Assembly: GCF_009649075.1 (NCBI RefSeq)
Contig: NZ_CP045737.1
Span: 2,852,001 to 2,916,000, forward strand
Source of the DNA: Aeromicrobium yanjiei
GTDB lineage: Bacteria; Actinomycetota; Actinomycetes; Propionibacteriales; Nocardioidaceae
Direction: 5' to 3'
DNA length: 64,000 nt
The notes under the pieces are model-generated. The model was not told the DNA's origin and did not search any database. It saw only the letters and a program-made list of their open reading frames with translations. Positions 1 through 64,000 of the stretch are shown piece by piece. Every line of letters starts with the position of its first letter. Within the stretch, counting starts at the first letter, position 1. The translations under genes and the position numbers were made by a program.

Positions 1-634
1 GCTCCTGGCCGGCGGCCCACTCGACGAGCTCGGCGAGGCCACCGCGGGCCACTTCCTCGTACGTCTTGGTGAGCTCGCGGCACACCGCGGCCGGACGGTC
101 GCCGCCCCACACCTCCGCCATCGCGCGAAGGGACGTCTCGGTGCGGTGGGGCGACTCGAAGAACACCATCGTGCGGCGCTCGGTCGCCAGCTCGGTCAGC
201 GCGCGGGTGCGTTCGCCGGCCTTGCGGGGGAGGAAGCCCTCGAAGCAGAACCGGTCGACCGGGAGGCCCGAGACCGCCAGGGCGGTGAGCACCGCGGACG
301 GGCCGGGGATCGCGGTCACCGTCACGTCCGCCTCGATCGCCGCGATGACCAGGCGATAGCCGGGATCGGACACGCTCGGCATGCCCGCGTCGGTCACCAG
401 CACCACGGTCTGGCCGTCGGCCAGCATCGCGGCGAGCTCGGGGGTGCGACGCTCCTCGTTGCCCTCGAAGTAGGACACGACCCGGCCGCCGATCTCGACG
501 CCCAGATCGGACGCGAGCCGCTTGAGCCGCCTGGTGTCCTCGGCCGCGACGACGTCCGCGGACACCAGCGCTTCGGCCAGACGTCCGCTCGCGTCGGCGA
601 CCTGACCGATCGGTGTCGCAGCGAGGATCAGCAT
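1..634 (-). CDS. rsmI: 16S rRNA (cytidine-1402-2'-O)-methyltransferase RsmI, 3' part beyond the window
   Basis: The minus-strand frame opens with ATG at 632-634 ([16 protein letters not shown]) and runs off the left edge. It shows the tetrapyrrole-methylase fold signatures of RsmI: the N-terminal ATPIG loop, AAEDTR, a VSYFEGNE segment, [17 protein letters not shown] and [17 protein letters not shown]. RsmI uses S-adenosylmethionine to methylate the ribose of C1402 in the ribosomal P site. The visible 211 residues are roughly the N-terminal three quarters of a typical RsmI. The gene is divergent from the O-mannosyltransferase, an arrangement known from mycobacteria. A GAGAGGATGAGGAC stretch just upstream supplies a plausible ribosome binding site. 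The identification is secure; the C-terminus is not visible. Confidence 0.93.
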
Positions 635-660
635 GTCCTCATCCTCTCAGCCCCCAGCGG

Positions 661-813
661 GCGCGGTGCGTACGCCACCGTTTCCCGTGGGCGCGGTGCG
701 TACGCCACCATTTCCCGTGGGCGCGGTGCGTACGCCACCTTCTGGCGCCGGATCGGGCCTCATACGGTGGCGTACGCACCGCGGCCCCCGGAGACGGTGG
801 CGTACGCACCGCG
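661..813. repeat. Intergenic array of five 30-bp-period repeats, three direct and two inverted
   Basis: A core close to CGCGGTGCGTACGCCACC occurs three times on the plus strand in units beginning at 661, 691 and 721. Its reverse complement occurs twice, in units beginning at 764 and 794. Both arms have exactly 30-bp periodicity. The linker in the forward arm (TTTCCCGTGG) is also conserved. The array fills the space between divergent rsmI and the O-mannosyltransferase, and the last inverted copy lies where the -35 region of the mannosyltransferase promoter would be. Function is unknown: a large cruciform, an operator array or a dispersed repeat are all possible. Confidence 0.9.
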
Positions 814-827
814 CCACCGGGACGTCC

Positions 828-833
828 TAGTCT
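828..833 (+). promoter_or_regulatory. -10 hexamer TAGTCT of a leaderless promoter
   Basis: TAGTCT lies at exactly -12 to -7 relative to the GTG start at 840, and no Shine-Dalgarno sequence precedes the start. This geometry predicts transcription starting on the start codon. The same arrangement recurs at many genes of the window. Confidence 0.55.
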
Positions 834-839
834 TGCGGG

Positions 840-2393
840 GTGACGTCACTGGCCCGCCTGTCCCCGTACAGGTGGTCCGACCGCCTCTGGGGCTGGATCG
901 GTCCGGTGGCCGTGGCGGTGCTGGCCTTCGTCCTGCGGATCTGGAACGTCGGGTACCCGAACAAGTTCGTCTTCGACGAGACCTACTACGCCAAGGACGC
1001 GTGGTCGCTGCTCCAGCACGGCTACGTCCAGGACTACACCGACAAGGCCGACGCGCAGATCCTCAAGGGCGACCTGTCGGGCGTCTTCACCGGCGAGCCG
1101 TCCTGGATCGTCCACCCCGACGGCGGCAAGTGGCTCATCGCGATCGGCGAGCACTTCTTCGGCTTTGACTCGTTCGGCTGGCGCATCTCCGGCGTCGTGA
1201 TCGGCGCGCTGACGGTGCTGGTGCTGGCCCGTCTCGTGCGCCGCATGACCGGCTCGACGTTCATCGGCTGCCTCGCCGGACTGCTGCTGACGGTGGACGG
1301 CATGCACTTCGTGATGTCCCGCCTGTCCCTGCTCGACATCTTCTTGACGTTCTGGATCGTGTGCGGCGTTGCATGCCTCGACGCCGACCGCGACTGGATC
1401 CGGGCACGGCTGGACCGCTACCACGCACTGCGCCCCTGGCAGCTGGCCGCGGGTCTGTGCCTCGGCATGGCCTGCGCCACCAAGTGGAGCGGTGTGTACG
1501 TCCTCGCGGCGTTCGGCCTGACCTGCGTCGTGTGGGAGGTGCTCGCCCGGATGCGCAATCCGCGCACAGCGATGCACCACGGCTGGGTCCGCACGACGTT
1601 GCGGGTCGGCGTGCCGGCGTTCGCCTCGATCGTCCTGCTCGCGGGCGTCGTCTACCTCGTGTCGTGGACCGGCTTCCTGGTGCACCACGAGGCGTACGAG
1701 GCCCGGTTCGGCCGCGGCTACGGCGACTACTCCAAGCCCTGGGGGGCGTACGTCGATCGGCCGAGCTCGGGCTTCCTGGGCGAGACGTGGGACGCACTGC
1801 GCTCGCTGTGGCACTTCCACGTCATGACGTTCGACTTCCACACCAAGGAGATCGTCAACGCCGAGCCGCACCCCTATCAGTCCCATCCCGGCGGCTGGCT
1901 CCTGCAGTGGCGCCCGGTCGGCGCGGACGCACAGTTCGACCTGCCGAAGACCACCCAGTGCGGGCAGGCCCCCGGCTCGACCTGCATCCGGGAGATCCTC
2001 ATCCTCGGCAACCCGGTCATCTGGTGGTCGGGCGCGGTCGCTCTGCTGGGCTCGATCGGCGCCTGGATCATCACCCGCCGCTGGGTGTGGGGCGTGCCGC
2101 TCATCGGCGTCGCGGCCTGCTGGCTGCCCTGGTTCCTCAGCACCGACCGGCCGATCTTCTCCTTCTACGCCGTCACGATCGTCCCGTTCACGATCATCGC
2201 GATCTCCCTCGTCGCCAACGCCCTGCTCCGGGCCCGCAGCACCCCGCGCCAGACGTACGCCGTGGGCCTCGTGATCGGGCTGTACGTGCTCGCCGCGGTG
2301 GTCGCGTTCTGCTACTTCCACCCGATCTGGACCGACACGCTCATGCCGTACGACGAGTGGCGCGACCGCATGTGGCTGACCCGCTGGATCTGA
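840..2393 (+). CDS. pmt: Dolichyl-phosphate-mannose--protein mannosyltransferase (actinobacterial Pmt)
   Basis: Polytopic membrane enzyme of the GT39 family that transfers mannose from polyprenyl-phosphate-mannose to Ser/Thr of exported proteins. The 517-residue product has a first membrane segment at about residues 18-35. The extracytoplasmic loop that follows contains the catalytic acidic pair in the segment NKFVFDETYYAKDAW. A second extracytoplasmic loop near 280-350 has the HPYQSHPGGWLLQWRPV motif typical of actinobacterial Pmt. About ten further hydrophobic segments follow. The C-terminal half matches the PMT_4TMC region (repeated Trp- and Pro-rich helices ending in FHPIWTDTLMPYDEW). The GTG start at 840 is chosen because homologues begin near here and a -10 hexamer sits at -12. 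The position next to rsmI is conserved in actinobacteria. Confidence 0.93.
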   Translation: MTSLARLSPYRWSDRLWGWIGPVAVAVLAFVLRIWNVGYPNKFVFDETYYAKDAWSLLQHGYVQDYTDKADAQILKGDLSGVFTGEPSWIVHPDGGKWLIAIGEHFFGFDSFGWRISGVVIGALTVLVLARLVRRMTGSTFIGCLAGLLLTVDGMHFVMSRLSLLDIFLTFWIVCGVACLDADRDWIRARLDRYHALRPWQLAAGLCLGMACATKWSGVYVLAAFGLTCVVWEVLARMRNPRTAMHHGWVRTTLRVGVPAFASIVLLAGVVYLVSWTGFLVHHEAYEARFGRGYGDYSKPWGAYVDRPSSGFLGETWDALRSLWHFHVMTFDFHTKEIVNAEPHPYQSHPGGWLLQWRPVGADAQFDLPKTTQCGQAPGSTCIREILILGNPVIWWSGAVALLGSIGAWIITRRWVWGVPLIGVAACWLPWFLSTDRPIFSFYAVTIVPFTIIAISLVANALLRARSTPRQTYAVGLVIGLYVLAAVVAFCYFHPIWTDTLMPYDEWRDRMWLTRWI

Positions 2394-2411
2394 CGCCCGT
2401 CACCGGAGAGT

Positions 2412-4679
2412 TCACACGGCGGTGGCGCTGTCCACCAGCGGAGCCAGGCCGTGGGCCCGGAAGCGCTCGACCAGCGTCGCCCGGTCCTCGGGCATCCCGT
2501 AGAGGAAGCCCTGCAGGTGGGTCGCGCCGGCGTCACCCAGGACGCGTGCCTCCTCCTCGGCGGTCACGCCTTCGGCGACGACCCAGAAGCCGAGCTCCTC
2601 GAGCAGTGCCGTGGTGCGCGTGACGACGAGCGTCTGGCGGGGGTTCGCCAGATCGGTGAGCAGGTTGCGGTCGAGCTTCACGGTGTCGACCCGTGGCAGG
2701 TAGAGGGAGCCAAGACCCGCGAACCCGGAGCCGAAGTCGTCGATCGCGATGAGCACGCCGGCGTCCTGCAGCCGTGACGTGACCTGGGCGTTGGCCTCGG
2801 TCCAGTCACCGATCGAGTTCTCCGAGATCTCCACGACGACGGTGAGGTCGTGCTCGCGGCAGCAGTCCGCGATGCGCTGCAGCAGGGGCGACCACACCAT
2901 CATCTGCTCGAGCTCGAGGTTGATCGAGAACATCGTGAGATCCGCGACGTGGCGCCGGCACTCGAGCAGCGTCTCGACGGCCTGCTCGAGCACGAGGGCC
3001 GTCATGTCGTCCAGCATGTTGAGCCGGATCGCGGACTCGACGATGACCGGCGGCGGGATCGACCCGAGTCGCGCGTCGGTGCAGCGCACGAGGGCCTCCA
3101 GGCAACGGATCTCGCCACGCGCGACGTTGACCACCGGCTGGTACGCCGTCCAGAGCGTCCCGTCGACGATCGCGTGGCGGACCGCGTCGTCGATGCCCGA
3201 CGTGACCTGCGGATCCGCGGCGTGGATCGCGCGCTTGCGCTGGATCATCTGCTGGTCGGCGGCCCGCACGAGCGCCATCAGGTCGTCGTCGGCGCTCGAC
3301 GACAGCGCGCAGCCGATGCTCGCGCGAAGCCTCACGGTGCTCTGCCCGACCAGCAGGGGTCGGGCGACCAGGGCCGTCAGGCGTTCACACTCCTCGGTCA
3401 GAGCCGCGTAGTCGCGGACGTCGCGCACGAGCACTGCGAACTCGTCGCCGCCGTACCGCGTGATCGAGCGGGCGTCGCCGCTGCGCTCGAGCAGGCGCTG
3501 CGCGACGGTGCGGATCGCGACGTCACCCGCCACGTGGCCGAAGCGGTCATTGATCTTCTTGAACCCGTCGAGGTCGAGGAACACGACCGCGATGGACTCC
3601 CCCGGCCGTCGGGTGCGGCTGACCTCCGAGAGGGTCTCCCGGAAGTACGTGTAGGTCGACAGGCCGGTCAGCGCGTCGATGTTGAGCCGCTCGCGCAGGT
3701 GGTCGATCTGGGTCGCTTCTCGCCGGGACGTCTCGGACATGTGGGCCAGCGCCTCGAGCACCTGCCGCTCCACGTGGGTGAACGGGAGGTCACCCGGGCT
3801 GCGGCCCGCGACCGCGAACCGTCCGTCCACGAGGGGGACGCTGAGGTCCCCGCGCGCTCCTGGCTCCTCACGGACGTCGACCCGCTCGGCCCGGATGCCC
3901 TGGGCACCCCACCGTCCGAGGGACGCGTCGATCTCGTCGCGGCGCCACGGCATGGCCACGGCCGCGCGCGACAGCGCCGCGACACTGCGGTTGAGCTCGC
4001 GATTGCGCATCGTGAGCCCGATGGCCACCGCCCCGAGGCCGACCATCGACACGATGAAGCTGGGCACGAGAGGCAGGTGCAGACCGGCCTCGAGGCGTCG
4101 AAGGGCCGCCAGGACGCAACCGAGGTAGAACATTGCGAGCCCGATGACGAGGGCCCAGGTCCACCGCAGGCGCAGCGGGTGGCCGTCCCCGGTCGGGGCC
4201 GCGAGGCGGGCACGAACGATCTCGAGCAGGCAGATGGCCACGAAGTACGCCACGAGGCCTGCGAACACCCGGTCGAACGGCGCAAAGTCGATGTCCGCGA
4301 CCTCCGCGACCCGCAGCAGCACCGCACCGCCGAGGATCTGCACCGCCGCACGGAACTGTCCCCAGGTCTCGTCGCGGTGGAAAAGCGCGTACGAGCCGGC
4401 GACCAGGATCGCCCAGATCGGCAGGATCGAGGCCTGCCGGTCGACGTCCGCCGAGAACAGCACAGCCGCCGTCATGCCCAGCGTCAGGCGCGTCTCGCCC
4501 CGCGACACCGTGATCTGCGTACGCACCGCGAGCGGCACCAGCAGCAGGGCGATGATCGCGACGACATTGAGGTCCGGCGGACCCGTGCGCCACTGGAACG
4601 TCCGGAAGCAGATCGCAGTCACGGCGACAGCGATGACGAGGACCTCGTAGCGTCGCTCGGCGCGCGTACGAACCGTCAT
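2412..4679 (-). CDS. Membrane-bound GGDEF-EAL cyclic-di-GMP signalling protein
   Basis: 755 residues. The start at 4679 is chosen because AGGAAGG stands 7 nt upstream; an in-frame ATG at 4733 lacks such a site. The N-terminal ~200 residues hold several hydrophobic helices, followed by a linker and then a GGDEF domain with an intact RYGGDEF motif at about 408-414. The autoinhibitory RxxD site usually found five residues before GGDEF is absent (GDAR instead). The EAL domain begins with LEALVR (EAL at 528-530) and keeps the metal and catalytic residues I can see: INLE, EISE, DDFGSG, KLDRN, AEGV and LQGF. It may therefore both make and hydrolyse cyclic-di-GMP; which activity dominates cannot be read from sequence. 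It is divergent from the PKD/ExbB/DUF2149 operon, which it could in principle modulate (inference). Confidence 0.92.
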   Translation of the reverse strand: MTVRTRAERRYEVLVIAVAVTAICFRTFQWRTGPPDLNVVAIIALLLVPLAVRTQITVSRGETRLTLGMTAAVLFSADVDRQASILPIWAILVAGSYALFHRDETWGQFRAAVQILGGAVLLRVAEVADIDFAPFDRVFAGLVAYFVAICLLEIVRARLAAPTGDGHPLRLRWTWALVIGLAMFYLGCVLAALRRLEAGLHLPLVPSFIVSMVGLGAVAIGLTMRNRELNRSVAALSRAAVAMPWRRDEIDASLGRWGAQGIRAERVDVREEPGARGDLSVPLVDGRFAVAGRSPGDLPFTHVERQVLEALAHMSETSRREATQIDHLRERLNIDALTGLSTYTYFRETLSEVSRTRRPGESIAVVFLDLDGFKKINDRFGHVAGDVAIRTVAQRLLERSGDARSITRYGGDEFAVLVRDVRDYAALTEECERLTALVARPLLVGQSTVRLRASIGCALSSSADDDLMALVRAADQQMIQRKRAIHAADPQVTSGIDDAVRHAIVDGTLWTAYQPVVNVARGEIRCLEALVRCTDARLGSIPPPVIVESAIRLNMLDDMTALVLEQAVETLLECRRHVADLTMFSINLELEQMMVWSPLLQRIADCCREHDLTVVVEISENSIGDWTEANAQVTSRLQDAGVLIAIDDFGSGFAGLGSLYLPRVDTVKLDRNLLTDLANPRQTLVVTRTTALLEELGFWVVAEGVTAEEEARVLGDAGATHLQGFLYGMPEDRATLVERFRAHGLAPLVDSATAV

Positions 4680-4821
4680 CCCCCGCCTTCCTGTGACCCC
4701 GCGCGTCATCCTACGGTTGCCGGGGGGTCCCACGGGTCACTTCAAGACCACCCGTCTCGCCCACATCGCGGGGATGATGGAAGATAGGCACATCCACAGC
4801 GCGATCGGAGGGGGTCCACCC

Positions 4822-6147
4822 ATGCGCCTCGTACGCCGTCGCTCCGCCGCGCTGGTCGCGGCCCTGGCCCTCGCGGGCACCAGCCTCAGCCTCGCCCCGT
4901 CACCTGTCTCGGCCGCCGAGTGCACGGGTGGCACCGCGTGCGTCATCGTCAACGTCGTCCGCACCGTCGACGGGAACCAGACCACCCTCTACCGGGGCGC
5001 CGTCACGGCCGATCAGATCAAGGAATGGTCGGACTTCGACGAGACGCGGCAGTACTACAAGCGCCGCAACGTCGCCGGCGACGTCTCGGAGGGTCCGACC
5101 GTCAAGGCGAAGCGCGGCATCTCGTTGCACGCGCTGCTGGCCAAGATCAGCGAGCTGCACCCCGAGGCAGGCAGGCCGGCGACCTTCTCCGAGACGCCCA
5201 ACGCCAGCCAGATCCCCTCGGTCCTCTCCGACGCTGAGCTCGCGGACCCCGCCGAGGCCGACTACCCGTTCGACGACAGCCTCCCCCCGGCGGTCTACCT
5301 GGCCGGCGACCAGATCGGCTACGTCCGACCGCTGCGCGACGCCAACAAGGACGTCAACATCTCCGACATCTTCAAGGTGTCAGGCCCCCTCGAGCTCACG
5401 TTCCACACCACCGGCAAGCTCCTGGAGCCCTCGGTCAAGGTCGACAAGACCGACGTGACGACCAAGACCAAGAACACGTTCTCGGTCTCGTACGCCAAGG
5501 AGCCCGGCACCCGCATCATCAGGACGCGGTGGGACTTCGGCGACGGCTCGGTCAAGGGGACCAAGCGCGAGAGCCCGTCCAAGACCTATGCCAAGAAGGG
5601 CACCTACCCCGTGTCCGTGAGCGTCTACGGCGCCAACGGCTCCTACGGTCGCTCGTCCGCGGTGGAGATGAAGGTCGAGAAGCCACCGAAGCCCCCGAAG
5701 GCGCCCGACTCCGGCGGCACCGGTGGCGGAACCGGTGGCGGAACCGGGGGCGGAACCGGCGGGGGAACAGGTGGCGGCGGATACGTCCCGCCGTACGACC
5801 CGGCCCCGATCGAACCGGAGCCTCTCGACCCGCCGTCCGACATCTCTCCGGACCAGGACATCCCCGACGACGAGCCGACCGAGACCGCGCCGGTCGACGA
5901 CGGCCTCGAGGAGGTCGAGGGCTATGTGCTGGCGGGCGCCGAGATCGTGCCCGGCGGATCCCCCGAGGCCATCCCCGGGACCCAGGACACCAGCCGGCCC
6001 ACTCCCGCGTCCGAGGCGTCGCTCCGCAAGCGCGTCGCGACCTGGGTGCTCGCGGGTCTCACGATCGCCCTGCTCGTCGGCGCCGGCGCCGCGAGTGAGA
6101 CACGATGGTTCCGAAACCGACTGCGCCCACTCAGGAGACGTGCATGA
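4822..6147 (+). CDS. Secreted, membrane-anchored PKD-domain protein, first gene of an ExbB/DUF2149 operon
   Basis: 441 residues from ATG 4822, which has GGAGGGGG 8 nt upstream; the longer open frame from 4693 has no such site. A signal peptide (MRLVRRRSAALVAALALAG) is followed by a probable cleavage near VSAAE. Residues ~35-200 form an unrecognised domain with a short motif GISLHALL and a YVRPLR segment. Residues ~215-290 are a PKD-like beta sandwich with the signature RWDFGDGS. A glycine-rich GTGGG tandem (about 300-325) and a Pro/Asp/Glu-rich stalk follow. The C-terminus has one membrane helix (VATWVLAGLTIALLVGAGA) and an Arg-rich tail, so the bulk should face outside. The stop overlaps the next start (ATGA). 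A partner of the ExbB-like channel is inferred from the operon; the molecular function is unknown. Confidence 0.85.
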   Translation: MRLVRRRSAALVAALALAGTSLSLAPSPVSAAECTGGTACVIVNVVRTVDGNQTTLYRGAVTADQIKEWSDFDETRQYYKRRNVAGDVSEGPTVKAKRGISLHALLAKISELHPEAGRPATFSETPNASQIPSVLSDAELADPAEADYPFDDSLPPAVYLAGDQIGYVRPLRDANKDVNISDIFKVSGPLELTFHTTGKLLEPSVKVDKTDVTTKTKNTFSVSYAKEPGTRIIRTRWDFGDGSVKGTKRESPSKTYAKKGTYPVSVSVYGANGSYGRSSAVEMKVEKPPKPPKAPDSGGTGGGTGGGTGGGTGGGTGGGGYVPPYDPAPIEPEPLDPPSDISPDQDIPDDEPTETAPVDDGLEEVEGYVLAGAEIVPGGSPEAIPGTQDTSRPTPASEASLRKRVATWVLAGLTIALLVGAGAASETRWFRNRLRPLRRRA

Positions 6148-6926
6148 GCGACAAGATCTACGACTTCATCTTCCGCGTCGCGGAGGTGCTCGAGCTCCCG
6201 GTCGTGATCCTCACCCTGCTCGCCCTCGCTGTCGTCCTGGTCGAGGTCGGGGCACTCATCACCGAGCTCATCAAGCGTCGCAGCCGTACGTTCTCGGCCC
6301 TCGCCCGTGCCGGCGCCTCCGCCCGTCGCGCGGTCGACGAGCGGCGCATGGACGAGGCCTCGGCCCTGCTGCAGACCGTCGCGTGGTCCGGGCCCGTCGG
6401 CAAGGCGTTCAAGGTGCTCGTGGGCGCGGTCGACAAGCCGGGCGCCGACACCCGCATCGCCAAGGAGCTCGCGGACTTCGACTTCGGCCGCCAGGCCCGG
6501 CTCGGCCGCACCCGCCTCCTGGTCCGCCTCGGCCCGGCCCTCGGCCTGATGGGCACCCTCATCCCGCTCGCCCCGGCGTTGGACGGACTGGCACGCGGCG
6601 ACGTCGACGCGCTGACCGAGAACCTGCGCCTGGCGTTCAGCATCACCGTGCTGGGCATCCTCATCGGCGTCATCGCGCTCGCCCTGTCGCTGCTCCGCGA
6701 GCGCCTCTACGGCCAGGACTTCTCCGATCTCGAGTACGTCGCGGCGATCCTGACCGACGACGGCTCCGCTGCGGCCTCGATCGCCCCGACCGGCACGATC
6801 ACGCCGAGCGTCCCGCCCACGCCGTCGCGACCCGTCACGAGCTCGGAGACCGTCTCGCTCCCGCCGCTCGTGCCGCCCGCTCCGCCGGCGGCCCCCGCCC
6901 CGAGCGGGACGGACGTCTCCTCATGA
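6144..6926 (+). CDS. MotA/TolQ/ExbB-family proton channel protein
   Basis: 260 residues starting inside the stop of the PKD gene (ATGA overlap). Three hydrophobic segments are visible, at about 16-40, 128-150 and 165-190. The second carries the family signature LGPALGLMGTLIPLAPAL, matching the conserved GxxGTx helix of TolQ/ExbB. An amphipathic cytoplasmic region separates segments 1 and 2. The C-terminal ~50 residues are a Pro/Ser/Thr-rich tail not typical of ExbB. Members of this family form pentameric ion channels that energise a partner with a single membrane helix. Here the partner is most likely the DUF2149 protein encoded immediately downstream. An ExbB homologue without tonB, tolA, motB or exbD nearby, in a presumably monoderm actinomycete, is unusual. 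Confidence 0.9.
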   Translation: MSDKIYDFIFRVAEVLELPVVILTLLALAVVLVEVGALITELIKRRSRTFSALARAGASARRAVDERRMDEASALLQTVAWSGPVGKAFKVLVGAVDKPGADTRIAKELADFDFGRQARLGRTRLLVRLGPALGLMGTLIPLAPALDGLARGDVDALTENLRLAFSITVLGILIGVIALALSLLRERLYGQDFSDLEYVAAILTDDGSAAASIAPTGTITPSVPPTPSRPVTSSETVSLPPLVPPAPPAAPAPSGTDVSS

Positions 6927-7372
6927 TCAAGGTGACGCCGCGGGCCCGCGTCCACCAGGACAAGGCCGGTGACCCGCTCGACGGGCTGGTCAACATGTTC
7001 GACATCGGCATCGTCCTGGCCGTGGGCTTCCTCATCGCCGCGCTGTCGTCCCTGGGCCTGTCCGGGGCGGTCAACGAGGGCGGACTGACCAAGCCCGCTC
7101 TCGGCGAGGTGACGGTCAAGCCCGGGGAGACCGTCGAGGACGTCCCCGACGAGGGGGTCAAGACCGTGGGCCGCGGCACGCCCGTCGGCACGGTCTACCG
7201 CCTCGCGGACGGCCGCCTGGTCTACGTCACGGGCGACGGCACCGCCGCGCCGGTCAGCCCCGGCGCGGACCCGACCGATCCCACGTCTCCCGCCGACCCC
7301 ACCGCCCCGGCCGATCCGTCGGCGACGGACGACGTCCCGTCCGCGGACGTGCCCGACATCCCGGCTCCCTGA
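6923..7372 (+). CDS. DUF2149-family protein, predicted ExbD-like partner of the channel
   Basis: 149 residues, overlapping the channel gene by 4 bp. The N-terminus is short and cytoplasmic, with the DUF2149-like signature DPLDGLVNMFD directly before a single membrane helix (IGIVLAVGFLIAALSS). The Asp at the membrane entry resembles the ion-carrying Asp of ExbD, TolR and MotB. The rest (about 55-149) would be outside: a beta-rich stretch (GEVTVKPGETVEDVP, GRGTPVGTVYRLADGRLVYV) followed by a Pro/Thr/Asp-rich tail. DUF2149 proteins are known beside MotA/TolQ/ExbB genes in methanogens and some bacteria, and their role is not established. The stator-like function is inference from topology and operon position. 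The start is fixed by the ATGA overlap. Confidence 0.8.
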   Translation: MIKVTPRARVHQDKAGDPLDGLVNMFDIGIVLAVGFLIAALSSLGLSGAVNEGGLTKPALGEVTVKPGETVEDVPDEGVKTVGRGTPVGTVYRLADGRLVYVTGDGTAAPVSPGADPTDPTSPADPTAPADPSATDDVPSADVPDIPAP

Positions 7373-7385
7373 CCCGCGTCCCCCC

Positions 7386-7964
7386 TCAGCCCCGGGCGGC
7401 CGCGCCGCGCAGGGCCAGCCCCACGAGCCAGGCGATGTCGTCCGCGGCCTCGGCGGGGGGCTTCGAGGGGCGGGTGAGCGCAGACAGCACCAGGCGGACG
7501 ACCGACTCCACCGCGACCTCCAGCTCGTCGCTCGTGAACGGTGTCGGCGCGAAGAGCTCCTCGATGCTCTGGCGCACCACCAGCACCGCGGCCTCCACGA
7601 TCTCGCCCGACTCGGTCGTCAAGATCTGCAGCAGGTCGGTGTCGTGCTCCCCGGGCAACGAGCCCACGACCGTACGGACCAGCACGCTTCGCCGGCCCAT
7701 CTCCAGCGCGCCCTCGCACGCGGACCGGATGCCGTCGAGGAGGTCGTCGGCGGCCGCCATGCGCTCCCGGACCACCCCGAGGAACCGGTCGAGCTCGCGC
7801 AGGGCGAGCTGCTCGGCCAGTCCGCGCTTGGTGCCGAACTCGTTGTAGACGGTCTGCCTGCTCACTCCGGCGGCCTCGGCGACGGCCGCCATCGTGACCG
7901 TCGACCAGCCGGTCGACTCGATGACCGCGTGGGCTGCGTCGAGCAGCCGCACCCTGACCGTCAC
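7386..7964 (-). CDS. TetR-family repressor, probable regulator of the alkane operon
   Basis: 192 residues. The start is GTG at 7962-7964, overlapping the reductase stop by 4 bp. The N-terminus is a TetR helix-turn-helix (VTMAAVAEAAGVSRQTVYNEFGTKRGLAEQL). The remaining ~130 residues are all-helical and match the C-terminal ligand domain of AlkX/AlkU-type TetR regulators at the end of actinobacterial alkB clusters. It is the last gene of alkB-rubredoxin-rubredoxin-reductase-tetR, so it would repress its own operon. The inverted repeat at 10741-10765 is the likely target (inference). The effector is probably an alkane-derived fatty acid or alcohol, by analogy only. Confidence 0.9.
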   Translation of the reverse strand: MTVRVRLLDAAHAVIESTGWSTVTMAAVAEAAGVSRQTVYNEFGTKRGLAEQLALRELDRFLGVVRERMAAADDLLDGIRSACEGALEMGRRSVLVRTVVGSLPGEHDTDLLQILTTESGEIVEAAVLVVRQSIEELFAPTPFTSDELEVAVESVVRLVLSALTRPSKPPAEAADDIAWLVGLALRGAAARG

Positions 7965-9160
7965 GCGCCGGCCTCGGGGTCCAGCACCTCGTCGAGCCTC
8001 GCGTGGTCGGCGATCCAGGCCCGCGCGGTGCGGACGTCGCGCGGCCTGCCGATCGACACCGCACCCCGCACGACGCCGTCGTCGAGCAGGTAGGCGATGA
8101 AGTCGCGATCGCCGATCGATCCCCGCACGACCATGTCGTGGGAGCCCTGGGGCCAGCCCGCCACCTGGAGGTTCACGCCGTACTGGTCCGACCAGCACCA
8201 CGGGACCTCGACGAATGCACCGTCGCCGCCGGCCATGACCTTGCCGACCGCGGTGCCGTGGTTCTGGGCACCCTGCCAGTGCTCGACGCGATGGCGCCCG
8301 CCGAGCACCCCGTTGGGCTGGTTGGCGACGTCGCCGGCAGCGAAGACCCCGGGGGCGGACGTCCGGCCGCGGTCGTCCACCAGGATCCCGCCGCCCTCGG
8401 ACGCCGGCGCGATGCCGATGCCCGCGGCGTCCGCGAGCTCCACGTTGGGCTCCATGCCGACCGCGACCACGACCACCGGCGCGGACCACGTGCGACCGTC
8501 GACGGACCGGACGACCGTGGTGCCCGCCTCGTCCTGGATCGAGGAGACCATGACACCGGTGTGCAGGTCGGTGCCCTCGGCCTTGTGCAGGTCGCGGTAC
8601 ATCTCCCCCAGCGCAGTCGGCAGCAGGCGCGGGAGCGGCAGGGAGGCGGTCTCCAGCAGCGTCACGTCGCAGCCGAGCTCGCGGGCGCTGGCGGCGATCT
8701 CCGAGCCGATCAGGCCCGCGCCGACCACGACGACCGGCCCGCGCGCCGAGAGCTCGTCCTTGAGCCTCGGGACGTCGGCGAGACCACGCAGCGTGCGGAC
8801 GCCGTCCGCGTCCCACGGGCTGCGGGCCCGACCACCCGTCGCGAGCAGCAGCTGGTCGTAGAGCAGCGGCTCGCCCTCGCTGAGGCGTACCGCCCTCGCC
8901 TCGGTGTCGATCGAGGTCACCGAGACGCCCGTGCGCAGCGCGATGCCCTGCTGCTCGTACCACTCGGCCTTCTTGATGCGGACCTCGTCCGCGGTCTTGT
9001 CACCGCGGATGATCTCCTTGGAGACCGGAGGGCGTCGGTACGGCAGGCCGGGCTCGTCGCCGAGCAGGTCGATCGTGCCGTCGTAGCCGGCGGACCGCAG
9101 GGCGGCCGCGGCGCTGACGCCGGCGATGCCGGCTCCGACGATGACGGTGCGGTGGGTCAT
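7961..9160 (-). CDS. rubB: NAD(P)H:rubredoxin reductase (FAD-dependent)
   Basis: 399 residues with two dinucleotide-binding folds. The FAD site VGAGIAGVSAAAALR is at the N-terminus, the NAD(P)H site VVVGAGLIGSEIAASARELG near 145-165, and the second FAD motif GVFAAGDVAN near 270. A PYRRPPVSKE segment is typical of ferredoxin/rubredoxin reductases of the AlkT/BphA4 type. The enzyme would transfer electrons from NAD(P)H to the rubredoxins encoded just upstream and thence to AlkB. The ATG start at 9160 lies 7 bp from the stop of the upstream rubredoxin gene, so the genes are cotranscribed. Confidence 0.93.
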   Translation of the reverse strand: MTHRTVIVGAGIAGVSAAAALRSAGYDGTIDLLGDEPGLPYRRPPVSKEIIRGDKTADEVRIKKAEWYEQQGIALRTGVSVTSIDTEARAVRLSEGEPLLYDQLLLATGGRARSPWDADGVRTLRGLADVPRLKDELSARGPVVVVGAGLIGSEIAASARELGCDVTLLETASLPLPRLLPTALGEMYRDLHKAEGTDLHTGVMVSSIQDEAGTTVVRSVDGRTWSAPVVVVAVGMEPNVELADAAGIGIAPASEGGGILVDDRGRTSAPGVFAAGDVANQPNGVLGGRHRVEHWQGAQNHGTAVGKVMAGGDGAFVEVPWCWSDQYGVNLQVAGWPQGSHDMVVRGSIGDRDFIAYLLDDGVVRGAVSIGRPRDVRTARAWIADHARLDEVLDPEAGA

Positions 9161-9167
9161 CGAGCGC

Positions 9168-9332
9168 TCAGAGCTCCACCATCACGAAGTCGGCCTTGGC
9201 CGCACCGCAGTCGGGGCACGTCCAGTCGTCAGGGATGTCCTCCCACTTGGTGCCGGGCGGGATGTCCTCCTCGACCCAGCCTTCCGCCTCGTCGTAGACG
9301 AAGCCGCACTGCTGGCATTCCCAACGCTTCAT
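9168..9332 (-). CDS. Rubredoxin, AlkG2-type
   Basis: 54 residues with the two iron-binding CxxC knuckles CQQCG and CPDCG and the usual conserved core ([20 protein letters not shown]). The ending [10 protein letters not shown] matches the AlkG2 class, which is the class able to deliver electrons to alkane hydroxylase. It carries a single Fe(SCys)4 centre and acts in the cytoplasm. The start overlaps the stop region of the preceding rubredoxin gene by 4 bp. Confidence 0.95.
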
Positions 9333-9514
9333 GACAGATCTCCTGGGGTGGTGGTGTGGGGCAGGAAGTCGACCTGCTCGCGCACCCCGCAGTCGGGGCA
9401 CGTCCAATCGGGGTCGACGTCGGCGAACGGGGTGCCGGCGGGCCACCCCTCGCGGGGGTTGCCGCGCTCCTCGTCGTAGACGTACTCGCAGTTCGGGCAG
9501 ATGAACTGTGCCAC
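9329..9514 (-). CDS. Rubredoxin, AlkG1-type
   Basis: 61 residues from a GTG start. The CxxC knuckles are CPNCE and CPDCG, with the core [20 protein letters not shown]. The region after the second knuckle reads VREQVDFLP, which resembles the AlkG1-type rubredoxins (RubA1 of Rhodococcus). Those were reported not to replace the AlkG2 type in electron transfer to AlkB, so the reason for a second rubredoxin is open. It lies one base from the alkB stop codon and overlaps the next rubredoxin gene. Confidence 0.94.
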
Positions 9515-9515
9515 G

Positions 9516-10709
9516 TCAGGCTCCCGCCCCCGCGTGGCGGCGCCGATAGCGCGCTGCGGTGCGCGGATGCAGGTTGGTGCGGGACAGGTCGCCGTCGTAG
9601 TGGTCCAGCACCTTCTCGTCCATCACCGACCTCCAGATCTGCGGCACCCACGTCAGGACGATCATGCCCGCGTACCCCGTGGGCAACGTCGGCGCCTCCT
9701 TGAAGTCCCGCAGGGCCTGGTAGCGGCGGGTCGGGTTGGCGTGGTGGTCGCTGTGACGCTGCAGGTGGTAGAGCAGCACGTTGGTGCCGATGTTGTTGGA
9801 GTTCCAGCTGTGGCTCGGGTTGACCCGCTCGTAGCGGCCCGATGCGAGCTTCTGGCGCTTCATCCCGTAGTGCTCGAGGTAGTTGACCGACTCGAGCAGC
9901 CAGATGCCGACGACGGCCTGCAGCACGAGGTACGGCAGGATCTGCCAGCCGAAGGCGACCATGAGCGCACCCCACAGGACGACCGAGAACGCCCACGCGT
10001 TGAGCACGTCGTTGCGCGGCGACCAGTGCGACGTCTTCAGGCGTCCGAAGCGCTTCTTCTCCAGCTCCCACGCACTCCTGAGGCTGCCGGTCACGGTGCG
10101 CGGCATGAACTCCCAGACGGTCTCGCCGAGGCGGCCGCTCGCCGGGTCCTCGGGGGTGGCGACGCGGACGTGGTGGCCGCGGTTGTGCTCGATGAAGAAG
10201 TGTCCGTAGAACGTCTGCGCGAGAGCGACGCGGGCGAACCAGCGCTCGTGCTCCTGCTTCTTGTGGCCCAGCTCGTGCGCGGTGTTGATGCCGATCCCGG
10301 CGACCATGCCCAGCCCGAGCGAGAGGCCGATCTTCTGGGCGATCGTCAAGGGGTCCTCGATGCCCGGCAGAGTGCCACCGCCGAGCAGGTACGCACCCCA
10401 GACGAGTCCGGCGATCTGCGCAGGGATGAACAAGTAGGTCACCCATCGGTAGTAGCGATCCTCCTCGAGCTGCTCGAGGACCTCGTCAGGCGGGTTCTCG
10501 CCGTCCCGGCCCGCCACCAGGTCGGCGAGCGGGACGACCACGAACATGAAGAACGGTCCGAAGTACCACGCGAGGGTTGAGTCGGTGACGGCGTAGATGC
10601 CCCACATCGCGACAGGGATCAGCGGGACGATGGCCCCGATGACCCACAGGTGGCGCTTGCGGTCACGCCACTGGATGACCGTCCCGTCGACGGTGGCCTC
10701 GATCGTCAT
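9516..10709 (-). CDS. alkB: Alkane 1-monooxygenase (AlkB)
   Basis: 397-residue integral-membrane non-haem di-iron hydroxylase that converts medium-chain n-alkanes to 1-alkanols. All four histidine motifs are present: HELGHKKQEHE, EHNRGHH, NYLEHYG and LQRHSDHHANPTRRYQ. There are about six hydrophobic segments, with a signature near the C-terminus (PTGYAGMIVLTWVPQIW). It is the first gene of an operon with two rubredoxins, the reductase and a TetR regulator, the same order as in Rhodococcus and Nocardioides alkB clusters. GAGAGGAACAG precedes the ATG at 10709, and a promoter with a palindromic operator lies upstream. Confidence 0.97.
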   Translation of the reverse strand: MTIEATVDGTVIQWRDRKRHLWVIGAIVPLIPVAMWGIYAVTDSTLAWYFGPFFMFVVVPLADLVAGRDGENPPDEVLEQLEEDRYYRWVTYLFIPAQIAGLVWGAYLLGGGTLPGIEDPLTIAQKIGLSLGLGMVAGIGINTAHELGHKKQEHERWFARVALAQTFYGHFFIEHNRGHHVRVATPEDPASGRLGETVWEFMPRTVTGSLRSAWELEKKRFGRLKTSHWSPRNDVLNAWAFSVVLWGALMVAFGWQILPYLVLQAVVGIWLLESVNYLEHYGMKRQKLASGRYERVNPSHSWNSNNIGTNVLLYHLQRHSDHHANPTRRYQALRDFKEAPTLPTGYAGMIVLTWVPQIWRSVMDEKVLDHYDGDLSRTNLHPRTAARYRRRHAGAGA

Positions 10710-10740
10710 CTGTTCCTCTCGTGCACTCTCGGAGATGTGC

Positions 10741-10765
10741 TTTACATGAACGTAGCGAATGTAAA
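10741..10765. promoter_or_regulatory. Predicted TetR-type operator of the alkB operon
   Basis: A perfect inverted repeat TTTACAT-N11-ATGTAAA stands 31 bp upstream of alkB. This AT-rich island contrasts with the surrounding GC-rich sequence. It covers the predicted -10 box of alkB (10749-10754), so a bound repressor would block RNA polymerase. The TetR protein at the end of the operon is the natural candidate ligand (inference). Confidence 0.7.
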
Positions 10766-10777
10766 CCTCGCTGACAA
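10749..10777 (-). promoter_or_regulatory. Predicted alkB promoter
   Basis: Read on the minus strand, TTGTCA (10772-10777) and TACGTT (10749-10754) are separated by 17 bp, a good sigma-70-like pair. The transcript would start near 10742 and give a leader of about 33 nt that includes the GAGAGG ribosome binding site. Confidence 0.5.
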
Positions 10778-10863
10778 TGATCCACCCGTGCCGGTGAGCG
10801 TCGGATGAGGTGTCGGAGCCCGTCCCTAGAGTGAAGGAAAGGCTGCAAGGAGAGGAGGATCCC

Positions 10864-12027
10864 GTGCTCGACGACCGCCAGATGATCGATCAGATCGTGA
10901 TCCGCCGCGAGGCCATGGCCTCCCTCGACGCTGCCGAGGCCGCCGATCTGGTGGACTACGTCGACCGCGCCCCGGGCCCGCGCCGGGCCGATGCCGCAGT
11001 CCACGAGCTGTCGCTCGCACTGACCCAGCCGGTGCCCACGATCGAGCGGCGCATCGCCCAGGCACGGCGGCTGCGGTCCACGATGCCCACGGTCTGGCAG
11101 GCCTGGCACGACGGACGCCTGAGCACGAGCGCGGTCGGTGAGATCGACCGGGCCGCCCGGCGCCTGACCCATCCCACCTCCCGGGTCGACCTCGACGGCC
11201 AAGCCGTGGACGCCGCGAGCGGCCGCACCCCGGGCCAGCTGTCACGGTGGCTGGACCGGTGGGTCGAACGCACCGAGGCCCACGCCGCCCGCGCCCGTCA
11301 CGAGACCGCCCGTGCCGACCGGGCGGTGCGCCTGCGTCCCCTGGGCGACGCGATGACCCGGCTGACCGTGGACATCCCGGCCACCGAGGCCGCGGCGATC
11401 GCCCAAAGGCTCACCGCTGCCGCCCACGCACTGGCCTCCGACGACCCCCGGACCCTTGACCAGGCCCGCGCCGACATCGTGTGCGACGTGCTGCTGGATC
11501 GCCGCGACGGAGCCCTGGGCTACCGCGCGGTCATCGGGATCACCGTGCCCCTGTCATCGCTGCTGGGCTTCAGCGACGCCCCCGGCGAGCTGACCGACCG
11601 GTCCGCGACCATCCCCGCCTTCATCGTGCGCGAGGCCGTGGCCGACGAGCACAGCCTCCTGTATCGCCTGGTCACCGACGACATCGGCAACCTGCTGACC
11701 GTGCAGTGGCTGGGCCGCTTCGCCCCCGCCCGCCTCCGACAAGTCCTGGCGTTTCGCGACGGCACCTCGGTGTTCCCCACCAGCTCGGTGCCCGCCGCCC
11801 ACTGCGACAGCGACCACACCGATCCCTGGCCCGCGCCCACCCACGCCGCCAACACCGGCCCGCTGAACCGCCGCGCCCACCGGCTCAAGACCGAAGGCCT
11901 CATCGACCTGCGACAGCCCACACCTGGGGTCTTCGCATGGACCACCCACACGGGGCACCGCTACACACGACGTCCCGAACCCGTCCCGATCGCCGACTGG
12001 GACCTCCCGCCACCGCACCCCGCCTGA
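10864..12027 (+). CDS. DUF222/HNH-endonuclease-like protein with degenerate zinc site
   Basis: 387 residues. GTG 10864 is preferred because AGGAGAGGAGG lies 6 nt upstream; an in-frame GTG at 10810 lacks this. The first ~250 residues are the helical DUF222 domain (13E12-repeat type) abundant in actinobacteria. The C-terminus has the HNH remnant HCDSDHTDPWP...NTGPLNRRAHRLK. In typical family members this part carries a CxxC before the first His and an LCxxHH near the end. Here those cysteines and one His are missing (TSSVPAAHC, LNRRAH), so nuclease activity is doubtful. Members often occur in many copies, and no function is firmly established. Confidence 0.85.
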   Translation: MLDDRQMIDQIVIRREAMASLDAAEAADLVDYVDRAPGPRRADAAVHELSLALTQPVPTIERRIAQARRLRSTMPTVWQAWHDGRLSTSAVGEIDRAARRLTHPTSRVDLDGQAVDAASGRTPGQLSRWLDRWVERTEAHAARARHETARADRAVRLRPLGDAMTRLTVDIPATEAAAIAQRLTAAAHALASDDPRTLDQARADIVCDVLLDRRDGALGYRAVIGITVPLSSLLGFSDAPGELTDRSATIPAFIVREAVADEHSLLYRLVTDDIGNLLTVQWLGRFAPARLRQVLAFRDGTSVFPTSSVPAAHCDSDHTDPWPAPTHAANTGPLNRRAHRLKTEGLIDLRQPTPGVFAWTTHTGHRYTRRPEPVPIADWDLPPPHPA

Positions 12028-12111
12028 CCGTCCCGCGCGAGACGATGGGTCACGTCCCGACATCTGGGGGCAGAGACATGTCTGCACACCCGCACAGATC
12101 GGAGCCGCCCG

Positions 12112-12687
12112 GTGACCGCACCACCGACGACCGAGCACGGCACGGCCGCCACCGACCGGGATCTCCTCGTGCGGGCCGCTGCCGGCGACCGGGGCGCGTT
12201 CGGCCTGCTGTACGACAGGCACGTCCGCCCGGTCTACTGGCAGGCCTACGCGGTGGTGCACGACGCCGACGAGGCCCAGGACGTCACCCAGGACGTCTTC
12301 ATCACGATGTGGCGCAAGATCCGCACGATCACGGTCGTCGACGAGTCCGTCCTGCCGTGGTTGCTCGTCACGTCGCGGTTCACCGCCCTCAACGCGGGAC
12401 GCCGCAGGATGCGAACGCCGTTTCGCGAGCTGGACCCAGAGGCGCCGGCCGACATGACCGTGGAGGACGAGGTCGAAGCCGGCCTCGTCCGCGCGGAGAT
12501 CGACAAGGCCGCGGCGGCCCTCACCCCGGCGGACCGGCGGCTCTACGAGCTGTGCGTCGAGGGTGACCACACCTACGAGATGGCGGCGCGCGAGCTGGGC
12601 GTCAGCCACGCGGCGGTCCGCAACCGGCTCTCGCGCCTGCGCACCCGGCTCCGCGCCGACCTGCGATCCATGAGGGAGACATCATGA
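12112..12687 (+). CDS. ECF-type RNA polymerase sigma factor
   Basis: 191 residues from GTG 12112. Region 2 is recognisable (FGLLYDRHVRPVYWQAYAVV, DEAQDVTQDVFITMWRK), as is a region 4 helix-turn-helix (YEMAARELGVSHAAVRNRLSRLRTRLR). A short acidic linker separates them. The gene overlaps the next by 4 bp, the usual position of an anti-sigma factor. The neighbour is instead a DUF4349 membrane protein whose cytoplasmic N-terminus could take that role (inference). No strong autoregulatory promoter was identified in the 84 bp upstream. Confidence 0.93.
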   Translation: MTAPPTTEHGTAATDRDLLVRAAAGDRGAFGLLYDRHVRPVYWQAYAVVHDADEAQDVTQDVFITMWRKIRTITVVDESVLPWLLVTSRFTALNAGRRRMRTPFRELDPEAPADMTVEDEVEAGLVRAEIDKAAAALTPADRRLYELCVEGDHTYEMAARELGVSHAAVRNRLSRLRTRLRADLRSMRETS

Positions 12688-13664
12688 CGAGCCCCGGACT
12701 GAACGACGACCGCATCGAGGCCATGCGCGGAAGCGTCATGACCGCGGTCGACCGCGACATCAGGCGACGCGGCCGTCGGGCCCGACGCGCGATCGGTCTC
12801 ACTGCTGCGAGTGTGCTGGTCGTCGGCGTGGGCGGCTATGCGCTCTCGTCGATCGACCTGCAGGGGTCCTCGTCCAGCTCTGAGGCCTCCTCCAGCTCCG
12901 AGTCCTCATCGTCGCTCGACAGCGAGGGCTCCGACGCCGCGGGCGGCAGGGCGGATGCGCGGACCAACAAGCGTCTCGGCGGGACCACCAACCGGGCTGT
13001 GCCCGACGCGGACCGACAGGTCGTGACCACGGGCTCGGTCTCGGTGACGGTCACCCGTCCTCGTCAGGTCGCGGCGCGGCTCAGCACGTACGTCGAGGGG
13101 ATCGGCGGGCGGGTCGACGACCGGAGCGAGAGCGGAGACGGCCAGGACGCCACGGCGACCCTCCGCGTCCGCGTGCCGGCCACGAAGGTCGCCGCCACGA
13201 TCGCCCGTCTGGAGGAGCAGGGCACCGTCGAGGACGTCTCGCTCGAGAACCAGGACGTCACCTCGGTCTCGCAGGACCTCGACGCACGGATCGACGCACT
13301 GGAGATCTCGGTCGATCGCCTGGAGTCGATCCTCGGCGCGAGCGAGACCAGCAAGGAGGTCATCTCAGCCGAGTCGGCCCTGACGAAGCGGCAGGAGCAG
13401 CTGGAGAGCCTGCAGTCGCAACGACGCTCACTGGCCGGGCAGGTCGAGCTGTCGACCATCACGATCGACCTCGCGCAGGAGCCGCGGGTCGACTCGGTCG
13501 AGCCCGGCGGATTCTCCGGCGGTCTGCGGGACGGCTGGAACGGCCTCGTCACGACGGTCAACGCCGTCGTCGAGGTCGCAGGCCGCTTGCTCCCCTGGGC
13601 CGCCGTCGCGGTCGTGGTCGCTGGCGCGGTCCGGCTCGTCACCCGGCGCCGGGCGCACGGCTGA
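12684..13664 (+). CDS. DUF4349 membrane protein, possible anti-sigma partner
   Basis: 326 residues, ATGA overlap with the sigma factor gene. About 36 cytoplasmic, Arg-rich residues precede a membrane helix (AIGLTAASVLVVGVGGYAL). A Ser/Glu-rich linker follows (about 57-90). The DUF4349 domain runs from ~110 to 280: TTGSVSVTV, repeated amphipathic helices with coiled-coil heptads (ARIDALEISVDRLESIL, KRQEQLESLQSQRRSL), then the beta strand ELSTITIDLAQE. A second membrane helix (WAAVAVVVAGAVRLV) ends the protein, so the large domain is outside. DUF4349 proteins are lipoprotein-like or membrane proteins of unknown role. Its position suggests it senses an envelope signal for the sigma factor, but no classical zinc anti-sigma motif (HxxxCxxC) is present. 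Confidence 0.85.
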   Translation: MTSPGLNDDRIEAMRGSVMTAVDRDIRRRGRRARRAIGLTAASVLVVGVGGYALSSIDLQGSSSSSEASSSSESSSSLDSEGSDAAGGRADARTNKRLGGTTNRAVPDADRQVVTTGSVSVTVTRPRQVAARLSTYVEGIGGRVDDRSESGDGQDATATLRVRVPATKVAATIARLEEQGTVEDVSLENQDVTSVSQDLDARIDALEISVDRLESILGASETSKEVISAESALTKRQEQLESLQSQRRSLAGQVELSTITIDLAQEPRVDSVEPGGFSGGLRDGWNGLVTTVNAVVEVAGRLLPWAAVAVVVAGAVRLVTRRRAHG

Positions 13665-13717
13665 GGCAGGCCCTTCCGGCCGGGCCACTGGACCCTTCCC
13701 AGGCCCGGCACACAGGC

Positions 13718-13729
13718 GTTCCATGGAAC
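13718..13729. other. 12-bp perfect palindrome upstream of the aldo-keto reductase
   Basis: GTTCCATGGAAC lies 86 bp before the ATG of the reductase in an otherwise featureless GC-rich spacer (13665-13815). It could be a dimeric operator half-site pair, but no regulator is encoded next to it and chance occurrence is possible. Confidence 0.3.
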
Positions 13730-13815
13730 CGGCGCCGTGCCGGCCCGAAGGCCGCGACGGTGGAGGCCCCCCGGCTGCCCGGCGCAGGGCACCCTTCCGA
13801 GGAACGGAGAGACGC

Positions 13816-14673
13816 ATGAGCATCCTGAACGAGACCGCATCCCTCGCCAATGGCGTCCAGATCCCCAAGCTGGGGCTCGGCACGTGGTTCATCGACGATG
13901 CGGTGGCCGCCGACGCCGTCCGTGCCGCGATCGAGATCGGGTACCGCAACATCGACACCGCCCAGGCCTACGGCAACGAGCGCGGCGTCGGCGAGGGCGT
14001 CCGCACCAGCGGCGTCCCCCGCGATGAGCTGTTCGTGTCGACCAAGCTCGCTGCCGAGATCAAGGACCACGACGGTGCCGTGACCGCCATCGAGGGATCG
14101 CTGGACACGCTGGGTCTTGGCCACATCGATCTGATGCTCATCCACGCGCCCCAGCCGTGGGCCGACTTCCGCGGCGGCGACTACGCCGACGGCAACCTCC
14201 AGGCATGGAAGGCGCTGGAGGTGGCACACGCGGCGGGCCGGATCAGGGCGATCGGGGTGTCGAACTTCCTGCAGGCCGATCTGGAGAACATCCTGACCCG
14301 CGGCACGGTCGTCCCACACGTGAACCAGATCCTCGTGCACCCCGGCAACACCCCGACCGAGCTGATCCAGTACTGCCGGAGCAGGGACATCCTCGTGGAG
14401 GCGTACTCGCCGATCGCGCACGGCGAGATCCTGCGCAACCCCGCCGTCGCAGCGATTGCCGAGCGGTACGGGGTGTCGGTGCCGCAGCTGTGCATCCGGT
14501 ACACGATCCAGCTCGGGACCGTCTCGCTGCCGAAGACCGCGAATCCCGATCACATGCGCAGCAACGCCCAGATCGACTTCACGATCAGCGACGAGGACAT
14601 GAGCGCTCTGCGCGACCTCGACGCCAGGGACTACGGCAAGCTCGCCGCTTTCCCTGTCTACAGCGGCAAGTGA
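13816..14673 (+). CDS. Aldo/keto reductase (2,5-diketo-gluconate reductase-like)
   Basis: 285 residues with a complete AKR catalytic tetrad: Asp47 and Tyr52 in NIDTAQAYGNE, Lys77 in VSTKLA and His110 in LMLIHAPQPW. The (beta/alpha)8 signature GVSNFLQADLENIL and the NADPH-binding LPKTANPDHMRSN segment are present. It reduces carbonyl compounds with NADPH in the cytoplasm; the substrate cannot be read from sequence. The ATG at 13816 follows GGAACGGAGAGACGC, a reasonable ribosome binding site. It appears to be transcribed alone. Confidence 0.92.
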   Translation: MSILNETASLANGVQIPKLGLGTWFIDDAVAADAVRAAIEIGYRNIDTAQAYGNERGVGEGVRTSGVPRDELFVSTKLAAEIKDHDGAVTAIEGSLDTLGLGHIDLMLIHAPQPWADFRGGDYADGNLQAWKALEVAHAAGRIRAIGVSNFLQADLENILTRGTVVPHVNQILVHPGNTPTELIQYCRSRDILVEAYSPIAHGEILRNPAVAAIAERYGVSVPQLCIRYTIQLGTVSLPKTANPDHMRSNAQIDFTISDEDMSALRDLDARDYGKLAAFPVYSGK

Positions 14674-14694
14674 GTCGCAGACCGCTGACCGAGG

Positions 14695-15063
14695 TCAGTC
14701 GCACCCCATCGGTCCGACCAGCCGAACCGACTCGCCTTCGTAGTTCAGCACGAGTCGCCCGTCGGACTTGGTCACGGTTCCGTCGTAGGTGCCGACGGGG
14801 ACGTCCGTCTCCGGGCCGAGGTCTTTCCTCGGTGTCGTGTAGAGACCGCCGTCGACGTCGAGCGTCCCCACGATGTTCACGTCGAGTCCGGGTTTGGTCA
14901 CGACCAGGACTGAGACGTCTTGCTTCGCTCCCTCAGCCATCGGCTTCGACGTGAAGCAGGGCTCGGACTCGGTGATTCCGCAACCTCCGAGGAGCGTTGC
15001 TGTGGCGGCGCCCAGGAGTAGCAGCCTGACCCCGTTCCGGTGACGGTGAGGCGAGTCGTGCAT
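14695..15063 (-). CDS. Small predicted lipoprotein
   Basis: 122 residues. A basic N-terminus and hydrophobic stretch (VRLLLLGAATATLLGGC) end in a lipobox, so Cys28 should be lipidated after cleavage. The mature ~95 residues contain two further cysteines (EPCF and the terminal GCD) that could form a disulfide, and beta-strand-like alternation. No known domain is recognised. GGGAGG lies 5 nt before the ATG. It is convergent with the aldo-keto reductase, 21 bp away. Confidence 0.75.
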   Translation of the reverse strand: MHDSPHRHRNGVRLLLLGAATATLLGGCGITESEPCFTSKPMAEGAKQDVSVLVVTKPGLDVNIVGTLDVDGGLYTTPRKDLGPETDVPVGTYDGTVTKSDGRLVLNYEGESVRLVGPMGCD

Positions 15064-15163
15064 GTGGACCTCCCGGGTCGTCGGCGGACGTCGATTCCAG
15101 CGTCAGATGAGGGACGGTGGCGATCCAGGGGTGGCCGTCGTGTGTCTCCCGACAAGATGAAGA

Positions 15164-15189
15164 AGGCCCGACCGGTGACGGTCGGGCCT
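15164..15189 (-). terminator. Hairpin terminator of the tRNA-Ala gene
   Basis: An 11-bp perfect GC-rich stem (AGGCCCGACCG / CGGTCGGGCCT) with a GTGA loop lies 8 bp after the tRNA 3' end on the minus strand and is followed by TCTTCATCTT. The U-tract is weak, as usual in high-GC actinomycetes. Confidence 0.8.
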
Positions 15190-15196
15190 CTTCCAC

Positions 15197-15272
15197 TGGT
15201 GGAGCATAGGAGATTCGAACTCCTGACCTCTTCGATGCGAACGAAGCGCGCTACCAACTGCGCCAATGCCCC
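15197..15272 (-). tRNA. tRNA-Ala (anticodon CGC), CCA encoded
   Basis: The minus strand folds as a standard cloverleaf. The acceptor stem is GGGGCAT/ATGCTCC, including the G3-U70 wobble pair that identifies alanine tRNAs. The D arm is GCGC-AGTTGGTA-GCGC, the anticodon stem CTTCG/CGAAG with loop TTCGCAT, and the T arm AGGAG-TTCGAAT-CTCCT. Discriminator A and a template-encoded CCA follow. It decodes GCG. Confidence 0.97.
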
Positions 15273-15328
15273 AGTGCTGGTCCTTCACGCACCCAACGAG
15301 CGAGTGCTCCGCAACTTTATCAGGCCCG

Positions 15329-16189
15329 TCAGTGGCCCACCGCGCGGCGTTCCTCTCCCGTGTCATCTGCCCGCTTCGGCAGCTCCACCTCCTCGCCCTC
15401 GATGTGGCCCGAGGTCCACGTGTTGGGCTGCGAGAAGTCGATCGTGCGGACCGTGCGGCCGGCGCGGGGCTTGGTGACGTAGGTCGGCAGGGTGACCGGC
15501 AGCGGGTCCCAGAGGGCCTCGCCGGAGGAGGAGACCGACGGCACCGCGATGACGATCTGGTCGTCGAGCGCATCCGCCTCGAGGTCGACGACCTCCATCT
15601 CGTGCTTGCGGCCCGGGTCGATGTCCTCGAACAGGCCCGAGACGATGACCGTCTCCTCCTCGTCGGGGCTGAGCCGGGGCGTGACCTTGGCGGCGGTCTT
15701 GCTCTTGGTCCTGGCGCTCGGTGCAGCGTCCGACGTCGCCACGCCCGTGCGGGGCTTCTTCTCGCGCACGATGCCCAGCTCGCCGCGCACCTGGATGCGG
15801 CAGGCCACGAGCCAGGCGGCGACGAGTGCGACGGGGGCGGCGATCGCGAGGGTCGGCAGGACTCCCGTGACGGCCAGGACGGCCACGACGGCGGTCAGGC
15901 CGAGCAGGGTCAGCAGGGTGCGCCGGCGGCGGCGGGCGGCCAGCCTCGCGGCGGGACGATCGAGGTCGCGCTTGGGGGCGGCGGGCGCACGAACGGACGC
16001 GGCGGGAGCCGCAGGTGCGGCCGCTTGCGTGGCCGCGGACGGCTTGGTGACGACGCGGCTGAGCGTCCCGGTCGTCTCGACCGACTCGTTCTTGGTGGCG
16101 TCGTCGTAGCGGCGCAGGGCGAGCGGGATGAAGTACGCCGCCCAGACAACGACGACGAACGCGATGATCAACCCGCTGCTAGGACCCAC
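15329..16189 (-). CDS. glpR: Divisome membrane protein SepX/GlpR (receptor of the gephyrin-like protein Glp)
   Basis: 286 residues. The N-terminal membrane helix (SSGLIIAFVVVVWAAYFIPLALRR) ends in the motif characteristic of the actinobacterial SepX/GlpR family. A Pro/Ala-rich cytoplasmic linker, a second hydrophobic hairpin (RRRTLLTLLGLTAVVAVLAV...LPTLAIAAPVALVAAWLVA) and an acidic C-terminal region with ALWDPLPVTLPTYVTKPRAGRT follow. In Corynebacterium GlpR binds the MoeA-like Glp at the division site, and Streptomyces SepX supports septation. The cognate glp lies four genes away in this cluster. GTG 16189 is preferred: TAGGGT stands at -13 to -8 and no Shine-Dalgarno is visible, suggesting a leaderless mRNA. 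A TTG at 16195 is the alternative. Confidence 0.85.
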   Translation of the reverse strand: MGPSSGLIIAFVVVVWAAYFIPLALRRYDDATKNESVETTGTLSRVVTKPSAATQAAAPAAPAASVRAPAAPKRDLDRPAARLAARRRRRTLLTLLGLTAVVAVLAVTGVLPTLAIAAPVALVAAWLVACRIQVRGELGIVREKKPRTGVATSDAAPSARTKSKTAAKVTPRLSPDEEETVIVSGLFEDIDPGRKHEMEVVDLEADALDDQIVIAVPSVSSSGEALWDPLPVTLPTYVTKPRAGRTVRTIDFSQPNTWTSGHIEGEEVELPKRADDTGEERRAVGH

Positions 16190-16292
16190 GGTCAAAACCC
16201 TAGGCCGTCGCGACCCCGATCGTCCGCACCCGCCGCGTGTGTCGCGGGAGAAGTCTGTGACGGGTGTGGCGGGCGGGACCGGGCGAGACGGG

Positions 16293-16865
16293 TCAGGACC
16301 CGCCGGGCTCCTGTCCGGGTGCCTGGACCCGGGCCATCAAGCCACCGGGGACGTCCTCGGCGAGGATCTGGAAGATCCGGTGGTCGCGCCACTCCCCCGC
16401 GATGTGCAGGAACCGACGCGCCACCCCGATCTCGGTGAAGCCGAGCTTCTCCACGACCCGCAGACTTGCTGCGTTCTCGGGGCGGATCGCGATCTCGACG
16501 CGGTGCAGCCCGACCGTGGTGAGCAGGTGGTCGCACACCAGCGCGACCGCGATGGGCGTGATCCCGCGACCTGCGTGGCTGCGAGAGACCCAGTAGCCCA
16601 TGTTGGCCCAGCGGGCCGATCCCCACGTGATCCCGTTGACCGTCAGCATGCCGACCAGCTCGCCGTCCCAGGTCAGGGCGAACGGCATCGTGTGCCCGAG
16701 CCGCGCGCGACGTCGCAGCGTGCTGATCATGCCCACGTACGAGCTGGCGGGGCTCCCGGCCTCGCGGGGCAGTGTGGCCTCCCACGGGCCGAGCCAGTCG
16801 GCGTTGTCGGCGCGAAGCCGGGCCCAGGCGCGGGCGTCACGGCGGCGCACCGGACGTACGCCCAC
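16293..16865 (-). CDS. GNAT-family N-acetyltransferase, RimJ/RimL-like
   Basis: 190 residues. The central SRSHAGRGITPIAVALVCDH segment carries the acetyl-CoA pyrophosphate-binding loop, and RVEIAIRPENAASLRVVEKLGFTEIG is the typical RimJ-type motif. It probably acetylates protein or small-molecule amines in the cytoplasm; ribosomal protein modification is only an analogy. The open frame continues upstream without ATG/GTG into the mog stop, so the true start might be a CTG near 16900; GTG 16865 is taken here. It sits inside the conserved glpR-GNAT-mog-moaC-glp block of actinobacteria. Confidence 0.85.
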   Translation of the reverse strand: MGVRPVRRRDARAWARLRADNADWLGPWEATLPREAGSPASSYVGMISTLRRRARLGHTMPFALTWDGELVGMLTVNGITWGSARWANMGYWVSRSHAGRGITPIAVALVCDHLLTTVGLHRVEIAIRPENAASLRVVEKLGFTEIGVARRFLHIAGEWRDHRIFQILAEDVPGGLMARVQAPGQEPGGS

Positions 16866-16900
16866 CGAGCCGTGCTGCAGCTCGACGGGCCAGCCGGGGC

Positions 16901-17398
16901 TCAGGAGTCGCTCCGCGGGTGATCGCCGCCGTGCAGCTGGTCGACGGCGTGCGGCAGGATCTCGGCCAGCACCGCGAGCCCGTCCTTGACGCCACCCCGC
17001 GATCCGGGGAGGTTGACGACGACCGCGCTGCCGGCGACACCGGCCAGCCCCCGCGAGAGGGCGGCGGTGGGCACCCCGGCCGCGACACCACGCGCCCGCA
17101 CGGCCTCGGCGACGCCGGGCAGCTCGCGATCGAGCAGCGGGCGGGTCGCCTCGGGCGTGCGGTCGGTCGGGTTGATGCCGGTGCCGCCCGTGGTGACGAC
17201 CGCGGAGACCCCGTCGGCGAGGGCGGCGGCGATCGCGGTCGCGACGGGGTCGCCGTCACCGACGACGACCGGCTCGGCGACCTCGAAGCCCCACGACGTC
17301 AGCGCCTCGACGATCAATGGCCCCGTCTCGTCCTCGTAGACCCCGGCAGCGGCGCGGTTGGAGGCGACGACGACCGCCGCCCGTGGTGAGCCGTTCAT
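16901..17398 (-). CDS. mog: MogA/MoaB-family molybdopterin adenylyltransferase-like protein
   Basis: 165 residues with the MoCF-binding fold. The motif [18 protein letters not shown] is the molybdopterin-binding signature, and [18 protein letters not shown] is the conserved C-terminal block. The enzyme adenylates molybdopterin using ATP before metal insertion. It overlaps moaC by 4 bp and sits in a molybdenum-cofactor/division cluster. No other Moco genes (moaA, moaD, moaE) lie in the window. Confidence 0.92.
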
Positions 17399-17880
17399 CG
17401 GCGCCAGTCGCCGCTCTTGCCGCCGGACTTCGCGACCACCTCGATGTCGGTGATGCGCGCGAGCTTGTCGACCGCCTTGACCATGTCGACCACGGTCAGG
17501 GCCGCGACGCTGACCGACGTGAGGGCCTCCATCTCGACTCCCGTGCGGTCCGCGGTGCGGACGGTGGCCTCGACCAGCACCACGCCCTGCCCCTCAGGGG
17601 TCGTGTCGACCTCCAGGTCGACCTCGACGCCGCCGATCGCCAGCGGATGGCACAGCGGGATGAGGTCGGGCGTGCGCTTGGCGGCCATGATGCCGGCGAT
17701 GCGGGCGACCGCGAGTGCGTCGCCCTTGGGCACGCCCTCGCCCTGCAGGAGCCTGACGACCTCGGCGCTGACCTCGACGCGACCGCGTGCGGTCGCGGTG
17801 CGGGCGGTGACCTGCTTGGCCGTGACGTCGACCATGCGGGCCGCGCCCGAGTCGTCGACGTGCGTCAGCCGGTCAGCCAC
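17395..17880 (-). CDS. moaC: Cyclic pyranopterin monophosphate synthase MoaC
   Basis: 161 residues, the usual MoaC length. Conserved blocks are present: [18 protein letters not shown] at the N-terminus, [15 protein letters not shown] (active-site region with Cys-His), [30 protein letters not shown], and the C-terminal KSGGKSGDW. MoaC converts 3',8-cyclo-dihydro-GTP to cyclic pyranopterin monophosphate in the second step of molybdenum cofactor synthesis. GTG start at 17880, sharing one base with the stop of the upstream glp gene. Confidence 0.96.
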
Positions 17881-19202
17881 TAGAACGGCCTGTCGAGCAC
17901 GAGCGTGCGGACCGTGTCGCCCATGTTGAGGGCAGTCTGGTCCTCGCCGACGATGATGAGGGCATTGGCCTTGGCCAGCGTGCCGATCAGGTGCGAGCCG
18001 GCACCGGCCAGCGGGGTGACCTTCGCACCGCGGTGGGTGACCTCGAAGACGCCGCGGACGTACTGCCGGACACCGGGACGTGACTGGATGTCCGAGGCCA
18101 GCACCGCGTGGACCATGGGCCGGCGATAGGGGGTGCGGCCCATCATTCGACGGATGGCCGGCAGCACGAAGACCTCGAACGAGACGTAGGCCGAGACGGC
18201 ATTGCCCGGCAGGGTGATGATCGGCGTCTGCTCGTCGAACACCCGCCCGAATCCCTGCGGCTTGCCCGGCTGCATCGCGACCTCGTTGAACTCGACCGTG
18301 CCGAGGGCCGAGAGCGTCTCCTTGACGACGTCGTGGTCGCCCTTGCTGATCCCGCCACTGGTGACGACGAGGTCCGCGCGCACGAGCTGCTCGGACAGCA
18401 CCCGCTGGAACGTGCGGGGGTTGTCGTCGACGGCGCCCACGCGATAGCAGATCGCGCCGGCCTCGCGGACGGCTGCGGCGAGCATGTAGCTGTTGCCGTC
18501 GTTGATCGAGTCGTAGTCGAGGTGGGTGCCCGGCTCGCGCAGCTCGCTGCCGGTCGAGATCACGACGACCCGCGGTCGCGGGCGGGCCTTGACCCGGGGC
18601 GCCCCGAGCGCGGCCAGCAGGCCGATCTCGCGCGGGCCCAGGACGGTGCCCTCGGGCAGCACGACGTCGCCCTTGGTGACGTCGTCGCCCTTCGGCCGGA
18701 TGCGGGCCCCGGGCCGCGCCGGGGCGTAGATCTGGACGCGGGCGTTGCCGCGGTCGGTGTCCTCGAACGGGACGACAGCGTCGGCGCCGCGCGGGATCGG
18801 GGCCCCGGTCATGATCTTGACCGCGGTGCCTGCGCTGATCGCGAACGGTCGCGCGGAGCCGGCCTGGATCTCGCCGACCACAGGGAGCATGACGGGGTGG
18901 TCGCGGTCGGCCGCGGCGACGTCCTCGGCACGCACCGCATATCCGTCCATCGAGGAGTTGTCGAACAGCGGCAGGTCCATGGGGGCCACGAAGGCCTCGT
19001 GCAGCGGCAGTCCTAGCGACTCGACGAGCGGCTGGTCGTACGCCGCCAGCGGGCCGACGCCCCGCAGGATCTTCTCGAGGTGGTCCTCGACGGTCAGCAG
19101 ACCCTCGCGGATGCTGGCGGGGCGGGGCCGCGTGGGCTGGGTACCCGGCCCGGTCGGCGACGCACCCTGCTCCGATCCGTCGTCGGATCCTCCTGTCGAC
19201 AT
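17880..19202 (-). CDS. glp: Gephyrin-like molybdotransferase Glp (MoeA family)
   Basis: 440 residues. A ~30-residue Pro/Ser-rich N-terminal extension is followed by MoeA domains: [65 protein letters not shown] and [20 protein letters not shown]. The C-terminal domain IV follows. MoeA enzymes insert molybdate into adenylated molybdopterin; the actinobacterial Glp subgroup also binds FtsZ and the membrane receptor GlpR. The presence of glpR at 15329-16189 in the same direction supports the Glp assignment. TAGGCT at -13 to -8 of the ATG and absence of a Shine-Dalgarno suggest leaderless transcription. It follows the UDP-glucose pyrophosphorylase gene by only 5 bp, so readthrough is also likely. 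Confidence 0.9.
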
Positions 19203-19207
19203 GCCGA

Positions 19208-20578
19208 TCAGCCTAACCGCGACCCGGATGCCACGCTCTCGGCGGCGCCCGTGTCGTCGAGCGTCACGTCACCGTGCACCACGACGTCGCGGCCGAAACG
19301 CCAGTCGCCACGGACCGTCAGCGAGGTCGCCTCGGCCAGCGAGGGCGGGGTCGGGATCCGCGCGTCGAAGTCGGCGATCGTGGTGTAGAACCGGCGGTCC
19401 AGATCGATCAGGGGCGGCGTGGGCACCGTCGCCCGCACCCGGAAGTCGTCCCCCACGCCGTAGACGTCCGAGCGCAGCAGCAGCAGGTCGTTGGTCGTCT
19501 TGACCGGCAGGAAGCGCGAGCGGTCGACCTCGATCGCGGTGGCGCCGTCGAACACCTCGACCGCAGCACCCATCGCGGACTCGATCTGCACGACCTTGGT
19601 CGAGGACGGATCTGTCGGGTCGACCGTCTTGGAGTTGCGGATCAGCGGCAGGCCGAGGATGCCGTCGCGCGCCTCGAGCGTCGCCTTCATGACGTGCAGG
19701 TCGAACCAGAGGTTGTTGGTGTGGAAGTACAGGTGCTTGTCAGGGTCCGCGGCGGCGGCCGCGTCCTCGTCGGCGGTCTGGGCGGTCTCGCGCAGGACGA
19801 GCCGTCCGTCGCTCTTGCGGACCACGATGTGGCCGCCCTTGACGTCCGCAGGCGTGCGGCGGCAGACCTCGGCGGCGTAGGGCGCTCCGGAGGCGGCGAA
19901 CCAGCCCATCATGGCCGGATCGGGCGCGGCGCCGAGGTTGTCGGCGTTGGAGACCGTCGCGTAGCGGTAGCCCGCGTCGATCAGGGCGTCGAGGATGCCG
20001 GAGACCTCGAGCGCCGTGTAGAGATCGCCGTGTCCCGGCGGGCACCACTCGAGCGAGGGGTCCTGGGGCCAGTCGGCCGGCGTCAGGTCGTCGGCGCGCA
20101 GCTTGGGCTCGCGGTTCTGCAGGAAGTCCAGGGGAAGCCCTTCGACCTCGAGGTCGTCGTAGGACGCGAGGGCGGCGAGGGTGTCGTCACGCGTGCGGAA
20201 GCTGTTCATGAACAGCAGCGGCAACGTGACGCCGAGCTCCGCACGGACGTGGCGCACCTGGCCGGCGATGACGTCGAGGAAGCTGAGGTCGGGCCGGACG
20301 GGCAGCAGCGTCTTGGCGCGGTCCAGGCCCATCGAGGTGCCGAGACCGCCGTTGAGCTTGATGACGGCCGTGACCGACGCGGCCTCGCGGCACTGCTCGT
20401 CGCTCAGCGTGATCGCGCCCGCGTGGTCGATGTCCGTGAGGGGATCCACGTCCGACTCCCGGATCATGCCCGTCTCGCCCTGCTGCAGCTGGCCGTAGAA
20501 GGACGCGAAGACGTCGATCGCGCGCTGCGGCACCCCGGCGTCCGTCATCCGCTGCCGTGCCTGCTCGAGTCCGTCCAT
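19208..20578 (-). CDS. UTP--glucose-1-phosphate uridylyltransferase (UDPGP family)
   Basis: 456 residues. The nucleotide-binding motif [18 protein letters not shown] is that of the eukaryotic-like UDPGP family rather than GalU. Further signatures are [25 protein letters not shown] and [12 protein letters not shown]. The enzyme makes UDP-glucose for trehalose, cell-wall and glycolipid synthesis. ATG 20578 is chosen over the upstream ATG at 20623 because GGAGG lies 7 nt before it. It leads the glp-moaC-mog block, a synteny common in actinobacteria. It is divergent from the 5-formyl-THF cyclo-ligase, also conserved. Confidence 0.92.
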
Positions 20579-20639
20579 GTCAGCGCCTCCGCTCACGAAA
20601 TCTCCCTGTTCGTCCGCGCCCATAGGTTAGCGTCAGGCC

Positions 20640-21215
20640 GTGACGAAGGCACAGGTGCGCACGGCGCTGCTCGCCCGCAGACGCGCCATGACCGGGGCTG
20701 AGCGTGCCGAGGCGGCCGAGGCGATCGCGCTGCACGTGCTGGCCATGCCGGCCGTGGTCCGCGCCCGCCGGGTCGCCTGCTATCTCTCGATGCCGTCCGA
20801 GCCCGGCACCGCCCCGACCCTTGCGGGGCTGCACGAGCGGGGCATCGAGGTCGTGGTGCCCGTGAGCCTGCCCGGGGGAACGCTCGACTGGGCCGTCCAC
20901 GACCCGGCAGGGTCCTTCACCGTGACCCCAATGGGCATCGCGGAGCCGGACGGCCCGCGCCTCGGCGCGGACGCGCTGGCGGGTTGCGACGTCGTGCTGC
21001 TGCCGGCCCTGGCGGTCGACCACGCAGGTCACCGGCTGGGACGTGGGGCCGGTTACTACGACAGGGCCCTCGCGGCCACGACGGCACCCCTGTGCGCGAT
21101 CGTCTTCACCGACGAGCTGCTGCCCGAGGTCCCCCACGAGGCCCACGACGTCCCCGTCCAGATGGCCGTGACCCCCTCGGGCCTGTTCCGCGTCAGGCCG
21201 AGCCGCGCGACGTGA
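20640..21215 (+). CDS. 5-formyltetrahydrofolate cyclo-ligase
   Basis: 191 residues. It carries the substrate-binding segment YLSMPSEPGT and the ATP-binding signature LLPALAVDHAGHRLGRGAGYYDRAL. The enzyme converts 5-formyl-THF to 5,10-methenyl-THF with ATP hydrolysis. The N-terminal basic segment (RTALLARRRAM) fits the family. TAGCGT at -12 to -7 of GTG 20640 and no Shine-Dalgarno predict a leaderless mRNA. The 3' end overlaps the convergent acylase gene by 23 bp. Confidence 0.93.
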   Translation: MTKAQVRTALLARRRAMTGAERAEAAEAIALHVLAMPAVVRARRVACYLSMPSEPGTAPTLAGLHERGIEVVVPVSLPGGTLDWAVHDPAGSFTVTPMGIAEPDGPRLGADALAGCDVVLLPALAVDHAGHRLGRGAGYYDRALAATTAPLCAIVFTDELLPEVPHEAHDVPVQMAVTPSGLFRVRPSRAT

Positions 21216-23718
21216 GGGTCAGGGTGTCGTCGGTGGCGTCCTCGACGGCTCGGCGGCCGAACACCCACGGCACGGTCTCGCCCTTGCGCCACCGCTCCTG
21301 CTGGTCCACGTAGTGGTCGTGGAACGCATGTCCGGAGGCGCCGGTGAGCTGGATCCAGCGTGACCGGTCCAGGTCCGCGAGGTCGACGATCATCCGCATC
21401 GACGGCACGGACGTGACCTCGTAGCCCTCCGTCGCGTCCCAGCTCGTCGCGTCCACGATGCCGCCGCCGCCGCCGACGCGGTACGGGCCACGGTTGAACA
21501 GCTTGTCGACCAGCCCGACGCCGGAGTCGCCGAGCGTCGGGTTGACCAGCTCCAGCTTGTGCATCGTCCCCCAGCGCCACTGGCTGGGATTGCGCGACTG
21601 GATCATCGTCAGCTCGTCGCGGGCGTCCTGCATCGCCGTGGAAAGTATCTGGTCGCGCGACTCCTTCTCGGGGGTCGAGACGTCGTCCCACCAGTGGCTG
21701 CCGGGCTTGTCGAGCAGGCCGCTCACGACGTTGAACCAGCGCTCCCCACCCTCGGGCCACACGGCCTCGGGCAGCTCGTCGTGGAACGTCAGCTCCAGCA
21801 GGTGGCGCCAGACGGAGTTGAAGTACGCCGCTCCGGGTGAGTCCGCGTCCTGCTTGAGGTCCCACTTCTCGAGGGTGGCCTGCCCTTGGCGGTGGTAGCG
21901 GCTGCCCAGCTCGACCTTGAGCAGCGCCGGCACCAGACGAGCGGCGTTCGCGCTGTAGGTGTCGTTCTGGATGCTCGACATGTCCTGGACGTCCAGGCCC
22001 TTGCCGCCCTTGCCGATCCGAGACTCGATCAGCTCGCGGATGCGCTCCGAGCGGTAGCCCGCGGCGGTGTCCGCCCCCAGCAGCTTCGGGTACTGGTCCC
22101 CGATGACCTTGTTGTTGGCCGTGACGATGAAGCCCTCGTCCGGGTTGAGGACGCTCGGCAGCTCGTCGAACGGGATCGAGCCCTTCCACTCGAAGGCGGG
22201 GTCCCAGCCCGGCACCGGCCAGCGCCCGTCGCCCTGGCGACGGACCGGGATCGTGCCCGGGGACTGGTAGCCGATGTTGCCGTCGACGTCCGCGTACACC
22301 AGGTTCTGCGACGGCACCGTGAACAGCTTCGCCGCGGCCCGGAAGTCGTCCCAGTCCTGGGCCCGGCCCAGGGCGAAGACCGCCTTGATCGTCGGCTCCG
22401 GCGTGAGCGCGGTCCACCGCAGCGCGACCTCGTACGAGCCGCGGGTCGCATTCTTCTGCGCGGCCTCGCCCACGTCCTCGGCGTCCTCGTCGAGATCGGA
22501 CAGGATCGGGCCGTGACGAGTCGATCGCACCGTGATGGTCTGCGACTCCTCGCCGGCGATCTTGAACGTCTCGCGGCGGGTCTTCAGCGGCACCTGCTTC
22601 CCGTCGTACTCGTACGTGTCGCCCGTGACCCGCTCGAGGTAGAGATCGGCCACGTCGGCGTACATCGTCGTGACGCCCCACGCGATCTTGGCGTTGTGCC
22701 CCACGACCACACCGGGCAGGCCCGAGAACGAGAAGCCCGCGACGTCGTACGGGCAGGCCTCGTCGACGGTCCGGCAGTGCAGGCCGACCTGGTACCAGAT
22801 GCCGGGCATCGACGGCGCGAGGTGCGGGTCGTTCGCGAGGATCGGCTCGCCGGTGGTCGTGTGGTCGCCGTCGACGACCCAGGAGTTCGAGCCGATGCCG
22901 TCGCCGATGCCGAGGAGGGCCGGCAGCGCCTCTGCGCTCGACCTGGCCTTCTTCAGCGACGTGACCGCCGAGCGCGCCAGGCCCTCCTGGGTCGGGGCGG
23001 GCGCCTGTGCGGTGAACGCGCCGTCACGGACGGTGCCCTCGTCGCCGACGATCGTGCGGTGGCCCTTCGGGTAGTCCGGATAGAGCTCCTCGACCTGCGC
23101 GACGGTCAGCTTCTCGGTGGCGAGGACGCGGTCGATCTCGTCGGTCATGTTGCTGCGCAGGTCCCACGCCATCGCCTTGATCCAGGCGAGCGAGTCCACG
23201 ACCGTCCACGGCTCGGGCGTGTAGTCCGGCCCGGTCAGCTCCAGGACCGCGTACTCCAGCGACAGCTCGGAGCTCGACCGGTTGTCGATGTAGGAGTTGA
23301 CGCCGCGCGCGTACGCCTTGAGCAACGACAGCGTCGTGTCGTCGAGGAGGGCGACCTCCTTCTCGGCCACCCGGCGCCAGCCGAGCGTGCGCACGTACTT
23401 GTCGGTGTCGAGGGCCGCGTCCCCCACCAGCTCCGCGAGCCGGCCGGACGTCACGTGCCGGCGGAAGTCCATCTCGTAGAACCGGTCCTGCGCGTGCACG
23501 TAGCCCTGGGCGAGGAACAGGTCCTCGGGGGTGTCGGCGTAGATCTGCGGGATGCCCAGACCGTCGCGCTTGACCTCCACGTCGCCCGCGAGGCTCGAGA
23601 TCTGGACCTGGCCGTTGGTGTCGGGGAACGACTTGCGTACCGTCACGAACGAGAAGATCGCGACCCCGACGACGACGATGGCGAGCAGACCGGAGATGAC
23701 GATCAGGAGGCGGCGCAC
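21193..23718 (-). CDS. Penicillin-acylase-family Ntn hydrolase, membrane-anchored or exported
   Basis: 841 residues from GTG 23718; a GTG at 23736 is the alternative. CAGACT at -12 to -7 of the shorter start supports it. One N-terminal membrane helix (LLIVISGLLAIVVVGVAIF) suggests export or anchoring. The alpha-chain region has GVDVEVKRDGLGIPQIYA-like features (DVEVKRDGLGIPQIYADT) and QGYVHAQDRFYEMDF. The autocleavage site GIG-SNSWVV places the new N-terminal nucleophile at Ser277. The beta chain follows with EPILANDPHLAPSMPGIWYQV and the LPGVVVGHNAKIAWGVT block. Such enzymes hydrolyse amides, including acyl-homoserine lactones and beta-lactam side chains; the substrate here is unknown. Confidence 0.92.
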   Translation of the reverse strand: MRRLLIVISGLLAIVVVGVAIFSFVTVRKSFPDTNGQVQISSLAGDVEVKRDGLGIPQIYADTPEDLFLAQGYVHAQDRFYEMDFRRHVTSGRLAELVGDAALDTDKYVRTLGWRRVAEKEVALLDDTTLSLLKAYARGVNSYIDNRSSSELSLEYAVLELTGPDYTPEPWTVVDSLAWIKAMAWDLRSNMTDEIDRVLATEKLTVAQVEELYPDYPKGHRTIVGDEGTVRDGAFTAQAPAPTQEGLARSAVTSLKKARSSAEALPALLGIGDGIGSNSWVVDGDHTTTGEPILANDPHLAPSMPGIWYQVGLHCRTVDEACPYDVAGFSFSGLPGVVVGHNAKIAWGVTTMYADVADLYLERVTGDTYEYDGKQVPLKTRRETFKIAGEESQTITVRSTRHGPILSDLDEDAEDVGEAAQKNATRGSYEVALRWTALTPEPTIKAVFALGRAQDWDDFRAAAKLFTVPSQNLVYADVDGNIGYQSPGTIPVRRQGDGRWPVPGWDPAFEWKGSIPFDELPSVLNPDEGFIVTANNKVIGDQYPKLLGADTAAGYRSERIRELIESRIGKGGKGLDVQDMSSIQNDTYSANAARLVPALLKVELGSRYHRQGQATLEKWDLKQDADSPGAAYFNSVWRHLLELTFHDELPEAVWPEGGERWFNVVSGLLDKPGSHWWDDVSTPEKESRDQILSTAMQDARDELTMIQSRNPSQWRWGTMHKLELVNPTLGDSGVGLVDKLFNRGPYRVGGGGGIVDATSWDATEGYEVTSVPSMRMIVDLADLDRSRWIQLTGASGHAFHDHYVDQQERWRKGETVPWVFGRRAVEDATDDTLTLTSRGSA

Positions 23719-23753
23719 GGAGACAGTCTGGACCACGACCCGGCCGCGGTCGC

Positions 23754-24806
23754 TCAGGACGTGCGGCCGGCCGCGGGCCGATTGCTGCGGATCTCGCCGA
23801 CGAGCTCCTCGAGGACGTCCTCGAGCATGATGACGCCCAGCACCGTGCCGCTCTCGTCGGCCACGCGCGCCATGTGGGAGCCGCGGGTCTGCATCGTCCG
23901 CAGGGCCTCGTAGAGCCCCGAACCGGCCGCGACCGTCGCGAGCGGGCGCAGCCACTTGTCGGCGATCGTCACCAGGCGCGACCGCTCGTCGGTCTCCAGC
24001 ACGTCCTTGATGTGCAGGTAGCCGGTGATGTCACCGTCCTCGTCCTCGACCGGGAACCGCGAGAAGCCGGTCTGGGCGCAGGCCTGCTCGACGTCGGCCG
24101 GCGTGGCGCTCGGCGGGATCGTGACGAGGCCGTCGCGCGGGAGCAGCACCTGGTCGATCGTGCCGTCGGAGAAGTCGAGGGCACCGGACACGAGACCGTA
24201 CTCGTCCTCGTCGAGCAGACCCTCGCGGCGGGACTCCTCGACCAGGCCGGCGACCTCGTCGTGCGTGTACGTCGAGGAGACCTCGTCGACCGGCTCGACC
24301 CGGAACAGCCGCACGACCAGGTTGGCGGTCCCGTTGAGCACCACGACGAACGGCTTGAGCACGAACACGACGCCGAGCATGAACGGGCCGAGGAACAAGG
24401 CAGCCCGGTCGGGTCCCACGAGCGCGAGGTTCTTGGGGACCATCTCGCCGAGGACCACGTGCGCACCGACGACCAGGGTCATCGCGATGATGAACGAGAC
24501 GGGGTGGACGAAGTTCTCGGGCATCCCGACGGCCTCGAACACGGGCTCCATCAGGTGGGCGACCGCGGGCTCTCCCACGGCGCCGAGGCCCAGCGAGCAG
24601 ATCGTGATGCCGAGCTGCGCGGCGGCCATCACCTGCGTGATGCTCTCGATCGCCCGCATCGCCATGCGGGCGGGACGTGAGCCCGCCGCGATGCGTGGCT
24701 CGAGCTGCGTCCGCCGCGCCGAGATCAGCGCGAACTCGGCCGCGACGAACAACGCGTTGAGCGCCAGCAGCACGAACGTCAGTGCGACGCCTCCCCAGTC
24801 GCTCAT
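23754..24806 (-). CDS. CNNM/CorC-type hemolysin-family membrane protein (DUF21 plus CBS pair), short form
   Basis: 350 residues. The DUF21 transmembrane domain (about 1-190) begins with LNALFVAAEFALISARRTQLE and contains AQLGITICSLGLGAVGEPAV and VLGEMVPKNLAL. Two CBS domains follow (about 215-340: ARVADESGTVLGVIMLEDVLEELVGEI region). The C-terminal CorC/HlyC transporter-associated domain found in the upstream paralogue is absent. Members are linked to magnesium/cobalt efflux or homeostasis. The start overlaps the upstream gene's stop (ATGA), so the two paralogues are translationally coupled. Confidence 0.9.
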   Translation of the reverse strand: MSDWGGVALTFVLLALNALFVAAEFALISARRTQLEPRIAAGSRPARMAMRAIESITQVMAAAQLGITICSLGLGAVGEPAVAHLMEPVFEAVGMPENFVHPVSFIIAMTLVVGAHVVLGEMVPKNLALVGPDRAALFLGPFMLGVVFVLKPFVVVLNGTANLVVRLFRVEPVDEVSSTYTHDEVAGLVEESRREGLLDEDEYGLVSGALDFSDGTIDQVLLPRDGLVTIPPSATPADVEQACAQTGFSRFPVEDEDGDITGYLHIKDVLETDERSRLVTIADKWLRPLATVAAGSGLYEALRTMQTRGSHMARVADESGTVLGVIMLEDVLEELVGEIRSNRPAAGRTS

Positions 24807-26182
24807 GACGTGGCCCCCGTGGTCGTCGCGTCGGCCGGTTCGTCGTCGATGACCGTCAGGGAGACGCGGTCGATCCGGCGCCCCTCCATCCGCTCGATCG
24901 TCAGGGCGACGTGCAGCGGCTCGGGATCGTCCTCGTCGTCGTCGGGGGTGCGGTCGATGTCGAGGACCACGACGTCGCCGCGGACGCCGATGCGTCCGAG
25001 CTTCTCGAGGATCAGACCTGCGATCGTCTCGTAGTCCTCGCCCTCGGGGAGCGCGATGCCGGTCTGCTCCTCGACCTCGTCGGGACGCAGCAGGCCCGAC
25101 AGCGACCAGGTGCCGTCACGGCGGTGCCGGCTGCGGGAGGAGAGCCGGTCGTGCTCGTCGGCGATGTCACCCACGATCTCCTCGATGAGGTCCTCGAGGG
25201 TCACGACGCCGTCAGTGCCGCCGTACTCGTCGACGACGATCGCCATCTGCATGCCCTGCTCGCGCAGCACCGAGAGCAGGGGGTCCAGCTCGATGCTGTC
25301 CGGAACGGTCGTCGCCGGGACCAGGATGTCCACGAGGCGTACGTTGCGGCGGCGGTTCAGGTCGACGCCGACCGCGTCCTTGACGTGGACGATGCCCAGG
25401 ATCTCGTCGGGTCCCTTGCCGATGACCGGGAACCGGGAGTGGCCGGTCTGCCGCGCCGCCTCGATGACGTCGTGCGCCGTGTCGCGCCCCTCCAGGAAGT
25501 GCACGCGGACGCGCGGGGTGCGGACGTCGGCGGCGGTGCGGTCGCCGAACGCGATGCTGCGGGCGACCAGGTCGGCCGTCTCGTCGTCGATCGCGCCCTC
25601 GATCGCGGAGCGGAGCACGAGCGAGCGGAGCTCGACCGGCGATCGGGCCGAACGCAGCTCCTCCTGCGGCTCGACGCCGAGGGCCCGCAGGATCGCGTTG
25701 GCCATGCCGTTGAGGAGCCGGATCGGCCACGCCATCGCCTTGGTGAACAGGCGTTGCGGCAGCTGGGTCATCGCGGCGGTGCGCTGCGGCAGGGCCAGGG
25801 CGAAGTTCTTGGGCACGAGCTCGCCGACGAGCATCGTCACGACGGTGCTGAGCACGAGCGCGATGCCGTACGAGACGCCCCGGAGCGCGCCGCCCTCCAG
25901 GCCCGCGGCCTCGAGGGGATCGCGCAGCAGGTTGCCGATCGCCGGCTCGGCCAGATAGCCGATCGCCAGGTTGGTGATCGTGATGCCGAGCTGTGCGCCG
26001 CTGAGCTGGGTCGACAGCGATCGCAGGGCGATCAAGGTGCCCTGCGCGCCCCGGTCACCTGCCTCGGCGTCGCGCTCGATCGTGGCACGGTCGACCGTGA
26101 CGAAGGAGAACTCCGCGGCAACGAAGATGCCGCACGCGAGCATGAGGAGCAGGGACGTGGCCAGGAGAAGCCATTCGGTCAT
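24803..26182 (-). CDS. CNNM/CorC-type hemolysin-family membrane protein, full-length paralogue
   Basis: 459 residues from ATG 26182. A longer open frame upstream has no recognisable start or homology. Domains in order: DUF21 membrane domain (VAAEFSFVTVDRATIERDA, AQLGITITNLAIGYLAEPAI, VGELVPKNFALALP), two CBS domains (~205-340, ending AIVVDEYGGTDGVVTLEDLIEEIVGDI), and the CorC_HlyC domain (~355-440). Paired full-length and short CNNM genes are common in actinobacteria and may form heterodimers. A role in divalent cation export is the family expectation; the ion is not determinable here. Confidence 0.91.
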   Translation of the reverse strand: MTEWLLLATSLLLMLACGIFVAAEFSFVTVDRATIERDAEAGDRGAQGTLIALRSLSTQLSGAQLGITITNLAIGYLAEPAIGNLLRDPLEAAGLEGGALRGVSYGIALVLSTVVTMLVGELVPKNFALALPQRTAAMTQLPQRLFTKAMAWPIRLLNGMANAILRALGVEPQEELRSARSPVELRSLVLRSAIEGAIDDETADLVARSIAFGDRTAADVRTPRVRVHFLEGRDTAHDVIEAARQTGHSRFPVIGKGPDEILGIVHVKDAVGVDLNRRRNVRLVDILVPATTVPDSIELDPLLSVLREQGMQMAIVVDEYGGTDGVVTLEDLIEEIVGDIADEHDRLSSRSRHRRDGTWSLSGLLRPDEVEEQTGIALPEGEDYETIAGLILEKLGRIGVRGDVVVLDIDRTPDDDEDDPEPLHVALTIERMEGRRIDRVSLTVIDDEPADATTTGATS

Positions 26183-26267
26183 CGATGGGCTCCGGGAGGG
26201 ACGGATTCGGTCACGGTGGGGCCAACTGTACCCTTGGGAAGCATTTTCGATCGAGCGGGAGCAAGTC

Positions 26268-26594
26268 GTGCCGAAGTACCAGTACCAGTGCAAGGACTGC
26301 GGAGAAGCGCTGGAGGTCCAGCAGAGCTTCACCGACGATGCGCTGACCGTCTGCCCCACCTGTGGGGGCGATCTGCGCAAGGTGTTCAACGCCGTGGGTG
26401 TCGTGTTCAAGGGCTCGGGTTTCTACAAGACCGACAGCCGTTCGGGCTCCACGTCGTCCAGCTCGTCGGGCTCGTCGGGCTCGTCCTCGTCCTCGGGCGA
26501 CAGCTCGTCGTCCGCAGCGTCGACGTCCTCGAGCGACAGCAAGCCGGCCGCGTCCACCCCGGCCTCCACATCGGGCAGCGACTCCGCCGCCTGA
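26268..26594 (+). CDS. FmdB-family zinc-ribbon protein
   Basis: 108 residues from GTG 26268, with GGGAG 9 nt upstream. The first ~55 residues are a putative regulatory zinc ribbon: YQYQCKDCGEALE and VCPTCGG provide two CxxC knuckles, followed by the family ending VFNAVGVVFKGSGFYKTD. The rest is a low-complexity Ser/Gly-rich tail that is probably disordered. FmdB proteins are widespread small proteins of unclear function. In actinobacteria they are often followed by a SAF-domain gene and mscL, as here. Confidence 0.92.
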   Translation: MPKYQYQCKDCGEALEVQQSFTDDALTVCPTCGGDLRKVFNAVGVVFKGSGFYKTDSRSGSTSSSSSGSSGSSSSSGDSSSSAASTSSSDSKPAASTPASTSGSDSAA

Positions 26595-26665
26595 CGTCCG
26601 CTCCGCGGGCCTGACCTGTGGACGACGGGCGGCACCGTCCGGCCGGACCTGCCTAGAGTCCGGTC

Positions 26666-27268
26666 ATGGACCGGATCCAGGAGCTCGTGCTCGAGCACCG
26701 TCGTCTGCTCGCCGCGCTCTTCGCGGGTCTCGCAGTCCTCGCCGCTCTCACGTCGCTTCGCCACGACGTCGACGGCGTACGGGTGCAGGTGGTCCACCGC
26801 GATCTCCTCAGCGGGCACGTGATCGGAGCCGGCGACCTGCGCACGACCGTCGTGCCCGCGGCCGTGGCGCCGGCACACGCCCTTGAGCGGGCCGAGGCCG
26901 TCGGCCGCCGGGTCGCCGGCCCGATGCGCGCAGGCGAGGTCGTCACGGACTTCCGCATCGTGCGGGCCGGCTCCCTGTCGGGCTACGGGGCCGGGGCCGT
27001 GCTGACCACGATCCGGGTCGACCGGGCCGATGGTGCAGCAGCCGTACGCGTCGGTGACCGGGTCGACGTGGTCGCGGTCGACCCCGACGGCGAGAGCGAG
27101 GCGAGCGTGGTCGCCCGCGACGTCGAGGTCGTGACCGTGCCGTCCGACGACGACTCCGACGCGACCGCCCTGGGCCTCGTGACCACCGAGAAGAATGCGC
27201 TCAGGCTGGCCGGGGCGGGGCTGACGTCTCGGTTCAGCGTGATCACGTCCACCCCCGGGAGTCCCTAG
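26666..27268 (+). CDS. SAF-domain protein (CpaB/RcpC-like)
   Basis: 200 residues. One N-terminal membrane helix (LLAALFAGLAVLAALTSL) is followed by a SAF domain (VQVVHRDLLSGHVIGAGDL...AVGRRVAGPMRAGEVVTDF), then the RcpC-like half with IRVDRADGAAAVRVGDRVDVVAV. CpaB homologues stabilise Flp pilus secretins, but no pilus genes lie nearby and this stand-alone version between fmdB and mscL has no known role. TAGAGT at -12 to -7 of the ATG and no Shine-Dalgarno indicate a leaderless mRNA. Confidence 0.88.
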   Translation: MDRIQELVLEHRRLLAALFAGLAVLAALTSLRHDVDGVRVQVVHRDLLSGHVIGAGDLRTTVVPAAVAPAHALERAEAVGRRVAGPMRAGEVVTDFRIVRAGSLSGYGAGAVLTTIRVDRADGAAAVRVGDRVDVVAVDPDGESEASVVARDVEVVTVPSDDDSDATALGLVTTEKNALRLAGAGLTSRFSVITSTPGSP

Positions 27269-27327
27269 TTCACGCTGGGAGTTCTCGCTAGGGTCGAGCC
27301 ACCCATCGAACCCACAGAGGGGGCACC

Positions 27328-27741
27328 ATGCTCAAGGGATTCAAGGACTTCCTGCTGCGCGGCAACATCGTCGACCTGGCGGTCGCTGTCGTCATCGGCA
27401 CTGCGTTCACGGCGCTGGTGTCCTCGTTCACCTCGTCGTTCATCAACCCGCTGCTCGCGGCCGCAGGTGGCAGGGACTCCGCCAACGGGCTCGGGTTCAA
27501 GATCTTCAGCGGCAACGACGAGACCCTGGTCGACGTCGGTGGCTTCATCAACTCCGTGATCACGTTCGTGATCACCGCGGCCGTCGTCTACTTCTTCATC
27601 GTCGTGCCGATGAAGAAGATCAACGAGAGGCGGGACGCGGGCAAGGAGCCCGAGCCCGAGGGCGTCAGCGAGGACATCGCCCTGCTGCGCGAGATCCGGG
27701 ACTCCCTCAAGAGCCGCCCCGGAGGGACGACCCAGCTCTAG
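27328..27741 (+). CDS. mscL: Large-conductance mechanosensitive channel MscL
   Basis: 137 residues, the normal MscL length. The N-terminal amphipathic helix and TM1 (LKGFKDFLLRGNIVDLAVAV) contain the conserved gate segment. TM2 is VGGFINSVITFVITAAVVYF, followed by the charged cytoplasmic helix (ALLREIRDSL). The channel opens under membrane tension to release solutes during hypo-osmotic shock. GAGGGGG precedes the ATG by 6 nt. The region from 27742 to 27754 separates it from convergent genes. Confidence 0.97.
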   Translation: MLKGFKDFLLRGNIVDLAVAVVIGTAFTALVSSFTSSFINPLLAAAGGRDSANGLGFKIFSGNDETLVDVGGFINSVITFVITAAVVYFFIVVPMKKINERRDAGKEPEPEGVSEDIALLREIRDSLKSRPGGTTQL

Positions 27742-27754
27742 CCCGGTTCCCGGC

Positions 27755-27931
27755 TCAGCCGTGGTGGGGCGGGACGTCGCGGAGGTACTCCTCGTCGCGG
27801 GACTTCGCCCCACGCTCGCCCCATCCCTCGTCGGTCTCGTCGGAGGTCGTGCTGGGCAGGAGGTCCCCGAGCAGCTCGGCCGCCCGGCGGCGGCGCTCCT
27901 GCTCGGCGCGGTCAGGCTTCGACGAGCTCAT
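27755..27931 (-). CDS. Conserved small hydrophilic protein of unknown function
   Basis: 58 residues with a basic N-terminal half (RAEQERRRRAAELLGDLLP) and an acidic C-terminal half ending DEEYLRDVPPHHG. The terminal PPHHG/PPHWG signature recurs in small actinobacterial proteins encoded near core genes. No catalytic motif is visible. The start overlaps the end of the upstream epimerase gene by 20 bp, implying cotranscription. Confidence 0.65.
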   Translation of the reverse strand: MSSSKPDRAEQERRRRAAELLGDLLPSTTSDETDEGWGERGAKSRDEEYLRDVPPHHG

Positions 27932-28814
27932 CGAACCACGCTGACGTGAGCTGGGGATGGCGCGGGTGCCACCCCGTGCGCTCGCTGAACAGGTGCGAGC
28001 TGACTCGCTGCGAACGCGTGAGGATCTCGAGCTTCTCGCCGCCGAGGCGCAGGATCCACGGGGGCAGGAAGTGCCCGCCCGTGCGGCCGGCTGCCTGGGC
28101 GATCGTGTCGACGTAGTCGCGCCGCTGGACCGGTTCGGAGCCGACGTTGTAGTAGCCCCCCGGGGCACACAGCGCGTGGACCACGGCCGTGCCCACGTCG
28201 TCGGGGTGGACGACGTGCATCCACGTGTCCTCCCTCCCCAGTCCGATGGACCTGCCGGCCGCCGCACGGCGGAACAGCCACGCGGTGTTGGCGTCGTCCC
28301 CGGTGATCAGCCCGAAGCGCAGGCTGACCGCGACGCCGCCCCGGTCGCCGAACGCGCGAACGTTGTCCTCCGCCACGACGACCGGCTCGGTCGCGCGGGT
28401 CACGTCGACAGGGCTGTGCTCGTCGATCCACTCGTCCGCCTGGTCGGCGTAGATGAAGCTGAGGCTCTGCTGGACGAGGCGCCCGACGCCGGCTCGCGTC
28501 GCGGCGTCCGCGACGACCCGGGACCCGTTGAGCCGGATGCGGTCGATCGCCTTGAGCGATCCGGGCCTGAGGGCGGCGGCGCCGACCGGGACCTTGGTGG
28601 CGAGATTGGCGACGGCGTCGCACCCGGCCATGCCGGCCGCGAGCGTCTGCCGGTCGTACAGGTCACCCTTCCACGGCTGGGCGCCCGTCGCGGCCACCAT
28701 GGCGGCGTGCTCCTCGGTCCGGACCAGCCCGACCACGTCATGACCTGCCTGGTGCAAGGCCTCGATGGACGATCGGCCCATCACTCCGCTCGCACCCGTG
28801 AGAAAAACCTTCAC
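27912..28814 (-). CDS. NAD(P)-dependent epimerase/dehydratase-like protein (extended SDR)
   Basis: 300 residues from GTG 28814, with GGGAG upstream. The Rossmann motif VFLTGASGVMGRSS is at the N-terminus. The catalytic Ser-Tyr-Lys triad of typical extended SDRs is degenerate: SLSFIYADQADEW has a Tyr but no following Lys at +4, so it is probably an atypical member or non-catalytic. WHPRHP near the C-terminus is characteristic of this NAD-dependent epimerase group. The substrate is unknown. The spacer upstream (28815-28959) contains an AT-rich patch that may hold its promoter. Confidence 0.85.
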   Translation of the reverse strand: MKVFLTGASGVMGRSSIEALHQAGHDVVGLVRTEEHAAMVAATGAQPWKGDLYDRQTLAAGMAGCDAVANLATKVPVGAAALRPGSLKAIDRIRLNGSRVVADAATRAGVGRLVQQSLSFIYADQADEWIDEHSPVDVTRATEPVVVAEDNVRAFGDRGGVAVSLRFGLITGDDANTAWLFRRAAAGRSIGLGREDTWMHVVHPDDVGTAVVHALCAPGGYYNVGSEPVQRRDYVDTIAQAAGRTGGHFLPPWILRLGGEKLEILTRSQRVSSHLFSERTGWHPRHPQLTSAWFDELVEA

Positions 28815-28925
28815 GCTTCGCTCCCTGGTGAGTTGCCCAGGCACGAACGGCCCGGGCGTCCCCCTCATGGACCTGTGGGCCCGGTCAGGAGATTACGAAA
28901 CGATAACAAATTTCGCCCCGGATGC

Positions 28926-28941
28926 GTTACCCGCAGGTAAC
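28926..28941. other. Inverted repeat GTTACC-N4-GGTAAC in an AT-rich spacer
   Basis: A perfect 6-bp inverted repeat with a 4-bp spacer lies in the 145-bp gap between the HAD phosphatase and the epimerase, near the phosphatase 3' end and upstream of the epimerase. Just downstream in the epimerase direction, CGAAA-N10-TTTCG forms another short inverted repeat. Either could be an operator. The spacer is the most AT-rich stretch of the area and otherwise holds no gene. Confidence 0.35.
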
Positions 28942-28959
28942 AACTGCGCGTCGGGCAGA

Positions 28960-29736
28960 TCAGACGACGAGAGGCACGATGTCGGCGATCGAGGAGTAGA
29001 TCTCGGTCGGCCGGAACGGGAAGCGGTCGACCGCGCTGGCCGGGGTCGACCCGGTCAGCACGAGGAACGTCCGCAGCCCGGCCTCGAGACCGGACAGCAC
29101 GTCGGTGTCCATCCGGTCACCGATCATCACCGTGACCTCCGAGTGCGCCTCGATCTGGTTGAGGGCGCTGCGCATCATGAGCGGATTGGGCTTGCCGACG
29201 AAGTAGGGCTCCACGCCGGTCGCCTTCGTGATCAAGGCCGCGACCGATCCGGTCGCGGGCAGCGAGCCCGTGGGCGAGGGGCCGGTCGCGTCCGGATTGG
29301 TCGCGATGAACCGGGCACCCTTCTCGATCAGCTGGATCGCCCGGGTGATGGCCTCGAACGAGTACGTCCGGGTCTCCCCCAGCACGACGTAGTCCGGTGC
29401 GCTGCTCGTCATGATGTAGCCGACGTTGTGCAGCGCGGTCGTCATGCCGGCCTCGCCGATCACGTACGCCGTGCCCTCGGGGCGCTGCTCGGAGAGGAAC
29501 TTCGCGGTCGCCAGGGCCGAGGTCCAGATCGCGGACTCGGGCACGTCGATGCCCGCGGCGCGCAGCCGTGCGCAGAGATCGCGTGGCGTGAAGATCGAGT
29601 TGTTGGTCAGGATCAGGAACTTGCGACCCGTCTCGTTGAGCCGCCCGATGAACTCCGCCGCGCCGGGGATCGCCTTCTCCTCGTGGACCAGCACCCCGTC
29701 CATGTCCGTCAGCCAGGTCTCGATGGGCTTGGTCAT
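28960..29736 (-). CDS. HAD-IIA family hydrolase (NagD-like phosphatase)
   Basis: 258 residues. The HAD nucleophile motif WLTDMDGVLV gives Asp residues for phosphoaspartate formation. FLILTNNS is motif II, VGKPNPLMM carries the motif III Lys, and MIGDRMDTDVLSGLEAG is motif IV. The cap is of the C2A (NagD) type. It probably dephosphorylates a nucleotide or sugar phosphate in the cytoplasm. The ATG overlaps the stop of a possible 10-codon leader peptide (29733-29765), suggesting translational coupling. Confidence 0.93.
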   Translation of the reverse strand: MTKPIETWLTDMDGVLVHEEKAIPGAAEFIGRLNETGRKFLILTNNSIFTPRDLCARLRAAGIDVPESAIWTSALATAKFLSEQRPEGTAYVIGEAGMTTALHNVGYIMTSSAPDYVVLGETRTYSFEAITRAIQLIEKGARFIATNPDATGPSPTGSLPATGSVAALITKATGVEPYFVGKPNPLMMRSALNQIEAHSEVTVMIGDRMDTDVLSGLEAGLRTFLVLTGSTPASAVDRFPFRPTEIYSSIADIVPLVV

Positions 29737-29765
29737 CGCGTCACCACGACCTGCTGGTTGCTCAT
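29733..29765 (-). CDS. Putative 10-residue leader peptide before the HAD hydrolase
   Basis: ATG at 29763-29765 encodes MSNQQVVVTR and its TGA overlaps the ATG of the HAD gene by 4 bp. GACAAT stands exactly at -12 to -7 of this ATG, the same hexamer and spacing as at the DtxR-family gene, so the mRNA may start on this codon. The hexamer falls within the last codons of the preceding lipoprotein gene. No run of a single amino acid suggests attenuation; simple coupling of a leaderless start to the downstream gene is more likely. Purely predictive. Confidence 0.4.
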   Translation of the reverse strand: MSNQQVVVTR

Positions 29766-29769
29766 GGAC

Positions 29770-30717
29770 CTATTGTCCACCAGCGGGATGCTGGGCGAAG
29801 AACTTCCAGATCAGCGCCGTCGCGTCCACCGGGCTGTCCTTGGTGCGGGAGGTGCGACCAGGTGACATCGGGCCGCCGCCGGGCCATCCGTGCACGCCCC
29901 CGACCACCGCGTAGATCTCGACCGACGTGCCGTCCTCGCAGCCGGCCCAGGCGAAGTGCCGCACCGTGCTCGTCGCCCGGGTCGTGGCCCCGTCGGAGGG
30001 GCAGCGGTCGTGCTTCGCCCACTGGGACATGATGTCGTTGACCGGCGGCAGGTGGCCGATCACCGTGTTGGCGCCCTTGAACGGCACGGTCGTGTCGGCC
30101 GTCCCGTGGAAGTAGACGATCGAGGCCGGGGGCGCCTCGGCGCACTGCGGCTCGTAGTAGGGGCCCGACACCGCCGCGTACGCCGCGAACTGCGTCGACG
30201 CGTCGCACGCCAGCGCCAGGGTGAGCGCAGAGCCGTTGGAGAAGCCTGCAGCGTACGTGCGCGAGGAGTCGACGCACGCGTCCTTCTTCAGCTGCTTGAC
30301 GAGCGCGCGGACGAAGGCGAGGTCTGACCGCGGGTTGGAGGTGGGTGAGCGGAAGTGCCACTGCGAGGGCTTGCCGCGACCCAGCGGCACCGCCAGGATC
30401 GCGTTGGCCTTGTCGGCCATCACCCCCATCTCGGTGGACTCGAGCACGGTGCGGGGATCGCCGCCGAGCCCGTGGAACATCAGCACCAGCGGGGTGCGCT
30501 CGGTCGGCCGGTAGCCCGGCGGCACGTGCAGGAGGTACGACCGCTCGCGACCGCCGACGACGATCGAGCGGTCCGTGTCACCTGCCGGAAGCGGGCGCGC
30601 GGTCGTGCAGCCGGCTTGCACGGCGCCCGACGCCGCGGTGTCGGCCGGCGCCCCGCACGCCGCGAGCGTGCCCAGGATCAGCGTCAGGATCGCGAGCCCG
30701 ATCAGGGGCCGCCTCAC
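29770..30717 (-). CDS. PHB-depolymerase/LpqC-like esterase, lipoprotein
   Basis: 315 residues. The signal peptide ends in a lipobox (LILGTLAACG), so the enzyme is probably attached to the outer face of the membrane. An alpha/beta-hydrolase fold follows: oxyanion region LVLMFHGLGGD, nucleophile elbow AAGFSNGSAL (GxSxG), acidic residue in YFHGTADTTVPF, and the His in GGVHGWPGGG. This matches the esterase PHB-depolymerase family (feruloyl-esterase and LpqC-like). The substrate may be a polyester or an acyl ester; not resolvable. Six cysteines in the mature part suggest disulfides, consistent with export. Confidence 0.9.
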   Translation of the reverse strand: MRRPLIGLAILTLILGTLAACGAPADTAASGAVQAGCTTARPLPAGDTDRSIVVGGRERSYLLHVPPGYRPTERTPLVLMFHGLGGDPRTVLESTEMGVMADKANAILAVPLGRGKPSQWHFRSPTSNPRSDLAFVRALVKQLKKDACVDSSRTYAAGFSNGSALTLALACDASTQFAAYAAVSGPYYEPQCAEAPPASIVYFHGTADTTVPFKGANTVIGHLPPVNDIMSQWAKHDRCPSDGATTRATSTVRHFAWAGCEDGTSVEIYAVVGGVHGWPGGGPMSPGRTSRTKDSPVDATALIWKFFAQHPAGGQ

Positions 30718-30809
30718 GACTCACGCCCCGGGCATGACGGAGGCTGGGGACGACAGGGCACAGGGCGATCGTAGGTGCTCGGGGCAAGGCCCGATAGCCT
30801 GACACCCAC

Positions 30810-30883
30810 GCCCTCGTAGCTCAGTCGGATAGAGCGACCGCCTCCTAAGCGGTAGGCCACAGGTTCGATTCCTGTCGAGGGCA
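30810..30883 (+). tRNA. tRNA-Arg (anticodon CCT), CCA not encoded
   Basis: The cloverleaf is complete: acceptor GCCCTCG/CGAGGGC, D arm GCTC-AGTCGGATA-GAGC, anticodon stem ACCGC/GCGGT with loop CTCCTAA, variable AGGCC, and T arm ACAGG-TTCGATT-CCTGT, then discriminator A. It decodes AGG. The 3' CCA is not in the DNA. No integrase or att duplication adjoins it, so it is not evidently an insertion site. Confidence 0.97.
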
Positions 30884-30928
30884 CTCCATGGCACTCGCCA
30901 CCTCGAGACGCGCGACGTCGACACTTTC

Positions 30929-30961
30929 GCCAAGGTCGTGTCAAGGTTGCGTGAAGGTGCT
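30929..30961 (+). promoter_or_regulatory. Three tandem 11-bp units upstream of the SAV_915-like gene (candidate KdpE-type site)
   Basis: GCCAAGGTCGT, GTCAAGGTTGC and GTGAAGGTGCT follow each other without gap. The array ends 35 bp upstream of a transcription start predicted at about 30996 from the -10 box TACGTT (30984-30989). The units match those at the kdp, kup and PhoU-like promoters. Eleven-bp phasing is typical of OmpR-family activators. Confidence 0.6.
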
Positions 30962-31029
30962 TCCGCCCGTCCCGCAGCGGTCCTACGTTCGTGATGTCAG
31001 CACGTCACCGGCTCGAGGAGCACCACCGC

Positions 31030-31302
31030 ATGAAGACTCTGGTCGTCCCCGTCCGCCGTTCGCCGCTCGGGACCCTCACCCTGATGACGGCCCGTCAAAA
31101 GAGCGGCACGCGGGTCGGCATCGCCTTCAGCTCGATCGCTGCGCTCGAGGCAGTCCAGCCTGGACGGGACTGGATCAGGCTGAGCGAGGGCGCGCTCCAT
31201 GCGCTGCTCGCGCCCCTGGACATCGTCACGATCCAGGTCGATCCCCAGCTGATCGTGGCCGATCTGCGCAGCTCGGCCCCCGATCGCCCCCTCTGCGCCT
31301 GA
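31030..31302 (+). CDS. SAV_915-like small protein (SseB-like fold)
   Basis: 90 residues from ATG 31030, with GAGGAG 11 nt upstream. The pattern TLVVPVRRSPLG, GTRVGIAFSSIAALEAVQPG, WIRLSEGALHALLAPL and IQVDPQLIV corresponds to the SAV_915/SseB-like actinobacterial family, which has no established function. It is a single gene between tRNA-Arg and corA (convergent). Its promoter carries the three-unit 11-bp array, which would place it under the same control as the potassium genes (inference). Confidence 0.7.
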   Translation: MKTLVVPVRRSPLGTLTLMTARQKSGTRVGIAFSSIAALEAVQPGRDWIRLSEGALHALLAPLDIVTIQVDPQLIVADLRSSAPDRPLCA

Positions 31303-31306
31303 CGTC

Positions 31307-32323
31307 TCACAGCCAGCGCCGCCGCTTGAAGACGACGTAGAGGACGAGGCTCGTCAGGGCCATCGCCGCCAGCGCGGACGGGAAGCCGAATCTCCAGGCC
31401 AGCTCGGGCATGTGCTCGAAGTTCATGCCGTAGATCGTGCCGACCACCGTGGGTGCGAACAGGATCGCGGCCCAGCCGGAGATCTTCTTGACCTCCTCGC
31501 TCTGCGCGAGGCTCGTCTCGGCGAGATTGCGCATCTCGTCGTTCTGCCGCTGGCTGATCAGTGTGCTGTGGACCGTGAGCGCATTCTGCAGGATCGCCCG
31601 GAACGAGTCAGCGCGCTCGGCGATGCGGGCACAGTGCGCCCGTACGAGGCGCAGGCGGTGCTGCAGCTCGTGCTCGACGCCGTACTTGTCGAAGCCGTCC
31701 TCCAGGGACGCGATCATGTTCAGCAAGGAGTGGGTCGCCCGCTGGAACTCGATGACCTCACGCGCGAGCTCGTAGATCCGCCTCGAGACCGTGGCCTCGC
31801 CACGGAACAGCTGGTCCTCGATCTCGTCGATGTCGTCCTCGAGCCCACGCAGGACCGGCGCGTACTCGTCGACGACCTGGTCGATGATCGCGTACAGGAC
31901 CGACTCCGGACCGGCACGGAGCAGCTCCGCATCGGCCTCGAGGTCCCGCCGCACCCGGCCGAGATCAGGCGACTCGGCATGCCGGATGGTCACCACGAAG
32001 TCCGGCCCGACGAAGACGTGCAGCTCGCCGAACTCGACCTTCTCGGTCTCCTGGACGTACCTCGCAGGTCGCAGGACCGCGAACAAGGTGCTGCCGTAAC
32101 GCTCGAGCTTGGGACGTTGGTGGGCGGCGATCGCGTCGTCGACCGCCGACTGGTGCAGCTCGAACTCGGCCGCGACCGCGCAGATCTCGGCGACGTCCGG
32201 CCGGTAGAGCCCGATCCAGGCCATCCCCTGCTGCGACCGCAACAGCTCGAACGTGGCCTCGAGGGTCTCGGGGTTGGCCATGCGTCGCCCGCCGACGTAG
32301 ATCGCGTTGTCGATGAGGCTCAT
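31307..32323 (-). CDS. corA: CorA-family magnesium/cobalt transporter
   Basis: 338 residues. The long N-terminal cytoplasmic domain is followed by the stalk helix and two C-terminal membrane helices; the pore signature YGMNFEHMPEL lies between them. The C-terminus FKRRRWL is the usual basic end. ATG 32323 overlaps the kdpE stop by 4 bp, so corA is the last gene of a kdpFABCDE-corA operon. This would couple magnesium uptake to potassium limitation; coupling is inferred from layout. CorA forms pentamers gated by intracellular Mg2+. Confidence 0.94.
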   Translation of the reverse strand: MSLIDNAIYVGGRRMANPETLEATFELLRSQQGMAWIGLYRPDVAEICAVAAEFELHQSAVDDAIAAHQRPKLERYGSTLFAVLRPARYVQETEKVEFGELHVFVGPDFVVTIRHAESPDLGRVRRDLEADAELLRAGPESVLYAIIDQVVDEYAPVLRGLEDDIDEIEDQLFRGEATVSRRIYELAREVIEFQRATHSLLNMIASLEDGFDKYGVEHELQHRLRLVRAHCARIAERADSFRAILQNALTVHSTLISQRQNDEMRNLAETSLAQSEEVKKISGWAAILFAPTVVGTIYGMNFEHMPELAWRFGFPSALAAMALTSLVLYVVFKRRRWL

Positions 32324-32997
32324 GCGGGATTGAACCGGTAGCCCAGACCTGCCTCGGTGATGAAGAGCCGCGGTTCGCCCGGGTCCGGCTCGAGCTTGCG
32401 CCGGATGCTCGCGAGGTGCACGCGCAGGTAGTTCGTCTCCTGCTCGTAGCCGGGTCCCCACACCTCGTGCAGCAGGTCCGCCTGCCGCACGAGCCGCCCG
32501 CGGTTGCGGACGAGCACCGAGACGATCTTCCACTCGGTCGGCGTGAGGTGGATGATCACGCCGTCACGCGTGGCCTTGGAGTCGGCCGAGTCGATCAGCA
32601 GCCCGCCCACCTGCACGACCGGCTCGACCGCACCGGTGATGTTGCGCCGCGTCGCGGCCCGCACGCGCGCGAGCAGCTCCTCCATGCTGAACGGCTTGGA
32701 GACGTAGTCGTCCGCGCCGAGGTCGAGCGCCTCGACCTTGTCGTCGGACTCGGCCCGCGCGGACACCACGATGACCGGCACCTGACTGAAGGACCGGACC
32801 TGGCGCAGGACCGCGATGCCGTCCAGGTCAGGCAGGCCCAGGTCCAGCAGGATCGCGTCGGGCATGCACTCGTGGACGATCTGCAGCGCCGAACGACCGT
32901 CGGTGGCGATCTCCACGCCGTAGCCCCGCGCCTTCAGGTTGATGCTCAAGGTGCGAAGGATTGCCGGATCGTCGTCGACGGTCAGCACGAGGGTCAT
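32320..32997 (-). CDS. kdpE: Response regulator KdpE (OmpR family)
   Basis: 225 residues. The receiver domain has the acidic pocket VDDDP, phospho-acceptor Asp52 in ILLDLGLPD, conserved VSA and the KPF lysine. The C-terminal winged helix (LTPTEWKIVSVLVRNRGRLVRQADLL...TNYLRVHLASIRRKLEPDP...GLGYRF) is typical of OmpR/KdpE. Overlaps kdpD by 4 bp. It should activate kdpFABC when phosphorylated by KdpD. The 11-bp repeats upstream of kdpF, kup and other genes are its likely sites (inference). Confidence 0.96.
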   Translation of the reverse strand: MTLVLTVDDDPAILRTLSINLKARGYGVEIATDGRSALQIVHECMPDAILLDLGLPDLDGIAVLRQVRSFSQVPVIVVSARAESDDKVEALDLGADDYVSKPFSMEELLARVRAATRRNITGAVEPVVQVGGLLIDSADSKATRDGVIIHLTPTEWKIVSVLVRNRGRLVRQADLLHEVWGPGYEQETNYLRVHLASIRRKLEPDPGEPRLFITEAGLGYRFNPA

Positions 32998-35489
32998 GAC
33001 TGCTCCTGAGGTGTGGTGAGCTCGAGGACGAAGGTGAGTCCCCCGCCCGGGGTGTCCTCAGCGGTGAGGGTGCCGCCCATGGCCTCGGTGAGGCCCTGGG
33101 CCACCGCGAGCCCGAGGCCGACGCCGTCCCCGGCCGGGACGTCGCCGAGGCGTTGGAACGGCGCGAAGAGACGCTCGTGGTTCTCCTCGGCGATGCCCGG
33201 GCCGCTGTCCGCGATCCGGATCACGACGCCCCGAGACGTCCGGGACCCGTCGACCGTGATCGGCGCCGGCGGCGGTGAGTACTTGATCGCGTTCTCGCAG
33301 ATGTTGGCGACGACACGTTCCAGCAGGCCCGGATCGGCGAGCGCGACGAGCGACTCATCCAGGCGCACCGCGATGCGGCTGCCCTCGGCCACCGTGCCGA
33401 TCGCCTGGTGCACCGTGTCGTCCAGGTCGACCTCGGTGAGGGTGGGCCTGACGGCGCCGGTCTGGATGCGACTCATGTCGAGCAGGTTCACGACGAGCGC
33501 GTTGAGCCGGTCTGCGGAGTCCTCGATCGTCTCGAGCAGCTGCGCCTCGTCGTCCGGGGACCACCGGATGTCCGTGTTGCGCAGGCTGCCTGCCGCCGCC
33601 TTCACCGCCGCAAGGGGCGAGCGGAGGTCGTGCGAGACGGCCGCGAGGAGCGCGGTCCGTGTCTTGTTGCCCACCGCGAGCTGGGCCCGCTCCGTCTCGG
33701 CCTGGTGGGCTCGGGTCCGCTCGGCCAGGACGGCTGCGTGCGCGGCGTACGCCTTGAGCAGACGCCGGTCGGACGCGTCGAGCCTTCGTCCGCAGAGGGC
33801 CAGCGTCGTGGACTCGTCGATCGAGACCGTGACGTCTGCGGAATCCAACGAGGCAGGAGGAGCACCCGACGCGGCCATGACCTCCTGCCGACCGTCGACG
33901 GCGCCGAAGACCGCCGCACCCCTGGCCCCGAACAGCTCACATGCGCTCGCCAGCAGGGTCTCCACGTCGTCACCCGCGTGCAGGAGGCTGTGGGCGAGCA
34001 CGGTCAGGGCGTCGGACTCCGCCCGCGCCTTGCGGGCCAGCACCGTGTTGCGGGCGGCGCGGTCCACGACCGAGGCGACCGCGATGCCCACCACGAGGAA
34101 CAACCCGATCGCGAAGGCGTTCTCGGGATCGGCGATCGTCAGCGACCACAACGGCGGGGTGAAGACGAGGTTGAGCGCCAGGCTGCTGACGACGGCCGAG
34201 ATGATCGCCGGGACGATGCCGCCCACCAGCGCGGTGCCGACGACGACCGCCATCAGGACCATGGCCTCGGTCGGCAGGCCGTGCAGGGAATCGGTCAGGA
34301 CCAGCAGCTCGCTGGCGACCAGCGGCGCCAGGATGCCGAAGGCGTATCCCAGGTACAGGCGCCCGCGGCTCAGGTTGCTGGAGGCGCGCACCGTCGTGTT
34401 CTTGCGTCGCGCGTAGTCGTGGGTGACCACGTGCGCGTCGATGTCGCCCGACGCGGCGATGACCAGCTCGCCCACCCCAGGGCGCAGCAGGGTCGAGAGC
34501 CGGCCACGGCGGCTGGCCCCGATGATCACCTGGCTCGCGTTCTCGGCACGAGCGAAGTCCAGGATCGCCGTGGCCGTGTCGTCGCCGACGACGGTGTGCA
34601 GCGTGCCGCCGAGGTCCTCGGTGGTCCTGCGGAGCTTGAGCAGCTGGTCCGGGGTGACCCCGGACAACCCGTCGCGACGTGCGACGTAGAGCGCCATCCA
34701 CTCTCCTCCGGACCCGCGGGACGCGATGCGGGCGGCCCGGCGCAGCAGCGCCGCCGACTCCGGTCCGCCGGTCAGCGCGACCACGATGCGTTCGCGGGTG
34801 GCCCAGGTGGAGTCGATCTCGTGCTTCTCGCGGTACTGGTCGAGCCCCTCGTCCACCCGGTCGGCGAGCCACAGCAGGGCGAGCTCCCGCAGCGCGGCCA
34901 GATTGCCCTCACGGAAGTACTGCCCCAGGGCCACGTCGACCTTGTCGTGGCTGTAGATGTTGCCGTGCGCCATGCGCCGACGCAGTGCCTGCGGGCTCAT
35001 GTCGACCAGCTCGATCGCATCGGCCTGACGCACCACCCGGTCAGGCACGGTCTCGCGCTGACGCTGTCCCGTGATGGCCTCGACGACGTCGTTGAGCGAC
35101 TCCAGGTGCTGGATGTTGACTGTCGTGATCACGTGGATGCCGGCTGCCAGGATCGCCTCGACGTCCTGCCACCGCTTCTCGTGCAGCGAGCCGCCGATGT
35201 TGGTGTGCGCGAGCTCGTCGACCAGCACGACCTCGGGCCGCCGCGCGAGGACGCCGTCGAGATCCATCTCGAGGTAGGTGGTGCCGCGGTAGTCCATGGA
35301 CCGCCGCGGCACCACCTCCAGGCCGGCGAGCGCCTTGGCGGTGTTCTCGCGGCCGTGCGTCTCCACGACGCCGACGACCACGTCGGTCCCCCGGGCGACC
35401 CGCCGCTGCGCCTCGTCGAGCATCGCGTACGTCTTGCCGACTCCCGGGGCAGCGCCGAGGTAGACCCGGAGCTTGCCTCGGGAGTCCAC
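32994..35489 (-). CDS. kdpD: Sensor histidine kinase KdpD
   Basis: 831 residues from GTG 35489, 2 bp after the kdpC stop. Domains in order: KdpD N-terminal domain with Walker A GAAPGVGKTYAML and VVLVDELAHTN (1-210), a universal-stress-like domain (~230-370: IVVALTGGPESAALLRRAARIA), four membrane helices of the DUF4118 region (~385-490), a GAF-like linker, the HisKA site AAVSHDLRSPLAAVK with His620, and the HATPase domain (NICENAIKYSPP, IADSGPGIAEENH, GVGLGLAVAQGLTEAMGG). It senses potassium limitation or turgor and phosphorylates KdpE. Confidence 0.96.
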   Translation of the reverse strand: MDSRGKLRVYLGAAPGVGKTYAMLDEAQRRVARGTDVVVGVVETHGRENTAKALAGLEVVPRRSMDYRGTTYLEMDLDGVLARRPEVVLVDELAHTNIGGSLHEKRWQDVEAILAAGIHVITTVNIQHLESLNDVVEAITGQRQRETVPDRVVRQADAIELVDMSPQALRRRMAHGNIYSHDKVDVALGQYFREGNLAALRELALLWLADRVDEGLDQYREKHEIDSTWATRERIVVALTGGPESAALLRRAARIASRGSGGEWMALYVARRDGLSGVTPDQLLKLRRTTEDLGGTLHTVVGDDTATAILDFARAENASQVIIGASRRGRLSTLLRPGVGELVIAASGDIDAHVVTHDYARRKNTTVRASSNLSRGRLYLGYAFGILAPLVASELLVLTDSLHGLPTEAMVLMAVVVGTALVGGIVPAIISAVVSSLALNLVFTPPLWSLTIADPENAFAIGLFLVVGIAVASVVDRAARNTVLARKARAESDALTVLAHSLLHAGDDVETLLASACELFGARGAAVFGAVDGRQEVMAASGAPPASLDSADVTVSIDESTTLALCGRRLDASDRRLLKAYAAHAAVLAERTRAHQAETERAQLAVGNKTRTALLAAVSHDLRSPLAAVKAAAGSLRNTDIRWSPDDEAQLLETIEDSADRLNALVVNLLDMSRIQTGAVRPTLTEVDLDDTVHQAIGTVAEGSRIAVRLDESLVALADPGLLERVVANICENAIKYSPPPAPITVDGSRTSRGVVIRIADSGPGIAEENHERLFAPFQRLGDVPAGDGVGLGLAVAQGLTEAMGGTLTAEDTPGGGLTFVLELTTPQEQS

Positions 35490-35491
35490 AG

Positions 35492-36079
35492 TCAGCTCGC
35501 CGCCTGCGTCGCGGCGTCCTTGACGGCCACGTTGAGCCGCAGGACGTTGACGCCCGGCTCGCCGAGGAAGCCGAGCGAGCGCCCCTCGGTGAAGCGGTCG
35601 ACCAGGGACCGGACCGCAGACGCGCTCAGTCCGTTGGCCTCGGCCACCCGGTCGACCTGGATGTCGGCGTACGCCACAGAGATGTGGGGGTCCAGTCCCG
35701 ACCCGGACGCCGTGACGGCGTCGGGCGGGACCTCGGACGGATCGACCGACTCCGTCTTCGCGACCGCCGCACGACGCTCCTCGATGGCCGCGATCAGATC
35801 CGTGTTGGACGGCCCGAGGTTGGAGGGAGCCGAGGCCAGGGTGTCGTAGTCGTTGGGCGACGGACGCGAGTGGAACCACTCGTCGCCCTCGAAGTTCTGA
35901 CCGATGATGCCCGAGCCGACGACCCGCCCGTCCATCGTCACCGGCTGCCCGTCGGTCTGGTGGTGCACGGTCCGACCGAGTCCCCAGACGGCCGCCGGGT
36001 AGACGATGCCGAGGATGACGGTGAAGACCAGGAGGATGCGCAGTCCCGCCAGGGACTGACGGCCGAAGTCTTTGATCAT
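35492..36079 (-). CDS. kdpC: Potassium-transporting ATPase KdpC subunit
   Basis: 195 residues. A single N-terminal membrane helix (LAGLRILLVFTVILGIVYPAAVWGL) precedes an extracytoplasmic domain with the KdpC signatures SGIIGQNFEGDEWFHSRPS, ASAPSNLGPSN, PPDAVTASGSGLDPHISV and GEPGVNVLRLNVAV. It joins KdpA and KdpB in the high-affinity K+ pump and assists K+ delivery. ATG 36079 lies 5 bp after the kdpB stop. Confidence 0.96.
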   Translation of the reverse strand: MIKDFGRQSLAGLRILLVFTVILGIVYPAAVWGLGRTVHHQTDGQPVTMDGRVVGSGIIGQNFEGDEWFHSRPSPNDYDTLASAPSNLGPSNTDLIAAIEERRAAVAKTESVDPSEVPPDAVTASGSGLDPHISVAYADIQVDRVAEANGLSASAVRSLVDRFTEGRSLGFLGEPGVNVLRLNVAVKDAATQAAS

Positions 36080-36084
36080 GCTGA

Positions 36085-38094
36085 TTACCCGATTCCTGGG
36101 ATGGTGGAGATGAGCAGGTCGATGAGCTTGATGCCGATGAACGGTGCGATGACGCCACCGACGCCGAACACGAGGATGTTGCGCCGCAGGACCGCCGAGG
36201 CGGACGCAGGACGGAACTTGACGCCGCGCAGGGCCAGCGGGATCAGCGCCACGATCACCAAGGCGTTGAAGATGACCGCCGAGAGGATGGCCGACTGGGG
36301 AGTGGCCAGCCCCATGATGTTGAGCGCGTCGAGCGACGGGTAGGCGACCATGAACATCGCCGGGATGATCGCGAAGTACTTCGCGACGTCGTTGGCGATC
36401 GAGAACGTGGTCAGCGCGCCGCGGGTGATGAGCAGCTGCTTTCCGATCTCGACGATGTCGATGAGCTTGGTCGGGTCGGAGTCGAGGTCGACCATGTTGC
36501 CGGCCTCCTTGGCCGCCGACGTGCCCGTGTTCATCGCCACGCCGACGTCCGCGGCGGCCAGCGCCGGCGCATCGTTGGTGCCGTCGCCGGTCATCGCGAC
36601 CAGGCGTCCCCCGGCCTGCTCCCTGCGGATCAGGTCCATCTTGTCCTCGGGCGTGGCTTCGGCCAGGAAGTCGTCGACACCGGCCTCGGCGGCGATCGAC
36701 TTGGCGGTGAGGGCGTTGTCGCCGGTGACCATGACGGTGCGGATGCCCATCGATCGCAGCTGGGCGAAGCGCTCGACCATGCCCTCCTTGACCACGTCCT
36801 TCAGGTGGATGACACCAAGCACGGTGCTCGTGTCGCCGTGCTTGGACGCCACGACGAGCGGGGTGCCGCCGTCGCTGGAGATCCACTCGATGACGTCGGT
36901 CAGCTGCGACGGCATCGTCCCGCCGACCCAGCCGTGGATCGCCGATCCCGCGCCCTTGCGGATCTGGGTGCCGTCCGCGAGGTCGACACCCGACATGCGG
37001 GTCTGCGCGGTGAACTCGACGAACGACGCACCCTGCGGCAGGTCGTTGTCGTCCGCGCCCTCGGCCAGCGCCAGCGCGACGATCGATCGTCCCTCGGGGG
37101 TCTGGTCGGCCAGGCTGGAGAGCCGCACGACGTCGCGCAGCTCGGTGTCGGTGACGCTGCCGATCGGGACGAAGCGGGCGGCCTGCCGGTTGCCGTACGT
37201 GATGGTGCCGGTCTTGTCGAGCAGCAACGTGCTGACGTCTCCCGCGGCCTCGACCGCGCGGCCGGACATGGCCAGCACGTTGACCCGCACGAGGCGGTCC
37301 ATGCCGGCGATGCCGATCGCGCTGAGCAGCGCTCCGATCGTGGTGGGGATGAGGCACACGAGCAGCGCGATCAGCACCGTCAGGTCCTGCGGGGCTCCGG
37401 CGTAGTCGGCCATCGGTGCCAGGGTGGCGACCGCGAGGACGAACACCAGCGTCAGGCTGACCAGCAAAATCGACAGGGCGATCTCGTTGGGGGTCTTGCG
37501 GCGCGACGTGCCCTCGACCAGCGCGATCATCTTGTCGAGGAACGTGCTGCCGGGGGCCGACGTGATCTTGACGGTGATCTCGTCCGACAGCACCTTCGTG
37601 CCGCCGGTCACCGCTGACCGGTCGCCGCCGGCCTCCCGGATCACCGGGGCGGACTCGCCGGTGATGGCCGACTCGTCGACCGAGGCGACTCCCACCACGA
37701 CGTCACCGTCGCCGGGGATGACCTCGCCCGCCGCGACGAGCACGAGGTCACCGACCTTCAGCTGCGTGCCGGGCACTGACGACTCGGTGCCGTCGGGCCC
37801 GACGACGCGCGCGATCGTGTCGGTACGGGCCGCGCGCAGCGAGGCAGCCTGCGCCTTGCCGCGGCCCTCGGCGACGGCCTCGGCGAGGTTGCCGAAGATG
37901 ACCGTCAGCCACAGCCAGATCGCCAGGGAGATCGTGAAGGTGCTCGGATCGGCGAAGACCGCGATCGTGGTCGCGACCGAGCCGAGCCAGACGATGAACA
38001 TCACCGGGCTGCGCCACAGGTGGCGCGGGTCGAGCTTGCGAAGCGCTGCCGGCAGCTGGGCCAGCATCTGCTTCAGCAGGATGGAAAACGTCAT
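36085..38094 (-). CDS. kdpB: Potassium-transporting P-type ATPase KdpB subunit
   Basis: 669 residues. The phosphorylation motif DKTGTIT has its Asp at 293. Other P-type ATPase signatures are TGESAPV in the actuator domain, [10 protein letters not shown] for ATP binding and [28 protein letters not shown] in the P domain. Membrane helices flank these domains. KdpB hydrolyses ATP to drive K+ uptake through KdpA. Overlaps kdpA by 4 bp (ATGA). Confidence 0.97.
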
Positions 38095-39749
38095 GACAGT
38101 GCCTCCGCGATGGGACCGAGAGCCAGCGCCGGGAAGAAGGTCAGGCCTGTGATGAGCAGGATGACGCCGACGAGCAGGCCCCCGAAAAGGGGTGTGGTGG
38201 TGGGAAGGGTGCCTGCGGTCTCGGGCACCTTGGCCTGCTTGGCCAATGAACCGGCGAGCAGCAGGACCAGCACGATGGGGATCAGACGGCCCAGCAGCAT
38301 CGCGAGGCCGATCGTGATCTGGAAGAAGTCCGAGGTCACGGTGATGCCGCCGAACGCGCTGCCGTTGTTGTTGGCTCCCGAGGTGTACGCGTAGACGACC
38401 TCGCTGAACCCGTGGCCGCCCGGATTGCCCATCGCGTCCGGCGTGCTGGCCAGCGAGATGGCGGTTCCGACGCCGACGAGGATGATCGCCGGGACAGTCA
38501 GCACGTACAGCGCGACGTACGTCATCTCCTTCGAGCCGATCTTCTTGCCCAGGAACTCAGGCGTGCGCCCGACCAGGAGCCCGGCGATGAACACCGTGAG
38601 GATCGACATGATCAAGATGCCGTAGATGCCCGAGCCGACGCCGCCGGGAGTGACCTCGCCGAGCATCATGTTGAGCAGCGCCATGCCGCCGCCGACCGGG
38701 GTCATGGAGTCGTGCGACGCGTTGACCGCGCCCGTGGAGGTGCCGGTCGTCATCACGGCGAAGAGCGACGACGCCCACTCCCCCAGACGTGTCTCCTTGC
38801 CCTCCATCGATGCCCCGGCGACCTGGGCGGCCTGCGAGTGCGCGCCGACCTCGGCCCAGGTCACGACCGCGACGAACGTGGCCATGAGCGCGACCATCGC
38901 ACCGAGGACCGTCAGGCCCTGGCGGCGGTTGCCGAGCATCGTGCCGAGCGTGCGGGTGAGGCAGATCGGGATGAGCAGGATCAAGAAGATCTCGAACAGG
39001 TTGGTGAAGCCGTTGGGGTTCTCGAAGGGATGGGCCGAGTTGGCGTTGTAGAACCCGCCGCCGTTCGTGCCGAGGAGCTTGATGACCTCCTGGCTCGCGA
39101 CGGGCCCGCCCGTGATGGTCTGGCTGTGACCGGCCAACGTGTCGACTGACCTGTCCGTGAAGTTCTGCATGACGCCGTTGCCGGCGAGGACGAGGGCGCC
39201 CACGACGGCGATGGGCAGCAGGATCCGGATGGTCCCGCGGGTCAGGTCGACCCAGAAGTTGCCGAGCTCGCCGCTGCGCACGCGGACGAAGCCACGGATC
39301 AGCGCGACGGCCACCGCGATGCCGACGGCGGCGGACAGGAAGTTCTGCACCGCCAGCCCGCCGGCCTGCGCGGCGAAGCCCAAGGTCGACTCACCGCCGT
39401 ACGACTGCCAGTTCGTGTTGGCCACGAACGAGCTCGCCGTGTTGAACGACATCCACCACGGCATGCCGGGCAGGTCACGGCTGAACGGCAGGTGCGCCTG
39501 GCCGAGCAGGATGGCCATCAGGACCACGACGCTGACGACCGAGAAGCCGACCACGCTCATCGCGTAGGCGCGCGGGCTCTGCTCGGCATCGGCGTTGACG
39601 CCGCCGAGGCGGTAGATGCGTCGTTCCACGCGGGAGTGACGCGGGGTCGTGAAGACCTTGGCCATGTAGTCACCGAGCGGCACGTAGACGAGGGCGAGGA
39701 CGCCCACGAGCGTGACGAGGGTGAGGAGGCCGCTCCAGGTGTCGGACAT
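38091..39749 (-). CDS. kdpA: Potassium-transporting ATPase KdpA subunit
   Basis: 552 residues with about ten membrane helices and four degenerate selectivity-filter loops, for example [44 protein letters not shown] and NNNGSAFGG. The ~552-residue length is standard. KdpA belongs to the superfamily of K+ transporters and binds K+ with micromolar affinity. The ATG shares its A with the kdpF stop codon (TGATG). Confidence 0.97.
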
Positions 39750-39838
39750 CAGAAACGCTCCGGGAAGATCAGGGCCGCCAGCAGGTACGCCACGAGCGCG
39801 ACGACCAGGACGATCAACAAACCGCTTTCGATACTCAT
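39749..39838 (-). CDS. kdpF: KdpF small subunit
   Basis: 29 residues, one membrane helix: MSIESGLLIVLVVALVAYLL followed by a short tail ending FPERF. This matches KdpF peptides, which stabilise the KdpABC complex. It is the first gene of the operon. No Shine-Dalgarno is visible. TTGACT lies at -13 to -8 of the ATG, the same position as before the CFA-synthase gene, so a leaderless start is possible but the hexamer is atypical. Confidence 0.9.
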   Translation of the reverse strand: MSIESGLLIVLVVALVAYLLAALIFPERF

Positions 39839-39873
39839 GGGCGTCAGTCAATCGCCGGGTCCGGGCGGATCCG

Positions 39874-39916
39874 CCGGCTTTGACAGCCTCCTAGCGGGTC
39901 TTGACGCGTTCTTAGC
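39874..39916 (-). promoter_or_regulatory. 11-bp-unit array upstream of kdpF (candidate KdpE site)
   Basis: On the minus strand, GCTAAGAACGC (39916-39906) is directly followed by GTCAAGACCCG (39905-39895). After 10 bp comes GTCAAAGCCGG (39884-39874), one base out of strict phase. The last unit ends 36 bp before the kdpF ATG. The sequence matches the units at kup, the PhoU-like gene and the SAV_915-like gene. Confidence 0.6.
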
Positions 39917-39960
39917 GCGGGCGTCCTGCGACGCCTGCAGACCCCCTGCCGGCGACCGGC

Positions 39961-39982
39961 GTCAAGATCGCGTCAAGATGTG
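39961..39982 (+). promoter_or_regulatory. Two tandem 11-bp units upstream of kup (candidate KdpE site)
   Basis: GTCAAGATCGC and GTCAAGATGTG are adjacent direct repeats. They end 36 bp before the kup start codon, which is also the predicted transcription start, so a bound activator would abut the -35 region. Confidence 0.65.
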
Positions 39983-40005
39983 GGGCCTACGCCGCGAGCC
40001 GGGCC

Positions 40006-40011
40006 TAGGTT
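40006..40011 (+). promoter_or_regulatory. -10 hexamer TAGGTT of kup
   Basis: TAGGTT lies at exactly -12 to -7 of the GTG start at 40018. No Shine-Dalgarno is present, predicting a leaderless kup mRNA. Confidence 0.55.
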
Positions 40012-40017
40012 GAGCAG

Positions 40018-41931
40018 GTGACCTCTTCCCGCCCGGCCTCACGCGACGTCCTTCGACTCGCGGTCGTGGTGGGCGCCCTCGGCGTCGTGTTCGGCGACAT
40101 CGGCACCAGCCCGATCTACACGATCCAGACCGTCTTCAACCCCGACGACCCGCATCCCGTCCCGGTGACCGACGCCCACGTGCTGGGCGTGGTCTCGCTG
40201 ATCCTGTGGTCGATCACGCTGATCGTGACCATCACGTACGTGATGCTGGCGATGCGTGTCGACCACGACGGCGAGGGCGGCATCATGGCGCTGATCTCGC
40301 TGGTACGCCGCTGGCTGGGCGACGGCAGGCGCGGTGCAGCGGTCGTGCTCGCAGGGCTCGGGCTCTTCGGCGCGTCCCTGTTCCTCGGCGACAGCATGAT
40401 CACCCCGGCGATCTCGGTGCTGTCGGCGGTGGAGGGCGTCAAGACGATCGAGCCCGGTTTCGAGCCGTGGATCGTGCCGGTCACGGCCGCGATCATCGTG
40501 CTGCTGTTCTCGGTGCAACGTCACGGCACAGCCGTCGTCGGCAGATTCTTCGGGCCTGTGATGATCGCGTGGTTCGCAGCGATCGGTGCGTGCGGCGCGT
40601 GGGGCATCACGAAGGACGTCGACATCCTCAAGGCCGTCTCCCCCGTCTACGCGATCGACTTCCTGGCCGGCAGCTTCCACTACGCGTTCTTCGCCTTGGC
40701 CGCGATCGTGTTGGCGGTCACCGGCGCCGAGGCGCTGTACGCCGACATGGGCCACTTCGGACGCCGCCCGATCGCGACCGGCTGGCTCTTCCTGGTGTTT
40801 CCCGCGTGCGCCCTCAGCTACATGGGACAGGGAGCACTGATCCTGGAGGATCCGGACAACATCAGCGCCCCCTTCTTCCTGCTCGCCCCGGAGTGGGCGA
40901 GGATCCCGCTGATCGTCCTCGCGACAGCCGCGACGGTGATCGCCTCGCAGGCGGTGATCACGGGCGCCTTCTCCGTGACCTCGCAGGCCGCGCAGCTCGG
41001 CTACCTGCCGCGGCTGCGCATCCTCCACACGTCGTCGTCGGCGCGTGGACAGATCTACGTGCCCGGCATCAACTGGCTCCTGCTCATCTCGGTGCTCACG
41101 CTCGTCTTCGCGTTCCGCACCTCGGCCGCGCTCGCGTACGCGTTCGGCATGGCGGTCACCGGCACGATCACCATCACGACCATCTTGTTCTTCTACGTCG
41201 CCCACCGGGTGTGGAGCACACCCACGTGGGTCCTGGCGCTGGCGGCGGTCCCGCTCCTGGCCGTCGACGCGTTGTTCATCGGCGCGAACCTCACCAAGCT
41301 CGTCCACGGCGCGTGGCTGCCGCTCGCCATCGCGGTCACCGCCTTCACGGTGATGACGACCTGGCAGCGCGGCCGGTCGCTCGTGACCTCACGCCGTGAG
41401 CAGATGGAGGGACCACTGCAGGATTTCGTGGACGATCTCGACGACGAGGCCAAGGCGCCCGCGGTCGTCCCGGGCACCGCGATCTTCCTCAACCGAGGGA
41501 CGACCACTCCCCTGGCGCTGCGTGCGAACGTCGAGCGCAACCACGTCCGGCACGAGCACGTGGTCATCGCGACGATCGAGATCGAGCCCGTGCCCCGGGT
41601 GGACCCGGCCGACCGCGTCCAGGCCGACTCGCTCGGCCACGAGCAGGACGGCATCACCCGCGTGATCGTCCGGTTCGGTTATGCCGAGCACGCGGACGTC
41701 CCGGCTGCCCTTGCGCTGCTCAGTCCCGAGCAGACCGAGGGACCGGTCGACCTGGAGGACGCGACCTACTTCCTGTCGCGGATCGAGCTGCGCGTCGGGT
41801 CCGACGAAACCATGGCGACCTGGCGCAAGCGGCTGTTCATCGCCACGTCGCACGTCACCGCCGACGCCGCCGACCACTTCAGCCTGCCTCGCGACCGGGT
41901 GGTCGTGCTCGGATCGCACGTCGACGTCTGA
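40018..41931 (+). CDS. kup: KUP/HAK-family potassium uptake protein
   Basis: 637 residues. The N-terminal half has twelve membrane segments and Kup signatures: GALGVVFGDIGTSPIYT, DHDGEGGIMALISL, GLFGASLFLGDSMITPAISVLSAVEG and EALYADMGHFGRRPI. The C-terminal ~170 residues are hydrophilic and cytoplasmic. Kup proteins are proton-coupled, constitutive K+ importers. Here the gene is divergent from kdpFABCDE-corA and shares the intergenic region with two 11-bp-repeat arrays, so both importers may answer to KdpE (inference). Confidence 0.96.
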   Translation: MTSSRPASRDVLRLAVVVGALGVVFGDIGTSPIYTIQTVFNPDDPHPVPVTDAHVLGVVSLILWSITLIVTITYVMLAMRVDHDGEGGIMALISLVRRWLGDGRRGAAVVLAGLGLFGASLFLGDSMITPAISVLSAVEGVKTIEPGFEPWIVPVTAAIIVLLFSVQRHGTAVVGRFFGPVMIAWFAAIGACGAWGITKDVDILKAVSPVYAIDFLAGSFHYAFFALAAIVLAVTGAEALYADMGHFGRRPIATGWLFLVFPACALSYMGQGALILEDPDNISAPFFLLAPEWARIPLIVLATAATVIASQAVITGAFSVTSQAAQLGYLPRLRILHTSSSARGQIYVPGINWLLLISVLTLVFAFRTSAALAYAFGMAVTGTITITTILFFYVAHRVWSTPTWVLALAAVPLLAVDALFIGANLTKLVHGAWLPLAIAVTAFTVMTTWQRGRSLVTSRREQMEGPLQDFVDDLDDEAKAPAVVPGTAIFLNRGTTTPLALRANVERNHVRHEHVVIATIEIEPVPRVDPADRVQADSLGHEQDGITRVIVRFGYAEHADVPAALALLSPEQTEGPVDLEDATYFLSRIELRVGSDETMATWRKRLFIATSHVTADAADHFSLPRDRVVVLGSHVDV

Positions 41932-41955
41932 TCCGGGGCCGGCCGCAAGGATCGC

Positions 41956-41988
41956 GTCAAGACGGCGGCAGGGTTGCGTCAAGCACCT
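41956..41988 (+). promoter_or_regulatory. Three phased 11-bp units upstream of the PhoU-like gene (candidate KdpE site)
   Basis: GTCAAGACGGC, GGCAGGGTTGC and GTCAAGCACCT follow each other without gap. The middle unit is degenerate but shares 9 of 11 positions with the central unit at 30940-30950. The array ends 35 bp before the GTG start at 42023, the same distance as at kup. Confidence 0.6.
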
Positions 41989-42022
41989 GTCCCCACAGGC
42001 GAGCCCGGCGCAGGATCGTGGA

Positions 42023-42601
42023 GTGACTCTCACCGACGACGCCGACCGACACCTCCAGCTCACGCACCACGCGTACCGACACCTGGCCGAGGCCTGGGAC
42101 CTTGGTCTCGAGGCCGTCCTCGAGCACGACGTGCGGGCAGCCCGGCAGGTCATGCGGGGGGCGACCACCCGCAGGTCCATGCTGCGCACCGCGCACGAGC
42201 ACCTGCAGTGGGACGAGTCCCTGCGGCCCACGGGCACGAGCCGGCGTCCGGCGTCACAGCTGGTCGTGATCGCCGACCTCATGCGGATGAACCGGCTGCT
42301 GGGTCAGATCGCCCAGCTCGTGATCGCCGCGCCCTCGGGAGCGGCCGGCACGCTGGACGACCGGGACCGCGCCCGCGTCGAGGTCGCACGGCGCGTCGGC
42401 GCACAGCGCCTGCGGCAGTTCGCGGAGTCGACGCCCCGGCCCGTGCTCGATCGCGCGTACGTCGCCGCGGGGCACGAGCTCCTCGACGCGCTCGCCGCGC
42501 TGGCCGAGCACGCGCCACGACGGGGATCGGCCACCGATCTCTGCCTCGCCCTGGTCGTCACGATGATCGAGGTCTCCCGGCACACCACACGGATCGCCTG
42601 A
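42023..42601 (+). CDS. PhoU-like helical protein
   Basis: 192 residues, nearly all helical. The heptad-like segments (RHLAEAWDLGLEAVLEHDVRAARQVM, VIADLMRMNRLLGQIAQLVIAA, ALVVTMIEVSRHTTRIA) resemble the two three-helix bundles of PhoU-type proteins. PhoU proteins modulate phosphate or other transporters; related PhoU-like proteins also accompany K+ transporters. The location directly after kup, with its own promoter array, suggests a role in K+ transport control rather than phosphate (inference). GTG 42023 with CAGGAT at -12 to -7 suggests leaderless transcription. Confidence 0.65.
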   Translation: MTLTDDADRHLQLTHHAYRHLAEAWDLGLEAVLEHDVRAARQVMRGATTRRSMLRTAHEHLQWDESLRPTGTSRRPASQLVVIADLMRMNRLLGQIAQLVIAAPSGAAGTLDDRDRARVEVARRVGAQRLRQFAESTPRPVLDRAYVAAGHELLDALAALAEHAPRRGSATDLCLALVVTMIEVSRHTTRIA

Positions 42602-42653
42602 TCCGTGCGCCGCCCGGTTTCGAGGGACGTGCGACGGGTAAGGCTCCTTGGCC

Positions 42654-43649
42654 ATGGTCCGACTCCGCCGCACGTCCCCGTCATCTCCCGGTTGGTCACG
42701 GGTCCGCCACGGGCGTGGGTTCCGCTACCTCGACGAGGACGGGCTGCCGCTCGAGCCCGAGCAGATCATGCGCTGCAAGCAGCTCGTCATCCCGCCGGCC
42801 TGGACCGAGGTGTGGATCTGCTCGGTGCCCAACGGTCACCTGCAGGCCGTCGGCACCGACGATGCGGGGCGCCGCCAGTATCTCTACCACCCGTATTGGC
42901 GCGAACGTCGCGACCAGGAGAAGTTCGCCCGCATGGAGGGCTTCGCGGCCGCCCTGCTCCAGAACCGCGCTGCGGCGCGGCGGGACCTCGGCGGCGACGA
43001 CATGTCGCTCGAGCGCGTGTCCGCGACCGCGTTCAGCCTGCTCGACCTCGGGATGTTCCGCATCGGCTCGGACCGGTACGTCGAGGAGAACGGCAGCTTC
43101 GGGCTCACCACGTTGCTCAAGCAGCACGTGCACCCCGAGGGACGCGGCCTCGGCTTCTCGTACGCCGCGAAGTCCGGGCAGCACGTCGAGGTGACCGTGC
43201 GCGACGAGCGGGTGCAGGCCGTGCTGGAGCAGCTGCGCCGCCGACGTGGCGGCGGTGACCGGCTGCTCGCGTACAAGAGCGGGCGACAGTGGAAGTGGCT
43301 CGACGCGACCGACGTCAACGCGTACGTCAAGGAGCGCCTCGGCCCCGACTACTCGGCCAAGGACTTCCGCACGTGGCGCGGCACCACGATCGCGGCACTC
43401 GCACTGGCCCGCTCCACCGCCACGTCGGCGACCGCTCGCAAGCGGGCCGCCGCTGCCGCGATGCGTGAGGTCTCCGAGCACCTCGGCAACACTCCCGCGG
43501 TCGCCCGCTCCTCATACGTCGACCCTCGCGTGGTCGACGAGTTCGAGAACGGCGTCACGGTGGGGGCCGAGCACCGACGCGTCGCGCCGGGCGCACCCAC
43601 GAGCCGTACTCTCGAGCGCCAGGTGCTCCGCCTCCTGCGCAACGCCTGA
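42654..43649 (+). CDS. DNA topoisomerase IB
   Basis: 331 residues, close to the usual bacterial/poxvirus-type length. The N-terminal part has GRGFRYLDEDGLPL and VIPPAWTEVWICSVPNGHLQA. The catalytic domain carries KSGQHVEV, YVKERLGPDYSAKDFRTWRGT and the nucleophile tyrosine in ARSSYVDPRVVDEF. It relaxes supercoils by a transient 3'-phosphotyrosyl bond without ATP. ATG 42654 is preferred; a TTG two codons earlier is the alternative. Convergent with the flavoprotein gene. Confidence 0.94.
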   Translation: MVRLRRTSPSSPGWSRVRHGRGFRYLDEDGLPLEPEQIMRCKQLVIPPAWTEVWICSVPNGHLQAVGTDDAGRRQYLYHPYWRERRDQEKFARMEGFAAALLQNRAAARRDLGGDDMSLERVSATAFSLLDLGMFRIGSDRYVEENGSFGLTTLLKQHVHPEGRGLGFSYAAKSGQHVEVTVRDERVQAVLEQLRRRRGGGDRLLAYKSGRQWKWLDATDVNAYVKERLGPDYSAKDFRTWRGTTIAALALARSTATSATARKRAAAAAMREVSEHLGNTPAVARSSYVDPRVVDEFENGVTVGAEHRRVAPGAPTSRTLERQVLRLLRNA

Positions 43650-43676
43650 CCCGACGACGGCCGCCACCCGGTCCGC

Positions 43677-43752
43677 GACTGGCGCAACCCGGACAAAATG
43701 AGACGGCGTGTCGTCCATTTTCGCGCCACTCGCGGTCGGGGTTGCGCCAGTC
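43677..43752. repeat. 76-bp nested inverted repeat between convergent genes
   Basis: The outer arms GACTGGCGCAACCC (43677-43690) and its exact complement (43739-43752) enclose AAAATG...CATTTT and an inner near-palindrome around ACGGCGTGTCGT. It may terminate both convergent transcripts. The arm (TGCGCCA(G/C)TC) and core (ACGGCGTGTCGT) sequences recur in the element at 61972-62087, so it appears to belong to a dispersed family. Confidence 0.75.
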
Positions 43753-43760
43753 GGGGTCGG

Positions 43761-45101
43761 TCAGAGGGCGGACTCGATCGCGCGCCAGAACGTCGGATAG
43801 GCGTAGATCGTGTTGGCGAGGGTGTCCACGGGGATCTCGGCGCGCACCGCGAACGCGAGCGCCGAGAGGGTCTCCCCGCCGTCCGGGCCCGCGCTGGTGG
43901 CGCCCACGATGACCCCCCGGTCGTCGTCGATGACCAGCTTGATGAGTCCCCGGTTGCCCGGGCCGTGGATGAACCCCCGGCTGCTGGCCGCCAGGTCGGT
44001 CGACCCGACCCGGACCGTGAGGCCCTGCTCGCGGGCCTGCTTCTCGGTGATCCCCACCGCCCCGATCTCCGGATCGGTGAACGTGACCCGCGGCAGGCTC
44101 GTGTCGTAGTCCGGCAGGTGCTCCCCGAGGATCGCCTTGGCGACACGCTCGGCCTGGTACATCGAGACGTGGGTGAACGCGCCGCGCCCCACGATGTCGC
44201 CGATCGCCCACAACCCGTCCGTGACCTGCATCGAGTCGTCGACCGTCAGGTGGTGGCCCGCCTCGACGCCCACACTCTCCAGGCCGATGTCGTCCAGACG
44301 GGACCGACGGCCGGCGGCGACCAGCACCCGCTCGGCCTCGTAGGTGACCACACCGCTCGTGACGTGGAAGACCTCGCCGTCGTGAGCCACGCCGTCGATC
44401 GTGATGCCGGCGTGGACGCCGATGCCCTCCGCCTCGAACACTGATGCGACGAGCTCGGACGACTCCGGCTCCTCGACCGCCAGGATGCGCTCGCCGACCT
44501 CCAGCACGGTCACCGCGGTGCCGAAGCGGGCAAAGGCCTGGGCCAGCTCGAGACCGATCGCCCCGCCGCCGATGACGATCAGCGACGCCGGCGCCGTCTC
44601 GGTCTCGAGGATCTCGCGGTTGGTCCAGAACGGGGTGCCGGCCAGGCCCTCGATCGGCGGCACCGCCGGCGTCGTGCCGGTGTTGAGCACGACCCCGCGC
44701 GAGGCGACGTAGGTGTCGTCGCCCACCGTGACCCGCCGCTCGCCGGCGAGGCGGCCGTGCCCGCGGACGAGCCGGGCCCCCGCGTCGGTGATGCGGTCGG
44801 CGGCGACGGTGTCGTCCCAGTCGTCGGTCGCCTCGTCGCGAATGCGTCGGGCCACGAGGGAGAAGTCCGGTGTCACCGAGGCCGAGCCGGCCAGCTCGTC
44901 GATCCGTCGAGCCTCCGCGAGGGCGTTCGCGGCCCGGATCAGCATCTTGGACGGGATGCAGCCCCAGTAGGGACACTCACCGCCGACGAGCTCGGCCTCG
45001 ACCGCGACGACGTCGAGACCCGCCTTCGCGAGGCGGGCGACGAGCGCCTCTCCACCGGGACCGAGACCGACCACCACGACATCGCACGCGATTTCTGCCA
45101 T
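43761..45101 (-). CDS. FAD-dependent pyridine nucleotide-disulfide oxidoreductase (dihydrolipoamide/mercuric reductase-like)
   Basis: 446 residues. FAD site VVVGLGPGGEALVARLAKAG, redox-active disulfide GGECPYWGCIPSK (CxxxxC), NAD site LIVIGGGAIGLELAQAFARFG, second FAD motif LWAIGDIVGRG, and the C-terminal dimerisation domain (FTDPEIGAVGITEKQA). The usual C-terminal His-Glu pair of lipoamide dehydrogenase (HxxPT/HAHPT) appears as YAYPTFW at the end, so it is not a classical lipoamide dehydrogenase. The substrate is unknown. GAGGATGGGG precedes the ATG. Confidence 0.9.
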   Translation of the reverse strand: MAEIACDVVVVGLGPGGEALVARLAKAGLDVVAVEAELVGGECPYWGCIPSKMLIRAANALAEARRIDELAGSASVTPDFSLVARRIRDEATDDWDDTVAADRITDAGARLVRGHGRLAGERRVTVGDDTYVASRGVVLNTGTTPAVPPIEGLAGTPFWTNREILETETAPASLIVIGGGAIGLELAQAFARFGTAVTVLEVGERILAVEEPESSELVASVFEAEGIGVHAGITIDGVAHDGEVFHVTSGVVTYEAERVLVAAGRRSRLDDIGLESVGVEAGHHLTVDDSMQVTDGLWAIGDIVGRGAFTHVSMYQAERVAKAILGEHLPDYDTSLPRVTFTDPEIGAVGITEKQAREQGLTVRVGSTDLAASSRGFIHGPGNRGLIKLVIDDDRGVIVGATSAGPDGGETLSALAFAVRAEIPVDTLANTIYAYPTFWRAIESAL

Positions 45102-45163
45102 GCCCCATCCTCAGTCATGAGGACGACGATGGCCACAGGTCGAGGACAGGACGCCCCGGAGAG

Positions 45164-45655
45164 CTACCTCTCGGCGCTCGTGCGGTCGGCGGCCGCGGTC
45201 CGGTCGCGGGGCTCGCGCCACTTCACGATGCTGTAGACCAGCAGCACCAGCGCGGCCACGGCCGAGGTCCACAGGCCGAGCGCGGTGCCCCACCCGGCGG
45301 CGGGGAGCTCGGGCCCGAAGCCCACGCCGAGGATCTCGAACTCGGGGATGTCGGGCTTCACCCACCACACGGCGCCGAGGAACACGAGCCACAGCACGCC
45401 GAGGACGCTGACGAAGATGCGGGGCCAGGTCGCGACGCCGAACTTGGCGGCGTCGATCGCCTTGCGCTCCAGCGGGTCGAGCAGCTTCTGCGCCCAGACG
45501 TAGTGACGTGACAACAGGGCGACACCGGCCACCACGACGATCGTGCCCGGTCCCGGCAAGGGCCACAGCACAGCGCCGAGCGCGATGAGGATCCAGCCGA
45601 GGACCTCGGTGCCCGTGCGCTGGGACCAGCCCTTCAACCTGGTTCCGACGCTCAT
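45164..45655 (-). CDS. TIGR02611-family (PGPGW) membrane protein
   Basis: 163 residues. Two N-terminal hydrophobic segments flank the signature LWPLPGPGTIVVVAGVALLS. Two more membrane segments follow (FVSVLGVLWLVFLGAVWWV and the C-terminal ALGLWTSAVAALVLLVYSI). The function is not known. ATG 45655 is chosen over 45673: CAGACT stands at -12 to -7 of this ATG, the same hexamer as before the acylase gene, suggesting a leaderless mRNA. Confidence 0.82.
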   Translation of the reverse strand: MSVGTRLKGWSQRTGTEVLGWILIALGAVLWPLPGPGTIVVVAGVALLSRHYVWAQKLLDPLERKAIDAAKFGVATWPRIFVSVLGVLWLVFLGAVWWVKPDIPEFEILGVGFGPELPAAGWGTALGLWTSAVAALVLLVYSIVKWREPRDRTAAADRTSAER

Positions 45656-45723
45656 GAGAACAGTCTGCCGCATCGTCTGAACTCAGATGGCGCAACCCTG
45701 CGGCCCCCGGTTGACTTGTCGCC

Positions 45724-47031
45724 GTGAACATCGCATCCTCCCTCCTCGGGCTCGCCGAGGAGACTCTCGGCCTGCCCCTGCCCATCCGTCTGCGGGCGTG
45801 GGACGGCAGCGAGGCCGGCGTGCCCGGCGCTCCGGTCGTGGTCATCCGCAGCAAGCGCGCCCTGCGCCACGTGATCTGGAAGCCCGGCGAGCTCGGTGTC
45901 GCGCGGGCGTACGTCCAGGGCGACCTGGACGTCGAGGGCGATCTCGGGGACGGTCTGCGCGCGATGTGGGACGCGGTGCGCGACGCCCGGGTCGCCGACG
46001 CCTCGGCCGGTCGGCCGCGGATCGGGCCACGGCAGCTGCTCAAGGGGGCAGCCCTCGCCGTACGCCTGGGAGCGATCGGCCCGCGTCCGCCCGCTCCGGC
46101 CGCCGAGTCCGTCCTGACCGGCGAGCTGCACAGCAAGGAGCGCGACCAGGCGGCGATCTCGCACCACTACGACCTGTCGAACGACTTCTACGAGCTGATC
46201 CTCGACCCGCACATGGCCTACTCCAGTGGCTTCCACCACACGCCGGGGATGACGCTCGAGGAGGCCCAGACGGCCAAGCTGCACCTGATCTGCCGCAAGC
46301 TCGGCCTCGAGCCGGGCATGAAGATGGTCGACATCGGCTCGGGGTGGGGCTCGCTGACGCTCTTCGCGGCCGAGCACTACGGCGTCCACGTGACCGGAGT
46401 GACCCTGTCGGTCGAGCAGCGCGACTACGTCATGGCCAAGGCGGCCGACCGCGGTCTCGCCGACCGGGTCGACGTCAGCCTGCGCCACTTCCGCGATCTC
46501 GAGGCCTCGGGCGTGCGCGACGGGCAGGTGGACGCGATCGCGTCGGTCGAGATGGGCGAGCACGTGGGTGACGCCGAGTACGTCGTCTTCGTCGACTCGA
46601 TCCACCGTTATCTGCGCCCCGGTGGCCGGGCGCTGATCCAGCAGATGTCCCGCAGCAACGACGCCCCCGGCGACAGCCCGGGCGGCGGCCCGTTCATCGA
46701 GACCTACATCGCCCCCGACATGCACATGAAGCCGTTGGCCAGGACGATCGGGCTGATCGCGGCGTCGGGCCTGGAGATCCGCGACGTGCAGGCGATGCGT
46801 GAGCACTACCCACAGACGGTCGCGGGGTGGGCCGCCCGCCTCGAGGAGAGCTGGGACCGCGCGGTCAAGCTGATCGGCGAGGAGAGCGCGCGGGTGTGGC
46901 GCCTGTACCTCGTCGGCGGGGCGCTGGCGTTCGAGGAGAACCGCATGGGCGTCGACCAGATCCTGGCCGTCAAGCCGTCTCGCCGCGGCGTCAGCGGGAT
47001 GCCGGCCTCTCCCCTGGCGTGGCTGCCGTGA
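45724..47031 (+). CDS. Cyclopropane-fatty-acyl-phospholipid synthase-family methyltransferase
   Basis: 435 residues from GTG 45724. An N-terminal lipid-binding region (~1-110) precedes the SAM-binding core: ISHHYDLSNDFYELILDPHMAYSSG typed CFA motif (HHYDLSNDFY), VDIGSGWGSLTLFAA, VTGVTLSVEQ and ASVEMGEHVG. It transfers a methyl or methylene from SAM to unsaturated acyl chains of membrane phospholipids. In actinobacteria such genes commonly pair with the DUF1295 gene found directly downstream. Whether the product is a cyclopropane or a 10-methyl acid cannot be read. No FAD-binding TmsA homologue is in the window. Confidence 0.92.
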   Translation: MNIASSLLGLAEETLGLPLPIRLRAWDGSEAGVPGAPVVVIRSKRALRHVIWKPGELGVARAYVQGDLDVEGDLGDGLRAMWDAVRDARVADASAGRPRIGPRQLLKGAALAVRLGAIGPRPPAPAAESVLTGELHSKERDQAAISHHYDLSNDFYELILDPHMAYSSGFHHTPGMTLEEAQTAKLHLICRKLGLEPGMKMVDIGSGWGSLTLFAAEHYGVHVTGVTLSVEQRDYVMAKAADRGLADRVDVSLRHFRDLEASGVRDGQVDAIASVEMGEHVGDAEYVVFVDSIHRYLRPGGRALIQQMSRSNDAPGDSPGGGPFIETYIAPDMHMKPLARTIGLIAASGLEIRDVQAMREHYPQTVAGWAARLEESWDRAVKLIGEESARVWRLYLVGGALAFEENRMGVDQILAVKPSRRGVSGMPASPLAWLP

Positions 47032-47852
47032 TCCCCAACGACCTGTCGCAGACAGCCGCCACCGCGGCGGCGTGCCTCGGTGCCCTGCTGGTCTTCATGG
47101 GCCTCGGCCTGGCGTACGCACTTCGCCGCCGGCTGCTCTCGATCGTCGACACGCTGTGGGGCCTCGGCTTCGTCGTCGTCGCGACGGTCGCCGCGATCGT
47201 CTCCCTCGGCGGCAGCGGCGGGACCGTCCAGCGCTGGATCGTGCTGGTGATGGTCGCGGTCTGGGGCCTGCGCCTCGCGTGGCACGTCGGCGGGCGCAAC
47301 CACGGCACGGGCGAGGACCCCCGCTACGCGGATCTGCTCGAGCAGGGTGAGCAGAAGGGCCGGTCCTTCACCCGGACGGCCGTGACCCGGGTGTTCGTGC
47401 CGCAGGGCGTCGCGATGTTCATCGTCTCGGCCCCGCTCATCGTCGGTCCCAACAACGAGCGCATGTCGCTGCCGCTGACCGTCGCAGGCGTGCTGGTCTG
47501 GGCCGTCGGGCTGTTCTTCGAGGCCGTCGGCGACGCGCAGCTCAAGGCGTACAAGCGTGATCCGGCTCACCAGGGCAAGATCATGGACACGGGCCTGTGG
47601 AGCCTGACCCGCCACCCGAACTACTTCGGCGATGCGTGCGTCTGGTGGGGCCTGGGACTCGTGGGGGCGGGCTCGTGGCCCGGCCTGGTCGCGCTGATCG
47701 GGCCGGCCGTCATGACGTACTCACTGGTCAACGTCACCGGCGCCAAGCTCAACGAGAAGAGCCAGCGCAGGAAGCCGGGCTGGGACGACTACGCCCGGCG
47801 CACCAGCTACTTCGTCCCGCGGAAGCCGAGGCCGCCTGCGGCCGAGCGCTGA
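47028..47852 (+). CDS. DUF1295 membrane protein (steroid 5-alpha-reductase/ICMT-like)
   Basis: 274 residues, GTG overlapping the upstream stop by 4 bp. Six or seven membrane segments are visible. The C-terminal NADPH/SAM-binding signature is LWSLTRHPNYFGDACVWWGLGL, followed by the YARRTSYFVP ending typical of DUF1295. It probably modifies lipids made by the coupled methyltransferase, for instance as a reductase (inference). The last codons lie within a 43-bp sequence that is repeated 84 bp downstream. Confidence 0.88.
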   Translation: MIPNDLSQTAATAAACLGALLVFMGLGLAYALRRRLLSIVDTLWGLGFVVVATVAAIVSLGGSGGTVQRWIVLVMVAVWGLRLAWHVGGRNHGTGEDPRYADLLEQGEQKGRSFTRTAVTRVFVPQGVAMFIVSAPLIVGPNNERMSLPLTVAGVLVWAVGLFFEAVGDAQLKAYKRDPAHQGKIMDTGLWSLTRHPNYFGDACVWWGLGLVGAGSWPGLVALIGPAVMTYSLVNVTGAKLNEKSQRRKPGWDDYARRTSYFVPRKPRPPAAER

Positions 47853-47947
47853 CGCGCGCCAGCGCAGCGTGAGCGTGCGCGGCGCAGCCGCCTCCTGCGA
47901 GGCGGGAAGCCGAGGCCGCCTGCGGCCGAGCGCTGACGCGCGCCAGC
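47821..47947. repeat. 43-bp direct repeat duplicating the 3' end of the DUF1295 gene
   Basis: A 43-bp sequence at 47821-47863, covering the last codons and stop of the DUF1295 gene, is repeated exactly at 47905-47947. Both copies begin GGAAGCCGAGGCCGCC and end GACGCGCGCCAGC. The offset is 84 bp. The repeat ends 13 bp before the 3' end of the convergent DtxR-family gene. It looks like a local tandem duplication with a diverged middle. Internal inverted repeats such as GGCCGCCTGCGGCC may form hairpins that terminate transcription. Confidence 0.85.
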
Positions 47948-47960
47948 CTGGGCCCGTTGC

Positions 47961-48650
47961 TCAGGCCGAGACGAAGATGTGGGCGGCTGCCTCGGCGTCG
48001 ATCTCCGCGGTCTCGCCCTGGCGGGCGACGATCACGCCGTCGTGCCCCCGCGAGACGAGGACGTCGTTGCCGGGCAGCGCGCCGACGCGGCGCAGCACCG
48101 ACATGACCTCGATGTCCTTCTGCAGCTCCTCCGCGATGCGGCGGACGACCAGGCGGACCGGCTCGGCCGCGCCCCGCACCGCACCCGTCATCGACTGCAC
48201 GCCGGTGAGGAACTGGGCCGGCACCTCGGCCTCGCCGAGCTCGGCCAGGCCCGGGATCGGGTTGCCGTAGGGGGACTCGGTCGGGTGCTCGAGGATCTCG
48301 ACGAGGCGACGCTCGACCTGCTCGGACATCACGTGCTCCCAGCGGCACGCCTCCTCGTGGACGAACTCGATCTCCAGACCGATGACGTCGATCAGCAGGC
48401 GCTCCGCGAGACGGTGCTTGCGCATCACGCGGGTCGCGAGCTGGCGTCCCTTCTCGGACAGCTCGAGGTGGCGGTCGCCCTCGACGGCCAGCAGACCGTC
48501 ACGCTCCATGCGCGCCACGGTCTGGGACACGGTCGGTCCGCTCTGGTGCAGGCGTTCGGCGATGCGCGCCCGCAGGGGCACGATGCCTTCCTCCTCCAGC
48601 TCGTAGACGGTGCGTAGATACATCTCGGTGGTGTCGATCAGCTCGCTCAC
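47961..48650 (-). CDS. DtxR/IdeR-family metal-dependent transcriptional regulator
   Basis: 229 residues. The N-terminal winged helix (TTEMYLRTVYELEEEGIVPLRARIAERLHQSGPTV region) is followed by the metal-binding dimerisation domain and an SH3-like FeoA domain (~150-225). The primary metal site residues of DtxR can be aligned: the N-terminal Met of DTTEMYL and Cys-Glu-His in EEACRWEHVM. The Cys points to the iron-dependent IdeR/DtxR branch rather than MntR. The ancillary site residues HRLAERLL are also present. It should repress iron uptake genes when iron is replete. GACAAT at -12 to -7 of GTG 48650 suggests a leaderless mRNA. Confidence 0.92.
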   Translation of the reverse strand: MSELIDTTEMYLRTVYELEEEGIVPLRARIAERLHQSGPTVSQTVARMERDGLLAVEGDRHLELSEKGRQLATRVMRKHRLAERLLIDVIGLEIEFVHEEACRWEHVMSEQVERRLVEILEHPTESPYGNPIPGLAELGEAEVPAQFLTGVQSMTGAVRGAAEPVRLVVRRIAEELQKDIEVMSVLRRVGALPGNDVLVSRGHDGVIVARQGETAEIDAEAAAHIFVSA

Positions 48651-48705
48651 ACGTCCATTGTCCCACGTCGGGCACACTGCTCGATCACGCCGCAGAATGG
48701 AGCGC

Positions 48706-50061
48706 ATGCCGACGTCAGTCATGTGGTTCCGCACCGATCTGCGCCTCCACGACCAGCCCGCCCTGCGCGCCGCGATCGAGGAGGGCCGCGACGGTGTCGT
48801 GCCGCTGCTGGTGCTGGACGACCGCTACTGGGGACCCGGAGCGTCGACCCGGCAGGCGTACCTCGTGCGCCTGATCGGCGACTTCGCCGACCGCATCGGC
48901 GGCCTGCACCTCGTGCACGGCGACCCGGTCACCGAGGTGCTCCGGGTGGCTCGGCAGGTCGACGCCTCCTCGGTGCACGTGTCGGCCGACTTCACGCCGA
49001 TGGGCGCGGAGCGCGACCGGGACGTCGAGGCAGCCCTGGCCGACCACGACATCCCGCTCGTCCGCACCGGGTCGCCGTACGCGGTCTCGCCGGGTCGGGT
49101 GGCCAAGGACGACGGCACCGGCTACCGGGTGTTCACCCCGTTCTTCCGCGCATGGCAGGAGCACGGGTGGCGACAGCCCGCCGACGCCCCCGACGACGTC
49201 CCGTGGCTGCGGTCCGACGGCGGGACGGCCCGGCTCCCCGAGGCGACCGTGCCCGAGGGGATGACGCTCCCGCCGCACGGGGAGGACGCGGCCCGGGCCA
49301 GATGGGCCGAGTTCCTCGCCGACGACGTCGCGGACTACGCCTCGGCACGCGATCTCCCGGGTCCGGACCGCACGTCGCACATGTCCGTCCACCTCAAGTG
49401 GGGCACGATCCATCCGCGCACGATGCTGGCCGATCTGGCGCCCCTGCGCTCCGAGGGCGCAGCCGCGTACGCGCGCGAGCTCGCCTTCCGGGAGTTCTAC
49501 GCCGACGTGCTCCACCAGCGACCGGACTCCACCTTCGGCTACTACAACCGGGCGTTCGAGCAGATGCGGTACGACGAGCCCGGCGGCGACCTCGAGGCCT
49601 GGAAGGCCGGCCGCACCGGCATCCCCATCGTCGACGCCGGGATGCGACAGCTGCGCGGCGAGGGCTGGGTGCACAACCGGGTGCGGATGATCGTCGCGAG
49701 CTTCCTCGTCAAGGATCTGCACCTGGAGTGGCAGCACGGGGCCCGGCACTTCCTCGACCTGCTCGTCGACGCCGATCTCGCGTCCAACCAGCACGGTTGG
49801 CAGTGGGTCGCCGGATCCGGCACGGACGCCTCGCCGTACTTCCGGATCTTCAACCCCATGACGCAGGGCAAGAAGTTCGACCCCGACGGCCAGTACGTGC
49901 GCCGCTGGGTGCCCGAGCTCGCCGACGTGCCTGCCAGGCACGTGCACACCCCGTGGGAGATGGCCGAGCCGCCGGCCGACTATCCCGCACCGATCGTCGA
50001 CCACGCCGAGGAACGACGCGAGTCCCTGCGGCGCTACGAGGAGATCAGGCCGGGTCGGTAG
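48706..50061 (+). CDS. phr: Deoxyribodipyrimidine photolyase (cryptochrome/photolyase family)
   Basis: 451 residues. The alpha/beta antenna-binding domain starts MWFRTDLRLHDQPAL. The FAD-binding domain contains HLKWGTIHPRTML, ELAFREFYADVL, GIPIVDAGMRQLRGEGWVHNRVRM and the strongly conserved NQHGWQWVAGSGTDASPYFRIFNP. The Trp residues needed for flavin photoreduction (WVHNR, WQW) and the Asn/Asp FAD contacts are present. It repairs cyclobutane pyrimidine dimers with blue light. ATG 48706 is preferred over ATG 48697, with CAGAAT at -13 to -8. Confidence 0.95.
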   Translation: MPTSVMWFRTDLRLHDQPALRAAIEEGRDGVVPLLVLDDRYWGPGASTRQAYLVRLIGDFADRIGGLHLVHGDPVTEVLRVARQVDASSVHVSADFTPMGAERDRDVEAALADHDIPLVRTGSPYAVSPGRVAKDDGTGYRVFTPFFRAWQEHGWRQPADAPDDVPWLRSDGGTARLPEATVPEGMTLPPHGEDAARARWAEFLADDVADYASARDLPGPDRTSHMSVHLKWGTIHPRTMLADLAPLRSEGAAAYARELAFREFYADVLHQRPDSTFGYYNRAFEQMRYDEPGGDLEAWKAGRTGIPIVDAGMRQLRGEGWVHNRVRMIVASFLVKDLHLEWQHGARHFLDLLVDADLASNQHGWQWVAGSGTDASPYFRIFNPMTQGKKFDPDGQYVRRWVPELADVPARHVHTPWEMAEPPADYPAPIVDHAEERRESLRRYEEIRPGR

Positions 50062-50072
50062 GGTCGGGCCCC

Positions 50073-50777
50073 ATGGTGACGATCCCGGCACAGTTCAACG
50101 GACCCGACCACTCCGGCAACGGCGGCTACGTCGCCGGACTCATCGCGCAGGAGGTGGGGACCGGGCCGGTCACCTCGACGCTGCGCATCCCCCCGCCGCT
50201 CGACGTCCCTCTGAGCTGGGAGCGCGAGGGCGACCACGTGCGCCTGCTGACCGCCGGCGGCGCCGTCGTCGGCGAGGCCGGACCGGGAGAGCTCGGGTCC
50301 GACGTCCCCGCGATGCCGTCCGCCGCGGAGGCCACGACCGGCCTCGCGGCGTACCCCGGCTTCGACCACCACCCGTTCGACCGCTGCTTCACGTGCGGCA
50401 CCGCTCGCGGCGATGGCGACGGGCTGCGCCTGTTCACCGGTCCGTTCGCCGAGGGCCGCACCGCGGGGCCGTGGGTCCCCGACGCCGCCTTCGCCGCGGA
50501 GGACGGTCTCCTGGACGTCCCGACGACGTGGGCGGCCCTCGACTGCCCCGGCGGGTGGGCCGCCGACTTCACCCGTCAGACGATGGTGCTGGGCCGGATG
50601 ACCGCCGAGGTGCTGCGCCGTCCCCGCGCCGGAGAGTCGCTCATCGCGACCGGAGAGCTCTTCGGGACGAGTGGGCGCAAGTTCTTCACGGGCACCGCGC
50701 TGTACGCCCTGGACGGCGAGCTGCTGGGTCGCGCGGAGCAGGTCTGGATCCAGATCGACGTCACCTCGTTCGGCTGA
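50073..50777 (+). CDS. Hotdog-fold thioesterase-like protein
   Basis: 234 residues. The first ~90 residues (NGPDHSGNGGYVAGLIA) and the second half (AALDCPGGWAADF) look like the two hotdog modules of acyl-CoA thioesterase-like proteins. A CFTCGTARGDGDGLRLF motif sits between them and could bind metal or be structural. Catalytic residues are not assignable with certainty. It starts 11 bp after the photolyase stop and may be cotranscribed. TAGGGT lies 8 bp before the ATG. Confidence 0.7.
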   Translation: MVTIPAQFNGPDHSGNGGYVAGLIAQEVGTGPVTSTLRIPPPLDVPLSWEREGDHVRLLTAGGAVVGEAGPGELGSDVPAMPSAAEATTGLAAYPGFDHHPFDRCFTCGTARGDGDGLRLFTGPFAEGRTAGPWVPDAAFAAEDGLLDVPTTWAALDCPGGWAADFTRQTMVLGRMTAEVLRRPRAGESLIATGELFGTSGRKFFTGTALYALDGELLGRAEQVWIQIDVTSFG

Positions 50778-50824
50778 GCGCTTGCTGAGGCGAAGCCGTG
50801 GGAGCGGGCGTAACGTGACCTGAC

Positions 50825-52105
50825 GTGCCGCGGTCCGTCTCCCACTTCTTCGCGGACGTCCGCCCCCTGCGCAACCACCACTTCCGGCGGCTCTGGATCG
50901 CCAACATCATCACGGTGATCGGGGCCCAGCTGACGGTCGTCGCGGTGCCCGCACAGCTCTACGCCGACACGGGCGAGTCGTTCTACGTGGGGCTGGCCGG
51001 CGTCTTCGGCCTGGTCCCGCTGGTGATCTTCGGTCTGTACGGTGGCGCGCTCGCGGACGTCTTCGACCGGCGCACGATCCTGGTGGTCACGACGATCGGC
51101 CTCATCGTGACCAGCGCACTGTTCTGGGCGCAGGCCGCCGCGGACAACCGGAACGTCTGGCTCCTGCTGTGCCTGTTCTCGGTCCAGCAGGCGTTCTTCG
51201 CGGTCAACCAGCCCACCCGCAGCGCAGTCCTCCCCCGCCTCATCGCGCCCGAGCTGCTTCCTGCGGCCAACTCGCTCAACATGACCGTCACGATGGCCGG
51301 CGCGATCGCCGGCCCGCTCGTGGCGGGGATACTGATCCCGGTCATCGGGTTCGAGTGGATGTACCTGATCGACACGATCACGCTCTTCGCGACGCTCGGC
51401 GCGGTGCTCCGGCTGCCGAGCCTGCAGGTGCTGGAGGCGGCGGCCGGCGCCCCGGGCATCCGTGCGGTGATCGACGGCTTCGTCTACCTGCGCACGCAGC
51501 CCGTGCTGCTGATGTCGTTCGTGGTCGACCTCATCGCGATGGTGTTCGGCATGCCACGGGCGCTGTTCCCCGAGATCGCCCACGTGTCGTTCGACGGTCC
51601 CGACAACGGCGGCATCGTGTTCGCCCTGCTCTTCGCCGCGATCCCCGCCGGCGCGGTGATCGGCGGCGTCTTCAGCGGCTGGGTCTCGCACGTCGAGCGG
51701 CAGGGCCGGGCCGTCGTCATCTGCATCGGGGTCTGGGGCGTCGCGATGACCGGGTTCGGGCTGGCCGTCGCGCTCGCCGACCACTGGATGACCCCGATGC
51801 TGGTCGTGGCGCTGCTGATGCTCGTCGTCGGGGGTGCCGCGGACATGGCGTCGGCGGCGTTCCGATCGAGCATGCTGCAGTCCGCCGCCGACGACGCGAT
51901 GCGCGGACGCCTCCAGGGTGTGTTCATCGTGGTCGTCGCCGGTGGGCCCCGCATCGCCGACACCCTGCACGGCGCGTCGGCCGCGGCCGTGGGAACCGCT
52001 GCGGCCGCGGCCGGCGGCGGCGTCCTGGTCGTCGTCGGCGTCGTGATCGCGTCGATCGCGGTGCCCTCGTTCGTGCGCTACCGGATCACGCGCTCGGCGT
52101 CCTGA
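50825..52105 (+). CDS. Major facilitator superfamily exporter (EntS-like)
   Basis: 426 residues, about twelve membrane segments. The MFS signature between TM2 and TM3 reads YGGALADVFDRRTIL, and FAVNQPTRSAVLPRLI plus LLPAANSLNMTVTMAGAIAGPLVAG matches the MFS_3/EntS-type subfamily of siderophore and drug exporters. The substrate is unknown; proximity to the IdeR-type regulator is suggestive only. GTG start at 50825. The 3' end overlaps the convergent glycosyltransferase by 20 bp. Confidence 0.9.
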   Translation: MPRSVSHFFADVRPLRNHHFRRLWIANIITVIGAQLTVVAVPAQLYADTGESFYVGLAGVFGLVPLVIFGLYGGALADVFDRRTILVVTTIGLIVTSALFWAQAAADNRNVWLLLCLFSVQQAFFAVNQPTRSAVLPRLIAPELLPAANSLNMTVTMAGAIAGPLVAGILIPVIGFEWMYLIDTITLFATLGAVLRLPSLQVLEAAAGAPGIRAVIDGFVYLRTQPVLLMSFVVDLIAMVFGMPRALFPEIAHVSFDGPDNGGIVFALLFAAIPAGAVIGGVFSGWVSHVERQGRAVVICIGVWGVAMTGFGLAVALADHWMTPMLVVALLMLVVGGAADMASAAFRSSMLQSAADDAMRGRLQGVFIVVVAGGPRIADTLHGASAAAVGTAAAAAGGGVLVVVGVVIASIAVPSFVRYRITRSAS

Positions 52106-53456
52106 GCGTCCACAGCGACAGGCTCGTCACGCCGTACGAGCGCACCTGCTCGCGGTGGAAGTCACGGTTCAGCCTGGCCAGCTCGGGCGCGCCCCGGTGG
52201 GACGGGTAGCCACGGGTGACGACCCAGACCCGCTCCGCTGCCACGGGGACGCTGTCCGCCTGGGCCACGACGAGCCGCTCGAACGGTCCCTCGTACGCGT
52301 CCACGAACTTCAGGAACGAGGCGGGCACCGCGACCACCGCGTCACCGGGTGCGACCTCCGCCGCGAGATCGCGGGTCAGTGACCTCAGGTCGTCCGGACG
52401 CCGGTCCGGTGCCCGGATGTCGCGGTGTCCCGGCAGCACCGCGAGTGCCACCACGACCAGGATCGCGCCGAGGGCGACGGGGCGGCCCCGGCCGAGCACG
52501 CGGGCGACCCCGTCGACGCCCGCGCCCACCAGCAGCGCGACCGCGGGCACGACGTAGAGCACGTAGCGGTCGGCGTAGACCGGCTGCACCTGGGACACCA
52601 GCCACGACACCGCGACGGGCAGCACGGCCCACAGCAGGGGCAGCGGCGACCTGCGCAGCACCCACGCACCGCTGACAGCGAGCAGCGCGAGCCCGACCGT
52701 GGCGACGTCGGTGCCGCCGATCTGGTCGACGAGCCCGCGAAGCTCGCTGAGGCCCGGGCGCCGGATCCAGCCGAGCTGGCCCGCCCGCTGCCCCGCCGCG
52801 ACCACGGCCAGCGGCAGCAGGACGACGGCTGCGCCCGCCCACGCGAGCGCCACCTCGCGCGCGATCTGCCGGGCGGCAAGAAGGACGTACGCGCCGTGGG
52901 CCGCGAGCAGCAGCAAGGCGTAGAGGTGCAGGCAGCCGAGGACCGCGACCGAGGCGGAGTACGCGACGACCCGCCCAGGGGAGGGCCGCTCGACCATCCG
53001 CAGCAGGGCCAGCGCCGACAGGACGGCCACCATGCTCACCAGCGCGTACGACCGGCCCTCCTGTGCGAAGCGGCTCGTGACGGGCAGGATCGCGTAGACG
53101 ACCCCCGCGCACGTGGCCGCCGTCCGGCCCATGAGCCGCCGACCGACCAGGACGACACCCACCGTCGCGACGACGAACCCCACGAGGGACGGCAGCCGCA
53201 CCCCCAGCTCGACCGGATCGATCCAGATCGTGAGGCGCAGCAGCAGGTCGTACGCGGCATGGACCGCATCAACCTCTCCCCACTCACGCCATGCATCGCC
53301 CAGGGGCTCCCGCGCGAAGTGCACGCTGACCGACTCGTCCCGCCAGAGCGCCGGTCTCGTGATCGACCACGCGCCGACGAGCGCGGCGAGCAGGGCGGGT
53401 CCGACGAGCTGTGCGAGCCCCGGCCAGGAACGGCGGCGGGGCTCGGCGGAGGTCAC
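52086..53456 (-). CDS. GT39-like polytopic glycosyltransferase
   Basis: 456 residues with 10-11 membrane segments. The first extracytoplasmic loop holds the typical GT-C acidic motif in LWRDESVSVHFAREP (Asp-Glu). VVYAILPVTSRFAQEGRSYAL is a conserved block of the ArnT/PMT-like family. The C-terminal ~100 residues lie outside and are hydrophilic. It would transfer a sugar from a polyprenyl-phosphate donor to an envelope acceptor. Its stop region overlaps the MFS gene by 20 bp. The GTG start at 53456 is tentative. Confidence 0.85.
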   Translation of the reverse strand: MTSAEPRRRSWPGLAQLVGPALLAALVGAWSITRPALWRDESVSVHFAREPLGDAWREWGEVDAVHAAYDLLLRLTIWIDPVELGVRLPSLVGFVVATVGVVLVGRRLMGRTAATCAGVVYAILPVTSRFAQEGRSYALVSMVAVLSALALLRMVERPSPGRVVAYSASVAVLGCLHLYALLLLAAHGAYVLLAARQIAREVALAWAGAAVVLLPLAVVAAGQRAGQLGWIRRPGLSELRGLVDQIGGTDVATVGLALLAVSGAWVLRRSPLPLLWAVLPVAVSWLVSQVQPVYADRYVLYVVPAVALLVGAGVDGVARVLGRGRPVALGAILVVVALAVLPGHRDIRAPDRRPDDLRSLTRDLAAEVAPGDAVVAVPASFLKFVDAYEGPFERLVVAQADSVPVAAERVWVVTRGYPSHRGAPELARLNRDFHREQVRSYGVTSLSLWTLRTPSA

Positions 53457-53494
53457 GGCGGGAGGCTACCCGACCCGTGGCCCCTGCGCGTGTC

Positions 53495-54169
53495 TCACAC
53501 GAGCGGCTCCCCCACCAGCGTCTGCAGGGACGGTCGTGCGAGGACGCCCGTCGCCCGCTCGAGGGACGCGGTGTCCGGAGCCGCTCGCCCGGGGCGGACG
53601 CCGGTCGCGGCGCGGACCAGGAGCACCGGCAGCACGCCGACGCCCACCAGCACCAGCAACAGCCAGGCCGCACGGCCCAACGCATCGGTGGCTGCGCCGA
53701 CCAGCCCGGCGACGACCGTCCCTCCGCCCACGTAGACCGCGGACCACAGGCTCGAGCCGGCGACGGAGGCGACGGCGAACCGGCGGTACTCCAGGCCGGA
53801 CGCGCCCGCCGCGGCCGGGGTGAGGGTGCGGACCACGGGGACGAGGCGCGTCAGGAGCACAGCTGTGCCACCTCGGCGGCGCAGCAGGTCCATCGCGTGG
53901 TCGAGGTGGCGTCGGCCGAGCCGTCGCACCGCCCGGGTGTCGCGCAGGGCGTCGCCGTAGCGGCGACCCAGGACGTACCCGACGTGGTCGCCGAGGCTCG
54001 CACCCGCCGCGACGGCCAGGCCGAGCAGGATCAGCTCCGCCGGCGTGTCCAGGCCCGCGGCGAGGACGACGACGGCGGTCTCGCCGGGCAGGAGCATCCC
54101 GAGCCCCAGTCCCGACTCCGCGAAGGCGAGGGCAAGGCCCAGCCCGAGTGTCAGGGCGATTCCGGTCAT
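53495..54169 (-). CDS. DedA-family membrane protein
   Basis: 224 residues from ATG 54169; an earlier ATG at 54256 encodes an extension without family similarity. DedA features: LGLGMLLPGETAVVVLAAGL with the conserved acidic residue, GDHVGYVLGRRYG, and the re-entrant-loop motif LLTRLVPVVRTLTPAAAGASGLEYRRF. DedA proteins flip or transport lipids such as undecaprenyl phosphate and maintain the proton-motive force. CAGGCT at -12 to -7 of the ATG suggests a leaderless mRNA. Confidence 0.92.
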   Translation of the reverse strand: MTGIALTLGLGLALAFAESGLGLGMLLPGETAVVVLAAGLDTPAELILLGLAVAAGASLGDHVGYVLGRRYGDALRDTRAVRRLGRRHLDHAMDLLRRRGGTAVLLTRLVPVVRTLTPAAAGASGLEYRRFAVASVAGSSLWSAVYVGGGTVVAGLVGAATDALGRAAWLLLVLVGVGVLPVLLVRAATGVRPGRAAPDTASLERATGVLARPSLQTLVGEPLV

Positions 54170-54282
54170 GGTCCGAGCCTGCGAGGCCGAGGCGTACCCC
54201 CACCGGCGCCCGGATGGCCGTGAGGTGAACTCCGCCCGACAGGTACCGACCGGCTGCACGCCGCCGTGAGTAGGCTCGCCCC

Positions 54283-54750
54283 ATGACTACGGTGCTGACC
54301 TACGGGACGTTCGACCTGTTCCACATCGGTCACCTCAACCTGATCAACCGGCTCGCCGAGCTCGGCGACCGCCTCGTGATCGGGGTGTCCACCGACGAGT
54401 TCAACGCGGGCAAGGGCAAGACGTCCGTCGTGTCGTACGAGGACCGCGCTCGCATCATCGCCAGCATCAAGGGCGTCGACCTGGTGATCCCCGAGACGTC
54501 GTGGGATCAGAAGGTCTCCGACATCAAGGAGCACGACGTCGACGTCTTCGCGATCGGCGACGACTGGCGCGGCAAGTTCGACGACCTCAAGGAGCTGTGC
54601 GAGGTCGTCTACCTCCCCCGCACCGACGGCATCTCCAGCACCGAGATCAAGCAGATGCTCCGCGTGCTCGATCCCCAGCACATCACCGAGATGCAGGAGG
54701 CGCTGGCCGTCATGAGCCGGCTCCTCGAGCACTACCGCGACCTCACCTGA
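54283..54750 (+). CDS. Glycerol-3-phosphate cytidylyltransferase-like protein (TagD family)
   Basis: 155 residues. The nucleotidyltransferase motif YGTFDLFHIGHLNLI contains the HxGH. The end of the core reads PRTDGISSTEIK, corresponding to the RTxGISTT motif of TagD. The enzyme would make CDP-glycerol (or a similar CDP-alcohol) for teichoic-acid-like polymers. No tag/tar genes are adjacent. TAGGCT at -12 to -7 and no Shine-Dalgarno indicate a leaderless mRNA. A C-tract and large hairpin follow the stop. Confidence 0.9.
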   Translation: MTTVLTYGTFDLFHIGHLNLINRLAELGDRLVIGVSTDEFNAGKGKTSVVSYEDRARIIASIKGVDLVIPETSWDQKVSDIKEHDVDVFAIGDDWRGKFDDLKELCEVVYLPRTDGISSTEIKQMLRVLDPQHITEMQEALAVMSRLLEHYRDLT

Positions 54751-54775
54751 CCCCCCCCCGCCCAGCCCAGCCCCG

Positions 54776-54850
54776 CCCCGCCCAGATTTGCGGAGTTCTG
54801 CACGCTTTGCGGGCAGAATTCGGTGCAGGAGCCCGCAAATCTGGGCGGGG
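54776..54850. terminator. 18-bp-arm hairpin between convergent tagD-like gene and pdxH
   Basis: The arms CCCCGCCCAGATTTGCGG (54776-54793) and its exact complement (54833-54850) are separated by 39 bp, within which CTGCAC/GTGCAG form a second, inner stem. The structure lies between two convergent genes and most likely stops both transcripts. The arms are unusually AT-containing and perfect for a simple terminator, so it may also be a relic of a mobile repeat. Confidence 0.75.
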
Positions 54851-54881
54851 TTGGGGTTGGGGTTGGGGTTGGGGTTGGGGG
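54847..54881 (+). repeat. Tandem (GGGGTT)5 plus G5 tract
   Basis: Five exact copies of GGGGTT followed by GGGGG begin within the last bases of the hairpin arm and end at the pdxH stop codon. The G-rich strand would be the RNA of the upstream tagD-like gene and can form a G-quadruplex. It is located internally on the chromosome, not at an end. Confidence 0.95.
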
Positions 54882-55526
54882 TCAGGGGGCGAGGCGCTCG
54901 CGGACCCAGCCGCCCGGGACCTCGGTGAAGCGGATGCGGTCGTGCAGGCGTCCCAGCCGTCCCTGCCAGAACTCGATCGACTCGATCGAGACGCGGTAAC
55001 CGCCCCAGACCTGGGGACGCTCGACGTCGCGGCCCTCGAACGTGCGCTCGGCCTCGGCGACCCGCTCGTCCAGCACGGCGCGGCTCGCGATCGGCTGTGA
55101 CTGCGGCGACGCGACGGCACCGATCTGCGATCCCCGCGGTCGGGAGGCGAAGTACGCATCCGACTCCGCCTCGTCGAGCAGGCTCACGGCCCCCTCGATC
55201 CGCACCTGGCGCTGGAGCGGGTGCCACAGCATCGTCGCGGCGGCGCGCGGGTTCTCGGCGAGCTCGAAGCCCTTGCGCGACTCGTACCCGGTGAAGAACG
55301 TGAGCCCGCGCTCGTCGATGCCCTTGAGCAGGACGATCCGCACCGAGGGACGTCCGTCGTGGGTCGCCGTGGCCAGGGCCATCGCATTGGGTTCGTACAG
55401 GCGAGCCGTCAGAGCGTCGTCCAGCCAGCGTCCGAACAGGGCCAGCGGATCGTCCCCTGCGTCGGTCTCGTCGAGGCCCGCGCGGGCGTAGTCCTCACGC
55501 ATCCGGGCGAGATCGGGTGTCTCCAT
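54882..55526 (-). CDS. pdxH: Pyridoxamine 5'-phosphate oxidase
   Basis: 214 residues. The flavin- and substrate-binding signatures are PNAMALATATHDGRPSVRIVLLKG, FFTGYESRKGFELAENPRAA, WHPLQRQVRIEG and the C-terminal PDXPH-type block VWGGYRVSIESIEFWQG...LHDRIRF...WVRERLAP. It oxidises pyridoxine or pyridoxamine phosphate to pyridoxal phosphate with FMN and O2. ATG 55526 has TACGTT at -12 to -7 and no Shine-Dalgarno, so it is probably leaderless. It is divergent from citA with only 36 bp between start codons. Confidence 0.96.
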   Translation of the reverse strand: METPDLARMREDYARAGLDETDAGDDPLALFGRWLDDALTARLYEPNAMALATATHDGRPSVRIVLLKGIDERGLTFFTGYESRKGFELAENPRAAATMLWHPLQRQVRIEGAVSLLDEAESDAYFASRPRGSQIGAVASPQSQPIASRAVLDERVAEAERTFEGRDVERPQVWGGYRVSIESIEFWQGRLGRLHDRIRFTEVPGGWVRERLAP

Positions 55527-55532
55527 GTGTAC

Positions 55533-55555
55533 AACGTATCCGCGCAGGGCAGAAT
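55533..55555. promoter_or_regulatory. Overlapping divergent promoters of pdxH and citA
   Basis: The minus-strand hexamer TACGTT (55533-55538) serves pdxH, and the plus-strand hexamer CAGAAT (55550-55555) serves citA. With 36 bp between the start codons, each -35 region must lie in or next to the other gene's -10 region and start codon, so simultaneous polymerase binding seems impossible. Confidence 0.5.
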
Positions 55556-55562
55556 GCAGCGT

Positions 55563-56669
55563 ATGACTGAAGTCCATCACGGACTCGAGGGCGTCATCGC
55601 CTTCGAGAGTGAAATCGCCGAACCTGACAAGGAAGGGTCTGCGCTTCGCTATCGCGGCGTCGACATCGACGACCTCGTCGGTCGCGTCCCCTTCGAGAAG
55701 ATCTGGGGCCTGCTGGTCGACGGGGCGTACGAGCCCGGTCTTCCCCCGGCCGAGCCGTTCCCGATCCCCGTGCACTCCGGCGACATCCGCGCCGACGTGC
55801 AGAGCGCCATCGCACTGACCGCCCCCGCGTGGGGCATGAAGCAGCTGTACGACATCGACGACGCCCAGGCGCGCGACGACCTCGCCCGCGCCGCGGTCAT
55901 GGTCCTGTCGTACGTCGCCCAGGCGGCTCGCGGTGTCGGACAGCCCTTCGTCCCGCAGAGCGAGGTCGACAAGGCCGGCACCATCACCGAGCGCTTCCTG
56001 ACGCGCTGGCGGGGTGAGGTCAACCCCGATCACGCCAAGGCCATCGACGCGTACTGGGTCTCGGCGGCCGAGCACGGCATGAACGCCTCGACGTTCACGG
56101 CCCGTGTCATCGCCTCGACCGGTGCCGACGCAGCTGCCGCACTCTCGGGTGCGGTCGGCGCGATGTCGGGCCCGCTGCACGGCGGCGCCCCGGCCCGTGT
56201 GCTGACGATGATCGAGGAGGTCGAGAAGTCCGGCGACGCCACCAAGTACGTCAAGGACCTGCTCGACAAGGGCGAGCGGCTCATGGGCTTCGGCCACCGC
56301 GTCTACCGCGCCCAGGACCCCCGCGCCCGCACCCTGCGACGTACGGCCAAGGAGCTCAACGCCCCGCGTGCCGAGGTCGCGATCGCGCTGGAGGAGGCGG
56401 CGCTCAAGGAGCTCAAGGAGCGTCGCCCCGACCGCGTCCTGGAGACCAACGTCGAGTTCTGGGCCGCCATCGTCCTGGACTACGCCGAGATTCCCCCGCA
56501 CATGTTCACCGCGATGTTCACCTCGGCGCGCACGGCCGGCTGGAGCGCACACATCCTGGAGCAGAAGCGCACCGGACGCCTGATCCGACCGTCCGCGATC
56601 TACACCGGTCCCGCCTCGCGCGGAGCCGACGAGGTCGAGGGCTGGAACCCCGACTGGGCCAAGGCCTGA
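55563..56669 (+). CDS. citA: Citrate synthase, CitA type (citrate synthase 2)
   Basis: 368 residues. The active-site histidines are in GPLHGGAPARV and MGFGHRVYR. The position of the catalytic Asp is occupied by Glu in RVLETNVEFWAAIVLDY, where classical enzymes have NVDF. This substitution recurs, as far as I recall, in actinobacterial CitA-type enzymes. ARTAGWSAHILEQKR is the conserved C-terminal block. It condenses acetyl-CoA with oxaloacetate, or possibly propionyl-CoA as a methylcitrate synthase. CAGAAT at -13 to -8 and no Shine-Dalgarno suggest leaderless transcription. A strong hairpin terminator follows. Confidence 0.93.
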   Translation: MTEVHHGLEGVIAFESEIAEPDKEGSALRYRGVDIDDLVGRVPFEKIWGLLVDGAYEPGLPPAEPFPIPVHSGDIRADVQSAIALTAPAWGMKQLYDIDDAQARDDLARAAVMVLSYVAQAARGVGQPFVPQSEVDKAGTITERFLTRWRGEVNPDHAKAIDAYWVSAAEHGMNASTFTARVIASTGADAAAALSGAVGAMSGPLHGGAPARVLTMIEEVEKSGDATKYVKDLLDKGERLMGFGHRVYRAQDPRARTLRRTAKELNAPRAEVAIALEEAALKELKERRPDRVLETNVEFWAAIVLDYAEIPPHMFTAMFTSARTAGWSAHILEQKRTGRLIRPSAIYTGPASRGADEVEGWNPDWAKA

Positions 56670-56677
56670 GCCACCCC

Positions 56678-56715
56678 CCAAGCGCCCCGCTCGACCTGTC
56701 GAGCGGGGCGCTTGG
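56678..56715. terminator. 17-bp perfect-stem bidirectional terminator
   Basis: CCAAGCGCCCCGCTCGA and its exact complement are separated by a CCTG tetraloop, 9 bp after the citA stop and 24 bp from the 3' end of the convergent glycosyltransferase gene. The symmetrical position fits termination of both. Confidence 0.9.
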
Positions 56716-56738
56716 CATGTCGGGCGACTCCCAGCGGG

Positions 56739-59700
56739 CTATCTCGCGAGCTCGTGCAACGAGTGAGCCACGCCCCGGACGTCGAGCACGTCGGCGAGCA
56801 GGACCCTGGCCCGCTCCACGAACGAGTGCCGCGACGCGATCGCCACGGCATTGGCGTCCAGCTCGTCCTGGCTGGGCCACCGGTGCAGATCGGCGCTCGC
56901 GAGGTCGCTGAGGTCCTCGAGCGAGTCGTACGTCTGCACCGAGGGACCGAAGATCTCCTCCAGCCCCGGCACCCGGTCCGAGACGATGCGCGCGCCGGAC
57001 GCGGCGGCGTCGAAGAGCCGGTTGGACAAGAAGCCGTTGCGGGCCATGTCCTCCCAGTGGTCGTTGAGCACGACGTGCGCGGCCCGATAGGCAGGAGCCA
57101 GGTTGACGTTGTCGAGGTACGTCGCGGCGACGTGCGACTCGTCGATGAACGCCTCCCACCCCCGGCCGTACAGCCGCAGGTCGAGCCCGGCCTCGATCGC
57201 GTCGCCCACGATCTGGCGCATGTGGCCGCGGGTGTTGCCCACGAACAGGGCGCCGCCCACGTCCGCGGCACCCACCGAGGGCCTGAACCGGTCGGGGTTG
57301 GTGGCCTGCAGCAGGGGCCGCACCTCGACCCCGGCCGTCGCGCTCATGTGCTCGGCCCAGGGCACGCCCGCGGCGTAGACCAGGTCGTAGCCGTGGGCGA
57401 GCTCCTCGACCGGGACCTCGTCGGGATGGCTGATGACCCACACCACGTTGGTCGCTCCCTGCAGGGGGGCGCACGGGACGCGTCCACGCAGCAGCAGGGT
57501 CACGTCGTCGTGGTCGTCGCTGCCCGGCCGCTGGAAAGCGGGCCGGCGGTCGACCACGACCTCCTGGCCCCAGTGGCGCAGGGCGTGGGCGAGGTCGCCC
57601 GCGAAGAAGGTGTCGCCCCACACGTCGCCGAGCGGGCCCCAGGTGGCTGGGTTCTTGATCGCCCAGCGCAGGCGCGGGAGCCCCGCGGCCGGTCCGCTCT
57701 CGACCACCGTGGCGCGTCGGCGCAGCACGGGCTTGACCGCGGTACGCCGTCCCGTCTGGGGCAGGCCCGCGTCGACCGCGAGCCGCAGCACCTCGAAGCC
57801 GGCCTGCTCCCACTGGGACGTGTCCGGGGTGGGCAGCCGACCGTGCCAGCGGTCGAGCAGCCGCAGCCGGTTGGACTCGACCCGGGCGAAGCGACCGGGT
57901 GACTTGCTCTCCAGGTGGACCACCTGGGACGCGGGCACCGTGACGAAGCTGCCTCCGCGCTCCTCAGCGAGGCGCAGGCACAGGTCGACGTCCTCCATCC
58001 CGTTGGCGAACACGGGATCGAAGCCGCGGGACGGCGCGAGCACGTCGGCGCGTACGGCCATGCAGGCGGCCGTGACGGCCGGGAAGCGCAGGTCGATCTC
58101 GGGCTTCACGTCCTCGACCGGATGGGCTGCGAGCAGGTGCCCGGGGATGCTGTCGGGACCGTTGAAGACCGTCCCGGCGGACTGGACCGTGCCGTCCCCG
58201 TAGAGCAGCAGCGGCTGGGCGCCGAGAACGTCGGGGCCCTCCAGCGCCTCGACCAGCGGCGGGAGCCAGCCCGCCTGCACCTCGGTGTCGTTGTTGAGGA
58301 ACACCACGACCTCGCCGGTCGACTCGGCGAAGGCGACGTTGGACGCCGTGCCGAAGTTGGTGTTGCGCGGCAGTCGCCTGATCCGCACCCGCGGATCGCC
58401 CGCGAACGTCCCCGCGAACACCGACGTCAGGTCGCGGTCGGAGCCGTTGTCGACCACGACGACCTCGATGTCGGCCGGCGAGTGGGCCAGCACGTGCTCG
58501 ACCGCGGCCCGGACGAGCAGGCGGTCGCGGAAGGCCGGGATCAGCATCGAGACCCGGCCGGGCACGCGCTCGGCGACCTGCTGCTCGATGAGGGGCCAGT
58601 CCAGGATGTGCTCGGCACGGATGACGTGCTCGTGCGTGCTGCGCAGCCCCGGGGTCAGCGGCAGCGCGCCGAGATCGGACCCGCGCACCGCGACGAACGG
58701 GACGAACGTGCTCGGCAGGTCGCTGCGCAGGAGGTGGTCCCAGCCGTACTGGTCCTCGGCCTCGGCCCGGAAGGCACCATCACCCGCACGGAGCTGCTCG
58801 GTCGGGAACAACATCCCGGCCAGTCCGCGGGGCTGGTCCCACAGCAGGGTGTCGCGGGCGGGGAGCTCGGCCCGCCAGAGCGGCCCGGTGTCCTTGGCCT
58901 CCCCGGTGCCGCTGTCGACGGTCGCGGCGTGCGCGCCGACGCCGTCGGCGACACCGGACAGCAGGCCGCTGAGGTGGTGCGGCGACCAGGCCTCCTGGGG
59001 CTGCCAGAAGCAGGCCCACGGCTCGTCCGCGGTCGACAGGACGTCGTGGACGCGCTCGGCCCACGACGTCGAGGTCGTCTCCACCAGGACGACGCGCCCT
59101 CCCTCGTGGAGCTCGGCCAGCGACAGCGGCACGGGCTGCCCGGCGTCCACCGCCACGCGCAGCGTCCACCGCGGATGCTCCTGGCGCAGGACGGTGTCGA
59201 CGTTCTTGGGCCTCCATTTCGTCCACTCACGCGCATCGCTGACGATCGCGACCGGGACCGTCGGATCGCCCGCCTCGGGCACGGCTGCGTCGAGCCACCA
59301 GCGAGCGTACGTCGTGGAGGGACGGCGCGCGATCCGTTCCTGCTCCCCGAGGTCGGCGGCGACGCGACGCATCGTGGCCACCAGCGCGCCGAGCTCGGTG
59401 GGCTCGATCCCGGAGGCCGGGGCGGGGACCGTGGGCGTCGACTCGTCCGCGTGCTCGAGGAAGTGGCCGAGGGGCCCGCCCACGTGGTCCGCCGCCTCAG
59501 GACGCCGCTCGAGGTACGTCGTGCCGTCGAAGTGCGGCCCGGCGGCCCCGCGTACCTGGCCCGTCCGCAGGAAGCTCGCGAACTTGAGCGGCATGTGGGC
59601 GTTCGCGGACCCTCGGTACCAGAGCCGGTCGTACAGGGGCTGGGGGGTGAGCCCTGCGGACTCGCCGATCTCGAGGAAGTGCCACACCGCAGCCGTGCCG

Positions 59701-60242
59701 GACAGGAACGTGCGCCCGGCCTGGAGCTCGTAGTAGTCGCGGTCGAACAGCCCCGACTTCACGATCCTGCGAAGGGCGTCACCCTGCTGCTGACGGTGGG
59801 CGACGAAACGCCTCCAGCTGCGGGTGCCCAGCTGGGGGACGGGCGCACCGGCGTGCGCGTGCTCGAGATAGAAGCCGACGGGTCCTCCGGGGTGATCGGC
59901 CGCTCCCACCGCGTCCGCCACGAGGGCGACGTCGTCGAGCAGCGGCCGCACCGGGAAGAGCCGCGCGGACCCGTCCCGCACGGCGGCCGCGACGGCGTCC
60001 GGGGCCAGCCCGGTCGCCTCGACGTCCGTCAGCGGATTGGGCAGCAGCCCCTCGGCGGCACCGACGTCGAGGTAGTGCCGTGCGGCCTCGTGCGCGTCCA
60101 TCGACCTGCCGGTCTGGAGCGAGTAGTACCACGGGTCGACGAGCCTGGAGTCGACGAGCGGCTGGAGCTCTGATGGCGCTGATCGTTCGACGCGGCGCAC
60201 CACGCTCCTGAGCCTTCTGCCCGATGCCACTAGGACCCCCAC
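56739..60242 (-). CDS. Multimodular glycosyltransferase (GT2 domain plus C-terminal CgeB/GT4-like domain)
   Basis: 1,167 residues from GTG 60242 (weak GGAAACG upstream; GTG 60230 is an alternative). The N-terminal ~300 residues contain repeats of the type YYSLQTGRSMDAHEAARHYL/YYELQAGRTFLSGTAAVWHFLEIGE, each ending in GLLPNPL- or GLTPQPL-like turns. A GT2 domain (about 590-860) has VSMLIPAFRD, VVVVDNGSD, VVFLNNDTEV (DxD-type metal site) and FDPVFANGMEDVDLCLRL. The C-terminal ~260 residues resemble CgeB-like GT1_2/GT4 domains (WVISHPDEV, LFVGNTRGHMRQI, RLFDAAASGARIVSDRVPGLEEIF). A role in cell-surface polysaccharide or glycoprotein synthesis is likely. No signal peptide or membrane helix is seen. 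Confidence 0.85.
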   Translation of the reverse strand: MGVLVASGRRLRSVVRRVERSAPSELQPLVDSRLVDPWYYSLQTGRSMDAHEAARHYLDVGAAEGLLPNPLTDVEATGLAPDAVAAAVRDGSARLFPVRPLLDDVALVADAVGAADHPGGPVGFYLEHAHAGAPVPQLGTRSWRRFVAHRQQQGDALRRIVKSGLFDRDYYELQAGRTFLSGTAAVWHFLEIGESAGLTPQPLYDRLWYRGSANAHMPLKFASFLRTGQVRGAAGPHFDGTTYLERRPEAADHVGGPLGHFLEHADESTPTVPAPASGIEPTELGALVATMRRVAADLGEQERIARRPSTTYARWWLDAAVPEAGDPTVPVAIVSDAREWTKWRPKNVDTVLRQEHPRWTLRVAVDAGQPVPLSLAELHEGGRVVLVETTSTSWAERVHDVLSTADEPWACFWQPQEAWSPHHLSGLLSGVADGVGAHAATVDSGTGEAKDTGPLWRAELPARDTLLWDQPRGLAGMLFPTEQLRAGDGAFRAEAEDQYGWDHLLRSDLPSTFVPFVAVRGSDLGALPLTPGLRSTHEHVIRAEHILDWPLIEQQVAERVPGRVSMLIPAFRDRLLVRAAVEHVLAHSPADIEVVVVDNGSDRDLTSVFAGTFAGDPRVRIRRLPRNTNFGTASNVAFAESTGEVVVFLNNDTEVQAGWLPPLVEALEGPDVLGAQPLLLYGDGTVQSAGTVFNGPDSIPGHLLAAHPVEDVKPEIDLRFPAVTAACMAVRADVLAPSRGFDPVFANGMEDVDLCLRLAEERGGSFVTVPASQVVHLESKSPGRFARVESNRLRLLDRWHGRLPTPDTSQWEQAGFEVLRLAVDAGLPQTGRRTAVKPVLRRRATVVESGPAAGLPRLRWAIKNPATWGPLGDVWGDTFFAGDLAHALRHWGQEVVVDRRPAFQRPGSDDHDDVTLLLRGRVPCAPLQGATNVVWVISHPDEVPVEELAHGYDLVYAAGVPWAEHMSATAGVEVRPLLQATNPDRFRPSVGAADVGGALFVGNTRGHMRQIVGDAIEAGLDLRLYGRGWEAFIDESHVAATYLDNVNLAPAYRAAHVVLNDHWEDMARNGFLSNRLFDAAASGARIVSDRVPGLEEIFGPSVQTYDSLEDLSDLASADLHRWPSQDELDANAVAIASRHSFVERARVLLADVLDVRGVAHSLHELAR

Positions 60243-60391
60243 ATCGTTTCCGATCAGCGTACACAACCGGCGACGGGCCCCTGGACAGGCAGAGGGGTCG
60301 GCCATCCCCCCGAGACGGCCGACCCCGCGACGCTGGTGCGTCCTGTGTCTCTCGCATGAAAAGTAGCGGACCGCGGAGGGAAAGTGCAGTC

Positions 60392-60438
60392 TTGACATTC
60401 GGGATGTGACTAGTTATTTGGAACTAGTCGTCACTAGT
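60392..60438 (+). promoter_or_regulatory. Promoter with three ACTAGT boxes upstream of the F420-reductase-like gene
   Basis: TTGACA (60392-60397) and TATTTG (60415-60420) are 17 bp apart, a strong canonical promoter. GACTAGTT-N6-AACTAGTC is a perfect inverted repeat (60408-60429) overlapping the -10 box, and a third ACTAGT follows at 60433-60438. This resembles operators of dimeric HxlR/MarR-type repressors of oxidoreductase genes. No regulator gene is adjacent. The leader to the ATG at 60511 is about 84 nt. The rest of the 268-bp gap (60243-60510) holds nothing else I can identify. Confidence 0.65.
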
Positions 60439-60510
60439 CCTTCCGGGTCGGGTCGCGTCCGCCGGCTCGGCAGGGCGGAATGTCTGAGGACGAGCGGGGG
60501 TTCCATCCAC

Positions 60511-61155
60511 ATGACCACCATCGGACTCATCGGCTCAGGCCTCATCGGCAGCCAGCTCGCTCGCGCCGCGACCGCACACGGCCACGACGTCGTGCTCAGC
60601 AACTCGCGCGGACCCGAGACACTCGCGGGGCTCGTCGACGAGCTCGGCCCGCACGCCCGGGCCGCCACGCCTGCGGAGGCCGCCGCGGCGGGCGATCTCG
60701 TCGTGGTGACGATCCCCTTCCACGCGATCGCGACCGTCCCGGTCGAGCCGCTGGCGGGCAGGACCGTCATCGACACGACCAACTACTACCCGCAGCGCGA
60801 CGGGCAGGTGGCAGGGCTCGACGACGAGTCGACCACGAGCTCCGAGCTGCTCCAGGACCGTCTGGTCGGGGCGCACGTCGTCAAGGCGTTCAACCACATC
60901 AGCGCGGCCCACCTCTCCGAGCACGCGACACCCGCCGGCACCCCGGACCGCCGGGCTCTCGCGATCGCGGGCGACGACGCGGACGCCAAGGCCGCGGTGT
61001 CCACGTTCATCGACGAGATCGGGTTCGACGTCGTCGACCTCGGACCTCTCGCCGAGGGGTGGCGCGTGCAGCCCGGCACCCCCGCCTACGGTCCGCGGAT
61101 GACCGCGGAGCAGCTGCGCGAGGCCGCGGCGTCTGCGCAGCGCGGCCAGGGCTGA
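60511..61155 (+). CDS. NADPH-dependent F420 reductase-like (Fno/NAD(P)-binding) oxidoreductase
   Basis: 214 residues. The Rossmann motif IGLIGSGLIGSQLARAA opens the protein and VVLSNSRGPETL is the NADP-specific continuation (Ser-Asn-Ser-Arg). VVTIPFHAI, TVIDTTNYYPQRDGQ and VVKAFNHISAAHLSE match the coenzyme-F420-dependent NADP oxidoreductase family. The actinobacterial homologues include forms whose true cofactor is untested. It would transfer hydride between NADPH and F420 or another flavin-like acceptor. ATG 60511 follows a G-rich run (GGGGG at -13). It ends exactly where the convergent transglutaminase-like gene ends, with no gap. Confidence 0.88.
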   Translation: MTTIGLIGSGLIGSQLARAATAHGHDVVLSNSRGPETLAGLVDELGPHARAATPAEAAAAGDLVVVTIPFHAIATVPVEPLAGRTVIDTTNYYPQRDGQVAGLDDESTTSSELLQDRLVGAHVVKAFNHISAAHLSEHATPAGTPDRRALAIAGDDADAKAAVSTFIDEIGFDVVDLGPLAEGWRVQPGTPAYGPRMTAEQLREAAASAQRGQG

Positions 61156-61947
61156 TCAGCGCAGCGGGACCAGCCGGGACAGGTCGTCGCGGGGAAGCTC
61201 GTCGACGACGGCGCTGACCGCCATCCACCGCAGGTCCACCGCGGCGCCGTGCTGACTCAGGAACGCGGTCTCGGACGCGTCCTGACCTGTCGCGATGCGC
61301 ACGAGCGAGCTCCGCGGCGCGAGAGCGGTGGCGTCGACGACGTGCCAGCCCCCGTCGACGTACGCCTCGGCGACCGCGTGGAAGTCCATGGGGAACAGCC
61401 CCGGCGCGTAGACCGAGGCCAGGCGCGCGGGGATGTCGAGGGCGCGCAGCAGGGCAACCACCAGGTGGGCGTAGTCCCGGCACACCCCGGCCCGGGCGAG
61501 CATCGTCGCGACGGCCCCGTCGGTCGGCTGGCTGGCACCGGGGACGTACGTCAGGCGGTCCCCGACCCACGAGCTGACCGCGTCGAGCAGCTCCTTGCCC
61601 TCGAGGCCCGTGAACTCCGAGCGAGCGGTCGCGAAGAGGGTGTCGGACTCGCAGTAGCGGCTCGGACGCCGGTACTCGATGATGTCGAGCTCCTCGACCG
61701 GCGCCAGAGGTGCCTGGCCGCTGACCTCGGCGGAGTAGTCGATGACCATCGGTCCGGGGCGACCGGTCAGGCGGTGCAGCCGCGTGCCGTGCCGTCCGGC
61801 GACCACGTGCGCCTCGAGCGGGCTGCCGCCGGAGGTGATCTGGAGGGTCTCGTCGCAGTCATTGCCCTCCGCGACCGCGATCGAGAAGATCAGGTCGGCC
61901 TCGCCGTGCAGGTAGAGCTCGAGGTGGGCCGTCACTGATCGCTTCAC
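61156..61947 (-). CDS. Transglutaminase-like cysteine-protease-fold protein
   Basis: 263 residues from GTG 61947. The N-terminal beta-rich domain (~1-110) is the bacterial transglutaminase-like N-terminal region. The core has the Cys-His-Asp triad: Cys in ARAGVCRDYAHLVVALLRAL, His in MDFHAVAEAYV and Asp in GWHVVDATALAP. Such proteins are usually cytoplasmic peptidases or amidases of unknown substrate. No signal peptide is seen. The upstream repeat element (61972-62087) separates it from meaB. Confidence 0.9.
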   Translation of the reverse strand: MKRSVTAHLELYLHGEADLIFSIAVAEGNDCDETLQITSGGSPLEAHVVAGRHGTRLHRLTGRPGPMVIDYSAEVSGQAPLAPVEELDIIEYRRPSRYCESDTLFATARSEFTGLEGKELLDAVSSWVGDRLTYVPGASQPTDGAVATMLARAGVCRDYAHLVVALLRALDIPARLASVYAPGLFPMDFHAVAEAYVDGGWHVVDATALAPRSSLVRIATGQDASETAFLSQHGAAVDLRWMAVSAVVDELPRDDLSRLVPLR

Positions 61948-61971
61948 GAAGCCGATCGTTTCACATCCCGC

Positions 61972-62087
61972 CCTCCCCGCGAGTGGCGCACACCTCCCCG
62001 CGAGTGGCGCAGTTGCGCACGACACGCCGTCCCACTTCCTTCACCTTGCGCCAGTCCCGGATCGGGTTGCGCCAGTCGCGGATCGGG
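61972..62087. repeat. Inverted element with tandemly duplicated 21-bp arms
   Basis: The left arm has two copies, 21 bp apart, of CCTCCCCGCGAGTGGCGCA (61972-61990 and 61993-62011). The right arm has two adjacent 21-bp copies beginning TTGCGCCAGTC (62046-62066 and 62067-62087), with one internal mismatch, ending at the meaB stop. GCGAGTGGCGCA and TGCGCCAGTCGC are inverted with one mismatch. The centre holds ACGACACGCCGT, the complement of the centre of the element at 43677-43752. The element lies between meaB and the transglutaminase-like gene. Confidence 0.85.
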
Positions 62088-63074
62088 TCAGGAGTCGTAG
62101 GCCTCGAGGATCCTGTCGGCGGCGGCCGCGGCGGGCAGCTCGCCGGACAGGACCGCCTCGCGGATCTCCTCGCGCATCGCCGCGACGGCGGGGTTGGTGC
62201 GCAGGCGCTGGTCCAGCTCGTCGCGCACGAGCGCCCAGGTGAAGTCGAGCTGCTGCTGCGCCCGCTTCTCGCGCAGCCCACGGGTGCCCATGAACTCGCG
62301 GTGACGGATGACGCGCGCCCACACCGTGTCGATGCCGGTGCCCTCGAGCGCCGAGCAGCTCAGCACGGGCGGGACCCACCCGGTCCCCCCGGCGTACACG
62401 AGCCGCAACGCGCCGGCGAGCTCGCGCGACGTCCCCTCGGCCTCCTGCGCCCGGTCGCCGTCGGCCTTGTTGACCGCCACGACGTCCGCGATCTCCAGGA
62501 TGCCCTTCTTGATCCCCTGGAGCTGGTCACCCGTTCGCGCGATCGTCAGGAACAAGAAGGTGTCGACCATGCCCGCGACGGTGATCTCGGACTGTCCCAC
62601 CCCGACCGTCTCGACCAGGATGACGTCGAACCCCGCGGCCTCCAGCACCGTCATCGCCTGGCTCGTCGCCCGCGCGACGCCACCGAGGGTGCCCGCGCTC
62701 GGCGACGGGCGGATGAACGCGTCGGGAGTGACCGACAGCTTCGCCATGCGCGTCTTGTCGCCCAGCACCGAGCCGCCGGTACGCACGCTGGACGGGTCCA
62801 CCGCGAGCACGCCGACGCGGTGTCCCTCGTCGATCAGGTGGGTGCCGAGCGCCTCGATGAAGGTCGACTTGCCCACTCCGGGGACGCCCGAGATGCCGAC
62901 CCGGATCGCGCCGCCGATCCCACCGCCGTGTTCGGGATCGCTGAGCAGGCTCAGCAGCTCCCGTGCCTCGGCGCGGTGGTCGCCGCGGCTCGACTCGACC
63001 AGCGTGATCGCCCGCGAGATGGCCGCGCGCTTGCCGACGCGCACGTCGTCGGCGAGCTCCGCGACGTCGACCAT
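62088..63074 (-). CDS. meaB: Methylmalonyl-CoA mutase-associated GTPase MeaB
   Basis: 328 residues. G1/P-loop GISGVPGVGKSTFIEAL, G2-like VLAVDPSSVRTGGSVLGDKTRM, switch region ETVGVGQSEI, and G4 VNKADGD are all present. The C-terminal helical dimerisation region ends RILEAY. MeaB (LAO/AO-transport ATPase family) protects the cobalamin-dependent mutase from inactivation and gates cofactor loading. It starts 13 bp after the mutB stop, in the same operon. Confidence 0.96.
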   Translation of the reverse strand: MVDVAELADDVRVGKRAAISRAITLVESSRGDHRAEARELLSLLSDPEHGGGIGGAIRVGISGVPGVGKSTFIEALGTHLIDEGHRVGVLAVDPSSVRTGGSVLGDKTRMAKLSVTPDAFIRPSPSAGTLGGVARATSQAMTVLEAAGFDVILVETVGVGQSEITVAGMVDTFLFLTIARTGDQLQGIKKGILEIADVVAVNKADGDRAQEAEGTSRELAGALRLVYAGGTGWVPPVLSCSALEGTGIDTVWARVIRHREFMGTRGLREKRAQQQLDFTWALVRDELDQRLRTNPAVAAMREEIREAVLSGELPAAAAADRILEAYDS

Positions 63075-63087
63075 CAGCGCTGTCCGC

Positions 63088-64000
63088 TCACGACTGCAGG
63101 GTCGTGCGCAGCTTGTCGAGCAGGTCCAGTGCCGAGTCGGCGATGACCGTGCCCGGCAGGAACACCGCGGCCGCGCCCATGTCCTTGAGCGTCTCGACGT
63201 CGTCGGGCGGGATGACGCCGCCGATGACGACCATGATGTCGGGACGGCCGAGCTCCTCCAACGACGTCTTGAGCGCGGGCAGCAGGGTCAGGTGACCCGC
63301 AGCCAGCGAGGACACGCCGACGATGTGCACGTCGGCGTCGATCGCCTGCTGGGCGACCTCCTCGGGCGTCGAGAACAGGGGGCCCACGTCGACGTCGAAG
63401 CCCATGTCGGCGAACGCCGTGACGATGACCTTCTGGCCGCGGTCGTGCCCGTCCTGGCCCATCTTGGCGACCAGGATGCGGGGGCGACGGCCCTCGGCCT
63501 GCTCGAACTCGTCGGTGGCCTCGATGACCTTGGCGACGTTGTCGGCCTGCCCTGCCTCGGTGCGGTACACACCTGAGATCGTACGGATGACCGCCTGGTG
63601 ACGTCCGTAGACCTTCTCCAGCGCGTCGGAGATCTCGCCGACCGTCGCCTTGGCGCGGGCCGCATTGACCGCGAGCGTCAGCAGGTTGTCGTCGAGCGAT
63701 CCGTCGCTGGCCGAGCCACGCTCCGCGCTGCGCGTCAGCGCCGCGAGCGCCTCGTCGACGTCGTCCTGGTTGCGCTCGGCGCGCAGCCGCTCGAGCTTGG
63801 CGATCTGCGAGGCGTAGACCGCCTTGTTGTCAACCTTGAGCACGTCGAGGGGATCCTCGTCGGCGAGCCGGTACGTGTTGACCCCGATCACGGCCTGCCG
63901 GCCCGAGTCGATCCGCGCCTGCGTACGCGCGGCAGCCTCCTCGATGCGCATCTTGGGGATGCCGGCCTCGATGGCCTTGGACATGCCGCCGGCCTTCTCG
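63088..64000 (-). CDS. mutB: Methylmalonyl-CoA mutase large subunit, C-terminal part (cut by the right edge)
   Basis: The visible 303 codons contain the C-terminal end of the catalytic barrel (GMSKAIEAGIPKMRIEEAAARTQARID) and the whole B12-binding domain: RILVAKMGQDGHDRGQKVI with the DxHxxG lower-ligand motif, VSSLAAGH, and GGVIPPDD. The reading frame continues upstream beyond position 64000; the internal ATG at 63984 is not the start. The enzyme converts (R)-methylmalonyl-CoA to succinyl-CoA in propionate metabolism. Confidence 0.96.
   Translation of the reverse strand, partial: EKAGGMSKAIEAGIPKMRIEEAAARTQARIDSGRQAVIGVNTYRLADEDPLDVLKVDNKAVYASQIAKLERLRAERNQDDVDEALAALTRSAERGSASDGSLDDNLLTLAVNAARAKATVGEISDALEKVYGRHQAVIRTISGVYRTEAGQADNVAKVIEATDEFEQAEGRRPRILVAKMGQDGHDRGQKVIVTAFADMGFDVDVGPLFSTPEEVAQQAIDADVHIVGVSSLAAGHLTLLPALKTSLEELGRPDIMVVIGGVIPPDDVETLKDMGAAAVFLPGTVIADSALDLLDKLRTTLQS

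Follow-up and report, generated by a model that had tools for sequence, protein, structure and literature searches.

The analysed window, a stretch of 64,000 nucleotides at positions 2,852,001-2,916,000 of a 3.68-Mb actinobacterial genome whose nearest named kdpA loci belong to Nocardioides, carries kdpFABCDE (minus strand; kdpF ATG at 39838, kdpE last) and kup (plus strand; GTG at 40018), as listed in Table 1. A predicted CorA-type magnesium transporter ORF (31307-32533, minus strand) adjoins kdpE downstream on the same strand and is possibly co-transcribed with kdp. Riboswitch control of kup was considered and ruled out, since an Rfam search of the region gave no match.

Table 1. Genes, repeat units and promoter elements in the window (window coordinates).
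Feature	Coordinates	Strand	Basis
kdpE	32320-32997	-	
kdpD N-terminal domain	34854-35480	-	
kdpA, kdpB, kdpC, kdpD, kdpE operon	32320..39770	-	
kdpF, 29 aa, ATG at 39838	39749..39838	-	TIGR02115, 33.1 bits, over cut-off
Putative weak kdpF -10, TTGACT, 44 bp from unit 3 start	39846..39851	-	sequence; inference
kdpF array unit 4, GTCAAAGCCGG	39874..39884	-	sequence; relatives
kdpF array unit 3, GCTAGGAGGCT, degenerate, starts 10 bp past unit 2 start	39885..39895	-	relatives' units at equal offset
kdpF array unit 2, GTCAAGACCCG	39895..39905	-	sequence; PWM
kdpF array unit 1, GCTAAGAACGC	39906..39916	-	sequence; units 1+2, 27.9 bits
KdpE box (predicted) unit 1, kup array, GTCAAGATCGC	39961..39971	+	sequence; foreign-kdpF PWM, 35.2 bits
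KdpE box (predicted) unit 2, kup array, GTCAAGATGTG	39972..39982	+	sequence; same PWM
kup -10 hexamer TAGGTT (-12 to -7), 45 bp from unit-pair start	40006..40011	+	sequence, conservation
kup, low-affinity K+ importer	40018..41931	+	NCBIfam PRK10745 E=1e-185, TIGR00794 E=2e-159, both under curated cut-offs
Four-unit 11-bp array GCAAGG/GTCAAG/GGCAGG/GTCAAG before ORF downstream of kup	41945..41988	+	17.6 bits; conservation
Putative -10 CAGGAT of post-kup ORF, 44 bp spacing, GTG 42023	42011	+	
ORF after kup, ~192 aa	42023..42601	+	no Pfam family; weak DUF4332 match, E=0.05, under cut-off
Three-unit 11-bp array GCCAAG/GTCAAG/GTGAAG, -10 TACGTT at 30984	30929..30961	+	19.0 bits; orthologues' arrays
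SseB-like small protein, 90 aa	31030..31302	+	weak Pfam SseB match, E=0.06, under cut-off

At kup the array consists of one pair of 11-bp units, separated from the GTG by 35 bases; both units and the TAGGTT hexamer at -12 were found where the first-pass annotation had placed them. The block CTAGGTT before kup is also kept in three relatives (G044, G033 and G034), and the kup transcript is predicted to be leaderless, starting at the GTG. On the opposite strand, the kdpF array lies 35 bases before the ATG and reads GCTAAG, GTCAAG, GCTAGG and GTCAAA at offsets 0, 11, 21 and 32, that is, with 11-10-11 spacing. Here three units had been claimed, with a 10-bp gap between the second and third; the three units and their position hold, but their number does not, because relatives carry GTCAAG, GTCAGG, GCCAAG or GCTAGC within this gap, and its core GCTAGG (39895-39890) is counted as a degenerate fourth unit.

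Two further arrays of the same period were found in the window. The four-unit layout before the ORF after kup is kept in G000, G044 and G034. The SseB-like ORF occurs only in G000, G033, G034 and G044 (76-82% identity), and is preceded by three 11-bp units in G000 and G033, by a pair of units spaced 22 bp apart in G044 and by a weaker arrangement in G034. The working labels 'PhoU-like' and 'USP-like' were dropped, as they had no Pfam support.

The promoters share a common geometry. With the -10 hexamers picked by eye and the distances computed from the listed coordinates, the start of the promoter-proximal pair lies 44 bp from the putative -10 at kdpF (TTGACT), 45 bp at kup (TAGGTT), and 44 bp at both the SseB-like ORF (TACGTT) and the ORF after kup (CAGGAT). 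At all four promoters, hexamers again taken by eye, a site abuts the -35 region in phase with the -10, as with class II activators of the OmpR family, and this spacing fits the earlier reading of the units as OmpR-type direct repeats next to -35. Relative to the start codon, the -10 occupies about -13 to -7 at three of them (kdpF, kup and the ORF after kup), therefore leaderless or nearly leaderless transcripts are predicted, that of kdpF included.

The repeats, tandem GTCAAG-like half-sites at an 11-bp period, are almost certainly KdpE binding sites. Nearly all Nocardioides kdp loci carry a box at a constant distance upstream of kdpF, with the consensus GTCAAGATCGC-GTCAAGACC-GTCAAG/GTCAGG/GCTAGC-N5-GTCAAG and with unit 1 some 77 bp upstream of the kdpF ATG. 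Within 330 bp upstream of kdpA, 36 of 41 kdp loci have a pair with two mismatches or fewer, a count that misses G044 and G070 solely through the search range. Boxes before kdpA or kdpF also occur in Flexivirga, Pseudonocardia and two other families of the order; the box in this form is absent from the f3/g15 loci, a large genus of the order, and from most sampled Rhodococcus loci. The region before kdpF in f3/g15 (L022, L036, L041, L043) has no GTCAAG; the word GTGAGAG recurs there instead, which could be a KdpE box that has diverged. Structures of E. coli KdpE are among the best PDB matches of the window KdpE.

Orthologues of kup, with 79-86% identity, are present in six members of the genus. 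The pair lies 56 bp before the kup GTG in G044, where kup adjoins kdp, and in G033, where kup and kdp are on different contigs; compared by eye with G000, allowing a one-base shift, 14 and 15 of the 17 positions of the pair are equal. In alignments made by eye, the -10 block is conserved at the relatives' kup genes and the upstream sequence is at background. Because the pair is kept in two relatives, one of them with kup far from kdp, we assign it to kup. In G034 no pair stands directly before kup, but the small ORF upstream of kup has a three-unit array in front of it; the pair is absent in G021, which has kdp, and in G043 and G003, both without kdpA. A box upstream of kup is thus independent of linkage to kdp, as seen in G044, in the unlinked G033, in G034 through the preceding ORF and in the distant G074 (34.4 bits). 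Among some 50 kup promoters across the class and order, only G074 and these relatives have a strong box, which is missing in about 45. Since nearly all other sampled kup genes have no box, the predicted KdpE control of kup is a lineage-specific addition, a rewiring rather than a general feature of actinobacterial kup.

The genome contains a second, orphan KdpD-KdpE pair (C2:937.2-940.4 kb, L168) with no kdpFABC beside it, as does G044. Its KdpE (C2:939762) is 69% identical to the window KdpE and groups in the KdpE tree with the main Nocardioides clade, while the window KdpE groups with G044_1 and G034. An alternative is that a different OmpR-family protein, with this orphan KdpE the best candidate, is the main binder of the kup array, which would then respond to a different sensor from that of kdpFABC. 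The existence of such complete pairs in this genome and in G044 speaks for this, as does G033, which has the kup box and solely a regulator of the orphan type; the recognition helices are near-identical but differ at a few positions. However, both KdpE clades adjoin kdpF promoters with an identical GTCAAG box, therefore sharing of sites is expected rather than splitting, and G034 has only the type found in the window, so that we consider a separate regulator for kup rather unlikely. Either or both KdpE proteins may bind the kup box. The orphan locus, possibly a remnant of an ancestral kdp locus, adjoins an HpcH/HpaI-type lyase gene, and a lyase neighbour is also found at the kdp relics or replacement operon in G003 and G026.

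The two arrays of the intergenic region are just 44 bp apart, and the plus-strand pair might be a distal part of a kdpF enhancer, unrelated to kup. This shared-enhancer reading is highly improbable and was ruled out: the pair stays with kup in G033, where kup and kdp lie on separate contigs; kup of G044 is preceded by a pair of its own, some 0.8 kb away from the kdpF array; the orientation of the pair and its 44-45 bp spacing point to the kup -10; and most kdpF promoters lack it.

The arrays were scored with a position weight matrix (PWM) of 22 columns, built from 36 sites taken only from kdp loci (kdpF promoters) of other genomes. In the window, kup ranked first with 35.2 bits, followed by kdpF (27.9), the SseB-like ORF (19.0) and the ORF after kup (17.6), and the next-best site, within kdpB, reached 12.1 bits. 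The numbers of such sites expected by chance genome-wide under a base-composition model are 8e-6, 3e-3, 0.65 and 1.3, respectively; the kup and kdpF arrays stand by score alone, and those before the SseB-like ORF and after kup need the support of conservation. By pattern search, the kup site is the sole exact GTCAAGN5GTCAAG in the genome, and further matches at one or two mismatches are mostly within long open frames. A sequence-only genome profile search, in which 150 of the 3540 candidates were scored and weak sites may have been missed, placed kup first (E 0.001) and kdpF second (E 0.004); the array after kup came third (E 1.2). The scatter of the motif over random genome positions, named beforehand as evidence against its function, was looked for and not seen, the exact pair being unique and kup and kdpF heading the profile search. 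The single word GTCAAGA is not rare, with 13 occurrences in the window against 3 expected; however, the unique exact pair, the low genome-wide expectations for kup and kdpF and the conserved fixed spacing make chance similarity in G+C-rich intergenic DNA scarcely conceivable, and it was ruled out by the comparative data.

Given the observed sequence, conservation, spacing and agreement with a footprinted KdpE site, the kdp-kup intergenic region very likely contains two separate, back-to-back KdpE-dependent promoters, for which we infer binding, activation and a response to K+. We propose that at low K+ KdpD would phosphorylate KdpE, whose dimers would occupy the 11-bp direct GTCAAG repeats head to tail, two dimers on the four units of kdpF (11-10-11) and one on the two units of kup. 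At both promoters the proximal pair would cover about -57 to -36, next to -35, where KdpE could contact RNA polymerase in class II activation. The poor -10 of kdpF suggests that this promoter is tightly KdpE-dependent, and the good -10 of kup suggests a basal expression that KdpE would boost. From the geometry we infer activation, not repression; KdpE as a repressor is known from S. aureus, according to work cited in PMC5401905. Because predicted KdpE sites precede both, K+ starvation probably raises Kdp and Kup together.

Boxes were also found away from kdp and kup. In G026, which has no kdpA, an APC-type permease gene has a box 56 bp upstream and is succeeded by genes for a kinase and a KdpE homologue (57% identical); this run (L217, 4827-8864) possibly replaces the Kdp pump. 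The histidine kinase there has a DUF4118-like membrane part and no PF02702 match. In G023, G035 and G021 (L144, L211, L212) a box precedes a stand-alone DUF4118 membrane protein, whose gene lies near downstream of kdpE in G023 and G035. G003 (L128) and G012 (L129) have lost kdpFABC and keep intact four-unit boxes beside kdpE fragments; these arrays are therefore relics of a recent operon loss that left the promoter behind. Arrays in G009 and G001 were rejected as boxes, as they look like coding or chance matches. The first-pass proposal of KdpE control over kdp as well as kup gains comparative support from the fixed kdpF box, the match in M. smegmatis, the kup pair in G044 and G033, and the box in G026.

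Plausible, and evenly balanced, is a broader reading: in one Nocardioides lineage KdpE would be a wider regulator of K+ acquisition, driving from promoters of like geometry kdpFABCDE, kup and three small genes (the SseB-like ORF, the ORF after kup and the relatives' ORF before kup), while elsewhere in the genus it would drive a permease of the APC type (perhaps a K+ importer like KimA) that stands in for KdpFABC. KdpDE has mostly been described as a dedicated kdpFABC switch, Kup and Trk being constitutive; a KdpE box conserved at kup would be evidence that rewiring can bring a second importer into this regulon. The actinobacterial KdpE box defined here is usable for regulon prediction and flags small uncharacterised genes as likely to act in K+ homeostasis.

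In E. coli, Kup is constitutive (PMC5458449), and the KdpE site likewise comprises two 6-bp direct repeats, 5 bp apart, for one OmpR-family dimer; however, its half-sites, TTTATA and TTTACA, are AT-rich and form a single pair (PMC3264566). Sinorhizobium fredii KdpE also activates kdpFABC, but was tested on the kup promoter and did not bind it (PMC9239096), in contrast to the control of kup predicted here. The PhoP sites of M. tuberculosis (PMC4832192) have 7-bp repeats with a 4-bp spacer, and hence an 11-bp period; they belong to another regulator and are likened here by period. In M. smegmatis, trk genes are down under K+ limitation, and the study concerned reports no kup target, and its text lacks the term 'direct repeat' (PMC5401905). 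It mapped by footprint and EMSA a minimal KdpE site of 22 bp at PkdpF, CCGTAAAGAAACCATCAAGGCC, in which GTAAAG-AAACC-ATCAAG (GTAAAG-N5-ATCAAG) can be read. Upstream of kdpF, this site has two units instead of the four seen here, but shares the 11-bp direct repeat of (G/A)T(A/C)AAG; the Nocardioides matrix gives it 17.4 bits.
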